Below, piece by piece: positions 1-64,000 of a DNA stretch of 64,000 nt. The DNA comes from Hippopus hippopus (Eukaryota; Mollusca; Bivalvia; Cardiida; Cardiidae), in the NCBI GenBank assembly GCA_946811185.2, contig OX328109.1, positions 5,828,001 through 5,892,000 on the forward strand, in the 5' to 3' direction. A program made the position numbers and the translations under genes. The notes under the pieces are model-generated. The model saw only the letters and a program-made list of their open reading frames with translations. It did not search any database and was not told the origin of the DNA. Numbering within the stretch: position 1 is the first letter of the stretch; each line of letters starts with the position of its first letter.

Positions 1-1
1 T

Positions 2-451
2 TTATTCATCATCACTCGAACATTCATCATCCTCATCATCACTCGGAGATACATCTAAAATATTAGGCACAATTTCCTTTTTCTTCGTATTCGGTATTTC
101 CACATCCTTTTCTACTATCTTTACCGAAGTAACCTTAATCCGGATCGTTTCGACGCTTTTATTTTTAAATATACTATCTACTTTTAAAATACAAAACAAC
201 TTACAAGCTATTCCCATATATGAAAGAGGGTCTACCTCCTTGCCCTTTTCATCGTAAAAGAGGGTCCGAGATTCTCCGTTTTCGTAAAGTTTCGCGTATA
301 ACATAGCCGACCCATTATCATTATATCTTAAAATATTAATTTTGCTTAAATGTTTAATCTTGTCTCTTTTTAGTTCTTCGTCCTTACCATGCTCTCTGAA
401 GAAATCCCTTAGCTTTTCCAGATCTTCTTTAAAAGCTCTTTCCTTCTTCAT
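2..451 (-). CDS. Unknown acidic-tailed viral protein (149 aa)
   Basis: I do not recognise this protein. It is lysine- and glutamate-rich at the N-terminus, has a central beta-rich stretch (about residues 40-110), and ends in a run of Ser/Asp/Glu (last 15 residues), as in some DNA-mimic or histone-chaperone-like tails; that reading is inference only. It lies downstream of the TBP-like gene on the same strand. Unlike its neighbours it has no A/T-rich box touching its ATG: the nearest TTATAA is about 15-20 nt upstream. The reading frame stays open for 49 codons upstream of this ATG, back to the stop codon of the TBP-like gene, which is in the same frame. It could therefore be made by readthrough, as a fusion split by one stop, or from its own start at 451. 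The stop codon is at 2-4, on the window edge. Confidence 0.6.
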   Translation of the reverse strand: MKKERAFKEDLEKLRDFFREHGKDEELKRDKIKHLSKINILRYNDNGSAMLYAKLYENGESRTLFYDEKGKEVDPLSYMGIACKLFCILKVDSIFKNKSVETIRIKVTSVKIVEKDVEIPNTKKKEIVPNILDVSPSDDEDDECSSDDE

Positions 452-601
452 GGGTTTTCCAGCGTTATAACATATTAAAGGTAATGAGCAATCTTTTAGA
501 CCTTTTTTCTCCGATTTATCGGCGGGCGAGCTATCTTTCGAACCTTTTTTCTTCGATTTATCGGGCGGGCTACCTCTCGATTTATCAAACGCATTAACAC
601 C
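452..601 (-). other. Open in-frame linker with direct repeats between two viral genes
   Basis: These 150 bases separate the TBP-like gene from the 149-aa gene. They contain no stop in the shared minus-strand frame. Two imperfect copies of a roughly 45-bp unit (about 500-545 and 545-585) encode a Lys/Ser/Asp/Pro-rich low-complexity stretch. There is no ATG in this part of the frame. It reads more like a flexible protein linker than an intergenic promoter. Confidence 0.5.
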
Positions 602-1636
602 TTATGAAAACAAAACGGGGGTACGTATAAACAACGGACCACTTTTACCATTAGAGTATTTGTACTTTACTGGTATCTTAACAAATTCATACTCACTGCT
701 CTTATATTTATTCGGGTAATCTATAGAAAGATCTTCTTTACGAAATTCCCCACTTTTGATACAATCCATATCCCTCCTCATTTTTACATAGGATTTCTTA
801 CTTAATTTTAATTTTTTTATGCTATCATCGCGTCCATTCCCTCGGAGTCCCTCGGGCGACGAGCCTGAGATCTCTTTAAGATAACTCGGAAGTAGATATT
901 TTTTTAGCGAAAAATTACTGGCTTCTTTCGCTTTTATATCACCACGTTTTACTAAATCTAATAACCATTCTATAACCCGAGTTTGATACTTCTCATGAAC
1001 GCCCGAACACAGGACTTTTCCCGTTGTAAATATAAATAAACTAATATATTTCTTAGCTCTATTAATTGCAAACTTGCTATAAGTTATACTCGGTTCTTCT
1101 ATTAATCCCCCGTCTTCTATTCTAATTTTATAAACAGGCATATCATCTATCGAGTCTATAGTTACGCGATAATGCTTTTCATTAATGCAGGATACCTCGA
1201 GACCATTCGAATTTCTAATCACGCGAAATAACTTTTCTCTATCAACTGAGAATCCTAAGTTAAAAATAACGTTTCTCATTGTCGAAACTATACGAGCCTC
1301 TAAATGATCGAACTTAGGACAACATTTAAGGCTCCAAAATAAAAGTAAACCCGATTTACCATCATCAAAGTTTCTACAACCCGTAACCTGAATTACCCCA
1401 TTTCTAAAAAGTTTAAGGTTAAGGTTAACTCCTTCGAAAAAAGTAAATGATACACAGTTTAATAAATGCCTCGTTTTATTTACCTTTCTTTTCTTAAAAC
1501 CTTTCTCTCTCTCTTTATATAGCGTATGGATGAGAGAAGAATTTATGCCAGCTTCATCGAAGATTACTCCTAAATCAAGGTCGTTTAAGTTTGTGTATGC
1601 TGTGAAAGTGTGAGTGGATACAAAAAAGTCAGACAT
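602..1636 (-). CDS. TATA-binding-protein homologue, NCLDV-like
   Basis: The protein has 344 residues. Two regions match the two saddle repeats of TBP: about residues 60-100, with LKLFRNGVIQVTGCR at 74-88, and about 186-232, with FTTGKVLCSG at 203-212 followed by a helix like the one in TBP. Divergent TBP-like proteins of this type are known from large nucleocytoplasmic DNA viruses and would recruit RNA polymerase to A/T-rich promoters. To my knowledge TBP is not a standard polinton or adintovirus gene. The C-terminal 90 residues are basic and unassigned. The start is well supported: on the minus strand TTTTATAAATG runs straight into the ATG, as in the rightward genes. It could autoregulate through the divergent spacer at 1637-1752. 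The identification rests on motifs and repeat spacing, not a search. Confidence 0.75.
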   Translation of the reverse strand: MSDFFVSTHTFTAYTNLNDLDLGVIFDEAGINSSLIHTLYKEREKGFKKRKVNKTRHLLNCVSFTFFEGVNLNLKLFRNGVIQVTGCRNFDDGKSGLLLFWSLKCCPKFDHLEARIVSTMRNVIFNLGFSVDREKLFRVIRNSNGLEVSCINEKHYRVTIDSIDDMPVYKIRIEDGGLIEEPSITYSKFAINRAKKYISLFIFTTGKVLCSGVHEKYQTRVIEWLLDLVKRGDIKAKEASNFSLKKYLLPSYLKEISGSSPEGLRGNGRDDSIKKLKLSKKSYVKMRRDMDCIKSGEFRKEDLSIDYPNKYKSSEYEFVKIPVKYKYSNGKSGPLFIRTPVLFS

Positions 1637-1752
1637 TTATAAAATTTCTTTATTATTAAGTTGATATCAATCTCCGCCTCAGCGACCCCGGAGGACTGTC
1701 TCGCCGGAGGCTGTCTCGTGTGTGGGATAAATAAAAAATAGTTATATATAAA
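1637..1752. promoter_or_regulatory. Divergent promoter region of the viral element
   Basis: This spacer separates the leftward TBP-like gene from the rightward structural genes. Each edge carries an A/T box abutting a start codon: TTTTATAAATG on the minus strand and TATATATAAAATG on the plus strand (1743-1755). The middle (about 1675-1725) is GC-rich and contains a direct repeat, CCGGAGGACTGTCTCG followed by CCGGAGGCTGTCTCG. Similar GTCTCG-containing islands recur at about 7063-7100 and 11,080-11,160. It probably drives both arms. Confidence 0.6.
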
Positions 1753-2340
1753 ATGACGCGTTACACTAATGTTAAAGTAAATATATCGGAAGGGCAAAAG
1801 GAAAAGCTTCAACATGCTGTTAAAGCTGGTTGTTCAGCAACAAGTATTCGTTTAGGTCACGAAGATTTACGCGGTAATGATGTTTTAGCAATTACCGATT
1901 CACAAGCGAAGAAAATGGCTAAAGCCTATGAGGGTGGTAAGAGTATAACTATTAGAATGTCAGCGAGACAACTTAAACATAACTCGAAAATAGAAGGAGG
2001 TTTTCTCGGAATGTTAGCTGGGTTAGCTGCTAGAGCTTTGCCGATGCTCGCAAAAACCGTTTTACCGGCTCTAGGTGTTGGTGCTCTTTCTGGATTAGCT
2101 CAAACGGGTGTACAAAAAGCGATGGGGTCTGGTCTTTACCTTAAAAAAGGAGGAAGTGTGTGTCAAGTTGAAACTGATGGATGTGGATTATACTTAAAAC
2201 CATACAAAGGTAGGGGGTTATCTCGTGTCGGTGATGGGTTGTATCTAAAGCAGGGAGGAAAAATGTATGATGGAAGAGGACTTTTACTCGGGCCTAATAG
2301 TCCATTCGCTAATATCCCTATCTTAGGAGCTATATTATAA
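1753..2340 (+). CDS. Protein-X-like viral core/capsid accessory protein
   Basis: The protein has 195 residues. The N-terminal 75 residues are basic and helical (about 15-70). They are followed by a glycine-alanine-rich hydrophobic segment (about 77-118) opened by an IEGGFL motif. That layout, a basic region followed by a GG-hydrophobic stretch, matches adenovirus core protein X (mu precursor) and the X-like proteins of adintoviruses. The C-terminal part carries three copies of a GLYLK motif (about residues 125, 144 and 165). In related viruses such proteins bind DNA and are packaged with the genome. The gene opens the rightward array, 22 bp before the next frame. The start is fixed by TATATATAAAATG. 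The X-like label is from architecture and remembered family style; moderate certainty. Confidence 0.6.
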   Translation: MTRYTNVKVNISEGQKEKLQHAVKAGCSATSIRLGHEDLRGNDVLAITDSQAKKMAKAYEGGKSITIRMSARQLKHNSKIEGGFLGMLAGLAARALPMLAKTVLPALGVGALSGLAQTGVQKAMGSGLYLKKGGSVCQVETDGCGLYLKPYKGRGLSRVGDGLYLKQGGKMYDGRGLLLGPNSPFANIPILGAIL

Positions 2341-2362
2341 ACTAATATAATTCTATATTAAA

Positions 2363-2743
2363 ATGGAGGTTCATAAGTTCGGTATAAAGTCTAATATCTT
2401 CGGCCGACATGCGAGGGGAATATTTTGGAAACCACATTTAGAGGGAGTAAGATTTCCTCCCTTAAAGCGTGATCCTCTAAAATGGAAAATATACTCGCAA
2501 GTAACTATCAAGGTTCCTCCTCGTGATGGCACGAGAGTTTCGCTAGGATTTGATTATATAACTACACGAGGGGTTGTAGTTATATCTGTTAGTAATAAAT
2601 GGAAAGATAGTTTAACAATTCTTAATGGGACACATCTTGATAGTGAGGTTGATGATATCTCAGTCCACATTTATAATGTCTCGCGAAATCCGATCGAAAT
2701 ACCTGAGGGAGAGTTAATCTGCTATCTGAAATATTTGGCATAA
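2363..2743 (+). CDS. dUTPase-fold-like small viral protein
   Basis: The protein has 126 residues and is predicted mostly beta. Spacing and residue types follow the trimeric dUTPase fold: a VTIKVPPRDGTRV segment (about 48-60), a G.DYITTRGVVVISVSN strand pair (about 63-79), and a C-terminal IEIPEGELICYL that resembles the usual 'I..GD.I.Q' strand. Several catalytic residues of real dUTPases are not obvious, so it may be a non-enzymatic derivative such as a capsid or fibre component; that is inference. The start follows TATATTAAAATGG. The last 85 bp of the gene are part of a tandem duplication that continues into the next gene. Confidence 0.45.
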   Translation: MEVHKFGIKSNIFGRHARGIFWKPHLEGVRFPPLKRDPLKWKIYSQVTIKVPPRDGTRVSLGFDYITTRGVVVISVSNKWKDSLTILNGTHLDSEVDDISVHIYNVSRNPIEIPEGELICYLKYLA

Positions 2744-3388
2744 ACAAAAATAGTAGTTTAATAAAATGACTGATACGGATCAAAAACACCCTAATAAAAT
2801 ATACCCCCAGTTACCCAAAGAACAAAGTACGGCAAGCGCCCCGCCGCTTCCCTCACCTAGGGAGTCGACTCCGGGGCCGATTGAAATGCATGTGGATGAC
2901 AAAGGCCATTCCTACCGTTTACAAAAAATATCCGAAGTACAACAGTTTCTTGAGAAGGAGATTCGAGAAAGAGAAGCTCTAGCCAAAAAGTACTTAAATA
3001 TTACGTCCCTCGTAACGTATCACGTTAGAGATAGTCTTTGCATTCAAGAACTCAGTCCACATTTATAATGTCTCGCGAAATCCGATCGAAATACCTGAGG
3101 GAGAGTTAATCTGCTATCTGAAATATTTGGCATAAACAAAAATAGTAGTTTAATAAAAATGACTGATACGGATCAAAAACACCCTAATAAAATATACCCC
3201 CAGTTACCCAAAGAACAAAGTACGGCAAGCGCCCCGCCGCTTCCCTCACCTAGGGAGTCGACTCCGGGGCCGATTGAGATGCATGCGGATGACAAAGGCC
3301 ATTCCTACCGTTTACAAAAAATATCCGAAGTACAACAGTTTCTTGAGAAGGAGATTCGAGAAAGAGAAGCTCTAGCCAAAAAGTACTT
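2659..3388 (+). repeat. Tandem duplication (two 337-338-bp copies) with 55-bp filler
   Basis: Bases 2659-2995 are repeated at 3051-3388 with only a few differences: one extra A before the second start codon, and G/A and C/T changes in the MHVDD/MHADD codons. The unit covers the 3' end of the dUTPase-like gene, the spacer with its A/T start-codon box, and the first 76 codons of the next gene. The 55-bp filler (2996-3050) matches neither copy. Near-identity implies a recent event, or an assembly duplication. Confidence 0.9.
2766..3068 (+). pseudogene. Truncated duplicate of the membrane-protein gene
   Basis: The first 76 codons are nearly identical to the start of the complete gene at 3159. 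The frame then enters filler sequence and stops after 24 unrelated codons (100 aa in total), losing the hydrophobic segment and coiled-coil tail. It keeps its own A/T box before the ATG, so it might still be transcribed and make a proline-rich N-terminal fragment. It is best read as a by-product of the tandem duplication. Confidence 0.8.
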
Positions 3389-3869
3389 TCGTGCCTCTAG
3401 AATAGTAGACAACGTTGATATCATCCTGGTAACCGTAACAATGGTTGCTGGTGCGGGGGGTATAGGTTTGCTTTCTACCGTTGTAGCTATTCCAGCTGTA
3501 GTAGCATTAGAAGCAACGGCTTTGGGAACCGGCCTTCTTTCATTGGTAGGTAAGTATGTTGTTAGAAATAGTAGAAGCAAAGGAGAAAAGCACCAAAAGA
3601 TTAGAATGTTAGCTGACGCTAAGTTAGATACCGTTTCAACGCATATATCCAAAGCTTTAATCGACAATTATATCTCTGATGATGAATTCAGACTAATCAT
3701 GGAAGAATTAGATAAATATAAAAGCATGAAGGAAGAGATACGTACCAAGATCAAGAAGAAGATTTCCTCAGAAAACGAAGAAAGTCTAATAGAAAGGGGG
3801 AGGCGTGAGCAAAGGGAGTCCTTTCGGAGGCTTGTTGAAAAACATCACGGCAACCTGCTCGAATATTAG
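3159..3869 (+). CDS. Viral membrane-associated protein with coiled-coil tail (236 aa)
   Basis: I do not recognise a named family, although proteins of this layout occur next to polinton-like capsid genes in animal genomes. Residues 1-40 are proline-rich. A short charged helix (about 55-75) precedes two hydrophobic stretches (about 85-105 and 107-130), which look like a helical hairpin membrane anchor. Residues 140-236 are strongly charged and helical, probably coiled-coil. A virion membrane or entry-associated structural role is possible but is inference. The start is supported by the TTTAATAAAAATG box and by conservation with the truncated duplicate upstream. About 130 bp of non-coding sequence follow before the next gene. 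Confidence 0.7.
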   Translation: MTDTDQKHPNKIYPQLPKEQSTASAPPLPSPRESTPGPIEMHADDKGHSYRLQKISEVQQFLEKEIREREALAKKYFRASRIVDNVDIILVTVTMVAGAGGIGLLSTVVAIPAVVALEATALGTGLLSLVGKYVVRNSRSKGEKHQKIRMLADAKLDTVSTHISKALIDNYISDDEFRLIMEELDKYKSMKEEIRTKIKKKISSENEESLIERGRREQRESFRRLVEKHHGNLLEY

Positions 3870-3997
3870 ATTGCCAGAAATCCGTTGTAGATGTATTTGT
3901 GAAATGGGTGACACCTCAGACATGTAATCCGCAGATATATTACGTTGAAAACTGGGTTGAAAACTGAGTTGAAAAACTATTTTAGTAATTTAAAAAA

Positions 3998-4861
3998 ATG
4001 TCTTTTTTAAAAATCACGGATCCCGCAAAGAGGGACTTAATCGTAAAAGAGTATCTCGAAACGAGAAAGAATATTCGGGATAATCTAATAGCGGAGAAAA
4101 CGGGCGAACAACAACTTCAAACCGATCTTTCGAAGTTTTTTAAACCTATAACGGAAACGCAAAAAGCTACAGCGAGGGAGATTACGGAAGAACTTAAACC
4201 TATTAAAGAGGGTATAGAAAGCTTACCACAAGCTATTACTTTTCCAGACTCGTCTATAAAGGCTATTGAAGGAACATTAGAAAAACAAGGAAAAGATCTC
4301 GGAGAAATAGCGAGGAGTTATTTAATGAGACTCGGTGACCCAAAAATAGCGGATACAAAATTTGGAATAAGGTATGATGAAAGTAGTAATAAAATAAAAC
4401 TCGGCGACAAAATGATAATGTTTGATGGAAATGATATTATAATTGGTAAAGATGTATATGAGGGCACCCCCGGTCTATGGGAGTTAATCGTGTCTAGAAA
4501 CCCGAATGACAATATTTTTAATGATGAGGATTATGATAATTACGCGAGGATAATGGTAAAAACGAGTGCCCTTCATCAGGATTATGATTCGAGCAAAAAC
4601 CGACCTAATGCCAATAAAAGCGATAAATGGAAGAACATACACAAACCTATTTGGTATAACAGAAGAAGGTATGAAGGAAAGGGCATCGTTGTTATCCCAT
4701 CTGACCCTAACGCGTTAATAGAAAGACTAGACCTGTTGATGGCAAGTAAAGAAGTGGGTAACACGGGCGTAAGAAAGGAGTTAGTGGGCATTTGTGACGA
4801 ATTAAAAAGACAAGGCGTTTTAAATTCGAGCGCTTATAAGAATCTAATGTCTATATTATAA
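3998..4861 (+). CDS. Conserved polinton-associated protein of unknown function (287 aa)
   Basis: Residues 1-110 are charged and helical, probably coiled-coil. The C-terminal half holds a compact domain with GTPGLWELI (about 151-159), an N-Y-A-R-I-M helix, a basic KSDKWKNIHKP stretch and a closing helical segment. I recognise this C-terminal domain as common in hypothetical proteins of cnidarian and mollusc genomes (the DUF8207 type, from memory), consistent with spread by polinton-like viruses. Its function is unknown. It lies among capsid genes and ends one base before the ATG of the pVI-like gene, so the two are probably co-expressed. The start follows a TTTAAAAAAATG box. Confidence 0.7.
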   Translation: MSFLKITDPAKRDLIVKEYLETRKNIRDNLIAEKTGEQQLQTDLSKFFKPITETQKATAREITEELKPIKEGIESLPQAITFPDSSIKAIEGTLEKQGKDLGEIARSYLMRLGDPKIADTKFGIRYDESSNKIKLGDKMIMFDGNDIIIGKDVYEGTPGLWELIVSRNPNDNIFNDEDYDNYARIMVKTSALHQDYDSSKNRPNANKSDKWKNIHKPIWYNRRRYEGKGIVVIPSDPNALIERLDLLMASKEVGNTGVRKELVGICDELKRQGVLNSSAYKNLMSIL

Positions 4862-4862
4862 A

Positions 4863-5291
4863 ATGATCATCGTTAAACAACACGGATTTAAAAAGAGGTA
4901 TTCATATGGTGGTGCTGGAATCTTTGATAGCGTTGCCAACTTTTTAGCGAGGCTTTTTACTAGTAGCGCGGCGAAACAAATCGCGTCTTCTGCCCTCGAT
5001 GTGGGAAAGAGTGTAGCTAAGGAAGGTGCAAAGAAAGCTTTAGAGGCTGGAAAAAGCGCCGCTGTAAATGTGGGGAAAAAATTAGTTACGAAAGCGTTGA
5101 CACCGAAATCGAGGGAAATCTTACAAAAATATGGTGCTACGACTCCAAAGCCCCCACCCCCGCCCCAGGTGAAAACGCAAGACATTAATACGTTAATAGA
5201 TGGATCTTCTCTGGCAAAGACAGAGAGCGCCATTGCTATTCAAGACTTAGTTAAAAGATTAAACAGTGGAAGGGGCATTAAAACAGTATGA
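4863..5291 (+). CDS. pVI-like amphipathic capsid protein
   Basis: The protein has 142 residues. After a short basic leader and a YGGAG motif (about 15-19), an amphipathic helix (about 20-35) leads into a long Ala/Lys/Ser helix (about 36-80). Next come a proline run (about 98-104) and a C-terminal helix. In adenoviruses protein VI carries an N-terminal amphipathic helix that disrupts membranes and links hexon to the core; adintoviruses encode similar small proteins beside the capsid gene. The GG near the N-terminus could be a maturation-protease site, which is inference. The TATATTATAAAATG box before the ATG overlaps the stop of the preceding gene. A perfect hairpin lies between this gene and the capsid gene. 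Confidence 0.6.
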   Translation: MIIVKQHGFKKRYSYGGAGIFDSVANFLARLFTSSAAKQIASSALDVGKSVAKEGAKKALEAGKSAAVNVGKKLVTKALTPKSREILQKYGATTPKPPPPPQVKTQDINTLIDGSSLAKTESAIAIQDLVKRLNSGRGIKTV

Positions 5292-5311
5292 AAATCCAGC
5301 TACGGTTAGAA

Positions 5312-5341
5312 CACTTATAATTTTATTTAAAATTATAAGTG
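5312..5341 (+). promoter_or_regulatory. Perfect 13-bp hairpin just upstream of the capsid gene
   Basis: CACTTATAATTTT and its exact reverse complement flank a four-base ATTT loop. The hairpin lies 20 bp after the pVI-like stop and 10 bp before the capsid ATG, and is followed directly by CTATTATAAAATG. It could be a terminator or processing signal for the upstream transcript, or a dyad operator for the capsid promoter. Confidence 0.6.
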
Positions 5342-5351
5342 CTATTATAAA

Positions 5352-6638
5352 ATGGACATTTTAAGAATCACCGAACCGATTTCGAGAGACGATAGCATTG
5401 ATGAGTATGAACACCATGAGTATGAGCCAATCACAGGTACACACCTCAACAACTCTGGAGGAGATATTAGGATTAACATCGAGACCCAAGATATTTTTAC
5501 TCATCCTAGTGAGAGTTATTTACTTATTGTAAGTGAGTTAGTAAGAAGCGATACTGGAGCAGTTTACGATGCTAACACCGGTATTTCTATAACAAACAAT
5601 GGTCTCATGTATCTTTTTAAAAATATTAAGTATCAACTTTCGGGCATGGAGATTGAGTCCGTATTGAATCCTGGCCATGCTACTACAATGCTCGGTTTGT
5701 TAAAATATCCGGATGATTTCTCTAAATCACAAGGGTTAAATCAATGCTGGTATAAAGATACAACGGCTAACGCGGGTGCTGGAAACACGGGTTTCGTCGT
5801 AAGAAGAAATTATATTATTAATAATCCTCTTCCAAGAGGTACGTTTAGCTTCAGAGTTCCATTAAAACATATATTCGGTTTTTGCGACGATTACGATAAG
5901 ATATTGTACGGAATGAAGCAAACTCTCACATTAACGAGAAATGATGATAATGATGCGGTCTTTCGAGATAATGCCGCTCCCGCTGATGGTAGAATTAATT
6001 TACTTAGAATATCTTGGTATATGCCACACGTGCTACCCGCGGATGAAGAGAAGATGCAACTGTATAAAATCATCGAGAAAAAAGAAAAAATACCGGTCGG
6101 ATATAGAATGAGGCAGTGCGACTCTATCGCAGTTCCTCAGTCAACATCATTCACCTGGAGACTTTCCGTCAAATCATCTCCCGAAGTGCCGCGTTTTATC
6201 GTTGTTGCCTTTCAGACTGGTAAAAGCGGCGATCAAGAGCAAAATCCCGCTATATTTGACCATAGTAACGTTAAAAATATTTATGTTACCTTAAATTCTA
6301 CTAGATATCCCGCCGTTGATTATAATCTTTCATTCGTTGCGAACCAATTTAGTAGAGTGTATGGTGACGCTTCTCTATTTAGATCCAAGTTTTATAACAT
6401 GAACGAAATGGTGTCAAACCCCAACATTACTCCCTCAGATTATAAAGCCCTTTATCCCCTGTTTTTGTTTGACGTTTCCAAACAGAGTGAGAGATTAAAA
6501 TACTCCGTCACTGATATCCAAATCAAAGCGAGTTTTACCGAAAATGTGCCCGCGAACACAGAGGCATATGCCGTTATTATTAGCGATAGGTTAATTAACT
6601 TCCAGTCTGACGGAAATAAGATGAGCGTAGTGTATTAG
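5352..6638 (+). CDS. Major capsid protein, double-jelly-roll (hexon-like)
   Basis: The protein has 428 residues, is predominantly beta, and lacks a signal peptide. Two jelly-roll halves are suggested: residues about 25-215, with strand-rich IRINIETQDIF and later FSFRVPLKHIFGF, and about 240-428, with FTWRLSVKSSPEVPRFIVVAFQT and a closing AYAVIISDRLINF strand. This is the major capsid protein type of polinton/adintovirus-like elements in invertebrates, forming trimeric pseudo-hexameric capsomers of an icosahedral shell. The length is shorter than adenovirus hexon but normal for this group. The frame is intact, so the capsid gene could still be functional. It follows the X-like and pVI-like genes, as expected for a structural module. 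The start is fixed by CTATTATAAAATG. High confidence as capsid-type; the fold is inferred from family resemblance. Confidence 0.82.
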   Translation: MDILRITEPISRDDSIDEYEHHEYEPITGTHLNNSGGDIRINIETQDIFTHPSESYLLIVSELVRSDTGAVYDANTGISITNNGLMYLFKNIKYQLSGMEIESVLNPGHATTMLGLLKYPDDFSKSQGLNQCWYKDTTANAGAGNTGFVVRRNYIINNPLPRGTFSFRVPLKHIFGFCDDYDKILYGMKQTLTLTRNDDNDAVFRDNAAPADGRINLLRISWYMPHVLPADEEKMQLYKIIEKKEKIPVGYRMRQCDSIAVPQSTSFTWRLSVKSSPEVPRFIVVAFQTGKSGDQEQNPAIFDHSNVKNIYVTLNSTRYPAVDYNLSFVANQFSRVYGDASLFRSKFYNMNEMVSNPNITPSDYKALYPLFLFDVSKQSERLKYSVTDIQIKASFTENVPANTEAYAVIISDRLINFQSDGNKMSVVY

Positions 6639-6651
6639 TTAAGAGGCTATT

Positions 6652-6717
6652 TCTTATATATAAAAAATGATAAAAACAGTTAAGTCAAGTTAAGTAAGTC
6701 GGTTACATATAAAAATG
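6652..6717 (+). promoter_or_regulatory. Duplicated-type leader with mini-uORF before SAP/NUMOD gene
   Basis: TTATATATAAAAAATGATAA opens the leader. Its ATG (6667) starts an eight-codon frame ending at 6693. A GTTAAGTCAAGTTAAGTAAG stretch then leads to a second box, ACATATAAAAATG, that contains the true start. The same arrangement, clearly homologous, precedes the polymerase gene at about 7120-7189. No other gene in the element has it. Confidence 0.65.
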
Positions 6718-7053
6718 TTAACGGCTAGCGATTTAAAGAAAATTCTTAGACGAAATGATATACCTTTTTACGGGTACTGGGATAAAAAGCGGTTACTCGA
6801 ACTAGCGAAAACGTGTGGACTGTTACCGGAGGAGCCACCAAAAAAAGAAAGGAGCAAAGACCCGAAGTATGATAAATTAAAGACTATTTCGCGTAATCCT
6901 AGGAAAGTCACTTTAGAGGATGTTAAAACCGGCGAAATAAAAACCTTTCCTTCGATTTATAGCGCGAGTAAATTTATAGATCGATGCCCGCAAACGATCG
7001 GAAATTGGGACGGGAGAATTTGGAACGATAAATATAAGGTTACCATCGATTAA
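6715..7053 (+). CDS. Small DNA-binding protein: SAP-like plus NUMOD-like domains
   Basis: The protein has 112 residues. Residues 1-38 form a SAP/Rho-N-like helix-extension-helix (SDLKKILRRNDIP...KKRLLELAK). Residues 63-112 match the NUMOD1-type motif seen beside homing endonucleases: V.LEDV.TGEIKTFPSIYSASKFI..., then GRIWNDKYKV. Both motifs bind DNA. No nuclease domain is present, so it may be a free-standing regulator or a replication accessory. The neighbouring polymerase has similar SAP-like modules at its N-terminus, and the two genes share a related leader, suggesting common regulation. Confidence 0.65.
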   Translation: MLTASDLKKILRRNDIPFYGYWDKKRLLELAKTCGLLPEEPPKKERSKDPKYDKLKTISRNPRKVTLEDVKTGEIKTFPSIYSASKFIDRCPQTIGNWDGRIWNDKYKVTID

Positions 7054-7119
7054 CTTTATTGCGTCACTCGCCCGACCTGGTGTCGACGAGACAGGGAAGT
7101 ATTAAGTTATGTATCATTT

Positions 7120-7189
7120 TTTATATACATAAAAAATGATAAAAAAGAAAGAAGTTAAGTTAAGTAATTAAGGCACATATAAAAAAATG
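7120..7189 (+). promoter_or_regulatory. Second copy of the leader with mini-uORF, before polymerase
   Basis: TTTTATATACATAAAAAATG starts an eleven-codon frame (7136-7171) that begins with the same ATGATAAAAA as the leader at 6652. It continues with a GTTAAGTTAAGTAA stretch and ends in ACATATAAAAAAATGG, the polymerase start. Just upstream (about 7063-7100) is a GC-rich island containing GTGTCGACGAGACAGG. Confidence 0.65.
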
Positions 7190-10100
7190 GTCGATTATAA
7201 TATATATACCGTAAGCGGTTTAAAAAATTTGGCAAGGTCTAGTGGAATCCGAGGATACTCTAGGCTCAAAAGAGCCGAATTAATCGCGCGTCTACGTAAT
7301 CCTCAGCCTATTAGTCTAGCGGATCAATTCCGAGGATCCACAGTAGAAGACTTAAAAAGGAAAGCTAAGTCTAGTGGAATCCGAGGATACTCTAGGCTCA
7401 AAAGAAGCGAATTAATCGATCTCTTACTTAATCGGAGAGCGTCATTATTAGACTATAATATCGGTAATTTTCGGGCCAAGGTATTACAACCAACACCTTA
7501 CACACCTCCCAAACCCTCGACGCGAGGTCCCTCGGGCGTCAAAACCTCAGTTGACGAGTTGATAAAGTATTTAGATAGCATTAAAGAAATTCCGATAAAT
7601 ATATCGCCTAGGATAAAAGCTTTACAAATAAAAATAGACCAGTTATATAAGGATAAAGATGAAATAGAGATTATAGAAAGATCATCTGCACTAAAGGGAT
7701 TCGCGAAAGAATATCTTATAGAAGGTAAAGGAGAATATTCTCCAGCTGATTTCCTTGATCTAGCGAAAGGTAAAGTAACCAGTATTATTAGAAATAACCG
7801 ACAGACAAAAGTTAAACTCATTATGAATTGCATGATGAAACACTCTATTACCCAAGAGTTAAAAGAGATGAATTTCCATTCCGGTTATCCAATCACTAAC
7901 TTAGAAGGGGAAGACGAGAATGAAATATATGATGTAATGGCGGAAGCTGTATTAGAAGTTATAGCTGCCAAAGAAATGGAAACAGATTATTGGAGAGTTG
8001 TTTACGTAATCGATTTAAGATTATACACAGCAGCGTTTAATCCATTAAGAGCTAATTCCTGGTTTCCTACTCCTCCTAATATAAAGAAAACAAAAAGCGT
8101 TATTAACCCGATAAATACGGAGGATGATATGTGCTTCGCGTATTGCATTCTTATAGCTTTGAACCCGACGGATCATAATGCAGAAAGAATCGAAAGACTA
8201 AAACCCCTGTTAAGCACTATAAATATGGAAGGGATTAACTACCCCGTTTCCCTTTCCGATAGAATTAAATTTGAGAGACAAAATCCTTCGATATCGGTAT
8301 CAATTTTCGGATATAATCACACCGGTGTTTACCCGCTTAGTATAAGTAAGGAGATTTATAAAAGAGACCATCATATTAATCTTTTACTTCTCGAGAGGGA
8401 CGGCACCAAACACTACTGCTTAATTAAAGACCTGAGTAGATTGTTATCTAAACAAATATCCGATCATAACGGTCAAACTTATATTTGCCAAAGATGTTTA
8501 AATCATTTCAAAGAAGAAAGAACTTTAAAGAAACATTTAGAGTATTGCGGGGAAAAAGATGCTTGTAGAATAGACTTACCTGAAGAGGGTACCACTATAT
8601 CTTTTGAGAATTTCCATAGACAGCAGAGACATCCTTTCGCAATTTACGCGGATATGGAGGCTACGTTAGAAAGGCAATGTGAAAAGAAGGGGAATAGTAC
8701 GAAGGTTATTCACGCTCATAAAATCTCGGGGTACTGTTTCTACGTTAAATCGCTTTACGAAGATGCCTACCCATCTGATCTTTTCCAATATTCCGGCGAA
8801 AATGCGGCTGAGAAATTCGTAGATGAATTAGAAGAGGTTATAAAAGCAATAAGTAAGATACCAAAGAGGGAAATAATTTTTAGAGCTAGGGATAAAAGGA
8901 AGTTTGATAGAGCAGAAAATTGCTGGATATGTAATAAACCATTTACGGAAGAAGATGAAGAAGATACAAAAGTAAGAGACCATTGTCATTTCACCGGAAA
9001 GTTTAGGGGAGCCGCGCACAATACGTGCAATTTGAAATGTAGAAGACCTACTTTTACACCCGTATTCCTTCATAATCTTAGTAGGTATGATGCTCATTTA
9101 TTTATAAAAGATTTAATGACTACAGAGGGTGACACGAGTTGTATACCAACAAACATGGAAACGTATATAAGCCTGTCTAAAAGGATACCGATAGATTACT
9201 ACGTATTTGATAAAAAATCGAAGAAATATATAGAGAAGACTAAAACGCATGAGATTAGATTCCTCGATAGTTTTAAGTTCCTAGCTAGAAGTTTAGACGA
9301 ACTCGCCAGGTCTCTATCCGAGAAGGAGAAGGTTACTCTCTCAAAATACTTAGAGGGGAAAGAGCTTGAAATGGTCTCTCAAAAAGGCATATTCCCGTAC
9401 GAATGGTTCGATAGCTTTAGCAGACTCGAAGAAACGAAGCCACCCGAACGAAGGAAGTTTTACTCAAAGCTTAAATGTAGTGGAATTGATAAGGAAGATT
9501 ATCAACACGCGTTAAATGTATGGAAGACATTCAAGATGGAAACTTTTAAGGAGTATCATGACCTATATAACAAGGTTGACGTTTTACTGCTAGCTGATGT
9601 TTTCGAGAACTTCAGAAACGTTTGCTTCGAGAATTACGGACTGGACCCATCTTGGTTTTATACGGCTCCGGGATTAGCTTGGGATGCGATGTTAAAAACT
9701 ACTGAGGTAAAATTAGAACTATTATCCGACCCAGATATGGTTTTATTTATCGAAAACGGAATAAGAGGAGGTATCTCTACCATTTTAAAACGATACGCGA
9801 CAGCGAATAATAGTTATATGGGTGGGAAATACGACCCGAACAAACCCTCGAGATTTATTACTTACTTGGACGCGAACAATCTTTATGGCTGGGCAATGTC
9901 TCAAAAACTTCCTACCGGTAATTTCAAATGGATGGATAATCCGGAAAATTGGAGGGACCAGCCCTGTATATTAGAGGTCGACTTAGATTATCCCGAAGAA
10001 TTACACGATTTACACAATGATTTACCTCTAGCTCCCGAAAGATTAAAGGCCCCTAACGCAGCTGGGCGGGCGGCAGTCGAAAAACTTATACCTAATTTGT

Positions 10101-11071
10101 ACCATAAAAAGAAATATATATTACATCGAGAAAACTTAAAGTTGTATTTAAGTTTAGGTATAAAGCTTAAAAAGATTCACAGAGGGTTAACTTTTGATGA
10201 GAGCGAATGGTTAAAACCTTATATCGATAAAAATACTAACCTGAGAACGAAAGCTAAAACGGTGTTTGAAAAGGACTTCTTCAAACTCATGAACAATTCC
10301 GTGTTCGGTAAGACCATGGAAAATATAAGGAACAGAGTCGATGTGAAATTAGTTAGTACCGAGGAGAAAGCGGAAAAATTAGTCGCCAAACCAAATTTCT
10401 ACCATATAACTATCCTCGATGAAGACTTATGTATATTTCAAATGAAAAAGCTTCGTTTATACTTTAATAAACCTATCTATGTAGGGATGTCTATTGTAGA
10501 TTTAAGTAAGACATTGATGTATAACTTCCACTATAATTACATTAAAGATAAATATGGCGAAAAAGTTAAACTTCTTTTCACCGATACAGACAGTTTAATG
10601 TATGAAATAGAAACGAAAGATTTCTATAAGGATATTAGCGACGATGTTAAAGATTGGTTTGATACAAGCGAATATCCACCCGATCATCCTTCAGGCATTC
10701 CCACCGGATTAAATAAGAAAGTTGTGGGTATGTTTAAGGACGAGGTGAGCGGTAGGGCTATCGAGGAGTTCGTGGGTCTCAGGTCTAAACTATACTCCTA
10801 TAAAATGTGCGATGATGAAGAGAATAAGAAATGCAAGGGAATTTCAAAACAGGTAGTAAAGGCGTTTATCAAGCACGAACATTACAAAGAGTGTTTGTTC
10901 GAAAAGAAGACGCAATTAAGGAATATGGTAGTTATTAGGAGTCATAAGCACGAGTTGTATACTGAAGTAGTTAATAAAATCGCATTAAGCGGGGATGATG
11001 ATAAACGCCATATCCTCGAAAATAATATCGATACGTTAGCATGGGGGCATACTAAGATAAGGCAAAAATGA
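7187..11071 (+). CDS. Protein-primed family B DNA polymerase
   Basis: The protein has 1294 residues and replicates the viral genome by protein priming (family knowledge). Two SAP/Rho-N-like modules (about 9-40 and 51-81) share an exact 35-bp DNA repeat at 7238 and 7371. A domain with Cys316, Cys320 and His409 may be an OTU-like cysteine-protease fold, a hypothesis. A zinc-finger-like C434..C437...H..C455 follows, then an endonuclease-VII/HNH-like CWIC (579-582) with RDHCHFTG (around 599). Exonuclease motifs are DME (489-491), HNLSRYD (629-635) and YNKVD (794-798). Polymerase motifs are DANNLYG (A, from 895), KLMNNSVFG (B, 1033-1041), TDTDS (C, D1133 and D1135) and KLY (1201-1203). All look catalytically competent. 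The start is set by the ACATATAAAAAAATGG box. No integrase follows. Confidence 0.95.
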   Translation: MVDYNIYTVSGLKNLARSSGIRGYSRLKRAELIARLRNPQPISLADQFRGSTVEDLKRKAKSSGIRGYSRLKRSELIDLLLNRRASLLDYNIGNFRAKVLQPTPYTPPKPSTRGPSGVKTSVDELIKYLDSIKEIPINISPRIKALQIKIDQLYKDKDEIEIIERSSALKGFAKEYLIEGKGEYSPADFLDLAKGKVTSIIRNNRQTKVKLIMNCMMKHSITQELKEMNFHSGYPITNLEGEDENEIYDVMAEAVLEVIAAKEMETDYWRVVYVIDLRLYTAAFNPLRANSWFPTPPNIKKTKSVINPINTEDDMCFAYCILIALNPTDHNAERIERLKPLLSTINMEGINYPVSLSDRIKFERQNPSISVSIFGYNHTGVYPLSISKEIYKRDHHINLLLLERDGTKHYCLIKDLSRLLSKQISDHNGQTYICQRCLNHFKEERTLKKHLEYCGEKDACRIDLPEEGTTISFENFHRQQRHPFAIYADMEATLERQCEKKGNSTKVIHAHKISGYCFYVKSLYEDAYPSDLFQYSGENAAEKFVDELEEVIKAISKIPKREIIFRARDKRKFDRAENCWICNKPFTEEDEEDTKVRDHCHFTGKFRGAAHNTCNLKCRRPTFTPVFLHNLSRYDAHLFIKDLMTTEGDTSCIPTNMETYISLSKRIPIDYYVFDKKSKKYIEKTKTHEIRFLDSFKFLARSLDELARSLSEKEKVTLSKYLEGKELEMVSQKGIFPYEWFDSFSRLEETKPPERRKFYSKLKCSGIDKEDYQHALNVWKTFKMETFKEYHDLYNKVDVLLLADVFENFRNVCFENYGLDPSWFYTAPGLAWDAMLKTTEVKLELLSDPDMVLFIENGIRGGISTILKRYATANNSYMGGKYDPNKPSRFITYLDANNLYGWAMSQKLPTGNFKWMDNPENWRDQPCILEVDLDYPEELHDLHNDLPLAPERLKAPNAAGRAAVEKLIPNLYHKKKYILHRENLKLYLSLGIKLKKIHRGLTFDESEWLKPYIDKNTNLRTKAKTVFEKDFFKLMNNSVFGKTMENIRNRVDVKLVSTEEKAEKLVAKPNFYHITILDEDLCIFQMKKLRLYFNKPIYVGMSIVDLSKTLMYNFHYNYIKDKYGEKVKLLFTDTDSLMYEIETKDFYKDISDDVKDWFDTSEYPPDHPSGIPTGLNKKVVGMFKDEVSGRAIEEFVGLRSKLYSYKMCDDEENKKCKGISKQVVKAFIKHEHYKECLFEKKTQLRNMVVIRSHKHELYTEVVNKIALSGDDDKRHILENNIDTLAWGHTKIRQK

Positions 11072-11205
11072 GCGCGATCCTCAGACCCTGACGGCACCCT
11101 GACGAGGCTGCCTCGACACCCTGACAAGCCTGTCTCGCCTCGGCGAGTGAGACAGTCAGCCGGGTCGTTCGATCTGCACCGTTTGACCTTTACCCCCATT
11201 TGACC
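11072..11205. other. GC-rich 3' flank of the polymerase gene with hairpin-forming repeats
   Basis: Two related units start with ACCCTGACGAGGC and ACCCTGACAAGCC. Each is followed by a self-complementary CTCG/CGAG stretch, including GTCTCGCC...GGCGAGTGAGAC, which can fold. The composition differs sharply from the A/T-rich coding block. It may act as a transcript end or belong to the terminal region of the element. Confidence 0.45.
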
Positions 11206-11830
11206 TTGAGTTTTGCGCTTGACTTGCACCAGAGTTAGGCCGGCGGAGGGGAACCTCCCTAGTGGGAGAGAGTTTTACGCTTGACTCTGACCATTTATAA
11301 TTGTGTTCCTCTCACGACATTAATGCATTTTTTTACCTTAAGGCGCGGGAGAGAGTTTTACGCTTGACTCAGACCAGAGTTAGGCTAGTAGAGGGGACCA
11401 GTCTAGCGGAGGGGGGTTTTGTGCTTGACTTGACCAGAGTTAGGCTGGTGAAGGGGGGCCTGAGAGTTTATGTTTTACTTGACCAGAGTTAGGCAGGTGG
11501 AGGGGGTCACTCTAGTTTTTATGCTTGACTTGACCAGAGTTAGGCTGGTGGAGGAGGCCACCCTAATGGGGAGAGAGTTTTGTGCTTGACCTGGCCAGAG
11601 TTAGGCAGGTGGAGGGGGCCAGAGAGTTTGTGGTTGAGTTGACCAGAGTTAGGCAGGTGGGAGGGACCACTCTAGCGGGGGTGGGGGCCAGAGAGTTTAT
11701 GCTTGACTTGACCAGAGTTAGGCAGGTGGGAGGGACCACTCTAGCGGGGGTGGGGAGAGTGGTTGAGTTGACCAGAGTGAGAGATTGATTCACGGATTGT
11801 GGAGGGGAGGGACCATGTTAGGCAGGAAGA
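11206..11830 (+). repeat. Degenerate minisatellite next to the viral element
   Basis: About ten units of 48-70 bp (one with an extra 20-bp interruption) share TGCTTGACTTGACCAGAGTT, then AGGCAGGTGGAGGGG and GAGAGTTTTA. Units differ by internal 10-20-bp deletions. It begins about 135 bp after the polymerase stop. Open frames inside it are artefacts of the repeat period. It could be the subterminal repeat of the viral element or a host minisatellite at the insertion site. Confidence 0.85.
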
Positions 11831-12077
11831 CTTGACCTGCTAAGCGTGAGCCAGCTCTCTCACTTTATATCTACTGCCGTAGACTCACTAACTCATCGGC
11901 AAATATATTGTGTAAAATCGATGTTTTCGTAAGGCTCTTCGGCCAATCTCGGCAGCTTCCGTCTTTCAATATGAGAGTTAGGGGCCGTAAACCTTTCAGT
12001 ATGGCGTTACCCGCCATCTTCCGTAGTATGAAGCCATTCAAGTAAGAACATTTCTTTGATTCTTGGTGATTACTTAG
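11831..12077. other. Unassigned junction between viral block and host DNA
   Basis: I see no gene or known repeat here. The boundary between virus and host probably lies in or just before this stretch. Two occurrences of a sequence like TCTTTCAATATGAGAG / CCTTTCAGTATGGCG suggest a short local duplication. Confidence 0.3.
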
Positions 12078-12412
12078 AATGAATGAATGAATGAATGAAT
12101 GGTGTTTAACGCCGTTTTCAACATTATTTCAGTTATATCTCGGCGGCCAGTGCACCTATCCATGCTTTCCTGGAGTCTCTTTTACCAGTACTCCGCACAA
12201 TTTTCTTTCCAAGCCACTGGCTGCTTTCCCACATAATCATTGTCGAAACAATGGTCAGCGGTGGGAGAGGAGTGAATCCTGTCGCAGTGTCTATCATCAA
12301 TCCTCGGAAAGAAATTGGCCGAGCCAGGGGTCGTAGCCAGGGATCGAACCCTGGACCCCGTGTTCTCAAGTCCTGCACGCTACCGACTGGGCTACCGGAG
12401 CTCGGCGGTGAT
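12078..12412 (-). mobile_element. tRNA-derived SINE
   Basis: On the minus strand a tRNA-like head (12,335-12,412) has an A box (AGCCCAGTCGGTAGCGTGC) and a B box (GGTTCGATCCC). A conserved body and a tail with AACATTATTTC/GGCGTTAAACACC follow, ending in (ATTC)n at 12,078-12,100. The body recurs about 15 times in the window. It resembles the broadly distributed molluscan SINEs (V-SINE/MetaSINE type); the superfamily is not resolved here. Confidence 0.8.
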
Positions 12413-13847
12413 TATTTAGACAGTACTCCTTGCGAGACTATGTCCAAGGCCATTAGCTTTTCACAAAGTCGATCGATGTTCAGCCGTGGGTCTCGTTGAA
12501 ATGACGTCAATAAATTTTGGTACGGATTTGAACCGACGACCCTTTTGATTGCGATATCAATCAAGCTAAAAGAGCTCTCTTCTATAAAACCTTTCACCAA
12601 CAACTTATGTTGTTTAGCTTTATTCAATACACTTCACGATCTTCAAGTATATGCATCACTCTGTCATGTTGTTCATTATTTATCTCAGCACTCTACATTG
12701 TTAACAGTGCGGATACGCTAAAAGATATCAAAATGCTAATGGTCCAAGACTGAGAGCTTCAAAATATCATATCAAACGATGCAACTGCTCGTTTGAGCAT
12801 ACATTTTACATCAGTGAGTGTTAGCCATGATGGCAATCGCTGGGAAAGTTTTTATATTGATAATTTGCACCTAAATTAATGTCGGAACGTTTACAACAGA
12901 CTTTCTAAGGAGTCATTTCTTAACAGAAAAAAAAAAAAACAGTCTATCAAAACTATCAGTTAATTTCCCTGGAGATATGTGTTTCTGTTACGAAGACGGC
13001 CACAAGAAAATTTCTTGTCCAATTTTGATTTCAATTTCCATGAGTAACAGAATTAGGAATATGTATTTTCTTAACATTGGCAAATGAACCGTTAGACTGC
13101 AGATTACCACCCGCAAGACGACCTTTTTGCTGGATTTACTTTTCTTAAGCATATCTTCTTGCTTTGATCGTTCTGACCGGAACCAAACACTCTCGAACAG
13201 GAATGCGCTCTACCAATGCTGCTCTCAGTCTTAGCAAAACGGACCTGAACTTCGCTGCATTCTGTCGCCATGTCATTCTGACAAAACTATCAGGTGTTTT
13301 CAAAAAAAAAAAATGGTAAAATGTGATCAGAGTTGGACAGCAAATACTTTCTACAGTTCATTAACTCTCCAATTTTACATACTTGTACCAGATATATGTT
13401 CCAAAAAAATTTTTTTTGCTATCGAATGAAAGCTAAGAGTGACAGTTAGCTCCTCTGACTAAACGTCACAGAAATTATCCCGCTATGCTCCTGTTTAGAA
13501 ATCCATGAAATAATAATGGAAACAAAACCGAAAATTACTGAAAATCTTTTAAAATCTTTTTATCCAAAAGGACATGTTAGAATTCTCTACAAAATGGTTA
13601 TAATGATTTTAAGGTGGCCCGCATTCAGATTTCTTAATATAATTTTGATCTGGCAAAGAACACGCCTGCTGGGAGCTTGGCTAAATAATAGTTCATAACT
13701 GGCTATATGAGTTAAGCTTAAATACTGATCAGGGGAAATACGTACTGTTTACTCATTACAAACTTTGTGTTTTAAATTTTATTAACATACAGACTCCTTA
13801 GAGTTAAATGTCTCTGTCGCTCTGCCGATTAGGTGCATAGATTATTA
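12413..13847. other. Gene-free host DNA
   Basis: No gene, RNA gene or clear repeat family was recognised. Short poly-A runs occur at about 12,927 and 13,303. Confidence 0.5.
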
Positions 13848-14110
13848 TCCCCCGCCGAAGGCGGAAGGATATAGTTTTAGCATTGTCCGTCCGTCCTTCC
13901 GTCCGTCTGTCCGTCCATCCGTCCGTCCGTGTGTCCGCCCGGGAGAATATCTCAAGTACCATTGTACAGAATTTCGTGAAACTTTATACGTGTGTACAAT
14001 AACCCATTCCGCCGATATACTTTTTTTTTTTTTTTGTTGATTCGATTAAAAATGGCCGACTGGGAGCGATTTTAAGTTACGCGGTCAAATAAATTTTTCG
14101 GCGGGGGATA
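13848..14110. repeat. Dispersed repeat with internal (GTCC)n satellite
   Basis: The unit opens with CCCCCGCCGAAGGCGGAAGG, followed by 12-15 CCGTCCGT-type units (13,888-13,940) and a conserved tail (TTTCGTGAAACTTTATACG). It closes with GGCGGGGGATATCA, complementary to the opening, so the whole is a roughly 260-bp inverted-end repeat. A related repeat is at about 50,308-50,612. Confidence 0.7.
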
Positions 14111-15362
14111 TCATTTCAACGAAATTGCTTATTTATTTTTAAGGACGTTGAGTGGTACTGGGTCATCATGTTACATATTCTCCAGGTTTATCCTATGTAA
14201 TTCTTTACTCTCGTGCTTGAGTTGAACCGCTCCGTTCGCTTTATACGGTTTCTGTCGCAATAAATAGATCTTTTTTGAAAAAAAGTACCATGGCGTGAAA
14301 TTAGTTGGTTATGACTACTGAAGAAGGAAATTAAAGTAAAATATAAAATAATCATTTGGTAATTATTCTTTGGTTACTAATGCCATACCCAGAAAGCATC
14401 TATGATGAAGTAGCCACCCGATGTTAAGATGGCTATAACATAGCGTGGGATGAAACATGAAATCCTTCCAACAACCATAATTCATTAAGACTGCCCCTAT
14501 TCTTCACCTTTTGGCTATCAGTAATTATTTGAGTGTTTGCTGCATATGCTTATAGTATTAACAGCTGCATGTATTTGATATGTGTTCTCTTTTGTGCAGT
14601 CTTTCTTTTGGTTGTTGCTTCAGCATATCGTGGTCATCGCAACTAACATACAGCCTGTGTTAAACACACAGCCTAAGCAAACACTGTTCAATGAATTCGT
14701 AACCCTTGATTGTTCCATTAGGTAATTACTATTTTATCAAACATGTATACAATATTGTGATTTTTTTTAATTTAATTTTTTCGTTTCATTTCTTCATCCG
14801 TCCCATTCATAGTCCAGCACACATGCGCTTTTCAGTACTTTCAGTCCTTTGATTCTGTATTTGTCAATTAGATTCGGATTCAAAGCTAGCGAGTGTTTGA
14901 AACTTACCCATGGAGAAGTAGCTATTAACAAACAATTTCTCTTTTAGCAACAATATCATACGTATCGTTCAAAACTTGATTGTTGGTTATCCATATTTTA
15001 CAGGGATATTTTCGAAGTCTTCTGTTACAAATTTTATTCTCAAGGCAGCGGGTTGACTTCATATTTCTGTGAGACATTCTACGATCTACGATTTGATTCC
15101 AGACAAAAAGCCTGTATGTACATAAGTAGTAAACAGTGACCTAGTTCTTTGGACCGAGACAAAAAAATTGATATATACTCGAGTAGTAAACAATGACCTA
15201 ATTTCTTGATGTCCAATTTTCTTGCCGGAAATGAACGCGTGCCACGTGACCATACTTAGAGATAACAGTGCCATTTATCATGTGATAGGCCATCAGTTTT
15301 ATTTAATATTTCTCTCAGTTGACTCCATTATGAGACAAGCTAAATTTTAGGCACAACTCTAA
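14111..15362. other. Gene-free host DNA
   Basis: No gene was recognised. A roughly 50-bp unit containing AGTAGTAAACAGTGACCTA is tandemly duplicated at about 15,118-15,202. Confidence 0.5.
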
Positions 15363-15706
15363 AATACATCTTTACTCGTTTTCATCCAGTTTTTTAACCG
15401 TTTTTTTTTTTTTTTCTTTTATTTTATGAAACTATAATCACTCTTGTATCTTCATGCCAAATATTGCCCCTGATGGTTGCAAGGTTGCACAGATTACGGC
15501 ATATAGAAAATGCATTTCATTTTATTGCGGCTAGCCATTGACATAACAACCACAGTTTCCGGTTTAAATCGAGGACAATTCCCTACAGTTTCTTTACCCC
15601 ATACACCTTATATTGATTTTTTATTTACGTTTACACAGCTGACTAGATTATAACACCGTCAAGTTTTAACAGCTTTTGTATAGTCTCTGGCTGTAAAGAT
15701 GTCTCT
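15363..15706 (+). repeat. Repeat-F copy 1
   Basis: A roughly 345-bp dispersed unit has the landmarks TTATTTTATGAAACTATAAT, ATTGCCCCTGATGGTTGCAA and TCTGGCTGTAAAGATG. Homologous copies lie at 17,830-18,178 and 20,868-21,215. Copies 1 and 2 are followed directly by MITE-A sequence. No coding potential. Confidence 0.75.
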
Positions 15707-15938
15707 TTAAACCTTTACCCAACGACAATTTTTATACTAGCCCAAATTGAAAGCATTTGCAGACGAAAAATTACATGTTACTCAAATGATTAGTTTCGTC
15801 TATGATAGGATAGAAAACATTGTGGAAAAAGGAGAAAATGCTGGTTACCAGCATTTTCTCCTTTTCCCACAATGTTTTCAAATGGCCTTTCTCTCTCTCA
15901 GGGTCGTTAAATCTCGGGATTTCATGGTACAGGTTTAG
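15707..15938 (+). mobile_element. MITE-A copy with perfect-core hairpin
   Basis: A roughly 230-bp non-coding element. Inner arms from about 15,817 to 15,876 form a near-perfect hairpin around GCTGGTTACCAGC. The left part carries CAAATTGAAAGCATTTGCAG and the right part CAGGGTCGTTAAA. Terminal bases have decayed from TTAA...TTAA. Confidence 0.85.
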
Positions 15939-16104
15939 AATGAATGAAAATTTCCAGCCAATTCTAAAAATTCCCAAAAGTACGAATTCAAGAAGTTCTC
16001 TTTGCCGGAACAAACTGTTACCGTCTCGGAAAGTGTAGACCAAATTTCTATGGGGGCTGATCTTGATAAACACTTATCGGAAAAGCTCATTTAGTAGCAT
16101 ATCA

Positions 16105-16376
16105 AGGCTGCAAGAATTGACCTGGCAGGGCGCAGTTATGTTACTGCCCACTGCATTTTAGATTGAGGTAAAATAGGCATTTCGGAAATCTTCGTGAGTG
16201 GCCGTATTTCCCTAAAGCAAGGAATCGATAAAGTGCTATTATGATGCATGTCTTTCCGTAGATTTACGACGAACAGTTCCGAACTGGCTCGAGACCACTG
16301 AAATGAAAAATAAACTAGTCGACTTATGTCAGAGATTAGCCACGCCTTGTCAGGTCAATTTTTACAGCCAGTAGCA
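16105..16376. repeat. Foldback-like element with roughly 30-bp ends
   Basis: GGCTGCAAGAATTGACCTGG at the left is matched by its near reverse complement at about 16,345-16,376. The interior is unremarkable. Probably an old non-autonomous DNA element. Confidence 0.45.
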
Positions 16377-17269
16377 GCCTAAGAATCAACTGACACCGCA
16401 GAGCTAAGTAGTTAACTTGCACCCGTTGTATCTGGCGTGACCCGATTAATCAATGGCAGCTATCAAGTTTTCATATGCACTAAATCCACCAATCAGAGAA
16501 AGCGTAACAGAACGCCTTAATTTTTGTTTTAAAGTAATGGAGTAATTCTGTCTTTGGTTAAAATTCTACTGACAGGCAAAAATGATTCTGACTAGGATCA
16601 ATTTATCAAACTCGTTAAAGAATATTTAATCTTTTTTCAAAAAGGACTATTCTTTGTGCATAAATGATGTCACAATTTATCTTTCCAAGTCTCGCTTAAC
16701 CTCGTGAAGTCTCGAACCGGGCAGATACCCGCCTTGTACTGTCTGGTGTTATCTGTTGTTGACACGAAGATCGATAACAGGGAACCAGTTTAGTCCGTAG
16801 GTTCGGTCGGTAACGTAAAGGACTTGAAACCATGGGATCCGTGTTTCGAAACTTCAGCTAAACGATTGGTTCCCGAGGATTGATAAAAGTTAAACTGCGA
16901 CGAGATTCATTCCTCTTCTACCGCTGATCATTGCCGCGACGATGGTTGTGTGGGAAAGCAGTAAGTGATTTGGGAAGAATATTTTACAAAGTACTAGTAA
17001 AAGATACTCCAAAGTCCCTATTCACAAAGCAGAATATTGGTAAAAGAAACTCAAGGAAATATAGTCTTCTGAAAAAAAAAAACACGGAGACCATTTATAA
17101 GGTTTTGATTATTTTCTTATAATCAATTCAGTCTCTTTTTCCTAACTAGAATTGCATTGCGATGTCATACTTCATAGATTTATACCTTAATTATGTATTC
17201 CAACAATTTGAATAACATCAGATTTGTTATCCAGAAATGCATTCAAGCCTCAAATTTTGACATCTGGTG
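16377..17269. other. Gene-free host DNA with SINE fragment
   Basis: No gene was recognised. Bases 16,905-17,010 carry part of the SINE body on the plus strand (GATGGTTGTGTGGGAAAGCA and following). A poly-A run is at about 17,074. Confidence 0.4.
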
Positions 17270-17490
17270 ACAACAGTTTTAGACTGGTACAAACGGAAAG
17301 TATTTGCAAAATATAAGTTGAATATTACTCGGATGGTAAAATCTGTCTTTAATAAGATATAAAAAAGAGAGAAAATTGTGTGAAAAGGAGAAAATGCTGG
17401 TTACCAGCATTTTCTTCTATTCCCACAATGTTTTCAAAAGGCTTCATCCTTGGGGTAGTCAAAGCCCGGGGTTGTCTGATAAAGGTTAAT
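17270..17490 (+). mobile_element. MITE-A copy
   Basis: A degenerate MITE-A with intact core GGAGAAAATGCTGG/TTACCAGCATTTTC (17,385-17,415) and right half CACAATGTTTTCAAAAGGC. Flanks have diverged. Confidence 0.75.
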
Positions 17491-17829
17491 GGACAAAATG
17501 GGTTGATTCAGTATTCATTGAACTGTGTGGTTCATATAAGGTTAATTCAACTTGTGTGGTCCCCAAGCCGCCCTGGTAACTGGACCACACTAACTTTTAC
17601 GAGAAAATGGCGAAAACCATTCTATTTCTTTTCCAACAATGCTTTCTCCCCTTTTAAATGACAAATGTCTTCCTATGAGGCATATTCAATCTGTCCTCTG
17701 CAAATCGAAAGCATTAGCAGACAATTTAAAGATACATCCATTATCTCCCGCCAGATGGCATTTTACAAATACACATCTTCGAAGAATATGACATGCGCAG
17801 ACAACGAAGATACATCTTGACCCGTTTTC

Positions 17830-18290
17830 AGCCCGTTTTTAGCCAGTTTTTAACCCAGTTCATCCTTATTTTATGAAACTATACTCACTCGTGTATCTTA
17901 AAGCTAAATGTTGCCCCTGATGGCTGCAACGTTGCACTGATTACGACGGATAGAAAATGCATTTCATGTTTTGGATGCCTTCAAAGCAATCGCTGTTGTC
18001 ATTTCCGGTTTTAAATGAGGACAAATCCCTTGAGTTTTTCTGTCCCTCACACCATATACATTGCTAATTTATTTGTGTTCACACAGCTTAGCCATTCTAT
18101 ACACTATACATCCTATACACTCTCAAGCTTTAACATCATTTTTTTCTCTCTAGCTGTAGGGATATATCTTTAAATGTAGCTCAAAAGATGACTTCTGTCT
18201 TTGATAGCATTTCCTCCATTTCCCACAATGTTTTCAAAAGCCTTCTTCTACAGGGTCGTTAAAACTCGGGATTGTGTGCTAAAGAGTTAA
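17830..18290 (+). repeat. Repeat-F copy 2 followed by half a MITE-A
   Basis: Repeat-F (17,830-18,178) keeps ATGTTGCCCCTGATGGCTGC. It runs into the right half of a MITE-A (about 18,190-18,290, ending GTGCTAAAGAGTTAA), as also seen for copy 1. The constant order suggests the two spread as one composite or share a target. Confidence 0.65.
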
Positions 18291-18637
18291 ATGGTTCAAA
18301 GAGTTTCCTTGCTCTCTAAAGTGCACAGACTCCAACAGAGTACAAATTATATTTTAGAAACCTTTTTTTCCGAGATGCAGATGCAAATTCTAGCAGTTTA
18401 GTTTACAATTACACTGAAATCACACTATTTGATGGATGAGCAAATTACACAGAATTGAAGATTGATCGAAAATATGCTTTCTTTCGAAGAATTCTTAAAA
18501 ATGCGGTGTAAGTGCAAGACGGCTACAGTATCCAACAATCGAAATTCGAGATTCAGGACCCGCGCTTTTAAAACTTCAGTCCGTGCTCAGCTGATTTTGT
18601 AGTCAAACTTTGAATTTCATTGGTACCTTTGCAAGTA

Positions 18638-19909
18638 CGAGGGGTGATCAGAAAGAACGCGGACCAGTGCCTTTATCGGAATATTGTTATAAAAATCAAC
18701 TTGGAATGTTTACTGTTTTTCAAAATAACCTCCTTTGTGTTCTATGCACTTATTCATTCTTGATTCCCATGCGCGAAACACGTGCGCGAGCCCGTCACGT
18801 GACATCACTCTCAACGACCCGGTCATGGCATGGGTTAGCTCCTCTCTGCTCTCGTAGCGCGTGCCACGTAGAGAATCTTTCAAAACAGGAAATAGCCAAA
18901 AGTCACATGGGGCCAGGTCTGGACTATAGGCAGGATGGTCTAATGTTTCTATGTTTAGTTTTTTCAAAACTTCCTGTACAAGTTTGGCTTTGTGAGCGAG
19001 AGCATTATCTTGATGTAAAATGACGCCTCTCCATAGAAGTTCCGGCTGTTTTTTTCGGATGGCCTGTATTAAATTTATTCGAATAATGCTGGCATAATAC
19101 TCAGCATTGACTGTAGTATGTATAGGTACAACATGATTTAGAAGAAAACGTTGAGAAGAGAAAAACATGATGCACATAACTTTACCAACAGACTTAGAAA
19201 GTTTGGCTTTAACAGGGGACGGCGATGTTGGATGTTTCCATACACTGCTTTGTTGTTTAGATTCGGGCTCGTAAAAGTGTACCCATGTTTCATCGCATGT
19301 CACAATACGATCAGTAAAGTTTGATCCTTCTTTCCTAATGCGTTCTAAAATTTCAGAACAAATTTCGACCTTAACCCCCATTTGCTCGGGCGTCAGTAGC
19401 CGAGGCACCCACCTTGCACAAACACGCGACATTCCAAGTTTGTCAGTTAAAATCTCCTGTGCACTTCCATAGGAAATGCTAAATGTGTCAGCTATTTCCC
19501 TGACAGTAACTCGACGATCTTGCTTTACATGCTGCTGCACATCCGCGATAGTTTTGTCCGTTACTGATGTTGATGGACGGCCAGATTTAGGGTCATTTTC
19601 AACGGTTTCGCGTCCTTCTCTAAATCGTCCAATCCATTTACAAATACTGGTTTTCTTAAGTGCTGAGTCCCCATAAACTTTATCTAAATCGGCCTTAATT
19701 TCCGATGAAGACTTTCCGACTTTAACGTAAAACTTTATAATTACTCTCTGCTCAAATAAAACGTCATCCGACATTGTGAACCGCTAACGCAGTATGTGAT
19801 AAAGTAAGTAACCAGGTAATTAATGTTCATCTGTGCAAATTTTTGTTATCTTAAGTAAAGTAGTTTTTGAAATAATCGGGTGGTTCGCGTTCTTTCTGAT
19901 CACCCCACG
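18638..19909 (-). mobile_element. Complete mariner transposon
   Basis: The 1272-bp element has about 28-bp terminal inverted repeats, GGGGTGATCAGAAAGAACGCG at both ends with two mismatches nearby, flanked by TA at 18,636-18,637 and 19,910-19,911 (the mariner target duplication). It contains one intact transposase frame. Intact ends and frame indicate a recent and possibly still mobile insertion. Confidence 0.95.
18710..19774 (-). CDS. Mariner transposase (DD34D)
   Basis: The protein has 354 residues, the normal mariner length. The N-terminal paired-like DNA-binding region (two helix-turn-helix units, about 1-110) contains FREGRETVENDPKSGRPSTS and WVPRLLTPEQ. Catalytic Asp residues are in TCDETWVHFYEPE, in HQDNALAHKA and in SPDLAPCDFWLFP. 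The spacing between the last two is 34 residues, the mariner signature. It cuts and pastes its own element at TA. No stop or frameshift is seen, so it appears functional. It lies 39 bp inside the right-hand boundary codons and 135 bp from the other end, as usual. Confidence 0.96.
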   Translation of the reverse strand: MSDDVLFEQRVIIKFYVKVGKSSSEIKADLDKVYGDSALKKTSICKWIGRFREGRETVENDPKSGRPSTSVTDKTIADVQQHVKQDRRVTVREIADTFSISYGSAQEILTDKLGMSRVCARWVPRLLTPEQMGVKVEICSEILERIRKEGSNFTDRIVTCDETWVHFYEPESKQQSSVWKHPTSPSPVKAKLSKSVGKVMCIMFFSSQRFLLNHVVPIHTTVNAEYYASIIRINLIQAIRKKQPELLWRGVILHQDNALAHKAKLVQEVLKKLNIETLDHPAYSPDLAPCDFWLFPVLKDSLRGTRYESREELTHAMTGSLRVMSRDGLAHVFRAWESRMNKCIEHKGGYFEKQ

Positions 19910-19929
19910 TACAAGTACAACAAATAGAG

Positions 19930-20088
19930 TTTATTTCATCAGCTTGTGGTTAATATGGGGAAATATTTGCCGAAAAAGGGAAAGGTATGCGAAAATAGCG
20001 AGTGCCGTAAGGCACGAGTTATTTTCGCGGACCTTTCCCTTTTGAGGCAAATATTTCCCCATATTAACCACAAGCTGATGAAATAAAT
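19930..20088. repeat. Long palindrome (foldback), 159 bp
   Basis: Arms starting TTTATTTCATCAGCTTGTGG and ending in the reverse complement pair over about 70 bp. The centre contains AAATAGCGAGTGCCGTAAGG...CACGAGTTATTTTCGC. It is next to, but outside, the mariner element. A palindrome with a similar GAGCCGAAGGCGAG-type loop is at 59,491-59,628. Confidence 0.8.
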
Positions 20089-20494
20089 TATATATTATAT
20101 TTCCTCTGATTATTTTGTCAACGAATGCCACTTTTAAAACTTAAAAACTTAAAAAACTTAAAAAAGTAGTTCCAGATTTTCGGCAGGATGAAAATATTCA
20201 CTGTGACGGGGAAATAATTCCCCCCAGCTTAAATTACGACATTTCTTTACCCATAACATTTCTAAAAATAGACACATGAAATATAATATTGAGGAATAAA
20301 GACTTCCATTGAATAGGAAGAAGGAAAGAGATGATACAAAATTAAAAGGTTGCTCTGTGAGGTGTATTTAATAAGTTCTGTATAATTTTGAAATTTCATG
20401 CTCAGCCGAGTTGAACATGAAAAAAGATAAAATTTTGCGAATTCCCCACCATTGTTTTATTAATCTGACTTGATGTGTATACATGAAATTGTAT
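20089..20494. other. Gene-free host DNA
   Basis: No feature was recognised apart from a short (AACTTAAAA)n stretch at about 20,135-20,165. Confidence 0.4.
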
Positions 20495-20775
20495 GATGTT
20501 AAACCCCAACATTATTTCAACCGTATCGTTGAGACCAGTGCACCTACTCATGCTTTCATGGGTTTTCTTTTACCAGTACTTCGCACGACATTCTTCCCAA
20601 GCCACTAGCTGCTTTCCACATAATCATCGTCGAAACAATTGTCAGCGTAGAAATGAAACCTATATTAATGACCATCATCAATTCCCGGAAATAAATTTGC
20701 AGAGGTGGGGATTCAAACCAGCGCCCTCCAGGTTTTCAGCCCTGTACGTTTCTGGCTGAGCTACCAGGCTTGGCT
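20495..20775 (-). mobile_element. tRNA-derived SINE
   Basis: Same family as the copy at 12,078: tail with CCAACATTATTTCAACCGTATC, body with AGCCACTAGCTGCTTTCCAC, and tRNA-like head on the minus strand (B-box complement GGGATTCAAACC at about 20,708, A-box region GAGCTACCAGGCTTGG). Confidence 0.75.
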
Positions 20776-20867
20776 TGACTTACCGCAGTTTACGACGAAC
20801 CAAGATCCGTTTCCTACGACAATTCTGATCTTTTGTTTCTCCGGGAAGGAGGGGATGATACTAGTAT

Positions 20868-21215
20868 CTATACTCGTTTTCAGCCAGTTTTTTACCCATT
20901 TCATCCTTATTTCATGAAACTATAATCATTCTTGAGTCTTCATGTCAAATGTTGCCTCTGACGACTGCAAGATCGCACAGGTTACGACAGATAGAAAATG
21001 TATTTCATGCTTTGGAAGCTTCCAAGCAATCGCTGTTGTCGTTTCCGTTTTTAAATGAGGACAAATACTTTGGGTTTGATTATCATGTACACTACATTTA
21101 TCGTTTATTTACCTATGTTTACACAGCTTACCAATACTTAAACCATTATGCACACTGCTAAGTTTTAACTACTATACTTTTTTTCTCTCTGGCTGTAGAG
21201 ATGTATCTTTAAACA
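20868..21215 (+). repeat. Repeat-F copy 3
   Basis: It shares TTATTTCATGAAACTATAAT, GAAAATGTATTTCATGC and TCTGGCTGTAGAGATG with the copies at 15,363 and 17,830. No MITE-A follows this copy. Confidence 0.75.
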
Positions 21216-22877
21216 CAAATAGCCGAATTCTGTAAATTGGGTCATAACTGACGTAATAAAAATAAGGCTGCAGCTTTAAATTGTCAAATAATGTCGGATA
21301 TTAGATGACACTGAGGATATTCGATTAGTAGATGAAAATAATAACGCAAAAATACAAGGTTTAGAAAATAGAAATCATGCAGTCGTATGAAAACCAACTC
21401 GATTCCATTACAATAAAAAAATATCACATAACAAGCTAGGATTAAATGTTTATTCCCCCCCCCCTCCTTTTTTTTCAAATTAGAATACTTTTTTCCCCCA
21501 TTTCTGTTCTATAAAATCGGAGGAAAAAGATGAAGCAATTTGCATTAAGTAAAACTGAATCCAACGTGTTATGACGTATTAAACGGTACCATATGAACGT
21601 TCATACTTTGGATTGGAAGTATTTATCATAATGTGGATATTTTGTGAAACAGTGTCAACTTGTTAAACGAGCCGAAGGTAAAGAGGCTGAACTACTTTCG
21701 ATTCTCACTCAATGACAGTTTTGTCTCTCTTTGACATTTAAAGGGGCTGTTCAGATTTATATAATCTCACCAAACTTCAAAAATGATTCATCTCTAAATT
21801 AAGTAAGGCAATAGCTCATAAAATACCAAAAAAGAAAGACAAAAGTACGAAAATATATTTTCAGTGGTATTTTCTTAATGGGCTTCGTCACGAGCCTATT
21901 ATTAAGGCATTTCCAGATTCTGCGCAAGAATCTCACAAAGCTTCACGGTAGTGTCATATGATCAATAACACTCGTAAACTATGTGGGATCTCGTTGTCTG
22001 CGCATGTCATATTCTTCGAAGATTCGACCTGTATGCTATGACGCATCACCATCTCTAGAGAAAATTAATACGCCGCTAATAAAGTGAGAATGGAGAAAAT
22101 GGCTATAAACAATACATCTGTGGAAGATGTAGCCTTTTTTCCGCTCTAAATATCTTGAAAATTTTACTATTTCAAATGGAAAAAATAGTTTTCACAAATA
22201 CTCTTGTTTTACTGCACATTTTTGTATACAGTTTCTAAATATAGACTTTAGGGAAACCGGGATTTGTGCAAGTTTTTCCACAGAGATCAACAAGAAGTGT
22301 CTGGGCTTAAACCGAAGCTATTGCCCCAAACCTGTAAGGGCTTTTTTTTTATAAATGGTCGGTGCATAGGTTACATGCTAGCTGATCATAGCTGAATGAA
22401 TCGTAACAGGTGGCGTTTGCTGAGTAAACGTTTATTTTATTTTGAAATTCAAACAAGCGGTTGTCGTTTTGAAAAGTAGTCCGGTTCTGTACCCAGAATT
22501 CCCAAATCAGATAGATGTGTATTTAAAAAATGCCACCTAGCGGAAGAAAATGTGTGGGATCTTATTCAAACAATCCCTATGACGTCATATCTGACCTAAT
22601 AGAGTTTGACGGTGTTACCGATTGCGAAGCGACCAACTCGTTATTTGAATGCCAAATTCGCACCTAAATGAACATAACCGGCAAGTTTATTTAGTTTGCA
22701 GAGAAATGTATATTCTGTAATATTTATCAGAGTTAAACAAAAAAAAATGAATCTGCAGAAAAGGAATGTCTAAAGAGGCACCTTGAAATTCATATACCAA
22801 AGTCCATTAAGTCTTAGAACTCTATATAAATCAAATGCGCCTTTATTCCCGTCTTGTGGAGACCGAAATGTTGTAAT
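21216..22877. other. Gene-free host DNA
   Basis: No gene was recognised. Bases 21,991-22,023 are an exact 33-bp reverse complement of 17,775-17,807. A C/T-rich low-complexity run is at 21,453-21,475. Confidence 0.4.
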
Positions 22878-23108
22878 TTAACTCTTTACCAAATTACAAA
22901 GTTTTAGACTGGTCAAAATTGAAAGTATTTTCATACTACAATCTAAATGTGGCTCAAATGATGGAATTTGTCTATGAAAAGGGAAGAGAAAACTTGTGGG
23001 AAAAGGAGAAAATGCTGTTTCCTAGCATTTTCTTCTTTTCCCACAATTTTTTCAAAAGGCTTCTTTCTTAGGGTCGTTAAAACTCGGGATTGAGTGGTAA
23101 AGAGTTAA
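22878..23108 (+). mobile_element. MITE-A, full length with TTAA ends
   Basis: The 231-bp element starts TTAACTCTTTACCAAATTAC and ends GTGGTAAAGAGTTAA. The ends are inverted repeats headed by TTAA, as expected of a piggyBac-mobilised element. The core hairpin is slightly mutated. Confidence 0.85.
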
Positions 23109-23383
23109 AAGTACTTTGCAAGAATATTTAACAAGATACTTGACAATGTTGATCCAAGATCAGACCGCACATTAGAATAATAGTTTCAAAGAAGATTTTT
23201 TTTTTTGTACTTTTAATATATTTTCTCCTTGAAAGGGGTGCTTATAGATGTTTATAATTAGACTCAAACTTCAGAGATGTACTATAAGCGAAATTGAGTA
23301 TGGGGATATCTGGCAGGGCGTCAGCAAAATTGATAAAGTAACAATAGCTGCCAAAAGTGAAGCATGTGGGTGTAAAAATGCGT

Positions 23384-23575
23384 CTAACCCTTATCCTGCT
23401 GAGTAAGTTAAAGCCGATAGTAAGAACCCGAATAATGTTATTTAAAACTTACTTAATAAATCTCATTATCGGAGAGTGTTGATCCAAGATCAGACTGCAC
23501 GTTCTGTGCAATCTGATCTTGATCTAGACTGTTTACAAAAGGTAAGTGAGTCGCGTTCAGTAGCTTAGAGGTTAA
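23384..23575 (-). mobile_element. MITE-B copy
   Basis: CTAACCCTTATCCTGCT at the left, a palindromic core around GATCAGACTGCACGTTCTGTGCAATC (described in parts: GATCAGACTGCAC and its complement), and GCTTAGAGGTTAA at the right. TTAA-type termini. Confidence 0.75.
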
Positions 23576-23589
23576 ATCTAAATCAGACC

Positions 23590-23880
23590 ATTTCAAAGTA
23601 TGAAAATTATTGTGAACATGGCAGTCTGTTATTGTACCGTCCAACTGTTAGTCGCTGGCAGAGAATTTAATTTCAAAACTAGGTAAAAATTGGCCAGGTC
23701 ACACTACCTTTTGATTACTTTTGCCTGATTTTCAAAAAAAATCATTTTTCTGCCGGCGACTAACACTTGGACCAACCACACAATAAGAGATTGTTATCAT
23801 CGTCACAATATTTTCCGTATTTTTAAATGGTACGGTTTAAATTTGAATGCATTTTAAAACCTGCATTGTCTTTTTAGTCG
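23590..23880. repeat. Foldback-E copy 1
   Basis: Left arm CTGTTAGTCGCTGGCAGAGA with a flanking TATGAAAATTATTGTGA is mirrored by CTGCCGGCGACTAACACTTG and TCACAATATTTTCCGTA. Other copies are at 36,063-36,410 and 40,360-40,740. Confidence 0.75.
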
Positions 23881-24235
23881 CTATTTGGGCTTTAACTCAG
23901 AGGTAAATATGCACATGGGGATGCGTATCTATAGGTAAATTCAGTACATGTTGTGCAAACAGACACCGTCTCACTAGATGACACTTCCGTCGCCGGTTAT
24001 TGCAATATTGGATTAGTCGGTGCTCCACATTTGCGGAAGTCATTCTGATTGGCTGACCTGTTTTCAAATATTTGTGCTTTGTTTTCAGCTTTTGCTGCAG
24101 ATATTTTCTTTAAAAAATAAATAATCTCCTCTCATAAATTTCTCTTCCTTGTCATTTTGTCCTACTTTTAGTAGGTTAATAGCATGTCTGGAAACGTAAA
24201 TTAAATAACCATTTCGGTTCTTTTGGGAGACATAC

Positions 24236-24345
24236 ACTTTTAAACCCACAGGCTGCTTGGTGCGACTCGATAAACGTTTGCCGATGGTGTAGATCAAGAT
24301 CAGACTGCACAGAATGGGCAATCTGCTCTAAGATCTATACTGACT
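24236..24345 (+). repeat. MITE-B fragment
   Basis: Core TGTAGATCAAGATCAGACTG with a partly mutated right arm, preceded by GGCTGCTTGGTGCGACTCG. The 3' terminus is lost. Confidence 0.6.
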
Positions 24346-24483
24346 GATACTATGCACATTTTTTTTTATCGAAAGTGAGAAAATGTCTGTTTTTATTCAT
24401 TCGTATACCCCCCCCCCCGTTTTTTTTTTTCTTTTTCTTTCTTTATTTTATTTCCTGAAAGTCGTTGAATTTATCTATCAGTT

Positions 24484-24713
24484 TTACCCTTTACAATAAA
24501 ATTCCGAGTTTAACCGACCCTAAAAAAGGGACTTCTGAAAACACTGTAGGAAAAGGAGAAAATGCTAGTAACCAGCATTTTCTCCTTTTTCCCACAATGT
24601 TTTAATTTTACCAAATTTTATAATTTGAGTAACATTTAAATTGTCTTTTTCAACGACTTTTAAAATGAAAGAGGCAAAGATTTTGTCGGCTGTTTAAGAG
24701 TAAAGTGTTAATA
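24484..24713 (-). mobile_element. MITE-A copy
   Basis: Core GGAAAAGGAGAAAATGCTAG...CCAGCATTTTCTCC (24,549-24,592) lies between CCCTTTACAATAAAATTCCG and TTAAGAGTAAAGTGTTAA. Confidence 0.75.
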
Positions 24714-24879
24714 ATGGTAGATTTAAAAATTTCTTCGAACATAAATAAGGAAAATGCTTTTAAAATGTCACACCAAATCAGGTTCCCTTTCTAACTTTTT
24801 AAAGGATTCATTAGAAATCTTTCAACAACATTTACGCCTTAACGACTTTTGTTGGTCTCAATGGCAATTAACAGAAGAA

Positions 24880-25600
24880 AGCGGGGATCCACCATAGTCC
24901 CCATGCTGTACTATTAAGGAATCTATTTAGATTTGACTTTTTAGATTTTTTTAGATTTAGTAAATGCTTTTTTTTTTTTTTATATAATTTTAACATTTCA
25001 AAATTACCCTTACTGAATACTGTGAAAGTAAAATTTAATTCTATTTGTTTTGGAATTACGCAAAATTAAACATAATAAAGTCACCAACTAAAACAATAGT
25101 TCCATCATATACCAAAGGGACATAACTTTGCGTAACATGTAAGCACAGTTCAAGTTATCCATCTTGCTTTTCCATAGACTGTCGAATTACGAGCTGACCG
25201 TTAAACTTATGAAGTCTTCATTTCCCGAAAAAAAAAAAAAAACCACACACACAGATATTTATGTCAAATGATGCCTGAATGAAGGGGGTAGGGGGTTATC
25301 CATCATAGTCCCGATACTGTACTTTTAAGGGACCAATTTAGGTTTAAGTTTTAGTTTTATGACATTTAAAAATTACCTGTACTAAAGACTGTCAAAATAG
25401 AATTTGACCGCATTTGCTTTGGAATTGGATAGAAATTAACGTTAATGAAGTCTCTAACAAAAAAACAAAAGGTTCACCATATACCACAAAAGGACATAAC
25501 TTTGAGTTACATTCAATCAGTTCAGGTTATCAGTCTTGACTTTTCATAAACCGTGGAATTCCTTACTGATATTAGAATATATGTATGAAGTCTTTATTTA
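24880..25600 (+). repeat. Two diverged tandem units of about 370 bp
   Basis: Landmarks of the first unit (CACCATAGTCCCCATGCTGT, TTTGTTTTGGAATTACGCAA, GGGACATAACTTTGCGTAAC) recur in the second (ATCATAGTCCCGATACTGT, TTTGCTTTGGAATTGGATAG, AGGACATAACTTTGAGTTAC). No coding potential. Confidence 0.75.
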
Positions 25601-25692
25601 AAAAAAAGAAAAATGATATTCAATTTAAATGGTGCAATTCTAGAATATCTAAACAAACAATAGACAGCGCTGAGTTAAAATCAGGACTCTAT

Positions 25693-25790
25693 ATAGGCAG
25701 GCAGGCATAAGCAAGCAGGCCGGCAGCCAGGCAGGCATATGGATGGGACGGAGGAATGGATAGACAGAGAGACGGATAAATGATAACTTA
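25693..25790. repeat. GGCA-rich microsatellite
   Basis: Imperfect (GGCA)n grading into (GGATGGAC)-like units. Confidence 0.7.
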
Positions 25791-25816
25791 ATAACAAACA
25801 CCAAACAGTTGAATAT

Positions 25817-26022
25817 TTCAACAACTTTGAGGTAGAAGGTTTTTAAAAATATTGTGGGAAAAGGAAAAAAATGTTGATAATCAGAGTTTCCTCCTTAATC
25901 CAAAATGATTTCGCTTTTTCCAAAGACAAAACACATCACTTGAGTCACTTTTGATAATGTCGTCTGCAAATGCTTTAAAACTGAACAAGTCCAAAACTTT
26001 GTCGTCTGGTCAACGGTTAAAT
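25817..26022 (-). mobile_element. MITE-A copy, degenerate
   Basis: It retains ATTGTGGGAAAAGGAAAAAA and GTCGTCTGCAAATGCTTTAA. The right core arm is eroded. Confidence 0.65.
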
Positions 26023-26129
26023 ATAGACTCGTTAGACAGTCTAAGTACGACTCGGTTATCTAAGAAGATAAGGACGAACTTGTAGGGCGTCAACTTCCGA
26101 GATCATTTATCAAATTTGTCGTAAAAGCT

Positions 26130-26450
26130 CAATCCCTTGGCTGCTGAGCGCGACCCGATGCATTTGTGCGGACAATGTAGATCAAGATCAGCCTGCACAT
26201 AAAGTGCAATCTGATCTTGGATCCAGACTGTCCGATGTGGTAAGATATTTCCATCGAAAAGAAGTTACATCGAAATATTTGGGTTTTTACTAGACCAATT
26301 CGTAGTAAATTTTCATCGGATTTAATTAGAATAATCTGACTAACAGGATCGGATACAGTAGGTCTGAAGATCAGACTGCACGTTCTGTACAGTCTGATCT
26401 TGATCTCCGTTGTCTGCAAAAGTGCTTCAAATCGCGTGTAGCAGCGTAAG
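26130..26450 (-). repeat. Two MITE-B cores in one stretch
   Basis: Cores are at about 26,176-26,230 (TGTAGATCAAGATCAGCCTG) and 26,366-26,410 (AGATCAGACTGCACGTTCTG). The first is preceded by GGCTGCTGAGCGCGACCC and the second followed by GTAGCAGCGTAAG, so this may be one element with an internal duplication. Confidence 0.65.
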
Positions 26451-27044
26451 TGTAAAGAGAGACTACAGCCAGCTGCTCGAGTCTAAAACTACTACTTATC
26501 TGTCGTTATCGTCTCCGGTAATTTCGGAATATTGGATATTTTATCCCAGACCGAATCCATCGTTCTTTGACTTTTTTTTTTCACGCTTAAATTGTTTGTG
26601 TATCAAATCAAAATAAATTTCTACAGAGTGAACACCCAAACTAATAGATTAAATATTGATTTCTGGTGTTTACGACTGATATAATATCATGATCTTACAT
26701 TTTAAAACCATCCCACTTTTCCTTTTTCTCATACATACTAAACATACCATAGCTCTAATGGGGATACAAAAGTGCACGAGCAGTGAAGTAACAGCAATCA
26801 AAATGTAAGGTTAATATCCACCGATAATTTGCTTTAATATCATGTATAAAAAGGAATAAATTATTTGTATTTGCTTGTATACCATTTACAAAGGGTTCGT
26901 ACATTCGACTTTCAAGATATAAAATGCACTTTAGATCCAATGAAACACAGCATTAGCGGAACACACCCTTTAAACACGTTTCAAAATATCACTGACCTAT
27001 AGTCTTTGTCAATAACGATGAAACGCCTAAGAATTCGTTGATCC
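26451..27044. other. Gene-free host DNA
   Basis: No gene was recognised. Confidence 0.35.
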
Positions 27045-27245
27045 AGGAGCAAATTTCGTACAGCTGCCGCCATCTTGTGTCACGTGACACTGTTTGGAAC
27101 GAAAAATTTCATTGGTTGATATGTACTGACAGTCGCACATTCAACCAATGAAATTTCGTACAGCTGCTGACGTCTTGTGTCACGTGACACTATTTGGAAC
27201 GAGAAATTTCATTGGTTGTTATGCGCGACTGTAAGTGTCGAATGT
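27045..27245. repeat. Direct repeat pair with CACGTG-centred motif
   Basis: Two units of about 70 bp (about 27,057-27,125 and 27,149-27,220) share TTTCGTACAGCTGC, CTTGTGTCACGTGACACT and AAATTTCATTGGTTG. GTGTCACGTGACAC is itself palindromic. The unit sits 800 bp upstream of the GPCR start codon, so it could also be a promoter-proximal element. Confidence 0.6.
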
Positions 27246-27983
27246 ACGAACCCATGTCAATGGCGCAGATATTTGAGCGAGTTTACAGGTTCGAGCGACT
27301 GTAGAAAAATGTTTTAGCTCTGAGTTGTCGAACGAATAAGGAGAATAACTGTTAGCCTAGAAAAGATACGGTGTTTTTTTGTAATGGGGGCGAGTAACGG
27401 GCTTGTTTATAATATATTGTCTATAGGTGACAGGAGTCAAACTACGAACCCCAATGGTCAAATATGGTCCAAAATATGGTATAATGACGTAAACAGCTTG
27501 GTGTCTGCTTTGATTGGCTAAAATGTTACGTTAAAATATTCACTCGCCATTGATAAAAAAAGACTTTCACCCACTAAAACGGTATTTGTTTGTATTTTTT
27601 ATCATTTTCAAAAGAAAATAATACGTCAATAATTGAAATGTTACAGAGTTACGACTTAAAGGTACAAGTTTGTTGTTCAATGCTTTTTTTCAACATTATT
27701 TCACTCATATCATTTGTTTGAATGGACAACACTATGAGAAAAACAGGTAACGCTACTCACCAGGATTATCTTCTATCACATAATGCGTTCAAAATCATTC
27801 TTTTTTTTTTGTATCGTAAAACACAGGATAGTTTGGTAAAAGTTACTTAAGAGTCCATATACTGAATGGGCTGTGCGTTCAATAAACAGCACATGCTATC
27901 ATTCATATTTACCAAACTCATTCATATTGTAACGATCTTCTTGTCTACTTTCAGATAACCTATAAACAACGACGCAGTGGAAC
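27246..27983 (+). promoter_or_regulatory. 5' flank of the GPCR gene with probable UTR splice acceptor
   Basis: TCTACTTTCAG at about 27,943-27,953 looks like a 3' splice site 30 bp before the start codon. An upstream non-coding exon is therefore likely, but not located. Confidence 0.45.
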
Positions 27984-29315
27984 ATGGTGAAACAAGTGGA
28001 CAGATCATTTGATAATAATTCCTCGGACATAGCTCACGAATACAATTACTTTAACTTGACAAACTTTACCGGGTATAGTTACCTTGACAACGAAGAGGAC
28101 CTTGGTCTCGGCGAAAAAGCAGACGAACTCTTTAACAATCCTACTGGAGTCACCACTATCATTCTTTGTTTTCTTGGTCTAACCGGAAACATACTTTCAA
28201 TTGCTGCAACGGCAAATATACCAAATGGACAAACAACACATTCAAAATTGATAATTAGTCTTGGTGTTTCAGACATATTGATCATACTTAGTGTTGTTTT
28301 TCACGATTTAGTTCTTCTGTTTGCAACAAACAATATTCAGTTCTTTTGCCTCCGAGTTGTTGGGAAGACATTGCTAGATACTGGTCTCCTTGCAACGCTT
28401 TTAAACCTGTTTTTCATGGCTTTTGATCATTTTACCGCCATACTCAAGCCTTTCTGGTACCACAAATTTATGCGAACGTCGTGTGGAAACTCCTTATTGA
28501 CGTTTATCTGGATCGTAAGCGGTGGTGGCGGCTTGTTAGACATTTTAGTTGGCTTTTTTCACAATTCTGGTGAGAATAACACAAACTTGTGCGAACGGTC
28601 TTTCTCGGATACGTTCGATTTTGAGCTCATTATTCTTGGATTTATTCCTATCGTTTTAACTGTGATCAGTGTCATATACATACAGATATACCGAGTGGTT
28701 AAAATGGTGATCAAACGAGAGCTTCGTATTTGTGACGATGAAATGCATAGTAGGAAGGCAATGATCACGACGTGCCTTATTATTGGCACGTTCGCTTTGT
28801 GCTGGTTACCGTTCACTGTGTTTCATTTATGGATAGTTGTTAAAATGCGGACAGATTATTTAAGTATAGTTGAAAATTATCAATTAATCATTCAACTTCA
28901 TAAGATATTTTTCATAATGATGCTTTCAAATGCGTTATGTGACCCAGTAATATACGCTGTGCGATTACGTAAAGTTCAAATAGGATATAGGCGTGTTATG
29001 AACCGTCTGTATCCCAAGTGCGGGAACCAGGTGCGGATACAGAACTTTGTAGCTTTAAACATACAGTGTCCAGAAAGAACAACCGGCGCCGACGCCACCA
29101 TATTGCAGCTGTGTAACCATGATCAAGGTCACGAAAATATCGATAACTCAGAGTCACAGAAAAGCTTGATAAGCCAATCTGAAACACCTGTCACAGACAT
29201 TTTACTGACAGTCAGAACTGACAACCATTTTGTTGAAGTGGATGAAAAATGTCAGATATGTTTGACACTTGGGAGTGGCGGAAAAGAATCGCATCTTCAA
29301 ACAACAAGAATGTAA
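27984..29315 (+). CDS. Rhodopsin-class G-protein-coupled receptor (orphan)
   Basis: The protein has 443 residues in one coding exon, with seven membrane segments: TM1 55-77 (GN at 68-69), TM2 88-113 (D97), TM3 about 122-147, TM4 169-191 (W176), TM5 213-237 (P222), TM6 259-287 (CWLP 273-276) and TM7 301-326 (DPVIY 320-324). C122 and C203 would form the extracellular disulfide. Three Asn-X-Ser/Thr sites lie in the N-terminal tail and there is no signal peptide. The DRY motif is replaced by DHF (148-150), which may alter G-protein coupling or basal activity. DPVIY rather than NPxxY at TM7 resembles the melanocortin/adenosine/lysolipid group and many peptide receptors. The ligand is unknown. Expansion of such orphan receptors is common in molluscs. 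MITE-A sequence begins 95 bp after the stop. Confidence 0.9.
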   Translation: MVKQVDRSFDNNSSDIAHEYNYFNLTNFTGYSYLDNEEDLGLGEKADELFNNPTGVTTIILCFLGLTGNILSIAATANIPNGQTTHSKLIISLGVSDILIILSVVFHDLVLLFATNNIQFFCLRVVGKTLLDTGLLATLLNLFFMAFDHFTAILKPFWYHKFMRTSCGNSLLTFIWIVSGGGGLLDILVGFFHNSGENNTNLCERSFSDTFDFELIILGFIPIVLTVISVIYIQIYRVVKMVIKRELRICDDEMHSRKAMITTCLIIGTFALCWLPFTVFHLWIVVKMRTDYLSIVENYQLIIQLHKIFFIMMLSNALCDPVIYAVRLRKVQIGYRRVMNRLYPKCGNQVRIQNFVALNIQCPERTTGADATILQLCNHDQGHENIDNSESQKSLISQSETPVTDILLTVRTDNHFVEVDEKCQICLTLGSGGKESHLQTTRM

Positions 29316-29410
29316 ACAGGCTACTGAACTTTTCTATTAAAAAAAAATGTCATTAGCCGACTTTTTGAAGTAGGGAGTCTATCTCAGGCTCCATGACAGA
29401 ACATATTTCT

Positions 29411-29641
29411 TTAACCCCTTACAAAGTAACGCTGTGTTTTTTACGACTTTGAGGTAACAGGTTTTTGAAAACATCGTTCGAAAAGGAGAAAATGCTGGTA
29501 ACAAGCATTTTCGCCTTTTCCGACTATGTTTTCTACCCATTCAAGGACAAATTTCGTCATTTGAGATGCATTTAATTTGTCGTCTGCAAATGCTTCCTAT
29601 ATGGACGAGCGTCAATCATTTTGTTGACTGGTAAATGTTCA
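29411..29641 (-). mobile_element. MITE-A copy directly downstream of the GPCR
   Basis: TAACCCCTTACAAAGTAACG at the start, core GGAGAAAATGCTGGTAACAA, and end TTGACTGGTAAATGTTCAA. It may supply the 3' UTR or polyadenylation region. Confidence 0.75.
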
Positions 29642-29802
29642 ATCTAATTCCCGGAAATAATTCAATTTTCACGCTTTACTGATTTTCTGCTCTCTATTTC
29701 AATATTTTATTGAAAATTCCAGAATGAACTGTCTGGCAGCATAAATCTAAATCTATTTATTTTAAATCGGTTGTGAAACACGTTCTATAACTTCTGTCAA
29801 CA

Positions 29803-30303
29803 CTTTACCAAACGATAAAATCTTAGACTGTTCCAAATTCAAAGCATAAGCAGACGACAAATCAAAAGTGGTTCAAATGATAAAACTGGTCTCTGAAAGA
29901 GCAGAAAACCTTATGGGAAAAGGAGAAAATGCTGGTTACCAGCATTTTCTCCTTTTCCCACAATGTTATCATAGACATAGACAAAGACATACTTTATTAC
30001 GTATACATATACATGTATCTTGTAAAATAATAAATGATTTTACCATACCTGTGGTCATGTGATGTGTACAATAACAGCCCCATAGAATATAACAAAAGCC
30101 AATTCCTACCGTTTTACAAAAATATTGAGAAAAAAAGGAGATAGTACTTGTACGATAATTAATGAGTAACCCAAACTTGTATAGTACATAGAGAGCACAC
30201 CTTGAGGGGGTGGTCGCTGAGCGTGAAATGGACACTATAATTGTTATCAAAACGCTTCTTTCTCACGGTCGTTAAAACTAGGGATTGTATGGTAAAGGAT
30301 AGA
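29803..30303 (+). mobile_element. MITE-A copy split by a later insertion
   Basis: The left two-thirds (29,803-29,970) stops after CCCACAATGTTATC. The element resumes at 30,249 with AAAACGCTTCTTTCTC and ends GTATGGTAAAGG. Confidence 0.8.
29971..30248 (-). mobile_element. Nested retroposon-like insertion with target duplication
   Basis: It is flanked by TGTTATC at 29,964-29,970 and 30,242-30,248 (7-8-bp duplication). Read on the minus strand it ends in CGTAATAAAGTATGTC followed by TTTGTCTATG-like repeats, typical of a LINE or SINE 3' tail with a short repeat end. It has no open frame and is probably 5'-truncated. Confidence 0.7.
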
Positions 30304-30430
30304 TCTCTCTCTAACATTGCTCTCCGGAAATCTTAACTAGGTTTCGTGCTATAATGTATGTAGCTCCAAAGGTTGGCCCAGCTTATCACGTGATTCAAAC
30401 ACAGAATCACTGTGGTCAAGGCCGACGTTC

Positions 30431-30895
30431 CACTATTTAAACGTTTAGAAGACAACAAAATGTTAGTCTCGTCCATATTCAAAGCAGTTGTAGTTCTCAG
30501 ACAATTTTTGCTATTATTGGAATGATGGGGTGAGTGTTTGAATGGGTAGAAAGCACTATGAGAAAAGAACATGAGCAGGTTACAATTATTATTTCCTTTT
30601 CCACGATGTTTTTATAAGACTCCTTCAAAAGGATGGATGTAGAAACGAGATTGCTTGGTATAGGGTTAACCTTTTACCAAATATTCCCGACTTTTACCGA
30701 CCCTAAGGTAGAAGGCTTTTGAAAACATTTTGGGAAAAGGAAAAAATGCTGGAAACCAGCATTTTCTCCTTTTCCCACAATGTTTTCTACACTATGATAG
30801 ACCTAATTCATGTTTTGAGTTACATTTTTTCATGTGTAAATGCTTTAAATTTGGACAAGGCTTATATTTTGTCGCCTGGTAAAGATTTATTCAGA
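30431..30895. mobile_element. Two MITE-A copies in tandem, inverted
   Basis: An old copy (30,431-30,665, plus orientation, poor core) is followed immediately by a good copy in the other orientation (30,666-30,895; core 30,731-30,782). Confidence 0.7.
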
Positions 30896-30956
30896 CAAAT
30901 CTATGTAGTTCTTTTCCACAGGCCTATGAAATGTCAATAAAGTCTGATAATCTACG

Positions 30957-31402
30957 GTGTACGGCGAGCGACAGTGTCTCAAATCATATACTACACACTA
31001 ATATACTGTAAGGTAGACAACTCGTAATGGATTTCACGCCGTTTACAAGTCATTTTACTACCAATATTAACATCCATAGTACCAACCGATAGCGGAAAGA
31101 TAATTCTACACGAAAATCATGTCACAATTTCAATTTTAATCACAATTTGTTTGACATTTTCAAGATGGATATTTCTTGAACTTGAAACGTCTGAAATTGT
31201 GACATGATTTTCTTGTAGAATAATGTTTCCGCTATCGGTTGGTACTAGGAATGTTCATATTGGTCGTAAAATGACTTGTAAACGGCGTGAAATCCATGGC
31301 TAGTGTATTGATAATACATTACGAGTTGTTTACCTTTCAGTATATAAAATAGTATGTTATAAATGATTTGAGACACTGTCGCTCGCCGTTCGCCGGTGTA
31401 GA
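30957..31402. repeat. Large foldback element (446 bp)
   Basis: GGCGAGCGACAGTGTCTCAA near the left edge is mirrored at 31,365-31,395. Arms of about 190-200 bp also pair through ACCAACCGATAGCGGAAA / TTTCCGCTATCGGTTGGT and TTTCACGCCGTTTACAAGTC. A loop of about 50 bp lies at 31,140-31,190. Confidence 0.85.
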
Positions 31403-32315
31403 GGCCGGGCCATTTTGAAAGTTCTGATAACGGGAGCGAATTAGTAAGTAAAACTGTTCTTACCTGCTCAAAATTGGCTATTCCAGTCCTTGGAAGTACT
31501 CTCCCTTGACCTGTACACTTTGTTTTTAAACGTTTGATCAAATCCAAAAATGCCTTTTTATAGTCCGATTTGAGTAGAGTTAGTGCATTGATATAATGAG
31601 CATTCAAAGGAGGATGCGGTCTCGAACCTCCGTCGTCTTAGACACTGTTCAATATACAGGGTCAGCCACAAATCACAAGGTGCCAGATCTGGACTGTATG
31701 GTGGATGCGGCAACGCAATAATCACCACTGCCTAAAACAGTGCCCTTTTTAAAGCGAAGCAGTAACAAATCAGCACGCTCAGCACGAGAAAAACGATAAC
31801 AGTAGAATGCAGCAGACCTTAAAGACGTATGTCACAAGTGTTCACGCCCATCTATATCGTAGACCTTTTGCAAAGGCAATTTTCTCAAAAACGAGCACGG
31901 TGACCCACATCTTTTTTACTGTAATCTTCTAGAGACATGATGAGCTTTGTATGTGCAAGTTTTTTTTTAAAAAAAAAAGATAGGTCCGTAAGAAAATTTG
32001 TGATATACCTCATTAAGCATTCTGTACATGTATATTTCATGAAAATCGATAAATTATATACAGAGTTATACCCCCATTATCAGAACTTCCAAATTGGCCC
32101 TCATAAAATTATGCCGTTCCGATGAACCAAAATTTCTCAAAGTTTTGGCCATGAATAAATCCTGAGAAAAGTGAAAATTGGAAATCGGTTGGTCATCTCT
32201 TTCTGGCGAGATGATTAAAGTACGCGTAAATGAATTAATTGGCGCCTTAGGAGAAAAGAGTAATAAATTGGCCTTCCAAAATAATTCATAACCGAAATAT
32301 GGAACATTTTCCCAA
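31403..32315. other. Gene-free host DNA
   Basis: No convincing gene was found. 31,600-31,740 includes a phrase resembling mariner 3' coding DNA (GGTGCCAGATCTGGACTGTA), possibly a short transposase relic. Confidence 0.3.
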
Positions 32316-32530
32316 TTAACCCGTAGGCTGCTAAGCGCGACTGACTGACCTATTGCAGACATTGTAGATCAAGATCAGACTGCACAGAACGTGCAGTCTG
32401 ATCTTGAATCTACACTGTCCGATAAGATTTTTTTCCTCCAAAATTTAAGTTTAAAATAGCAACATTTGGGGTTTTACTATCGGCTTGAAAGTTTCATATT
32501 TTTTCAACTTTTTACGCAGGATAAGGGTTG
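32316..32530 (+). mobile_element. MITE-B, nearly complete
   Basis: TTAACCCGTAGGCTGCTAAG at the left, perfect core CAGACTGCACAGAACGTGCAG (given as CAGACTGCAC-AGAAC-GTGCAG), and GCAGGATAAGGGTTGA at the right, one base from TTAA. Confidence 0.8.
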
Positions 32531-32698
32531 AGTCGTATTTCCAGAAAACGAGCCTTGGAGCATTGTTATTTTTTAAACTCATTACTTTGTTTTTAGGTCA
32601 ACCAATATGGACAATTTTGTCCTCGAGTAAAAAAAAAATCGAACCTACTAGGCACCATAGTTTAGCCACAGTGCATTGACCTTTATTATTTCGAAAGC

Positions 32699-33090
32699 TT
32701 TTGACCTGTTATCGAGCAATCCCGTGTTTTAACGACCCTGAGAAGAAAGGGATTTTAAAAACATCGTGGGAAAAGGAATAAAATGCTGGTAACCAGCAAT
32801 TTTCTTTTTTTTTTTCCACATTTTTTTTTTTTTTATCCTTTGAAACCCAAATTGCGTAACTTGAGTTACATTTAATTTGTCAGTTGAATATGCTTTAAAT
32901 TTCGAGAAGTCTAAAATTCAGTGCTTCAGATAAAAGTTAACTATCTACGAAACGAAACGAAAAGATTTTAGACTTATCCAAATTGAAAGCATTTGTAGAC
33001 GACGAATTCGATGAGGCTCAAAAGTTGCAATATGTCTCTGAAAGTGTACAAAAAAAAACATTATGGGATAAGGACAAAATGCTGGTTACC
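32699..33090. mobile_element. MITE-A pair, second truncated
   Basis: The first copy (32,699-32,939, minus) has an expanded T-run in the core. The second (32,950-33,090, plus) ends at its central GCTGGTTACCAG, where MITE-C-like sequence takes over. Confidence 0.7.
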
Positions 33091-33117
33091 AGGGGACTTG
33101 TTGGTAGTACTGACAGG

Positions 33118-33391
33118 TCAAAAGAGTGATCGGTGGGCTTAATACATCTGCAAACAGTGTCGACCAAGGTCAGCCTGCGCAGTTCGCGCAGGCTGGTCTG
33201 GGCTGAAACCTTTTGCTATCGGTCAGTTTACTGCCTGTCAAAGGACCAGTCTACTTCATGATTTGGTCGGTTGTTAACTAAAATGGATTTTTTTTTTTTT
33301 ATCCCTGATTACGTGATGACTTAGGCCTACTTGGTATAATGCATCGCGGAGATGCATTAAGCCCCCCTTTGGCCAGAGCATGACTCAATTA
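33118..33391 (+). mobile_element. MITE-C copy
   Basis: Core CAGCCTGCGCAGTTCGCGCA (33,171-33,190), middle CAAAGGACCAGTCTAC, and end GATGCATTAAGCCCCCC...CCAGAGCATGACTCAA. The left TIR is degenerate. Confidence 0.75.
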
Positions 33392-33439
33392 TCCTGCCAA
33401 ATAAACTTTGTTGGCGATAATACAAAAGTTTTTGCTAAA

Positions 33440-33590
33440 TGTACAGGCTTTAGGGTGAGCTTATATGTCCCAAACTACTGATAAAGCAGCGGAAGGTGTA
33501 GAGCAAGATCAGACTGCACGTATGTGCAGGCTGATCTTACTGTACATTCTCCGCAAAAGTCATCCATGGTCGGGAACGGCAGGATAAGGC
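33440..33590 (+). repeat. MITE-B fragment
   Basis: Core GATCAGACTGCACGTATGTG followed by GGCAGGATAAGGCTTA. Confidence 0.6.
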
Positions 33591-33897
33591 TTAAAATTCG
33601 GGCGATTCTTCAACTGCATATTTATTCTTCAAAGGGTAACAATGATCATGAATTTTCCCTTTTTTTTTTTTGCCAAAATTTTATTTTTATCATCTTCAAG
33701 TTTTCAGTTAATTTAAAGTCTGTCTAAACATTATTTAGCAGACTTACTTAGGCAATACGTTAAATCAGTTTGAAAGTCACGTTTGCTTTAATAAAGCATT
33801 CATGGGAAAAAAATTAAGAACTATACACATTTCAACTATATAAGCTTTGCACATATAAGTAAGAAGATGACTGCTTTTGTCAAATGAACGCAATGAA

Positions 33898-34161
33898 TAT
33901 GCCATGCTCTTTGAAAAGGAGGTTTAATGCATCTGCAAAAAGTTTCGATCCAGGGAAGCCTGCGCAGTCCGCGCAGGCTGCCCTGAGTCGAAACTTTTTG
34001 CTACTGGTCAATTATAAACATGTCCAAGGACCAGTCTACCTTATGATTCAGTTAGTTGTAAGATAAAATTGGTTTTATGGTTCCATAATTATGTGATGAC
34101 TTACTTGGTATAATGCATCACGGAGATGCATTAAACCCCAATTTCCCAAAGCATTGCTCAC
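33898..34161 (+). mobile_element. MITE-C copy
   Basis: ATGCCATGCTCTTTGAAAAG at the left, perfect core GCCTGCGCAGTCCGCGCAGG, and ATGCATTAAACCCC...AGCATTGCTCA at the right. Confidence 0.8.
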
Positions 34162-34614
34162 ACGAAAAAAAAAGAAAGAAAGAAAAAAAAATGACCAGAA
34201 AAATTTATTTTTCAGAGTTTAAGCAAAAAAAAATCTCATTATCTCTCAACCACTCTACCACGAAAAAATCCAAGACACGTCCAGTTCCACAGTATTTGAA
34301 GAAGACAACTTAAAAGTGATGCAAATTTTGGAATTTGTCTCTGGAAACGTTAAAGACATTGCAGGACAAAAAGAGAAAATGTTTGTTACTAGAATATGGC
34401 ATCTCAAGAATTGTGGACAAAGTCCTCGCAATTCTTATCAAAAACACAACCACGTATATCTGTTGCTTAACATTTACTAAACAATTTCCGTACAGGTTTT
34501 TACGATCATTAGTAAAAATGATTTTGAAAATTCAACTCTTCATCAAAAAACAAATTTTTTTACTTGTCCAATTTCAGAGCATTTGCAGAGGACAAACTTA
34601 ATAAGCCGAATCTG

Positions 34615-34872
34615 TAAAAAGGGGGCTTAATGTATCTGCAAAAAGTATCGACTCAGGTCAGCCTGCGCAGTCCGCGCAGGCTGACCTGGGTCGAAACTTT
34701 TGCTTTTGGTCAATTTTCTGTATGTCAAAGGACCAGTGTACCTCTAGATTCAGCCCGTTTTTGCACAAAATTGATTTTATGAGTCCATAATTGTGTGATG
34801 ACTTCCTTGGTACATGTATAATGCATCACGGCGATGCAATAAGCCCCCTTTTGCCAGATCATGGCTTAAATA
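34615..34872 (+). mobile_element. MITE-C copy
   Basis: AAAAAGGGGGCTTAATGTAT at the left, core CAGGTCAGCCTGCGCAGTCC with its full complement, and AAGCCCCCTTTTGCCAGATC at the right. Confidence 0.8.
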
Positions 34873-35110
34873 TAAGTAAAATGATTGGATTTGTCCTTGA
34901 ATGTTAGTACCAGCATTTTCTCTTTTTTCCACAATGTTTTCAATAGGTTTTTCTCCAATGGTCATTTAAGCCCAAGATTGTTTAGTACAAGGCTAAAACA
35001 TTTGTGTGAGAAAGGAGAAAATGTTCGTAGCCGGTAAAAAATTATTTCTTTTATCCACAAGGTTTTCTAGCGTTTCAAAATCAGACCCTATCACCAGGGA
35101 TACATTCGTC
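34873..35110. repeat. MITE-A remnants
   Basis: Right half GTACCAGCATTTTCTC...CCACAATGTTTTCAATAGG (34,908-34,955) and a second decayed piece with GAGAAAATGTTCGTAG (about 35,005-35,080). Confidence 0.55.
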
Positions 35111-35124
35111 TTGTCCTCTACAAA

Positions 35125-35372
35125 TGAGCCATGCTCTATGAGAAGGGGGCTTAATGCATCTGCAAAAAAGTATCGTCCCAGGTCAGCCTGCAGAGTCCGG
35201 GCAGGCTGACCTCGGTCGAGTTGGGTTTTTTTTTTTGTGCTATTGGTCAACCTCATGTCAGTTGGTAGATAGACAAAAATGGATTTTATGGATCCATAAT
35301 CATGTGATGCTTGGAATCATGCATCACGGAAATTCATTAAGCCCCCTTTTGCCAGAGCGACGCTCATATGCT
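35125..35372 (+). mobile_element. MITE-C copy
   Basis: GAGCCATGCTCTATGAGAAG at the left and AAGCCCCCTTTTGCCAGAGC at the right. The core has one mutated arm (GCAGAGTCCGGGCAGG). Confidence 0.8.
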
Positions 35373-35414
35373 TTCTAAATAGCCGGGTCTAAATTTTTTG
35401 TCGTCTGGTACAGA

Positions 35415-35600
35415 GTGAAAACCGGAAGTGCGTCTACATTCTGTATCTTAGCAACTGTAGGCTTCTCCAGCGAAACATTGTTCGCCGGCAACATCGACCC
35501 ACAACGTGTAGAATACTGGATTAGGACAGTTTTCCAATATGCGCCACCTTTTCAAGAGGTCACGTTTTTCAATGGGCACTACTGGACATTCTTCGACTGA
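35415..35600 (+). CDS. Possible 3' coding exon of an unidentified gene
   Basis: A single-copy island between a MITE-C and a MITE-A has an open frame of about 60 codons ending at TGA 35,598-35,600. The protein is not repetitive and contains AGNIDPQRVEYWIR and FFNGHYWTFFD. A candidate acceptor, TCTGGTACAG, precedes it at about 35,403-35,412, so the exon could begin there rather than at the ATG. I do not recognise the product, and no partner exon was found on this strand. Confidence 0.25.
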   Translation: MKTGSASTFCILATVGFSSETLFAGNIDPQRVEYWIRTVFQYAPPFQEVTFFNGHYWTFFD

Positions 35601-35626
35601 AATTGAGACAGGGAAGATTTTTCAAC

Positions 35627-35845
35627 AATTTAGCACACAATCCCGAGTTTTAACGACCCTGAGGATGAAGCCTTATGAAAACATTGTGAGAAAAGGAGAA
35701 AATACTGGTAACCGGCGGTTTCTCCTTTTCCCGCAATGTTTTCTACCTTTCCACAAACAAGTTTCATTAACTGAGTTACATTTACGTATTTTGACGTCTA
35801 CAAATGCATTCAGCTCAGACAAGTCTAAAATTTGTTGTTTGTTAA
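35627..35845 (-). mobile_element. MITE-A copy abutting MITE-B
   Basis: Core GAAAAGGAGAAAATACTGGT...TTTCTCCTTTTCCC. Its terminal TTAA (35,842-35,845) is also the first TTAA of the following MITE-B. Confidence 0.75.
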
Positions 35846-36055
35846 CCCTAAGGCTACTAAGAGCGATTCAAGGACCTTTTGCGGACAGTGTAGATCAAGA
35901 TCAGACTGCACAGAACGTGCAGTCTGATCTTGGATCTACACTGTCCGATGATAAGATATCTTTTCTCCGAAAAACACCTTTGAAATAGCAATACTTGAGT
36001 TTTTACTATCAGTTTGAAAGTTTCATTTCATTTATTTAGCAGGATAAGGGTTAAA
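35842..36055 (+). mobile_element. MITE-B, complete with TTAA at both ends
   Basis: The 214-bp element runs from TTAACCCTAAGGCTACTAAG to TTTAGCAGGATAAGGGTTAA. The central palindrome spans 35,887-35,943. This is the cleanest copy for defining the family. Confidence 0.9.
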
Positions 36056-36062
36056 TAGTTAA

Positions 36063-36410
36063 AGGTCCAACAGCGGACAGAAGTAAACAACACAGTTGTT
36101 AAAATGCATTCAATTTAAATAATACCATTTAAAAGTATGGAAATTATTGTGAAGATATCAATCTGTTATTGTATAGTCTGTTCAACTGTTAGTGGTTGAC
36201 AGGAAAAAAAATTAAAACAAGGTTAAAAGTTACCAGATGGTATCATCATCTACCTGGTTTTAAATTTCATTTTTCTACCAGCGACTGACTCTTAGACCGA
36301 CCGTACAATAACAGATTACCAATATCAGAATTATTTCCATACGACTAAAGGGTCTAAATTTACATGCTGTCTGACACTGACAGTGTTTACTTTTGGCCGC
36401 AACTGCGCCT
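36063..36410. repeat. Foldback-E copy 2
   Basis: Arms carry TATGGAAATTATTGTGA / TCAGAATTATTTCCATA and CTGTTAGTGGTTGACAGG / CTACCAGCGACTGAC. Confidence 0.75.
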
Positions 36411-36439
36411 TTAACATATGAGCCATTCTCTGTGAAAAA

Positions 36440-36895
36440 AGTGGTATAACTATTTGCCAAACGACAATATTTTAGCCCTGAAAGCAGTAATTGCAGACGA
36501 AAAATTCAGAGTTACCAAAAAAGTGAAATTTGTCTTTCAAAGAGTAGAAAACATTGTGAAAAAGGGGCAAAAATGCTGGTTACAATATATAGATAGTAGA
36601 TTGTCTTTTCAACCGTCGAAAGAGGTCGAATTTAAATGAGCCATACCATGGCAAAAGGAGGGTTAATGTATCTCCGTGATTCATAATACGAAGCAAGAAA
36701 TCACATGATCATAAATCCATAAAATCCATTTTGTAAATCCATAAAATCCATTTTGTATAATAACTAACTGAAACATGAGGTAGACTAGTCCTTTGAGATG
36801 CAGAAAATAGACCAATAGCGGACTCCGCAAGCTGATCTGGGTCTATACTTTGTGCAAATGAATTAAGCCCTCTTTTCACAGACCACGGCTCAATA
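36440..36895. repeat. Half MITE-A followed by degenerate MITE-C
   Basis: MITE-A left half (36,440-36,580) ends at AAAAATGCTGGTTACA. A MITE-C in minus orientation (about 36,640-36,895) keeps both TIRs (GAGCCATACCATGGCAAAAG; CAGACCACGGCTC), but its core is largely deleted. Confidence 0.65.
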
Positions 36896-37339
36896 ATATT
36901 TGGCACTGACAATATAAAATATTTATAATTATTGTAGAGTAAAACATGAACCATTCTATCATAGAATGTCTGACACAGAGCATCTGATTGAAATAGAAAT
37001 CTACTGTAAAACAAGAAATATCTTTAAAAAAAAGATAGACGGCGCTCAAATAGGCAAGGGCCTTTAGAATAGACATGTATACATTTTTTACCAATCACAA
37101 ATTTCTGGGGGTTTTTTCTCATTTTTTATCAGTACCAAAAAGTAGGTCAAAAGCCAGCACATTCAGCTACAGCGAAAAAATACAATGTCATACCACATAA
37201 TAAAGTCGACCTAATTCAGAGTCGAATGGAAAATTTGGGCGTCGGAATCCTTATCAATATAAATCTTTCCCCACCCCTTTCACTCCCTGACACTTTATAA
37301 TGACTGGTCCCTATTCTCTAAGAAATTCCGTATACTTAC

Positions 37340-37832
37340 GGCTCTCAATACATATGGTACAAAGGTAACATCTTTCACCATTAGTGTTGTAAAGCTCATA
37401 GTAGGTCTGAAGTCTGTACGGAGCCTGTTCGGTGCATTCTGTATCGGCGAACTGACAAGTGACAGAATCTTCTGATGCACAACCATGTGTGCCTGTGGAA
37501 GAAAGAAAACTATTGGTAACACTAATTATCGCCAGTTCAATAGAGTTACCTCTCTTTGAGTACTCTTGTGCATGAATGGTCAGAAAATGAACAAGTCTCG
37601 CGAAACAGCGCGATATTATCGGAACCTACACAGTGCCCGTAATGTAGCCAAATCGTTAACTAACCCTTTATATGCAGGAAAAGAAAATGAGAAATAAAAA
37701 CCTTTATATACTTATTAGACGACGTCTTTGTTGAAATTTGAAAAAAAAATATAGATATTATTCATTCAACTTACCTGAAATAAAAATGGCCGAAATCACA
37801 AGGAAGCAGAAAACGCTTTTAAATCCTTCCAT
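37340..37832 (-). CDS. Small secreted cysteine-rich protein, first two coding exons
   Basis: Exon 1 (37,832-37,775) encodes 19 residues forming a classic signal peptide (MEGFKSVFCFLVISAIFIS), followed by a GTAAGT donor. Exon 2 (37,492-37,340) has a CTTCCACAG acceptor, keeps the same frame for 51 codons and ends at another GTAAGT donor. Exon 2 has six cysteines, in the pattern C-x7-C-x6-C...C-x2-C-x2-C. The protein therefore enters the secretory pathway and is probably disulfide-bonded. I do not recognise the family. The 3' exon or exons should lie below 37,340 but were not identified among the repeats. Splice phases agree (phase 1 at both junctions). It could be an antimicrobial, shell-matrix or signalling peptide; no choice can be made from sequence alone. 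Confidence 0.65.
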
Positions 37833-37924
37833 CGTCAAAAATCAAAGAGTATATATCCGGCAAATTTCTAGTTTCTTCTTCAGGCTTCAACACCTAGATA
37901 TTTAAAACTTCAAAAATAAGACAA

Positions 37925-38180
37925 GTCTCAGCTCGTATCCACCAACCATTTTAAATTGCATTCTAAGTCTTGTTCCATATTTAGAAAGTAACACAATTTC
38001 TGGTTGGCTAAACCGAACGGTTTAGCCAATCAGAGATTGCGTTACTTTCTTAATCTAGAACAATCAGAAGATTGTGTGTGTGTGTGTGTGTGGTTTTTTT
38101 TTTTAATCTAGTTACAGAAAATTCTTGAGAATGAGACTGATAATGCTTTTACGAATGGTTGGTGAATTCGGACCCTATTA
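37925..38180. repeat. Foldback-G copy 1
   Basis: Outer ends TCCACCAACCATTTTAAA and ACGAATGGTTGGTGAATTCG pair. The inner palindrome (about 37,983-38,055) carries GAAAGTAACACAATTTCTGG, TTGGCTAAACCG and the complement. A (GT)n run at 38,075-38,092 interrupts it. A second copy is at 54,485-54,835. Confidence 0.8.
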
Positions 38181-38437
38181 AAATATAAAGTCCTTTCCTG
38201 ACACGATATAAACTATTCATATACCAATCAGAGGTAACAACTGTATCACGTGACATGATGCATTCTATGATACGGGATAAATTCGGTAAATACATAATTG
38301 GTCGGAATACTTTCATAAATGGCGGAAGTGGTCAAATCGCTGACTCTGCTGATTGCATTTATTTTACGAGACATGTCATTATTCCAAATCGTTTGTTTTC
38401 GCATTACAAGTTAACCGTCAGTCTGCTACATGTCGTC

Positions 38438-38665
38438 GGGGTCCTCCATGGCTCAATGGTAAGATGTAGAACTCGTGACCTGGAGGCCCCGGGCTCGAGC
38501 CGCACTGGATCCATTAGGCTTTTGTGGAAGTGTCCTTGGGCAAGACACTTTCAGGGTCCCAGGCTAGTTCTGGCGAAACCCAAGAAATACATGAGTAATT
38601 GTGTGAGCTGTTGCTGTGATATGGCTGAAATAATGTTAAAAGCGGCGTAAAACACCATTCAATCA
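38438..38665 (+). mobile_element. tRNA-derived SINE, plus orientation
   Basis: Head GGGGTCCTCCATGGCTCAAT with a B-box-like GGGCTCGAGCC, middle TCCTTGGGCAAGACACTTTC, and tail ATGGCTGAAATAATGTTAAA...GGCGTAAAACACCATTCAATC. It has a different head from the copies at 12,078 and 20,495 but the same tail. Other copies with this head are at 45,296 and, without the head, 51,472. Confidence 0.8.
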
Positions 38666-38754
38666 ACTGCTTCTTGTCGGGTGGTAAAGAAGGGACCTAT
38701 CAAGACGGTTTATCCTATGTCAAAATTTCTTTGAAAACACCAATAAGTATTATT

Positions 38755-39000
38755 ACATATGAGCTATGCTTTGGCAAAAGGCTGGGGAATTAATGCATCT
38801 CCGTGTTTACCATTGTACCGAGCAAGTCATCCAATAAAATTATGGATAAATAACATCCATTTTGTTGAACAACCGATTGAATCCTGAGGTAGAATGGTCA
38901 TTTGAAATGCCGAAAATTTACAACTAGCAAAAATTTTGTACCCATGTCAGCCTGCAAAGACTACGCAGGCTGACATGAACCGATACTTTTTACAGATACT
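38755..39000 (-). mobile_element. MITE-C copy
   Basis: GAGCTATGCTTTGGCAAAAG at the left and core CAGCCTGCAAAGACTACGCA near 38,948. The far terminus is fused to SINE sequence at about 39,005. Confidence 0.7.
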
Positions 39001-39004
39001 TTTT

Positions 39005-39110
39005 CAGTTATATTGAGGTAGTCAATGCGCTAGTCTATGCTTTGCTGGAGTTTCGTTTACAGCACAGTATTCATTCCAAGCCACTGGCTGTTTACCACGT
39101 GCATTGGTAG
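39005..39110 (-). mobile_element. SINE fragment
   Basis: Body piece containing CAAGCCACTGGCTGTTTACC. The tRNA head is missing. Confidence 0.6.
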
Positions 39111-39189
39111 CTCTTTTCGCTCTTTTTACAGCATTTGTGGCAAGTCCAATATTATTGTCCTCTCTTGAAAGGAGCCAAGGTGGAATATG

Positions 39190-39320
39190 AAAGAGACAGA
39201 CAGACAGACAGACAGACAGACGGACGGACGGACAGGCAAACAGGCAGGCAGCCAGACAGCCAGACAGGCCGGCGGTCACGCAGACAGACACGCAGACACA
39301 CAGACAGATAGGGAGAGGGA
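39190..39320. repeat. (ACAG)n-type microsatellite
   Basis: (AGAC)n grading to (GGAC)n and (GGCA)n. The cysteine-rich open frames it creates on the minus strand are artefacts. Confidence 0.9.
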
Positions 39321-39544
39321 TGGAGACAGGCACAGAGACACGGCTTCAGTATTTCAACCTTAAAAAAAAACTCATCTGAAATGTCAAAAATCAAATTAAT
39401 GGAGATAATACCAAAGTTGTTTATCTCGTGTCATTCCGTTATTATTACGCTTAAAGTGCCAGATAAACAAAACAGACACTTTCAGGTTAGAGACAAGACT
39501 AAAATACTTGTAATATTAAGGTTGCTCTTGTTCAGAATGTCTCA

Positions 39545-39625
39545 GCAAAGCGGACAGTGTAGATCAAAGATCAGACTGCATGTTTCGTGCAGTCTGATCT
39601 TGATCTACAGTGGCTGAAAAGGCAA
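39545..39625 (+). repeat. MITE-B core fragment
   Basis: GACAGTGTAGATCAAAGATC through CTGATCTTGATCTACAGTG. Confidence 0.7.
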
Positions 39626-39774
39626 CTAAAGTAAAAAAAGGCGATTAGAATGGATAAAATACCTAGTAGTCGAACGCTTTAAAAAAAAAAAGGAACCGCA
39701 TGCATAGTTTGCAGTTTCGAGTTTTTGTCATACCCTAAATTCCAAACTTCTCTAAATTAGGATTGCTCTGTTGT

Positions 39775-40122
39775 CTGTCTGTTTGCCTGTCTGCCTGCCT
39801 CTCTCTCTCCCTCTCTCTCTCTAACGCTGTAAGGCAGGTAGGCAGGCAGGCAGACGGGCAGGCAGGTAGGGTTGTTTTCATTATGTTTTCATTATTATAA
39901 ACTTACTCTTGCACAAAAAATGTAGGCCCATAATTAGATCTGGAATGTTAGCATTTCTCTGTCTATTAAAGTGGCCATGAAATGAACATAATTTCAGAAC
40001 TTAATTAGGAAACTTCCGGACTATTCTGGGCTATATAAGATTTGTCTATTGACTAACGGAAAATTGCATTGATTGATTGATTGATCGATCGATGGATGGA
40101 TAGATAGATGGATGGATAGATT
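39775..40122. repeat. Microsatellite cluster
   Basis: (CTGT/CTGC)n and (CT)n at 39,775-39,828, (GGCA)n at 39,835-39,868, and (GATT/GATG/GATA)n at 40,068-40,122. Confidence 0.85.
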
Positions 40123-40359
40123 TTCGTTTATATATCGTCGCCACCGATTGCCCATATGGCCGATGCCCTCAGAAAACGGTTAAAGGTTTAAAAATTATTG
40201 GGGATAGTGCAGGATACAGAACGAAACGCACACAAAGTTACGCGCCCTTAAGTGGCCTGAGATTTTACGTTCACAGTTCTCGTGCTCTACCATCTGACCT
40301 ATACGGACTGGTCAGAAATTGTCACGTGATTGATCATTTCAGGTTGGATTTGATTTATA

Positions 40360-40740
40360 TCTTTTAAAGGGCCAGTAAAGGCAAAAATATCAAAGCAGGT
40401 GTCAAAATACATTTAAATTCAAATCATACCATTTAAAAGTATGAAAAATATTTTGGAGACGACAATCTGTTATCGTGTGGTCGGGCCATATGTTAGTCGC
40501 TGGCAGAAAAAAAGCATTTTAAAATCAGGCAAAAAGTAAACAAAGGACACAGCTACCTGGCAGGTTTTAACCTAGTTTTGAAATTAATTTCTCTGTCAGC
40601 AACTAACACTTGGACCGACCTTACAATGACAAATTGTCATCTTCACAATAATTTCCATACTTTTGAATAGTATGATATAAATTCAAATGCATTTAGACAC
40701 CCGCTTTGTTTACTTTTGGGCTTTATTGTTACTTTAAAGT
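40360..40740. repeat. Foldback-E copy 3, best preserved
   Basis: About 380 bp with arms from AAAGTAAACAAAG/CTTTGTTTACTTTT to the outer AAAGGGCCAGTAA / TTACTTTAAAG. CCATTTAAAAGTATGAAAAA pairs with CATACTTTTGAATAGTATG. Confidence 0.8.
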
Positions 40741-40790
40741 ACGCTGTCCTACACACCACTTTGCATTTACTCTTTACCAGACAACGAATT

Positions 40791-41019
40791 TTAACTCTTT
40801 ACCAAACGACAAAATTCTGGACTAGACCAAATTCAAAGCAGTAGCAGACGACACATTCAATGTAGCTAAAATGATGATTTCTGTGTGTGATAGGGTAGAA
40901 AACATTGTGGGAAAAGGAGAAAATGCTGGTTACCAGCATTTTCTCCTTTTCCCACAATGTTTTCAAAAGACTTCTTCCCCAGGGTCGTTAAAACTCGGGA
41001 TTGTGTGGTAAAGAGTTAA
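40791..41019 (+). mobile_element. MITE-A, full length reference copy
   Basis: The 229-bp element runs TTAACTCTTTACCAAACGAC to GTGTGGTAAAGAGTTAA. The centre (40,901-40,961) is a perfect hairpin: 29-bp arms ending AAAATGCTGG, a TTA loop, and the exact complement. Confidence 0.95.
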
Positions 41020-41180
41020 ACCTCTCCACGCTATAAGTTTTTGCAGACGGCAACTCAAATGCTGCTCAAATGACCGAACTTTTCTTTGACAGTTGGGACA
41101 ATGCTGCACTAACATTTTTTTCTTTTCTCTAATTGTTTTCAACAGCCTTCTTCCTAAGCATCGTTGATACATGGGTTATT
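41020..41180 (+). repeat. Degenerate second MITE-A
   Basis: Scattered matches (GCAGACGGCAACTCAAATG; ACAGCCTTCTTCCTAAGCAT; GGTAAAAGGTTA) show an older copy in the same orientation beside the fresh one. Confidence 0.5.
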
Positions 41181-41764
41181 CGGTAAAAGGTTATTTAAAG
41201 TACCATACATGGCGCTTTTCATCAAAATTTACGTTATATATGGTACGTGATGGAAAGGCTATAGTCCTTTCCGATAGCTAAAAATCCTTTTCGCGAATTT
41301 TAGTTCTTTCTGGTGCCATGGAAAACCGCTCAGCTGCATCACAACAATAACAAAGGGCAAGTATTGGTTTTGCGTTTTAATGACAGAAATGCAAACGATT
41401 TTCCAAATATTGCTTGTCAGCTGAACTTCAATACAACGCAATAAAAGTGAGGTTGAATTTATCTGGCTTTTAAAGATGCAAAAACAGATTTGTAATTAGT
41501 TTTCGTGCGCAATGCAAATCGAACTTCAGTTTACCCCTCCCCTAAAAAAAATTAGCCCATTTCGTCTCCCCATTTCTTTCTCTCGTACTCGTATACGATA
41601 TGCAAGTTTATTACTTGCATTATTCACCCCGTACATTACTTGTGTTATTCACCCAACATTTCAGAGTGAAATCTCAATCGATGAGCAGATGACCCATAAA
41701 TTTTATACACAGACTTTCGGACCATTTACAGTCCAAAAACCACAGTTCTCTTTCTAAACTTTGC

Positions 41765-41945
41765 CACATATCCATTGAAACAATGATCTACAGTGAAAAA
41801 GAAGAATGAATCCTGTCGCAATGACTATCATGACTATCATGAGGCCTTGGAAAGAAATTTGCCAAGCTGGGGATTTGTATACAGTGACCACCTTTTTTCA
41901 AGTCCTGTACTCTACCGACTGCACTACAGAGCTAGGCTGTCAAAT
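41765..41945 (-). mobile_element. SINE fragment
   Basis: Part of the body and a decayed tRNA-like head (GAATGAATCCTGTCGCAATG; GGGATTTGTATACAG; ACTCTACCGACTGCACTACA). Confidence 0.6.
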
Positions 41946-41980
41946 TTGGTCCATAATTTTCTTTGCACTTATTATATGTT

Positions 41981-42209
41981 GACCCTTTACCATGCAATCC
42001 TGATTCTTAACGATGCTGAGCAAAGAGGCCTTTGAAAACATCGTGGGAAAAGAAGAAAATGCTGGTAACCAGCATTTTCTCCTTTTCCCACAATGTTTTT
42101 TACCCTTTCCAAAACAAATTTCAGTTTTTGAATCACATTTATTTTGTCATCTGCAAATTCTTTGAATTTGGACAGGTCTTGTAATTTGTCATTTGGTAAA
42201 GAGTTAATT
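41981..42209 (-). mobile_element. MITE-A immediately upstream of SGF29
   Basis: Core AAATGCTGGTAACCAGCATT. It ends TTTGGTAAAGAGTTAA at 42,209, 62 bp before the SGF29 start codon. It therefore lies in the promoter or 5' UTR. Confidence 0.8.
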
Positions 42210-42270
42210 TAGTCGAACCAATCTTTTAACAGTTTCAGTGAATTGGTGATTCAACAGTGGTGTACCAGTA

Positions 42271-45200
42271 ATGGGGAGAACAAAGGGGTCTGGAGGGGGC
42301 AGTAAGAGTGCACATTCGGAAGGTCCAAGCCCAGCCCCCTCAGATGTTAGTACTACCAGCACAATTGCGTCAGCTGAAGCTAGAATAAAGGAAAATCTGA
42401 AAGAACTATTTACCCTCATTCATCAAGTGCAGGTATGTTTGGCTACTATAATTTTTGACATTTCCCACAATGTTTTCAAAAGCATTTTCCCTCAGAGCCA
42501 TGTAATTTTGGGATCGTTTGGTGAAGGGTGAAGAAAAGATTGTTTGTTTGGTGTTTGAAGCTTTTTCAACATTATTTCAGGTATATCATGGTGGCCAGTG
42601 CAACAGTCTTGCTTTTCAGGTGTTTCATTTACCAGTAAATCACACAATAATCTGTCCAAACACTGGCTGCTTTCCCAAATAGACTCATAGTTGTCATCAA
42701 AAACAAAGTTCATCTGTCAGACAGAGGAATTAATCCTGCCACCATGGCTGTCTAACATCAGTTCTCAGAAAGAATTTGCTAGAGCTGCAAATCAAACAAG
42801 TGACCACTGAGTTTCAAGCCCTTAACCTGACAAACAGAGCTACAGGGCTCAATATGACTAACAAAGGAACCCAATTAAGAAACTCTTTTAGGACCAAATA
42901 TAAACTTGACCTCTTTCAAAAGCTGATAATACAATCCTCTGAATTTGGAAAGATTTGGAATTTATAGACTTAGATAAACAAGCAGACTGTACTGATCCAG
43001 GATCTGACTGCACATTCTTTACAGTCTGATCTTAATTTGTGGTGGCCACAAAAGGCCCTGTTTTGCTTTTTGCTTCATGAATGCTGTCATTTTAGTCATA
43101 TTATGGTTGCCAATGCACCTATCGATATGTTCTGTAGTTTCTTTTCTCTTACAACCACTTTGCCCAACACTCTTTTCACACCACTGGTGGCATAAACATT
43201 GTTGAAACATTGTTTAAACAATATTCATTGCAATTAACATATCAATCCTCAAAAGAGCTTGATTGAGGAGTGATTTGGTGTCACAATCCCTGGAATACAT
43301 GCCAGAACATTACTGACTGAGCTACATGGTTGACTACCGTAATTGTTGCATGTACTTTTACTTTTTCACTCTTTCAGGATGAACGTACAAGAGGTGAACA
43401 AAATCTGTCGAACATAACAAAAACACATGAAAGGATGCAACAAGAACAAAAAAGTATGTAAGACATTTTTTAGATCAACTGTTTTATAAGAAAATCTGAG
43501 TTACTGTATATGTGATAGCCATGGTGTCGCCATCAATGTAGGCATGCAAAAACTTTGGGATTTTCTTATATCTCAGTTATCACTGCAGATTTTTACTTCA
43601 AACTCAGGCTAGTTCTTAACTATTAGCCCTTAGAGATCCAAATAAATCATGTGGACATTTTCAATCTAGAAATAAGACCAATATAATTGCAATTTTAAGG
43701 CTCTTCTCTTACAGAATGTTTCAGCAGACTGAACAGTGTAGATTAAAGATCAGAGTGCATGTTTTGTGCAGCCTGATCTTGATCTACAGTGCCCTCAAAA
43801 GGAAACTGTAGTACTGAAAGGCACTTTAACCCATTACCACTCGACAAAATTTTAGACCTGTCCAAATTGAAAGCATTTGTAGATGACAGTTTGAATGTGT
43901 CTCATATGAAATGATTTTTCTTTGATAGGGTAGAAAACATTGTGGGAAAAGGAGAAAATGCTGGTTACCAGCATTTTCTCCTTTTCCCACAATGTCTTCA
44001 AAAGCCTTCTCTTTCAGGGGCGTCAAAAGTCGTCATTGTGTGGTAAAGAGTTAAGGGTTGAAAGGGGAACCCATACAACAAACCCAGGGAACTCTCAAAT
44101 ATTTTTCACTCATTTGGCACCCACATGTCATGCTTTTGTTACTGGTAGTTTTTGTTTCAAATTTATTTTTTCAGACATGAGTTGTAATAAGATTTTAAAT
44201 ATGTTTTCAAAAAAGACCTTCTGTTTTTATACACTAAAGAAAAAGAGGGCTTTAGAAAACTTTCTCAAAAAGGGGAAAATGTAAGTTACCAAAATTTTCT
44301 ACTTTTTCCCCAGTGTTTTCTCTTCTTCTGTAGACAAGCCCCAGTCTTTGAGCTGAATTTTTTATGTCCTCTGCAAATGCTTTAAATATGGACAAATTAA
44401 TTTTTTTTTCTTTTTACCTGTAAAAATTTATACCCTTGCTGGTAGAGACTTGTCATTATATGGATTTATCTCTATACCAAATGACAAAAATTTCTGCTGG
44501 TATTCTTACACTTTACTCTTAACTTTCTTTAAACTTTATTTTTACTTAGTATTAGTCCAATCCAACATATTATACTGAATGTAAACAACTGTTATACATA
44601 CTGAAGATAATGTTTGTATATTATGTAGAAAATAGAAATAAAGTTTAAAGAAAAAAAAACAAGGCTGGTCCAAATCGAAAGCATTTCCAGACGACAAATT
44701 AGATGCTGCTCAAACTGTAAAATTTATCTCTATGGTAAGAAAGAACACATTGTGGGAAAAGGAGAAAATGCTGGTTTTTTTCTCCTTTTCCCACAATGTT
44801 TTCAAAAGCCTTCTTTCTCAGGATTGTTTGGTTGTGAGTTAAGCCATTTGTTTTCCTTTTGCTTATTTCTCAGTTTTTTCATATTCCAGTTACCCCATAC
44901 TACAAAACAAAACTTAGAGGGCTCTACAACACAGCTATGCAAGATGCTGAAGGAGAGGCAGAGTATGTTGGCTTGATTAAGTAATCTATAGATGGAATTG
45001 TTTTGTAATTGAGTTATGCTCTCGCAAAAGAGGGCTTAAAGCATCAGATCTCCTTGATGCATGATACAGAGCAAGTTGACATATACATGTAATTATCAGA
45101 CCATAGAATCAATTTTATATAAAAAGGACCAAATCATGAGGTACACTGTTTCTTGGACGCGCAGAAAATTTACCAAGAGCAAATAGTAAAGACCAAGGTC

Positions 45201-48200
45201 AGCCTGCGCCAACTGTGCAGGCTGACTTGGATAAATACTTTGTGCAAATACATTAAGCAGCCTTTTCGCACAGCATTGCTCAGTTACAATAAGGGGTCTT
45301 GCATGGCTCTGTGGTAAGGTGTAGGATTCAGAACCTGAAGGCCCAGGGTTCAACCCTCACTCAAAGGAATATCCTTTGGCAATATATTTCAGAGCCCAGG
45401 CCTGGTGCTGGTGAGACCCAAGACATTGTGTGCTCTCTAGAGGCCACTGTCTGATACTCATTAAACATGGGCAGAAAGTTTGTCTTTATGATATCTCAGG
45501 CAAAAAGTAGGTTGCTAACACTCATTTGTTTTACATCATCATAACCAGGATCTCTTCAGTTTTATCAGTCCTAGATGACTTTACTCAGGTGAGCACTTTA
45601 GGGCCAATGGGCCTCTTGTTTTGGTTTGAGGCCATCAGCATCAAAGACTATCTGTACTTAAACCTTGGAGGACCAAATAAACACAATGGACCTTTTCAAT
45701 TGATTGATTGATTGTATTGGAGTTAAATGCTGTTTTAAAAGCTTGGGTCATATCACCTACAGTGCACCTATGCATGTGATTCCTGGCTTTCTCACACCAG
45801 TACTAACACAACTTTTTTTCCATGTCACTACCTTCTTTTCTCACATGCATAAGCTAACCACTGAGCTACCTGGCCGGGTGGACCTTTGGAAGCTAACAGT
45901 GAGACCAAAATAATTACAGTTTCAATATTACCCTTGTCTAGAATATGTAGGTAAAGCAGACAGTGAAGATCAAAGCTCAGACTGCATGTTTTGTGCATTC
46001 TGATCTTGATCTAAGTAACCCCTAATAATGGCATAGCTGAGATATATTCAAGGCACAAATTTCAAATGACTGGCTATAAGTATGGAAGAATAACCTCCCC
46101 TTTAACTCCAATGTTTTGTGCAACTTGCATGACATATTTTTTTGCAAGATGCATGATTGGTTTAACACCCTTTCAAGACAATTCCAAGTTTTAACAACCT
46201 TGGGAAAGAAGGTTTTTGAAAACATTGTGGTAAGAAGACCCATATTCACTATCAAAGCACTAGGCAGCAGTACTAAGATATCAATTGTTTATGTTCATTT
46301 CATTCAGGTTGTTAAGAAAAGCATTAGATAAAATATCAGAGATAAAAGCTATCAGAGAGAACAGAAGATTAGGTAAGTTTATTAAACTTACAGATGCTTT
46401 ACAAAATATCCCGTGTTTTAATCCTTTACTATACAATCCTGAGTTTTAACAACCCTGAAAAAGAAGGCTTTTGAAAACATTCTGGGAAAAGGAGAAAATG
46501 CTGGTAACCAGCATTTTCTCCTTTTTCCACAGTGTTTTCTGCCTATTAAACCCTTACCATACAACTTGAGTTTTAACATCCTTGAAAAAGAAGCTTTTTG
46601 AAAACATTGTGGGAAAAGGAGAAAATGCTGGTAAAGAGCATTTACTCCTTTTTCCACAATTTTTTCTTCAAAGACAAATTCTTTCATTTTGAACGTCATT
46701 TAAATTGTTGCCTGCAAATGCTTTGAATTTGAGCAAGTCTGTTATTTTTTCATGTGATAAAGAGTTAACCAACAGGCAAAAGACTTTTGAAAACATTGTT
46801 GGAAAGGGAGAAAATGCTGATAACAGTTGTTTTTTATCTTGTTTATTACTAGAGATATTTACTTCAAACTGGGGCTAGTAGTTAACTGTCTAAAGGGAAA
46901 CATACTAGAATGGCAGGCAACCATATTTTTTTAACGCTGTTTTCTCCCTTTCTTGGCTATCTGCAGCTGTAAACCTAAAATGTAGCCCTTTATCACTCTA
47001 TCTCACAGTTCCAAGCTTGAGTAACCCTGGGAAAGAAAACTTTCAAGAAGATGCGGGGGGGGGGGTTTGGAGAGAAAATGTTGGTAGATGTATCATGCAA
47101 CATATTTACCCTTTTTCTTCCACAAAATTATTTCTAACCTTTTGAATGATAATTGAATTATGTCACACTTGATAAGTTGTCTGCAGATGCTTTCAATTTT
47201 GGAAGCCTTAAATTTTGTTGTTTTGTAAAGGGTTAAAGCATTTCTGGTATTGTCTTTCAGATGACAGACCAAAGCCCATAATGAGGCGTGGTGTTTTAAT
47301 GTCGATGTTACAACAAAATGCAGTCACTCTGCCATTGTGGGTCAGCAAGCCAGGGGAAAGGTACAACCTACGAGTCTTCAGTTTTAGTTTACACTTTATT
47401 AAGTCTATGAGATAAGTTTCAGTGGATTGTATCATCAGCCATCAAAAAAGCTTAAATTGATATATTTGGCACAGAGACAGCTGAAGCAAAAAGTCAATTT
47501 TATGAATTTAGCGTCAATAAGTGTTTGTAATTTAATGTCGCAAATCAGGTTTAGTGTCTGATCCAGGATTTGGAAAAAAGTGGGGGATTGTCCCCCATCA
47601 CTCTGAAAAGCGTGAGGGATTTCTAAAAAGTGTGGAGGATCAAAACTAAATGCCAAATGCACAAAACAGAACTAATCTCTTTTGTATTTGTCAAACCCTT
47701 TCAATTTTATAGTACTGTGCCTTTGTCTTGTTCTGACATACCTAACATAGAATTTTACTTTGAAATTTGAAAGTCATTACTGTAAATAGAAGCTAAAATG
47801 CTAGTCCCTATGCTGTCATCAGTTACGCTCACCTCTGCTTCACACTGGCTGTGACTTGCATGTTGAATAACAGATTTTTCGAAAACTGATTGTTCATCTT
47901 CATTGTCACCCTCTCAATGCGTAAAGTTAGCAGTAATTCAATCTTTTCGTCCGTTTTAGAAAACAGAACTGTCAGTATCATCTGCTACTTGTTTGGGTTT
48001 ACATGCAAAAATTGTCAACTTTCGAGAATTGGTATTTATCAAAACTAATAAAGTAATATTGAAATGAAATAATCTTGACAGCTTTGGTATGTATTTAGTT
48101 GGAAAGGCAGTACTTTGCACATATTTATTTGATAAATGAGTGTTGGAGACATGTAATTGATATATTTAAATCCAGAAGAAAAAAATGACAGACTTTTTTT

Positions 48201-51200
48201 TTTTTCCTGTAAAATCAAAGCCTGTGAGAAGTTACTCTTGATTCATAGGAATGATCTGATGCTGTTGTGCTGGCTGTGATAGTGATTTTTACATCAACGT
48301 TCAAGCATTTAACTTGAGTTTAACAAGTGATCAAACACTAATTGCCTACTTATTTTTTGTGCACGATTGTCGCACACTGGTTTTGAAAATATGCGTGAAT
48401 GGTGAAAATATTCTGGTGATTCTCGCAATCATGCGCTATGGATCAGACACTGCAGATTTCAAAAGATGAAACCTGTTTAGTCACATGAGCCATGGTCTGG
48501 CAAAAAAGCAAGCACGTCTTTATTATAAATATGGATCCATAAAATCCAGTTTGTCAAACAATCAAGTGAATTATGAAATGGCTTGCAACACGCGAAAAGG
48601 GGCATTCGGACATTTGCATAAAGTGTCATCTCGGATCAGCCTGCACCATCCGCGCAGGCTAATCTGAAACGACACTTTCCGTTTCAGTACAATTTTCTGT
48701 TTTGGGCAAGTCTACTGTAGCACAAAATCTAATGTAGTCGTAAAGTGCCGTCTCTGATTAGCCTGCGCAGATTGCGCAGGCTGATCCGAGACGACACTTT
48801 ACGCAAATGTCTGAATGCCCCTTTTCGCGTGTTGCAAGCCAAATGGAATAGTCTTTTAACATGTAGTAAATTGACAAAAAGTTTTGAACCATGTCAGCCT
48901 GTGCAAACTGCACAACGTGACCTGGGTCAATACTTTTTGCAGTTGCATTAAACCCACATTTCATAGAGCACGACTGACAGAGTATGGCTCATGTACATTG
49001 ACCATTACATCATGAGATATTCTAGCTAATATAGTGTGGAAAATGACAAGATTTGATTGGCTCTCTATTTTGTAGACCACCACCACTCTGTGGGGCTGTA
49101 CCAGCAGACAACAATTATATAGCCAAGCCAGGCGACAAAGTGGCAGCAAGGGTTAAGTCGTCTGACGGAGAAGAAAACTGGATTTTAGCTGAGGTTGTGA
49201 TTTTCAATACAAGTACAAATAAATATGAGGTGGATGATATTGATGCAGAGGAGGGCAAAGAGTAAGTAGATTGCTGTTATTGTTAAACCCCCCTCCCATC
49301 ATAACAACTTTGTTTTGCTGCAGTTAATTTTGGATTTGTTACATAGAATGAAACAAATTGACATGGGTCGAAACTTTTTGCAGATGCATTAAGCCCCCAT
49401 TTTAGCAAAATTTACTTTGTTGTCTGCAAATGGTTTTAATTTGGTCCAGTCCAAAATTTTGTCAATTAGTAAAGAGGTAAGTTACTTGTCCAACCAGATT
49501 TGTTACTCATAATTACAAATAGACAAGTGCAATATTTGTACCCAGATTCTAAGAGTAAATGTTTATTTTTTTATTTTTTATTTTTTTTTTTTCCTTGCAT
49601 TTATAGACGCCATGTATTAAGTAAGAGAAAGATTGTGCCATTACCTATTTGGAAAGCTTCTCCAGAGACAGATCCAGAAGCCCTATTTCCCAGGGAGACA
49701 GTAAGTAGAATGTCAATCATAAATCACCTCTTGTATATGAGTCAAGTTCAAGCATAATGGGTTTTTTGGCATCTTTTTGATGTATTATATCAAACAAGTC
49801 ATCGCATGATTATGGATCCATATAACCCATTTTGTATAACAACTGATTGAATCATGAGTTTATGGGTCCTTTGACATGCAGAAAATTTACCAATGGCAAA
49901 ATGTCTCGACCTAGGTCAGCCCGCTTGGACTGGGTAGGGTTACCTGAGTCAATATTTGTTACAGATGTTGTGAACCCACTTTCCACAGAGCATGACTGAA
50001 ATATTTGAGCCGTGCTCTGGCAAAAGGGAGCTTAATGCATCTCCGTTATACACGATACTAGCCCAAGTCATCACATAATTATGGATCCATAGGAGCCACT
50101 TTTTTGAATACCCGACTTAATCATGAGGTATATTGGTCCTTTGACAAACAGAAAATTGACCAATAGCGAAAAGTTTCGGCCCAGGTCAGCCTGCGCGGAC
50201 TGCGCAGGCTGACCTGGGTCCACACTTTTTGCACATGCATTAAGCCCCTTTTTCACAGAGCATGGCTCATTTGCATTGGACAATTTAGGAAACCAAACAG
50301 CCACATAATTATACCCCCGCAAAACGAATGTTTTCGGGGGTATACTGGAATCGGCCTGTCTGTCTGTGTGTGTGTCCGTCCGTGTGTCCTTCCGTCCATG
50401 TGTCCGTCCGTGTGTCCGTCTGTGTACAATATACTAGTAATTTTGTGTCGCGAACTCCTCCTACAGTTTTCCTTCAATTGTATTGAAACTTTGCACATAT
50501 ACTGAAGATTTGCAAGACACAATTTTCAAGTGTCAACTCTTCCTGGTTGAGGAATTATCTCTCCTTGAACTTGACACTCTTTTCTGTCAAAGCGCTGGCG
50601 GGGGTATTAAGTCACATTCAGTGACAGCTCTAGTTTTTCATGGGGGAACCCTTGGATGAAATGCTTCAGAGTTCTGGCCTAGTGCCTCTAAAAGCATGTA
50701 AAACGCATGAATAAGTAAGCTTTGTCCATTATACAACTGAAATAATGTCGAAGGTGTTATAAAATACCATCATATCAATCACTACATTTAACAAGCAATT
50801 TCTCCTTTTCCTACGGTGCTTCCTATCCTTCCTAAGACAACTTTTATCATCTAAGCTACAACTGATCTGTTGTCTGCCAAATCCTTTAACTGTTTACCAA
50901 ACGACAAATTTTGAGACTGGTCCAAATTGAAAGCATTTGCAGACAACGCATTATAAATTTAGTTGAAACGGTAGTAATTGTCTGTGAAAGTGTAGAAAAC
51001 CTTGTGGGAAAAGGAGAAAATGCTGGTTACCAGCATTTTCTCCTTTTCCCTCAAGGTTTTCAAAAGGCTATTTCCTCAGGGTCGTTAAAACTCGGGATTG
51101 TGTGGTAAAGAGTTAAAGAGTTAAGACAGACTAGTCTAAAATTTTGTTTGGTAAAGAGTTGAAGTATTTTATCCATTTGCTTGCAATCAAACCAAAGAGT

Positions 51201-52405
51201 GGTTTACAAAAGAAAATTCTGTGATTAATTGAAGCACAGGTTTTACAAGTGCTTTGTTGTATTTTCCAGCTTGTTTTAGCACTGTATCCACAGACAACAT
51301 GTTTTTATAGGGCACTTGTCCATGAACCTCCAAAAAAGGTAAGTTTGGCTTTAATCTATAATTGTACAGGCTGTATTTGGACCTTCCAAAATCGATTTCA
51401 AATCACATATAAATTTGTGAACAAATGGGAAAGCATCATTTCTGAATAGTATCAAAAGCACAAGTGGCAGGTATTCATCATTCTTGGGCAAGACACTTCA
51501 GAGTCCTAGCCTAGTACTGGTAAAACCCAAAAATTACATGAACATGTGACCTGTTGCCGTGATATGACTGAAATATTGTTGAAAGCGGTGTAAAACACCA
51601 TTCAAATAATCAATGATTTAACGACCCCAAAAAAACAATTCTGAAAATATTGTAGGAAAAGGTAACCAGCATTTTCTCCTTTTCCGGCAATGTTTTCAAC
51701 CCTTCCAAATACCAATTTCAATTTGTGAATCAAATTAATTTTGTCATTTGCATGTGCTTAGTTTGTTTGAAAACATCATGGGGAAAAGAAGGAAATGCTT
51801 GTAACCAGTATTTCTCCTTTTCCCACAATGTTTTGTACCATTTTTAAAACAAATCTTACCATGGGAGCGGCCAAGCCCTGGTAGTGCAGTTGGTAGCACA
51901 CAGGACTGTAGGACAAGGGTTCACTGGTTTGAATCCCAAGCTTGACCAATTTCTTTCTGAGGACTGAAGAAAGTGGTTGTGACAGGATTCATTTCCCTGT
52001 CATGGCAGATCATTGTTTCGATGATTGTTATGTGGGAAATCACCCAGTGGTTTGGGAATACTATTGTGCATAGTACTGGTACATGTATAAGAAACACCAG
52101 GAAAGTATAAGAAACACCAGGAAAGCATGGAGTATGTGCACTGGCTACCGCAAAATAGTTGACATGATATCGAAACAGTGGTTAAACACAATATAAACTA
52201 TAAATTATCATAATAGCCATTCTTTTCAATTTGGCCAAGTCTGAAACTTGCAACATTTTGTCATGTGCTTTCTTTTTCAATATTTCAGCCACAAGATGAT
52301 TATTCCGTTCTATTCGAGGACACATCCTATCCCGATGGTTATTCCCCACCCCTGATGGTAGCCCAGAGATATGTGATCCTGTGTAAGGAGGACAAGAAAA
52401 AATGA
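42271..52405 (+). CDS. SGF29: SAGA-associated factor 29 (double-Tudor H3K4me3 reader), nine exons
   Basis: Exons: 42271-42432, 43378-43453, 44890-44962, 46308-46372, 47261-47360, 49076-49261, 49607-49700, 51270-51338 and 52289-52405. All have GT/AG borders and compatible phases, giving 313 residues (human about 293). SGF29 is a subunit of the SAGA histone-acetyltransferase complex and binds H3K4me2/3. An N-terminal coiled-coil region (about 35-125) joins the complex. The conserved linker MRRGVLMSMLQQ (133-144) precedes the tandem Tudor domain (about 160-305), with PGDKVAARVK and YEVDDID. The methyl-lysine cage aromatics Y258, Y265 and F284, and acidic D213 and D215, all align with the human reader residues. 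The first 30 residues (Gly/Ser/Pro/Thr-rich) are an extension relative to vertebrates. Introns are filled with SINEs and palindromic elements; the coding sequence is undamaged. Confidence 0.97.
42545..42850 (-). mobile_element. SINE in SGF29 intron 1
   Basis: Tail TTTTTCAACATTATTTCAGG, body CACTGGCTGCTTTCCCAAAT, and decayed tRNA head around GACAAACAGAGCTACAGGGC. Confidence 0.7.
42980..43340. repeat. MITE-B core and SINE remnant in SGF29 intron 1
   Basis: MITE-B core at about 42,988-43,045 (GATCCAGGATCTGACTGCAC...). A SINE body on the minus strand at 43,078-43,335 contains CAATGCACCTATCGATATG and ends TGACTGAGCTACATGG. Confidence 0.65.
43730..43800 (+). repeat. MITE-B core in SGF29 intron 2
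   Basis: ACAGTGTAGATTAAAGATCA through TGATCTTGATCTACAGTGC. Confidence 0.7.
43826..44054 (+). mobile_element. MITE-A, full length, SGF29 intron 2
   Basis: TTAACCCATTACCACTCGAC to GTGTGGTAAAGAGTTAA (229 bp). The central hairpin (43,936-43,996) has one mismatch near its outer edge. Confidence 0.92.
44210..44400 (-). repeat. Degenerate MITE-A, SGF29 intron 2
   Basis: GGGCTTTAGAAAACTTTCTC, AAAATGTAAGTTACCAAAAT and TCCTCTGCAAATGCTTTAAA mark an old copy. Confidence 0.55.
44660..44843 (+). mobile_element. MITE-A with shortened core, SGF29 intron 2
   Basis: The core reads GGGAAAAGGAGAAAATGCTG then TTTTTTTCTCCTTTTCCC: the right arm has lost its inner CCAGCA. It ends 46 bp before exon 3. Confidence 0.8.
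45012..45290 (-). mobile_element. MITE-C, SGF29 intron 3
   Basis: GAGTTATGCTCTCGCAAAAG at the left, core CAGCCTGCGCCAACTGTGCA, and CTTTTCGCACAGCATTGCTC at the right. Confidence 0.8.
45296..45445 (+). mobile_element. SINE head, SGF29 intron 3
   Basis: GGGGTCTTGCATGGCTCTGT with B-box GGGTTCAACCC and GAGACCCAAGACATTG. The tail is missing. Same head type as 38,438. Confidence 0.75.
45720..45880 (-). mobile_element. SINE fragment, SGF29 intron 3
   Basis: AGTTAAATGCTGTTTTAAAA, GGGTCATATCACCTACAGTG and CTAACCACTGAGCTACCTGG. Confidence 0.65.
46419..46768 (-). mobile_element. Two overlapping MITE-A copies, SGF29 intron 4
   Basis: Cores at about 46,481-46,534 and 46,600-46,660. The second copy is complete to GATAAAGAGTTAA; the first is cut where the second begins (AAACCCTTACCATACAAC at about 46,549). 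Confidence 0.8.
46772..47236 (-). repeat. Degenerate MITE-A copies, SGF29 intron 4
   Basis: A short piece at 46,790-46,825 (TTTTGAAAACATTGTTGG) and a fuller relic at 46,990-47,236 ending TTTGTAAAGGGTTAA, 25 bp before exon 5. A G10 run lies at about 47,055. Confidence 0.6.
47440..48480. other. SGF29 intron 5, non-repetitive part
   Basis: No gene or clear element was recognised in this stretch. Confidence 0.4.
48485..48990. mobile_element. MITE-C interrupted by nested MITE-D, SGF29 intron 5
   Basis: MITE-C ends are at 48,485 (TGAGCCATGGTCTGGCAAAA) and about 48,975 (CATAGAGCACGACTGACAG). Between them, 48,580-48,840 is a different element with perfect 28-bp ends starting GGCTTGCAACACGCGAAAAG. 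It contains two hairpins with GCCTGCGCAG-like cores and GACACTTT flanks, themselves arranged as an inverted pair. Confidence 0.85.
49330..49480 (+). repeat. Fragments of MITE-C and MITE-A, SGF29 intron 6
   Basis: GTCGAAACTTTTTGCAGATG, then a MITE-A end with TTGTCTGCAAATGGTTTTAA. Confidence 0.5.
49790..50000 (-). mobile_element. MITE-C copy, SGF29 intron 7
   Basis: ATTATGGATCCATATAACCC, mutated core AGGTCAGCCCGCTTGGACTG, and end CCACAGAGCATGACTGAA. The left terminus is missing. Confidence 0.7.
50007..50270 (-). mobile_element. MITE-C, complete, SGF29 intron 7
   Basis: GAGCCGTGCTCTGGCAAAAG to CTTTTTCACAGAGCATGGCTC. Perfect core GCCTGCGCGGACTGCGCAGG. Confidence 0.9.
50308..50612. repeat. Dispersed repeat with (GTCC)n, SGF29 intron 7
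   Basis: ATACCCCCGCAAAACGAATG opens an inverted CCCCCG/CGGGGG end, followed by (TGTCCGTCCGTG)n (about 50,365-50,422). The unit closes with GGCGGGGGTATTA. Related to 13,848-14,110. Confidence 0.75.
50630..50775 (+). mobile_element. SINE tail, SGF29 intron 7
   Basis: Ends with ACAACTGAAATAATGTCGAA and AAAATACCATCATATCAATC. The 5' part is lost. Confidence 0.6.
50886..51116 (+). mobile_element. MITE-A, full length, SGF29 intron 7
   Basis: TTAACTGTTTACCAAACGAC to GTGTGGTAAAGAGTTAA. The core hairpin is perfect in its inner 24 bp. Confidence 0.92.
51472..51860. repeat. SINE tail and two degraded MITE-A copies, SGF29 intron 8
   Basis: SINE tail 51,472-51,610 (CTTGGGCAAGACACTTCAGA ... GTGTAAAACACCATTC). 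MITE-A pieces with GGTAACCAGCATTTTCTCC (51,660-51,690) and GTAACCAGTATTTCTCC (51,800-51,830). Confidence 0.65.
51868..52200 (+). mobile_element. SINE, nearly complete, SGF29 intron 8
   Basis: tRNA-like head GGTAGTGCAGTTGGTAGCAC with B-box GGTTTGAATCCC, body TTTCTTTCTGAGGACTGAAG, a small internal duplication (TATAAGAAACACCAGGAAAG twice), and a tail ending GTGGTTAAACAC. Confidence 0.8.
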
Positions 52406-52521
52406 AACAGTATTACGTGCAATTGATGCAGAAAACTTTTGCCATATCATGTATTTGTGTTACATGCAAAACTGACTGATCTCTTCTATTGTGAAGGAAT
52501 TGAATGAGTTATTGTGTTTAT

Positions 52522-52752
52522 TTAACCATTTGCCACACAATTTCCAGTTTGAATGACCCTGACAGAGAAGGGTTTTGAAAACATTGTGGGAAAAGGAGAA
52601 AATGCTGGTAACCAGCATTTTCTCCTTTTCCCATAATGTTTTTCTTCCCTTTTGACAGACAAATCTTATAACTTGAGTCACATTTAACTTGTCATCTGCA
52701 AGAATTTTTGATACCAATAGGTCAGCAATTCTCTTGTTTGGTAAAGGGTTAA
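52522..52752 (-). mobile_element. MITE-A, full length, 3' of SGF29
   Basis: TTAACCATTTGCCACACAAT to TTTGGTAAAGGGTTAA, starting 117 bp after the SGF29 stop codon. It is probably within the 3' UTR or just after it. Confidence 0.88.
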
Positions 52753-53219
52753 CTTATATCATTTTCTGGTCACATGCAATTTTTGTATTCCCAATTTGAA
52801 AACTGATTTTTTTTTCCTGATGTGTTTGAAATTGATCAGTTACGGTAAGGAAGTAAGGGGCTTGGTCAAATCTTGAGAAAAAAAGATATGTACTCTTCAG
52901 GGTCCACATTTGAAGTCCTATTTTCTTCGAACTTGGTCAGAGTGTTTGTCTCGATCGTGTTTCGGACAAGTTGAAAAAAGTATCGCCTTCATTGGAAAAG
53001 GTCCCTAAGTCAAACCTTGTATGTACTGTACAGGACAGATTTTTCTGCCCATTTTCTCTGTCCAATTTTTATGATAAAAGTAAGAAGAATATGCGGGGTT
53101 TTCTTTTATAAATAAACCATTTTTTTTTTTTACTGCTTATTAGGGCACTAGCATAAGTTATTTGTATTAGACAAATGCTGTGTTGATGTTATGGTCTTTT
53201 GTTTTGTGAATACTGGTGT
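52753..53219. other. Unassigned stretch downstream of SGF29
   Basis: No gene was recognised. 52,850-53,010 resembles phrases common in molluscan intergenic DNA but cannot be assigned. Confidence 0.3.
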
Positions 53220-53925
53220 GATTATGCAACCCTTTACCTGATAGCAAATTCTTAGGCTCAACTATGTCAGTACATTGTGGACCACAAAATGAATAAAAAT
53301 TGGCCTAGTTGGTGGGATTTGCATGTGAAACAGTAAAACATTGTGAAAAAATAAGAAAATGCCAGTGTGCAGCTTTTTGCTAGCCACTGGCATTTTCTCC
53401 TTTTGCTACAATATTTTCCAAAATGTTAGACTCAACCATGTTGATATCATTTTTAGACAACAAATAAAATGTGGCTACATGGAAACAGTAAGGCATTGTG
53501 AGAAAAGGAGAAAATGCTGGTGACCAGCATTTTCTTCTTTTCCCACAATGTTTTCAAAAGGTTTGTTTATACAGAATAATGACACATGTTTGATAAAGGG
53601 TGAAACGTTTATTTATTGAAAGTGATTCATAATGAATTCGAATTTTGCTTGTATGCATGTTATGTGACAAGATTGTAAAAAAGACCACATGTCTTGTTCA
53701 GCTCACCAGGGACTTAACGCTTTACTACACGAAAAAATTTTAGACCGTTCCAAGTTGAAAGCATTTGCAGATGACAAATCAAACTGAACTCAAAAATTGA
53801 AATTTGCCTTTGGAAGGGGAGAAAACTTTGTGGGACAGCATTTTCTCCATTCCTCACAATATTTTTTTTTAAAGCCCTTTTCGCCAAGCTTGTCAAAACT
53901 CAGGACTGTGTGGTAAAGGGTTAAC
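53220..53925. repeat. Cluster of degraded MITE-A copies
   Basis: Cores at about 53,385-53,405, 53,490-53,555 (AGAAAAGGAGAAAATGCTGG, good hairpin) and 53,820-53,865. Ends such as GTGTGGTAAAGGGTTAA mark the last copy. Confidence 0.7.
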
Positions 53926-53989
53926 TTACTATCTTGTTTATTCAACTTATTGTTGGAAGACTGTGGATTGCAGCTATTTAGCTAATAGT

Positions 53990-54360
53990 CATGCTTTTCC
54001 ATAAGGGGCTTTAGTGTATCTTCATGATGCATTGTACCAAGCAAGTCATCATATAATTATGGATCCATAAAATCCAGTTTGTGAAACAACCAACTGAATC
54101 CTGAGGTCTTTGGACATGCAGAAAATTGACCACTAGCAAAATGTTTCAACCTAGGTTAGCCTGTGCTGACTGCACAGATTGACCTTGGTCGATACTTTTT
54201 GCAGATGCATTAAACCATCATACTATCTGGAAAAGTGTAGTAATAAATACACGTAGCTGAAAGTATCAATCTAAATCAGATTGCATACTTGTGCAGTCTG
54301 ATCTTGATTTATACTGGCTGCAAAAGCACACTGAATTGCACTTAGCAGCCCTTGTGTTGA
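53990..54360. repeat. MITE-C then MITE-B core
   Basis: MITE-C in minus orientation (53,990-54,218; ATTATGGATCCATAAAATCC, core GTTAGCCTGTGCTGACTGCA) followed by a MITE-B core (about 54,262-54,320; AATCAGATTGCATACTTGTG). Confidence 0.65.
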
Positions 54361-54484
54361 AAATAAAAATCAAAGAAGGAATGTGATGTAATTTCATAAC
54401 TATTTATTACCTTCAGTACTAACTACAATGTACATGTACTAATAAAACTACAAAATATCAGTCTATGAACATCTGTTATAAATG

Positions 54485-54685
54485 TGCCCGTATTCACCAA
54501 CCATTCTTAAGAACATTCTTAATCTTAGATTATTCTTAAGAATTTTCAAAAATTCAAAAGTAACACAATTTCTGATTGGCTGAACCAAATGGTTTAGCCA
54601 ATCAGAAGTTGTGTTACTTTATAAATCTAACATAAGACTAAAAATGAACTTCAGAATTTTTGGTCCAACCATTCTTAATAACACT

Positions 54686-54717
<32 letters not shown>

Positions 54718-54835
54718 ATTTTACTCAAATACAACTTCTGATTGGCTAAACCATTTGGTCTATTAGAAATTCTGTTACTTTCTAAATGTAGAATTAGACT
54801 GAGTACTGCTATTTAGAATGGTTGGTGAATACAGG
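54485..54835. repeat. Foldback-G copy 2
   Basis: GTATTCACCAACCATTCTTA at the left and GAATGGTTGGTGAATACAGG at the right. An internal AACACAATTTCTGATTGGCT with its complement occurs twice, so this may be two elements nested. A T24 run lies at about 54,692-54,717. Confidence 0.8.
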
Positions 54836-55087
54836 CCTAGATCTAGGCTATACAATGTAGAAAAAGTTTTCTGTCCCGGTAAAAGTTTTGAGTCCCATAA
54901 AGCAATTTTACCACTCACACTCCCCTTGCCCAAACACAAATATAATACAAATATACAAATAGTTATGTCATTTATCATTTATTGCATGCAGATTCAATAT
55001 TTGATGAAGACCATCTTCTGTGCTGTCTGATTTAGATCTACAGTGTCTGTCGCAACAACTACAATTGTCTTTTGCAAACAAAGTCTC

Positions 55088-55330
55088 TTAACTCTTTATG
55101 AAAGACAAAATTTTATACTCACCCAAATTGAGAGCATTTGCAGACGACAAATCAAATTTGGCTCAAATGATCAGATTGTGATTGGAAGGTGAGAAAACAT
55201 TGCAGGAAGGGAAGAAAACATTGTGGAAAAAGGAGAAAATGCTGGTAACCAGCGTTTTCTCCTTTTCCCACAATAGTTTCAAAAGCTCTCTTATTTAGGG
55301 TCGTTTAAAGTCGGGAATCATGGTTGGTAC
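55088..55330 (+). mobile_element. MITE-A copy
   Basis: TTAACTCTTTATGAAAGACA, a local duplication of GAAAACATTG (twice before the core), core GGAGAAAATGCTGGTAACCA, and a decayed right end. Confidence 0.8.
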
Positions 55331-56362
55331 ACGTACACCGGAAATAGCTCTCTGATAGTTCTCAGAAAGCTGTCGACTCTCAGTAAAGGTTCGATATTTA
55401 ATCAAATAGCTCGTATTAACTGCTTTTTACGAGAAACTGCCTTGTAAATATAATAGCTGTTAAGAAGTACGCCAGACTGTACGGGTACATAGCAAAATTT
55501 AAAAAATCGAATTGTGAAGTATAATTAGTCCACCATAACTGAACATGGGAAAATGTATAATCCACAAAAGGGAAGTCAGCAGAGTTTACTGAAAGTACAT
55601 ATGTAGAAATTAACCAGTCTGTGACCACACTGCCAACTGCAGACGGATGCTTTCTTCTTGCAAAACTGCTCATTAAAACATTGCAACAAAAAGAGGAACT
55701 ACTAATGAAGACCAATTTCCTATTTTGACACATGTTCTTTTTTTCTGCGTTTAGAAGCAAATACCTGCTTTCAAAAAATCGGTTATGTCGTGTGAAGAAT
55801 TAGACTTGAAATTGTCGGTCGTATGCGGCCGCCATCACAAATACGTCAGAGCTTCTGAAAATAGAATGAGACATCACGTGATCACGTGACAAAGTCAGTG
55901 CCAGGGTTCAAAATCACCTACCATTCCAAACTCTTTTTGAAATTCTAAACCTGAATTCTTATTGGAAGAGACATTCTATATCAGCCAATCGAAATTCAGA
56001 ATGGTCCGATCTGACTTCCGGTTGTACTCCATATATACTTTTGGAAACCGCTTTGAACTTCATAACAAATCTCGGTACGGAATGTACGAGTATATGGATC
56101 TATCCGAACAAATTCGATACTTAAACCATGATATATCTTTAAAACTTTTTTGAGAGGTAGATCTAGTGAGTTTGCTAATAAATTAGGTGTTAATATTGAA
56201 CATGTTTTGAATGCTTGCTTGAACACCTCTTTCAACAATATTTCTATCAAATCAGCACGCTGATTTTAGGTCTACTCCTTTGCGCAAAGCCCAAAAGCAA
56301 GCCACTGAAAGTGGAAAACAATTAAAAAGGTCCACCAATAATTTCGATCAATATCAATTAAT
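55331..56362. other. Unassigned stretch between SGF29 and the Kir gene
   Basis: Open frames exist on both strands (114 codons at 55,416-55,760, minus; 63 and 84 codons around 56,000-56,250), but none has recognisable domains or clear splice partners. The segment 55,810-55,900 contains GCGGCCGC and a CACGTGATCACGTG palindrome, a possible promoter-like feature. Confidence 0.3.
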
Positions 56363-56623
56363 GAGCCGTGCTCTGGCAAAAGGGGGCTTAATGCATCTCC
56401 GTGATACACGATACCAAGTAAGCCATCACATAATCATAGTTCCATAAGATTCATTTTCTCTAATAACCAATGGAATTATTAGGTAGAGTGGTCCTTTGAC
56501 ACCCAGAAAATTCACCAATAGCGAAAAGTTTCGGCCCAGGTCAGCCTGCGCGGACTGCGCAGGCTGACCTGGGTCGATACTTTTCGCAGATGCATCAAGC
56601 CCCCTTTTTACAGAGCATGGCTC
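56363..56623 (-). mobile_element. MITE-C, complete, just 3' of the Kir gene
   Basis: GAGCCGTGCTCTGGCAAAAG to TTTACAGAGCATGGCTC, with perfect core GCCTGCGCGGACTGCGCAGG. It ends 28 bp from the Kir stop codon, so it probably lies in the Kir 3' UTR. Confidence 0.9.
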
Positions 56624-56650
56624 ATTTCTATTAGACATTGTTTAAACTTA

Positions 56651-59600
56651 CTAAATATAGCGCGATTCCTTTTCATCTTCAACCGTTGAGGTATCATCAT
56701 CGTCGGCTGTCTGGTAACCTTTCTCATCAACGGAAACGATGCTGGAACGTTTACCACGTGACTCATCTGTGTCCGGTGATTCGGTATTCTTCTGACCCGG
56801 AAGTGAAAATTTTATTCCACGCTTCGTGCTATTGTCACGCGGTGGAAGGTCCGGTGTGACGTCATAAGACACAGTCTTTAGATTAATGGTTTGTATCTGG
56901 ACTTTTTTGGTATCTTCATCGTCATCCGAATATGTAACTACCTTCTTATCTCGGAAATGTGCGAGTTCCTTTGCACTGTGGCGTATATTTGACGTGTAGA
57001 CTACGTCATTGAACCCGCCAAAATCAATCTCCCATCTTCCGTTTCCGGAATCAAATTCTTCTATTCTATCAAATCTGTGCCCCCACAAAAACTCACGGGG
57101 CGTGTAGGAGGTTCGAACCTGACAGAATTCTCCTGTGCTTTCAATAGTTCCTTCCACGAAAACGATCAGTTCATACTTCTCGTTGGTCAGGTCGGCCGGT
57201 TTGATGTCCCAGAACGGACTATCTTCCGTGATCTTATGTGTCAGTACCATCGGCCACATCAATACCAGAGTCTCGTCCATGTCGTCGGCTTGAAATTTAA
57301 CTTTATTTAAAAATAACGGATACAGCACACCTTCCTCGGACACGTGACGTCTCACGAGACATCCATGTACCTGTGCGGCAAGCAGATGGCTCTTTCTAAT
57401 ATCACCAATACGTATCTGAACGGCTAGCTCTCCGTCATGATGGGTGATGCAAGCATTTTTGCTGAATATAATTGTGTTCTGACGCCGTTTTGGCTGAGCA
57501 AACTTCACAAAGATGAAGCCAAGCAATATATTGTCCAGCAAAATACCGATCGTAATCTGTAAGTACACCATCAACAGGACGCCGTCGCAGTCTGTATTCG
57601 GGTAGGCGACGCCGTAACCAATTGTCGTCTGGGTCTCAATGGAGAATAACAAACATTTTGGAAAGTTATAGACGGTGCTGACGCATGGCTTCCAGTTGGG
57701 ATTATTGACATTATCGAAGTCGCCATGGTTATAGGCGATGATCCACCACATGACGCCGAAGAAAAGGAAGACGACCAAATAAACGTTGAAGAAGACGGCG
57801 AATGCGTATCGCCATTTTAGGTCAATAAGACTGATGTAAAGGTCGTGAAGATATTTTCGTCTGTAACTTGACAAACCGCTGTATCTGAAAAGAAATAAAC
57901 ATTGCACGACTTTCAGAATGAAACCTACACCCGACGACAAAATGTTGAGCTTGTCCAAATTCAAACCACGTGCAGACGACAAATTAATTGAAAATAAAAT
58001 AATGGATCTTGTCATTGAACTAGTAAAAGATTTTGTACGGGACGGAGAGCATCCTTGTAACAAGCATTTTTCTCCTTTTTCGGAGGGTTGGCTGTTTGAA
58101 CCAAAATAAGAGAGAAATTTTTAATTCATGGCTTCGAGCTAATAGTCTAGTTCGCAAGAAATTTTATGATTGGTTTAACCCTAAGGCTGGTAAGTGCGAC
58201 TCACTGACCTTTTGTGGACAGTGTAGATCAAGATCAGACTGCACAGAACGTGCAGTCTGATCTTGGATCTACATTGTCCGATAAAGGGATATCTTTCAAC
58301 CAAAAATAGCCAGACTTTGGTTTATACTGTCGGTATGAAAGTTTTATTTGAAGTTATTTTTAGCAACCTAAGGGTTAATTGTTTCCTTCGCATAAAGAAA
58401 TATTGGTCATCAACTCTACCAAACGACAAAATGTTAGACTAGTCCATATTGAAAGCATTTGCAGACGACAAATTAAAAGTGTCTCGATTAATGAAATTTG
58501 TATCTGAAGGGGTAGAAAACTTTGTGGGAAAAGGAGAAAATGCTGGTTACTAGCATTTTCTCCTTTTTCCCAACAGGTTTCCAAAAGCTGTCCTTCCCAG
58601 GGGTCGTGAAAACCAGGGCTTGTTTGGTAAAGAGTTAAGCGCATGTAGAGTGATTCAGGCCCTCATTGGATCCTTGTTCTAAGTTCAAAATCTGAATTTT
58701 AATTTCGAAGACTAGATATCTGATTAGCAAAGGCAGAGCGTCTGGACAATAATTCTTAAATTTTTGACGTGGAACAATATTTAGAATCGTCGATGAATAC
58801 GCCCCAAGATTTGTTTTCCCAGCTGGGCCATTTTTTTTTTCGACGATTGATAATAGTCATCGCATTCATTCCTCTCTCACCCCTTATCTTTGTTTGACGA
58901 TAGTTAGGTGGGAAAGCAGTCCGTGGCTTGAGAAGATAATTGTTTGAAGTACCGGTAAAAGAAACACAATGAAAACATGGGTAAGTGCAGTGGCCGCCGG
59001 AAAATGACTAAAATAATGTTGAAAACGGCGTTAAACGACATACAAACAAACAAAATTTGTTTTCGCCTATTTATACATACCTTATTCTGTATCGTCCATC
59101 TCTCCTCAAAATTGCCTGTCTTCTGGCCTCAATCTCTTCTGCGTCCAGGTTGAGCTTTCGCCTATACAGAAAGAATTTTAAAAGATGCATTACCGTTTGA
59201 AAAGAAATTACAGCACACGACCTTAACAACACCGTTAAAGATATACATGTAAGATCATGCTCTGTGAAAAGGGAGTTTATTGCGTCCGTGCAGGCTGACC
59301 CTATCCAAACGTTTTTGCTTTTGGTAAATTTTCTGCATCTCAAGGGACTAGTCTACCTCATGATTCGGTCGGTTGCTAGACAAAATGGTTTTAATGGATC
59401 CACAATTATATGAGCACTTGCTTGGTATAATGAGTTACGAAAATGTTATAAACCCCCTTTTGCCAGAGGGTGCAGAGTATTATATTAGTTGTACGGTCAG
59501 GTGGCAGGGGACTTGGAAACTTGTTCATGGTTGTGGTGAATCATATCGCCCCGAGCCGAAGGCGAGGTGGCGACATGATTCACTACAGCCGTGAACAAGT

Positions 59601-60891
59601 TTCCAAGTCCCCTGCCACCTGACCGTACCACGAATTTATTATACTGCAAAGTTTTACCATTCCAACGCGTGTTAAGCGAAATTTACCTGTTTTTTTTTTT
59701 TTTGTTTCAAAAATTGAGTACGCTGACGAAGTAGAATTTCTCTTCTGAGTGCCCCAATTCAATGAAAACTGATGTCACTGGGAACTGACGTCACTGAAAC
59801 CTTGGAGAAACGTGCAGTTTGGTGCATAATCTTGATGTTTATCTTGATCGACGCCGCCATTTTGGATGTTGTGTTGAAAGTGTAGTCATGTATACGGGGC
59901 TCCCGAAAGGGAAACTGCTTTCACGTTGGTTTTGCCAGTGTATATGATATATATATGTTCGGGGCATATTATCCAATCAGATCACGAGAAATTTCTTTGC
60001 AGTATAATTATGTGGTTATTATCGATTATCGTTATGATAAATGTACCAGAACTGAAAAAAATCGCTTTCTCATCAAATTAAACCATACCATACAATCTCG
60101 AGTTTTAACGATTCTGTTAATTCATTGTATTGTTTTTTACGTATTTTTCTGTGGGATTCTATGTTAAGATTAACGACTCTTAAGATCGTATTGGAGTTTA
60201 GGGCCATTTTAACAGCTAAGGTCATATCATGGCGGTCAGTGACGCACCCATGTGTTTCCTGGCTTTCTCACACCAGTGCTGACAGAACTTTCTTTCCAAA
60301 GCCACTTACTGTTTTTCTCACATACATCAGAGGTGAGAGGCAAAAAGTCGCCGGAAAGAGAGTTCGCCGCAACCGGGTATCGAACCAACAACCTCCACGT
60401 CACTAGTCAGATACGCTAACCACTGAGCTACCCGGCTGGGCCGACTCTAAAGAAAAAGCCTTTTGAAAAAAGTGCGGAAAAAAAAGCATTTTCTCCTTTT
60501 CCCACAATGTTTTCCATCTTGCAAAAGACAAATCCTATCATTTGTATCACATGCTAAAACTTTGTCTTTTGGTAAAGAATTAACCACGAATTCCTCATTT
60601 ATCTGACCCGTCGTGTCGGAATGAATTCAAAATTCAAAATTTAAAAAAAAAAGGGGGGGGGGCTGAAATAATTATGATACTGTTTTGGGAGAGACAGGCA
60701 CTAATTGAAGTTAATTCTTAAAAATCACAAATAGATAAAACAGGGAAAAAAGTTCTTTTTAAAAAAAAAGTGCATTAAGCTCACCTGAAATAGTTTACAA
60801 AAGGTATTTTATCCCATCTCGATTTAACCGGGTCCATGTCTTCATAGAGGTAAATATTCCCAACCTCCGGTATCTCCTTCGTGCTCGGCAT
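56651..60891 (-). CDS. Inward-rectifier potassium channel (Kir/KCNJ family), three exons
   Basis: Exons on the minus strand: 60891-60785, 59161-59081 and 57884-56651. All junctions are AG/GT with matching phase, giving 473 residues. Kir channels pass K+ inward across the plasma membrane as tetramers. Two membrane helices (about 88-113 and 164-190) flank a pore loop with selectivity filter TIGYG (150-154) and the conserved loop cysteines C130 and C162. D180 in the second helix sits at the rectification-controller position, predicting strong rectification by polyamines. PKRR (194-197) is the PIP2-contact region after the second helix. A Kir cytoplasmic domain follows (about 200-380). The last 80 residues are low-complexity Asp/Ser/Thr-rich. 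The frame also stays open upstream of exon 3 through intronic MITE-A sequence, but that part is not Kir. Confidence 0.95.
57890..58130 (+). repeat. Degenerate MITE-A in Kir intron 2
   Basis: CCGACGACAAAATGTTGAGC, GTGCAGACGACAAATTAATT and AACAAGCATTTTTCTCC. It begins about 10 bp upstream of the exon 3 splice acceptor region and so supplies the polypyrimidine neighbourhood. Confidence 0.65.
58175..58378 (+). mobile_element. MITE-B, complete, Kir intron 2
   Basis: TTAACCCTAAGGCTGGTAAG to TAGCAACCTAAGGGTTAA (204 bp). The central palindrome at about 58,220-58,272 is perfect around ACTGCAC-AGAAC-GTGCAGT. Confidence 0.92.
58409..58637 (+). mobile_element. MITE-A, Kir intron 2
   Basis: CTCTACCAAACGACAAAATG to TTTGGTAAAGAGTTAA. 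Core GCTGGTTACTAGC carries one inner mismatch. Confidence 0.85.
58890..59045 (+). mobile_element. SINE tail, Kir intron 2
   Basis: GATAGTTAGGTGGGAAAGCA and the standard tail GACTAAAATAATGTTGAAAA...GGCGTTAAACGAC, followed by (CAAA)n. It ends about 30 bp from exon 2. Confidence 0.75.
59250..59470 (+). mobile_element. MITE-C, Kir intron 1, core deleted on one arm
   Basis: GATCATGCTCTGTGAAAAGG at the left, CCGTGCAGGCTGACC in place of the full hairpin, and AACCCCCTTTTGCCAGAGG at the right. Confidence 0.75.
59491..59628. repeat. Long palindrome in Kir intron 1
   Basis: GTACGGTCAGGTGGCAGGGG pairs with its complement at the right end. Arms of about 60 bp meet around CGAGCCGAAGGCGAGG. Comparable in design to 19,930-20,088. 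Confidence 0.85.
60195..60440 (-). mobile_element. SINE, Kir intron 1
   Basis: GTCATATCATGGCGGTCAGT, body TTTCCAAAGCCACTTACTG, and minus-strand tRNA head with B-box complement GGGTATCGAACC and A-box region TACGCTAACCACTGAGCTAC. Confidence 0.8.
60445..60590 (-). repeat. MITE-A fragment, Kir intron 1
   Basis: AGCATTTTCTCCTTTTCCCA with the left arm mostly lost, ending TTTGGTAAAGAATTAA. Confidence 0.65.
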
Positions 60892-61454
60892 TGTCTTCTG
60901 CTTTCTCCCGCGTCTGTGTAGATGTCGCAAAAACCGAAGCGAAAACCGATCAGTCAAACGTTGTTGATGACTTACATGAAATTTAATGAAAAGCGTAAAG
61001 TAATCCGAAACGTATGTTTTATTGATTTTTTTTCTCTCAAAAATTTACTTTCCTTCGCGTTTTATATATAGATATTTTCTGTAGGTCAGTGCCCCTCCAC
61101 TTCGTGCAAACGAATAAATTCAAACTTGTGAAATTTAGAACTTAATGCACTTAAAGACAACCCCGAAGCTGGAATGCCATACTTGTCACGTGATCATTTA
61201 AAATTAGAAACTAATGACACTTTCAAAATTCAGTGAAATATACATAATTATGAAGTTCTTGAAAGACAGTTTACAGATTGACAGTTACAGATTGACAGTT
61301 ACAGATTGTTTTTCAGGGGTTTCAATACACCTTTTTTATTGTCAAATAACGAATTTGACAAACGAAGGTGTCACTGGTTTGAATAAAGACCGCTATGTCG
61401 CCCGGAGCCCTGAACAGACCCCAAAGCTTTAAGGGCAGACCTTCTCAATTCTTT
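60892..61454 (-). promoter_or_regulatory. 5' flank of the Kir gene
   Basis: The Kir start codon is at 60,891-60,889. Upstream sequence includes a short triplication of ACAGATTGACAGTT (about 61,271-61,305). No TATA box or first-exon border can be fixed. Confidence 0.35.
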
Positions 61455-61880
61455 AGTAAGCGATAAAACTTTGCACTCGACCAAATTGAGAGCGTTTGCA
61501 GACGACAGATTAAAAGTAGCTCAAACGACCATGTTTTTTGATCATGTAGAAAACATTGTAGGAAAAGAGAAAATGTTGGTTTACCCGCATTTCCCCTGGT
61601 TAACCAGCAATTCTTCTTTTTCCCACAATGTTTTCAAAAGCCTTCTCTTTCGCGGTTTTAAGACTTGCGATTGTGTGGTAAAGGGTACCATATTTCTTTT
61701 GTTTTTAATTCTTTTAAAAACGACAAACTTGTAGACTTGTCGAATACGAAACCACTTGCAGTCGACAAATTAAAGCGGAGCTTATGATGGGATTTTCTCC
61801 TTTTCACACGATGTTTTCAAAAGCTTACCACCTCGGGTCGTCAAAAACAATCTCTAGATTATCTGATAAAAGATTAATTC
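61455..61880 (+). repeat. Two MITE-A copies
   Basis: The first (61,455-61,690) has an enlarged loop (TTTACCCGCATTTCCCCTGG inserted at the centre). The second (61,715-61,880) has lost its left core arm. Confidence 0.7.
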
Positions 61881-62728
61881 AAAGACTGCGAAGTAAACGA
61901 AACTAAATTTTCTGCAGACAAGATCCGAGTACATGTATACACAGCGAAAATTTCGATGCTTTTTATTTCTTTTAACAGAATATCATAATCTCTCAAAATA
62001 TCATAATCTCTCACAATATACATCAATGATTAATCTGCACGTTCTTTACTGTCTGATCTTTATCTAACATGTTACGTGTTTTGAGATACAGGACTTAACA
62101 TCATCAAGTTCTAAAAGATTATTCTTCTGCATTATAAAACACACAGCTGAGAGACGTATCGATGTTCGCCATCAATAATCATTACCAATCTATTACAATT
62201 TAACATTTCAAAAAAACTTGTATAATGTATTCTGAAGTCGATTAAAACTGAATAAATTGTCTGAATAGTTATTGATACGCAGTGTAGATTTTCTTTTTAA
62301 AGACATGTTATACAAGCAAAAATGTAAGGCAACGTTGCTTATTTAACAATTTCCTCTTTTTTCTATTACAAAAAAAGAACTAATCATAACTGTTTTTGTG
62401 AATGAAGCAGTTAAAGTTGTTATGATATCATAACTTTACTCATGAACTCTTACGAGTGGATAATAATAATTACAAGAAGAAGAGGAGAGAGAATGAAATG
62501 AAGACAGACAAAGAGAGACACAGAGAGGGAGATGATAACCACATTGTCAGTGTAAAGATTTTGGGGAAAAAATTGACAAGTTCGCTATTTCTAATTTAGG
62601 CAATTTCTACGTTGCCATGTAAAACATTCATGAAACAATCTGATACACAACATAAATGGCAAGGAATGTTTGTTTCTAGATTTGTATAGTGTTTTATACC
62701 ACTTTCAAAAGTGTTTCAGTCATATCAC
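61881..62728. other. Gene-free host DNA
   Basis: A MITE-B arm remnant (TCTGCACGTTCTTTACTGTC, about 62,034-62,055) and a purine-rich tract (62,470-62,535) were seen. No gene. Confidence 0.4.
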
Positions 62729-62870
62729 GGTGACAGCTAGCCTGGGTTCTAGCCCGATCATTTTTTCTTTTTGTAGTATTCGGACTTTACTTTGTCATTT
62801 TTGACAAATTAACGTCCAAATATAAAGAGCAAAAAATGATTGGACTGGAACCTAGGCTAGGTGACAGCTT
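62729..62870. repeat. Inverted repeat pair
   Basis: GTGACAGCTAGCCTGGGTTC at 62,731 is mirrored by GAACCTAGGCTAGGTGACAG at about 62,848. The spacer is 55 bp. The arms also match SINE tail sequence just upstream (TTTCAGTCATATCACGGTG). Confidence 0.65.
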
Positions 62871-63888
62871 ACTTACTATATATTCTCTGAGTTTAAAAAG
62901 AACTGAGATGGGAGCTTTGCAGAGTCTTGCCGTACAGCACCCCGACATGACTTGTATGGCACAACAAATATGCACTGATAATTTGTATATACCACAAGGA
63001 GTTCCATCCGCTACCCCATCATATGGGTCCGGCGTGTTTCGGTACTGAAGGTGTATGATTTGCAATCGGTAAGCCCCGAGTTCGATTCAAAGAATAAATT
63101 GCAATTTGAGATTAGCCAAATTATTTATTCTGTGAGGTCTTGCAGAACTATCTGTGGGCACATCTATGGCACCAATATAAGAGTTCCTATCGATACCCTA
63201 GGACGCTTATTCACAGCATAGCTAATGAATATGGTGGGGAATAATCATTCCTAGTACAAATAGGTATTTTTACATCTTCTTAACCATTTCCCTGTGACTG
63301 ATAAGTTTATGTCTACATATGTTTTCAGATTTGTACATTTTTGGGAGCAAATACTCTTTTTTCAACGATGATTTGGATTAACGTCTAATTTTAAAAAATG
63401 TATCTAATTTAAAATTTCACTTTTCAACAATATGCAAATAGTGAGGAAAAAGGCAATTCTAGCGAGGTTTCTTGCTTTATGGACCACAGAAGAAGTTTCA
63501 CTATTCATATTCAAATACCTCTTACGCCATCTGTTTTCTTTAACAAAAAGATATTTCTTGTTTTCAATATGCTGTGATGGAACGGCTTCTTGGAAAATTA
63601 ATGTGTTATTACGAAGTATTGTTATTACATCCTCGGACTGCATGTTGTTTTGAGTTTCAAGTTAGCTTTATATATTTAGGCTAGGCCCTGGGTTTTCATG
63701 GTGAGAAATATGGAATATAGGCTAAAATGGCATATTTTGTCATTTTCATTCCCTACCGGCATGCAGCTTGACTGTGTTAGTCAGTATAGTCACCATAGTC
63801 ACTATTTCATAAGTTGAACATGATTTATTAATAAATACTTAAGGGTTAGAATTATAATGCTGCATTTAAGTGCTCTTTGTCATTTCAG
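62871..63888. other. Host DNA without recognised gene
   Basis: No convincing gene was found. Three short frames of 70-80 codons (62,836-63,048 plus, 62,787-63,065 minus, 63,404-63,643 minus) lack domain or splice support. Confidence 0.35.
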
Positions 63889-64000
63889 ACTGATTCTATA
63901 GACTTTGGACAGCAGAAGTTTTGTTCGGAGTGTTATCGGCAGAGACGAATTAAGCCCAAGACCGTGTTACGGCGTCAAATAGTATTAAACTTCAAAGAAA
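63889..64000 (+). CDS. Probable internal coding exon at the window edge
   Basis: A good acceptor (TTTGTCATTTCAG, ending 63,888) is followed by 37 open codons to the window end, reading TDSIDFGQQKFCSECYRQRR and on in one frame. The Cys-x2-Cys and basic run suggest a zinc-binding or nucleic-acid-associated protein. I do not recognise it. The window cuts the exon, so length and product are unknown. Confidence 0.45.

What the first reader, a model, noticed from the sequence alone, without database searches (positions are those of the whole stretch)
602..7189. Virus-encoded TBP plus start-codon TATA boxes: a candidate private transcription system
Eight intact rightward genes, the TBP-like gene itself and even the truncated duplicate have an A/T-rich box running into the ATG: TATATATAAAATG (1743), TATATTAAAATG (2354), TTTAATAAAATG (2757), TTTAATAAAAATG, TTTAAAAAAATG, TATTATAAAATG (twice), ACATATAAAAATG, ACATATAAAAAAATG, and on the minus strand TTTTATAAATG (1646-1634). 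The element also encodes a divergent TBP homologue. In NCLDVs, viral TBP-like factors serve viral promoters, and poxvirus late promoters also overlap the start codon. I know of no polinton or adintovirus described with both features. Inference: the viral TBP redirects host RNA polymerase II to very short-leader promoters.
Basis: partly seen in the sequence, partly recalled or inferred. Interest (0 to 1): 0.88.

Follow-up and report, generated by a model that had tools for sequence, protein, structure and literature searches.

The report
Polinton with TBP and start-codon promoters
A virus-like jumping element in an animal genome carries its own version of the protein that tells RNA polymerase where to start, and most of its genes begin with the same kind of two-part A/T-rich signal running into the start codon, which hints at a private way of switching on its genes.

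Summary

The boxes are real: 10 of 10 right-half starts have an A/T run of 8 or more, against 9 of 334 other ATGs. Across related elements the signal is two-part and phased to the ATG: A/T block (-26..-16), ~5-nt spacer, TATAAA-like box, the layout described for poxvirus late promoters.

That the viral TBP reads these signals with host Pol II is inference. 37 of 40 elements with capsids 92-95% identical show no TBP hit, and one element without an assigned TBP keeps boxes. This copy is broken. New variant of a known kind.

The parts
602..1636 (-). TBP-like gene; residues 1-240 fold as a two-repeat TBP saddle; the tail (about 310-344) is the beginning of a DUF2738-like domain in this frame
   Evidence: the tail alone had no Pfam hit, but in uninterrupted copies it precedes DUF2738 in one frame
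2..601 (-). DUF2738 domain in the same frame as the TBP ORF, cut off from it by a stop codon at 602-604; uninterrupted in many other copies
   Evidence: (E 6.8e-13 on the piece after the stop)
1637..1671 (-). TBP promoter block: about 35 bp kept with the TBP gene although sequence further upstream is unrelated in other element types
1726..1752 (+). two-part promoter of gene 1753, kept nearly letter for letter in L070 and L071 while sequence further upstream differs
1753..2340 (+). 195-aa protein, virion-type by reading only; no family hit
2354..2362 (+). start-codon box of gene 2363
2363..2743 (+). 126-aa protein, weak dUTPase match below cut-off (E 0.017)
2757..3068 (+). truncated tandem duplicate of gene 3159 with its copied box
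3149..3869 (+). box and gene 3159 (236 aa)
3986..4861 (+). box and gene 3998 (287 aa)
4852..5291 (+). box overlapping the preceding stop codon, and gene 4863 (142 aa)
5312..5351 (+). perfect palindrome (14-nt arms) followed by the MCP start-codon box
5352..6638 (+). double-jelly-roll major capsid protein
   Evidence: (PF21738, E 8.4e-56)
6707..7053 (+). box and 112-aa gene (SAP/HeH-like by reading; Pfam HeH E 0.075, below cut-off)
7177..11071 (+). box and 1294-aa polymerase-like gene; the B-family label rests on recalled motifs, Pfam found no polymerase domain (it matched Rho_N and, below cut-off, Endonuclease_7)
11175..11875 (.). right terminal inverted repeat (701 nt, 99.7% to the left one at C14:5822623-5823323, outside the window)

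Best explanation
The element is a polinton (Maverick) that has acquired a nucleocytoplasmic-virus-like TBP, in this lineage fused to a DUF2738 domain, and whose genes use very short two-part promoters: an A/T-rich block at -26..-16, a spacer of about five bases, and a TATAAA-like box running into the ATG. Most likely the encoded TBP (or TBP-DUF2738) binds the A/T block and recruits a polymerase that it does not encode, most simply host RNA polymerase II, which starts within or just before the start-codon box and gives mRNAs with almost no leader. Shown: TBP fold, element bounded by inverted repeats with no recognised polymerase, phased two-part signal kept across diverged relatives, purifying selection on the TBP core. 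Inferred: the binding, the polymerase, the start site. I put the anatomy at about 0.9 and the mechanism at the figure below.
For: TBP fold; in a virus-only library the first twelve hits include Marseillevirus LCMAC201, two iridescent viruses and two ascoviruses. Element ends and gene content, no RNAP or TFIIB recognised in 18 ORFs searched. Boxes: 10/10 against 9/334; in five elements 33 of 43 starts against 55 of 1610 other ATGs, or 38 of 43 against 88 of 1610 if one terminal base may differ; TATAWA/TTATAA in -14..-1 in 25 of 43 against 86 of 1610. Two-part layout over 14 gene families (55 starts): G+C 0.30 at -45..-30, 0.074 at -26..-16, 0.28 at -15..-11, 0.064 at -10..-1; spacer above block in 14 of 14 families, above box in 13 with one tie; 0 of 5000 circular-shift controls reach the observed block. 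Genes are packed so tightly (26 bp between the ATPase and PLA2 ATGs; protease ATG 2 bp after the previous stop) that promoters must be short or lie in coding sequence, and the block is A/T-rich even there in the three cases looked at. TBP travels with about 35 bp of upstream sequence between element types. TBP core dN/dS 0.31-0.58 in 14 comparisons, all against the window copy.
Against: No transcript, binding or polymerase data. 37 of 40 elements with capsids of 92-95% identity show no TBP hit (the TBP search scored only 117 of 342 candidates, so misses are possible). The element in L072/L075 has boxes at MCP, 112-aa, polymerase, ATPase, protease and fibre genes but no TBP hit that I can assign to it; its penton, 2363 and 3159 starts have weak ones. 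The letters of the box turn over: distant orthologues (23 ungapped comparisons) agree at 0.63 of box positions against 0.56 for non-orthologous pairs, no better than the flank (0.40 against 0.28), so what is kept is A/T character and position, not a sharp word. Penton, ATPase and protease of this copy have weak boxes. Some distant TBP copies lack a clear box. The block zones were read off before the family test, on largely the same starts; the shift test (106) scans all windows.
Confidence: 0.42

Rival explanations
1. Host TBP/TFIID or Pol II reads the boxes by itself; the viral TBP does another job (late switch, host shut-off, or replication together with DUF2738).
For: Of 98 scored capsid genes 40 have no TBP hit within 20 kb and 58 have one, and one element without an assigned TBP (L072/L075) keeps many boxes. 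[quoted passage not shown] that host TBP is meant is recalled).
Against: Would leave the retention of TBP in the 96-100% group (55 of 58) and its purifying selection unexplained; a canonical TATA box lies about 24-30 bp before the start site (passages), which would put the start inside the gene if the start-codon box were the TATA box.
Confidence: 0.22
2. Virophage-like dependence: the promoters mimic late promoters of a large DNA virus that infects the same host, and the helper's RNA polymerase transcribes the element.
For: Layout equals that given for poxvirus late promoters (about 20-bp core, 5-7 bp gap, TAAAT at the start, no 5' leader; PMC5294985 passages) and resembles ASFV late promoters (motif 4-12 bp from the start, median late leader 9 nt; PMC7163114 passages). 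Late promoters of the helper, defined as TATATA, were found before 6 genes of a pacmanvirus transpoviron (PMC11788076 passages). The viral-library hits of the TBP are such viruses.
Against: No helper known; the early motif AAAATTGA occurs once in the element; the element carries an integrase frame and inverted repeats and is abundant in an animal genome assembly.
Confidence: 0.2
3. The boxes are not promoters: A/T-rich translation context (A at -3 to -1) and poly(A) signals of the preceding gene.
For: Several boxes contain AATAAA, ATTAAA or TATAAA; A is at -3 and -2 in 93% and 100% of 43 starts.
Against: A/T runs of 11-14 also stand at divergent starts with no preceding gene on that strand (TBP and 1753; PLA2-like, though its divergent partner ATPase has a run of only 3 here); translation context does not explain the block at -26..-16 behind a spacer.
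Confidence: 0.1

Closest known systems
Polintons/Mavericks and adintoviruses
   Same: 17.25 kb, long terminal inverted repeats, DJR capsid, A32-type ATPase, chromo-domain integrase frame, polymerase-like gene
   Different: Carries a TBP and DUF2738; no such polinton or adintovirus appeared in my searches (most of the papers listed there and were seen as listings only)
Poxvirus late promoters (PMC5294985 passages)
   Same: A/T core, 5-7 bp gap, short A/T initiator overlapping the start codon
   Different: Box here is TATAAA-like rather than TAAAT; no viral RNA polymerase recognised in the element
[quoted passage not shown]
   Same: Viral TBP homologue; late motif close to the start; very short leaders
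   Different: ASFV encodes its own RNA polymerase and a TFIIB homologue
TBP-like proteins of iridoviruses, ascoviruses and marseilleviruses (BFVD)
   Same: Among the best structural matches in a virus-only library
   Different: These belong to genomes of 100 kb and more, most with their own polymerase (recalled)

Membership tests
Polinton/Maverick | long terminal inverted repeats | tested here: met
   701 nt, 99.7% identical, ends AG...CT
Polinton/Maverick | 6-bp target-site duplication | tested here: inconclusive
   gccgta on both sides with one extra base on the left
Polinton/Maverick | retrovirus-like integrase | tested here: met
   in the uninterrupted L070 copy rve E 1.6e-7 (31.9 bits, 0.7 below cut-off) and Chromo above cut-off; frame broken in the window's element, whose C-terminal piece matched Chromo at 25.0 bits, 0.1 below cut-off
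Polinton/Maverick | protein-primed family B DNA polymerase | tested here: inconclusive
   no Pfam polymerase hit; label from recalled motifs
Polinton/Maverick | double-jelly-roll capsid protein and packaging ATPase | tested here: met
   PF21738 E 8.4e-56; Pox_A32 E 2.1e-8
Polinton/Maverick | adenovirus-type cysteine protease | tested here: inconclusive
   138-aa ORF, no convincing Pfam hit; label by reading
TBP | two-repeat saddle fold | tested here: met
TBP | sequence-profile membership at curated cut-off | tested here: not met
   window protein 17.7 bits against cut-off 22.9; best member of the aligned family E 1e-7
TBP | binds A/T-rich promoter DNA and recruits polymerase | not testable with these tools
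   needs biochemistry
Nucleocytoviricota | own multisubunit RNA polymerase (in most members, recalled) | tested here: not met
   none recognised among 18 ORFs of the element

The most novel reading that the evidence does not exclude
A lineage of animal polintons runs a private transcription programme: its own giant-virus-type TBP (TBP-DUF2738) captures host RNA polymerase II and directs it to poxvirus-late-like two-part promoters that start at the initiation codon, a working model of how the promoter system of large DNA viruses could exist without a viral polymerase.
Probability: 0.3. Interest if true: 0.9.

Novelty: new variant of a known kind. Interest (0 to 1): 0.74.

Why it matters
I found no description of how animal polintons are transcribed, and polintons are thought to stand near the root of several large DNA virus groups (recalled). 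An element with a TBP, late-type promoters and no recognised polymerase separates parts of the viral transcription system normally found together. The same genome offers a natural experiment: TBP-bearing and apparently TBP-less elements with nearly identical capsids.

Tried and rejected
Viral and prokaryote collections gave no relative. Rfam and tRNA scans of the window: nothing. Structure of the DUF2738 domain: model useless, mean pLDDT 32, so no fold search was made. Sequence profile of the family against the PDB: one TBP at E 0.0038, the rest above 0.3 and mixed with chance hits. Conservation of the box by letter identity: little above the non-orthologous expectation; rejected as an argument. 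Conservation of the TBP block against four-fold sites: not clearly slower (in the distant copies mostly 1-3 of 34 against 0.10-0.16); only the sharp break at -36 is informative. Early giant-virus motif AAAATTGA: one match. Shared contigs between TBP and MCP relatives in other genomes: 11 of 66 TBP contig lengths also occur among the 120 listed of 5119 MCP hits; suggestive only. Host identity: not established; the three listed MCP relatives that carry an organism name come from the scallop Ylistrum balloti. Whether TBP-less sister elements carry the box: not answered.
Full report
What was checked. In the window, ten of ten right-half starts (nine independent, since 2766 is a tandem copy) have an unbroken A/T run of 8-12 nt before the ATG; among 334 other ATGs of the same stretch nine do, and among 59 ORF starts in the host part two do. 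The eleventh start tested, 451(-), has none, but I do not take it for a real start: the frame runs upstream to the stop codon of the TBP ORF.

The element. The window lies at C14:5828001-5892000 of a 1.07-Gb assembly. The 9.1 kb to its left (L069) holds penton-like, A32-type ATPase, PLA2-like (with DUF5679), integrase (broken frame), protease-like and fibre-like (broken frame) genes (penton, protease and fibre are labels by reading). Inverted repeats of 701 nt, 99.7% identical, bound an element of 17,253 bp, ending AG...CT with a candidate 6-bp duplication gccgta. The rve integrase domain is found just below cut-off in the uninterrupted copy of L070. The polymerase label rests on my reading of motifs; Pfam does not confirm it. 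Among the 18 ORFs searched with Pfam I recognised no RNA polymerase and no TFIIB. This copy is not intact: stop between TBP and DUF2738, tandem duplication, broken integrase and fibre frames.

Relatives. Besides eight 4-kb loci I fetched 20 stretches of about 9.6 kb and 40 of 311 bp around TBP copies, then five of 9 kb and one of 9 kb. TBP occurs in several positions: in mid-element beside gene 1753 (window type); beyond the fibre gene, with a further gene upstream (L018/L070) or without (L071); beyond the polymerase gene at the other end (L073) (partly by coordinates). Window type and L018 type share the same 35 bp before TBP: in 18 loci 0-3 of 34 positions differ from the window, while 15-19 of 24 differ at -60..-37. 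More distant copies have other A/T-rich boxes such as AAATCTTATAT before the ATG; some (L035, L040, L048, L056) lack a clear one, L057 has a plain A run, and L021 has no ATG (not counted further).

The two-part signal. In five elements I compared 43 gene starts. Left out were the near-identical copies L009 and L011, the DUF2738 rows, one row of the 112-aa gene without a homologous start, and two PLA2 rows without an ATG. 33 of 43 have an A/T run of 8 or more, against 55 of 1610 other ATGs. In the base table A/T is 81-100% at -26..-16, 60-84% at -15..-9 and 88-100% at -8..-1. With one value per gene family (14 families, 55 starts, now including seven from L075 and extra TBP rows), G+C is 0.30, 0.074, 0.28 and 0.064 in the zones -45..-30, -26..-16, -15..-11 and -10..-1; spacer exceeds block in 14 of 14 families (P 6e-5) and exceeds box in 13 with one tie (P 7e-4). 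The zones were chosen. A scan over all 11-nt windows with each family shifted at random reached the observed minimum in 0 of 5000 trials. In the three cases looked at where the block lies in the coding end of the previous gene it is still A/T-rich (G+C 0.09-0.18 against 0.37-0.38 for those genes). Against this, letter identity of the box between distant orthologues is 0.63, barely above 0.56 for non-orthologous pairs; for the block it is 0.58 against 0.45 and for the flank 0.40 against 0.28 (23 ungapped comparisons): the constraint that I can show is on composition and position.

Comparison. A review describes vaccinia late promoters as a core of about 20 bp, a gap of about 5-7 bp and a TAAAT motif at the start site, with no 5' leader (PMC5294985, passages). 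For ASFV the late motif lies 4-12 bp from the start, late leaders have a median of 9 nt, and the authors propose use by the viral TBP and TFIIB homologues in an unusual complex (PMC7163114, passages). Mirusviruses often carry TBP (59% of genomes; PMC10132985, passages). Library searches combining polinton with TATA-binding protein, polinton and virophage with TBP, and polinton with TATA gave 3, 1 and 25 papers; adintovirus with promoter and TATA, and polinton with bivalve and TBP, gave none. I opened passages of five of the listed papers and none describes a TBP in a polinton; the other listed papers I did not open. Two related preprints hold no occurrence of TATA or TBP. Most subscription journals are not in that library.

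Function of TBP. Its core shows purifying selection (dN/dS 0.31-0.58 in 14 comparisons with the window copy), weaker than capsid (0.09-0.26 in 6) or penton (0.05-0.13 in 3). Of 98 scored capsid genes, those at 96-100% identity have a TBP hit within 20 kb in 55 of 58 cases, those at 92-95% in 3 of 40; the TBP list used had 110 loci, merged by hand from 129 matches. The capsid search had 2468 candidates and scored 98; the TBP search scored 117 of 342, so absence is provisional. TBP is therefore a retained accessory of a large subgroup, not proven necessary for the promoters.

Judgement. The anatomy is solid and unusual. The mechanism, viral TBP redirecting host Pol II, is the simplest reading but rests on inference; helper-virus transcription and reading by host factors remain open.

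Noticed in passing
5312-5341: Perfect palindrome with 14-nt arms just before the capsid promoter; in L070, L072 and L073 the outer arm bases change on both sides, so pairing or a two-fold binding site seems kept.
   Followed up: partly
6650-6676 and 7119-7145: Repeated TATATA...AAAAAATGATAAAAA motif about 40-60 nt upstream of the 112-aa and polymerase-like genes, the second within a hairpin 7107-7146.
   Followed up: no
L069:5984-6535: DUF5679 plus phospholipase-A2-like protein; the latter domain is known from parvovirus capsids (recalled).
   Followed up: no
18710-19774: Uninterrupted 354-aa mariner-type transposase ORF on the minus strand, with the HTH of Mos1 transposase.
   Followed up: no
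11212-11781: Minisatellite of about 50-60-nt units inside the terminal inverted repeat.
   Followed up: no
L071/L072/L075: Two related polintons side by side in the same orientation, with reverse-transcriptase-like ORFs (by reading) between and after them.
   Followed up: partly
L013:1724-2329: Gene beginning MEPLKEFL directly upstream of TBP in another element type; no PHROGs hit (Pfam not tried) and no A/T box at its own start.
   Followed up: partly
G000 genome: 2468 first-look candidates for the capsid protein, 98 of them scored: probably a very large expansion of polintons in one animal genome.
   Followed up: no
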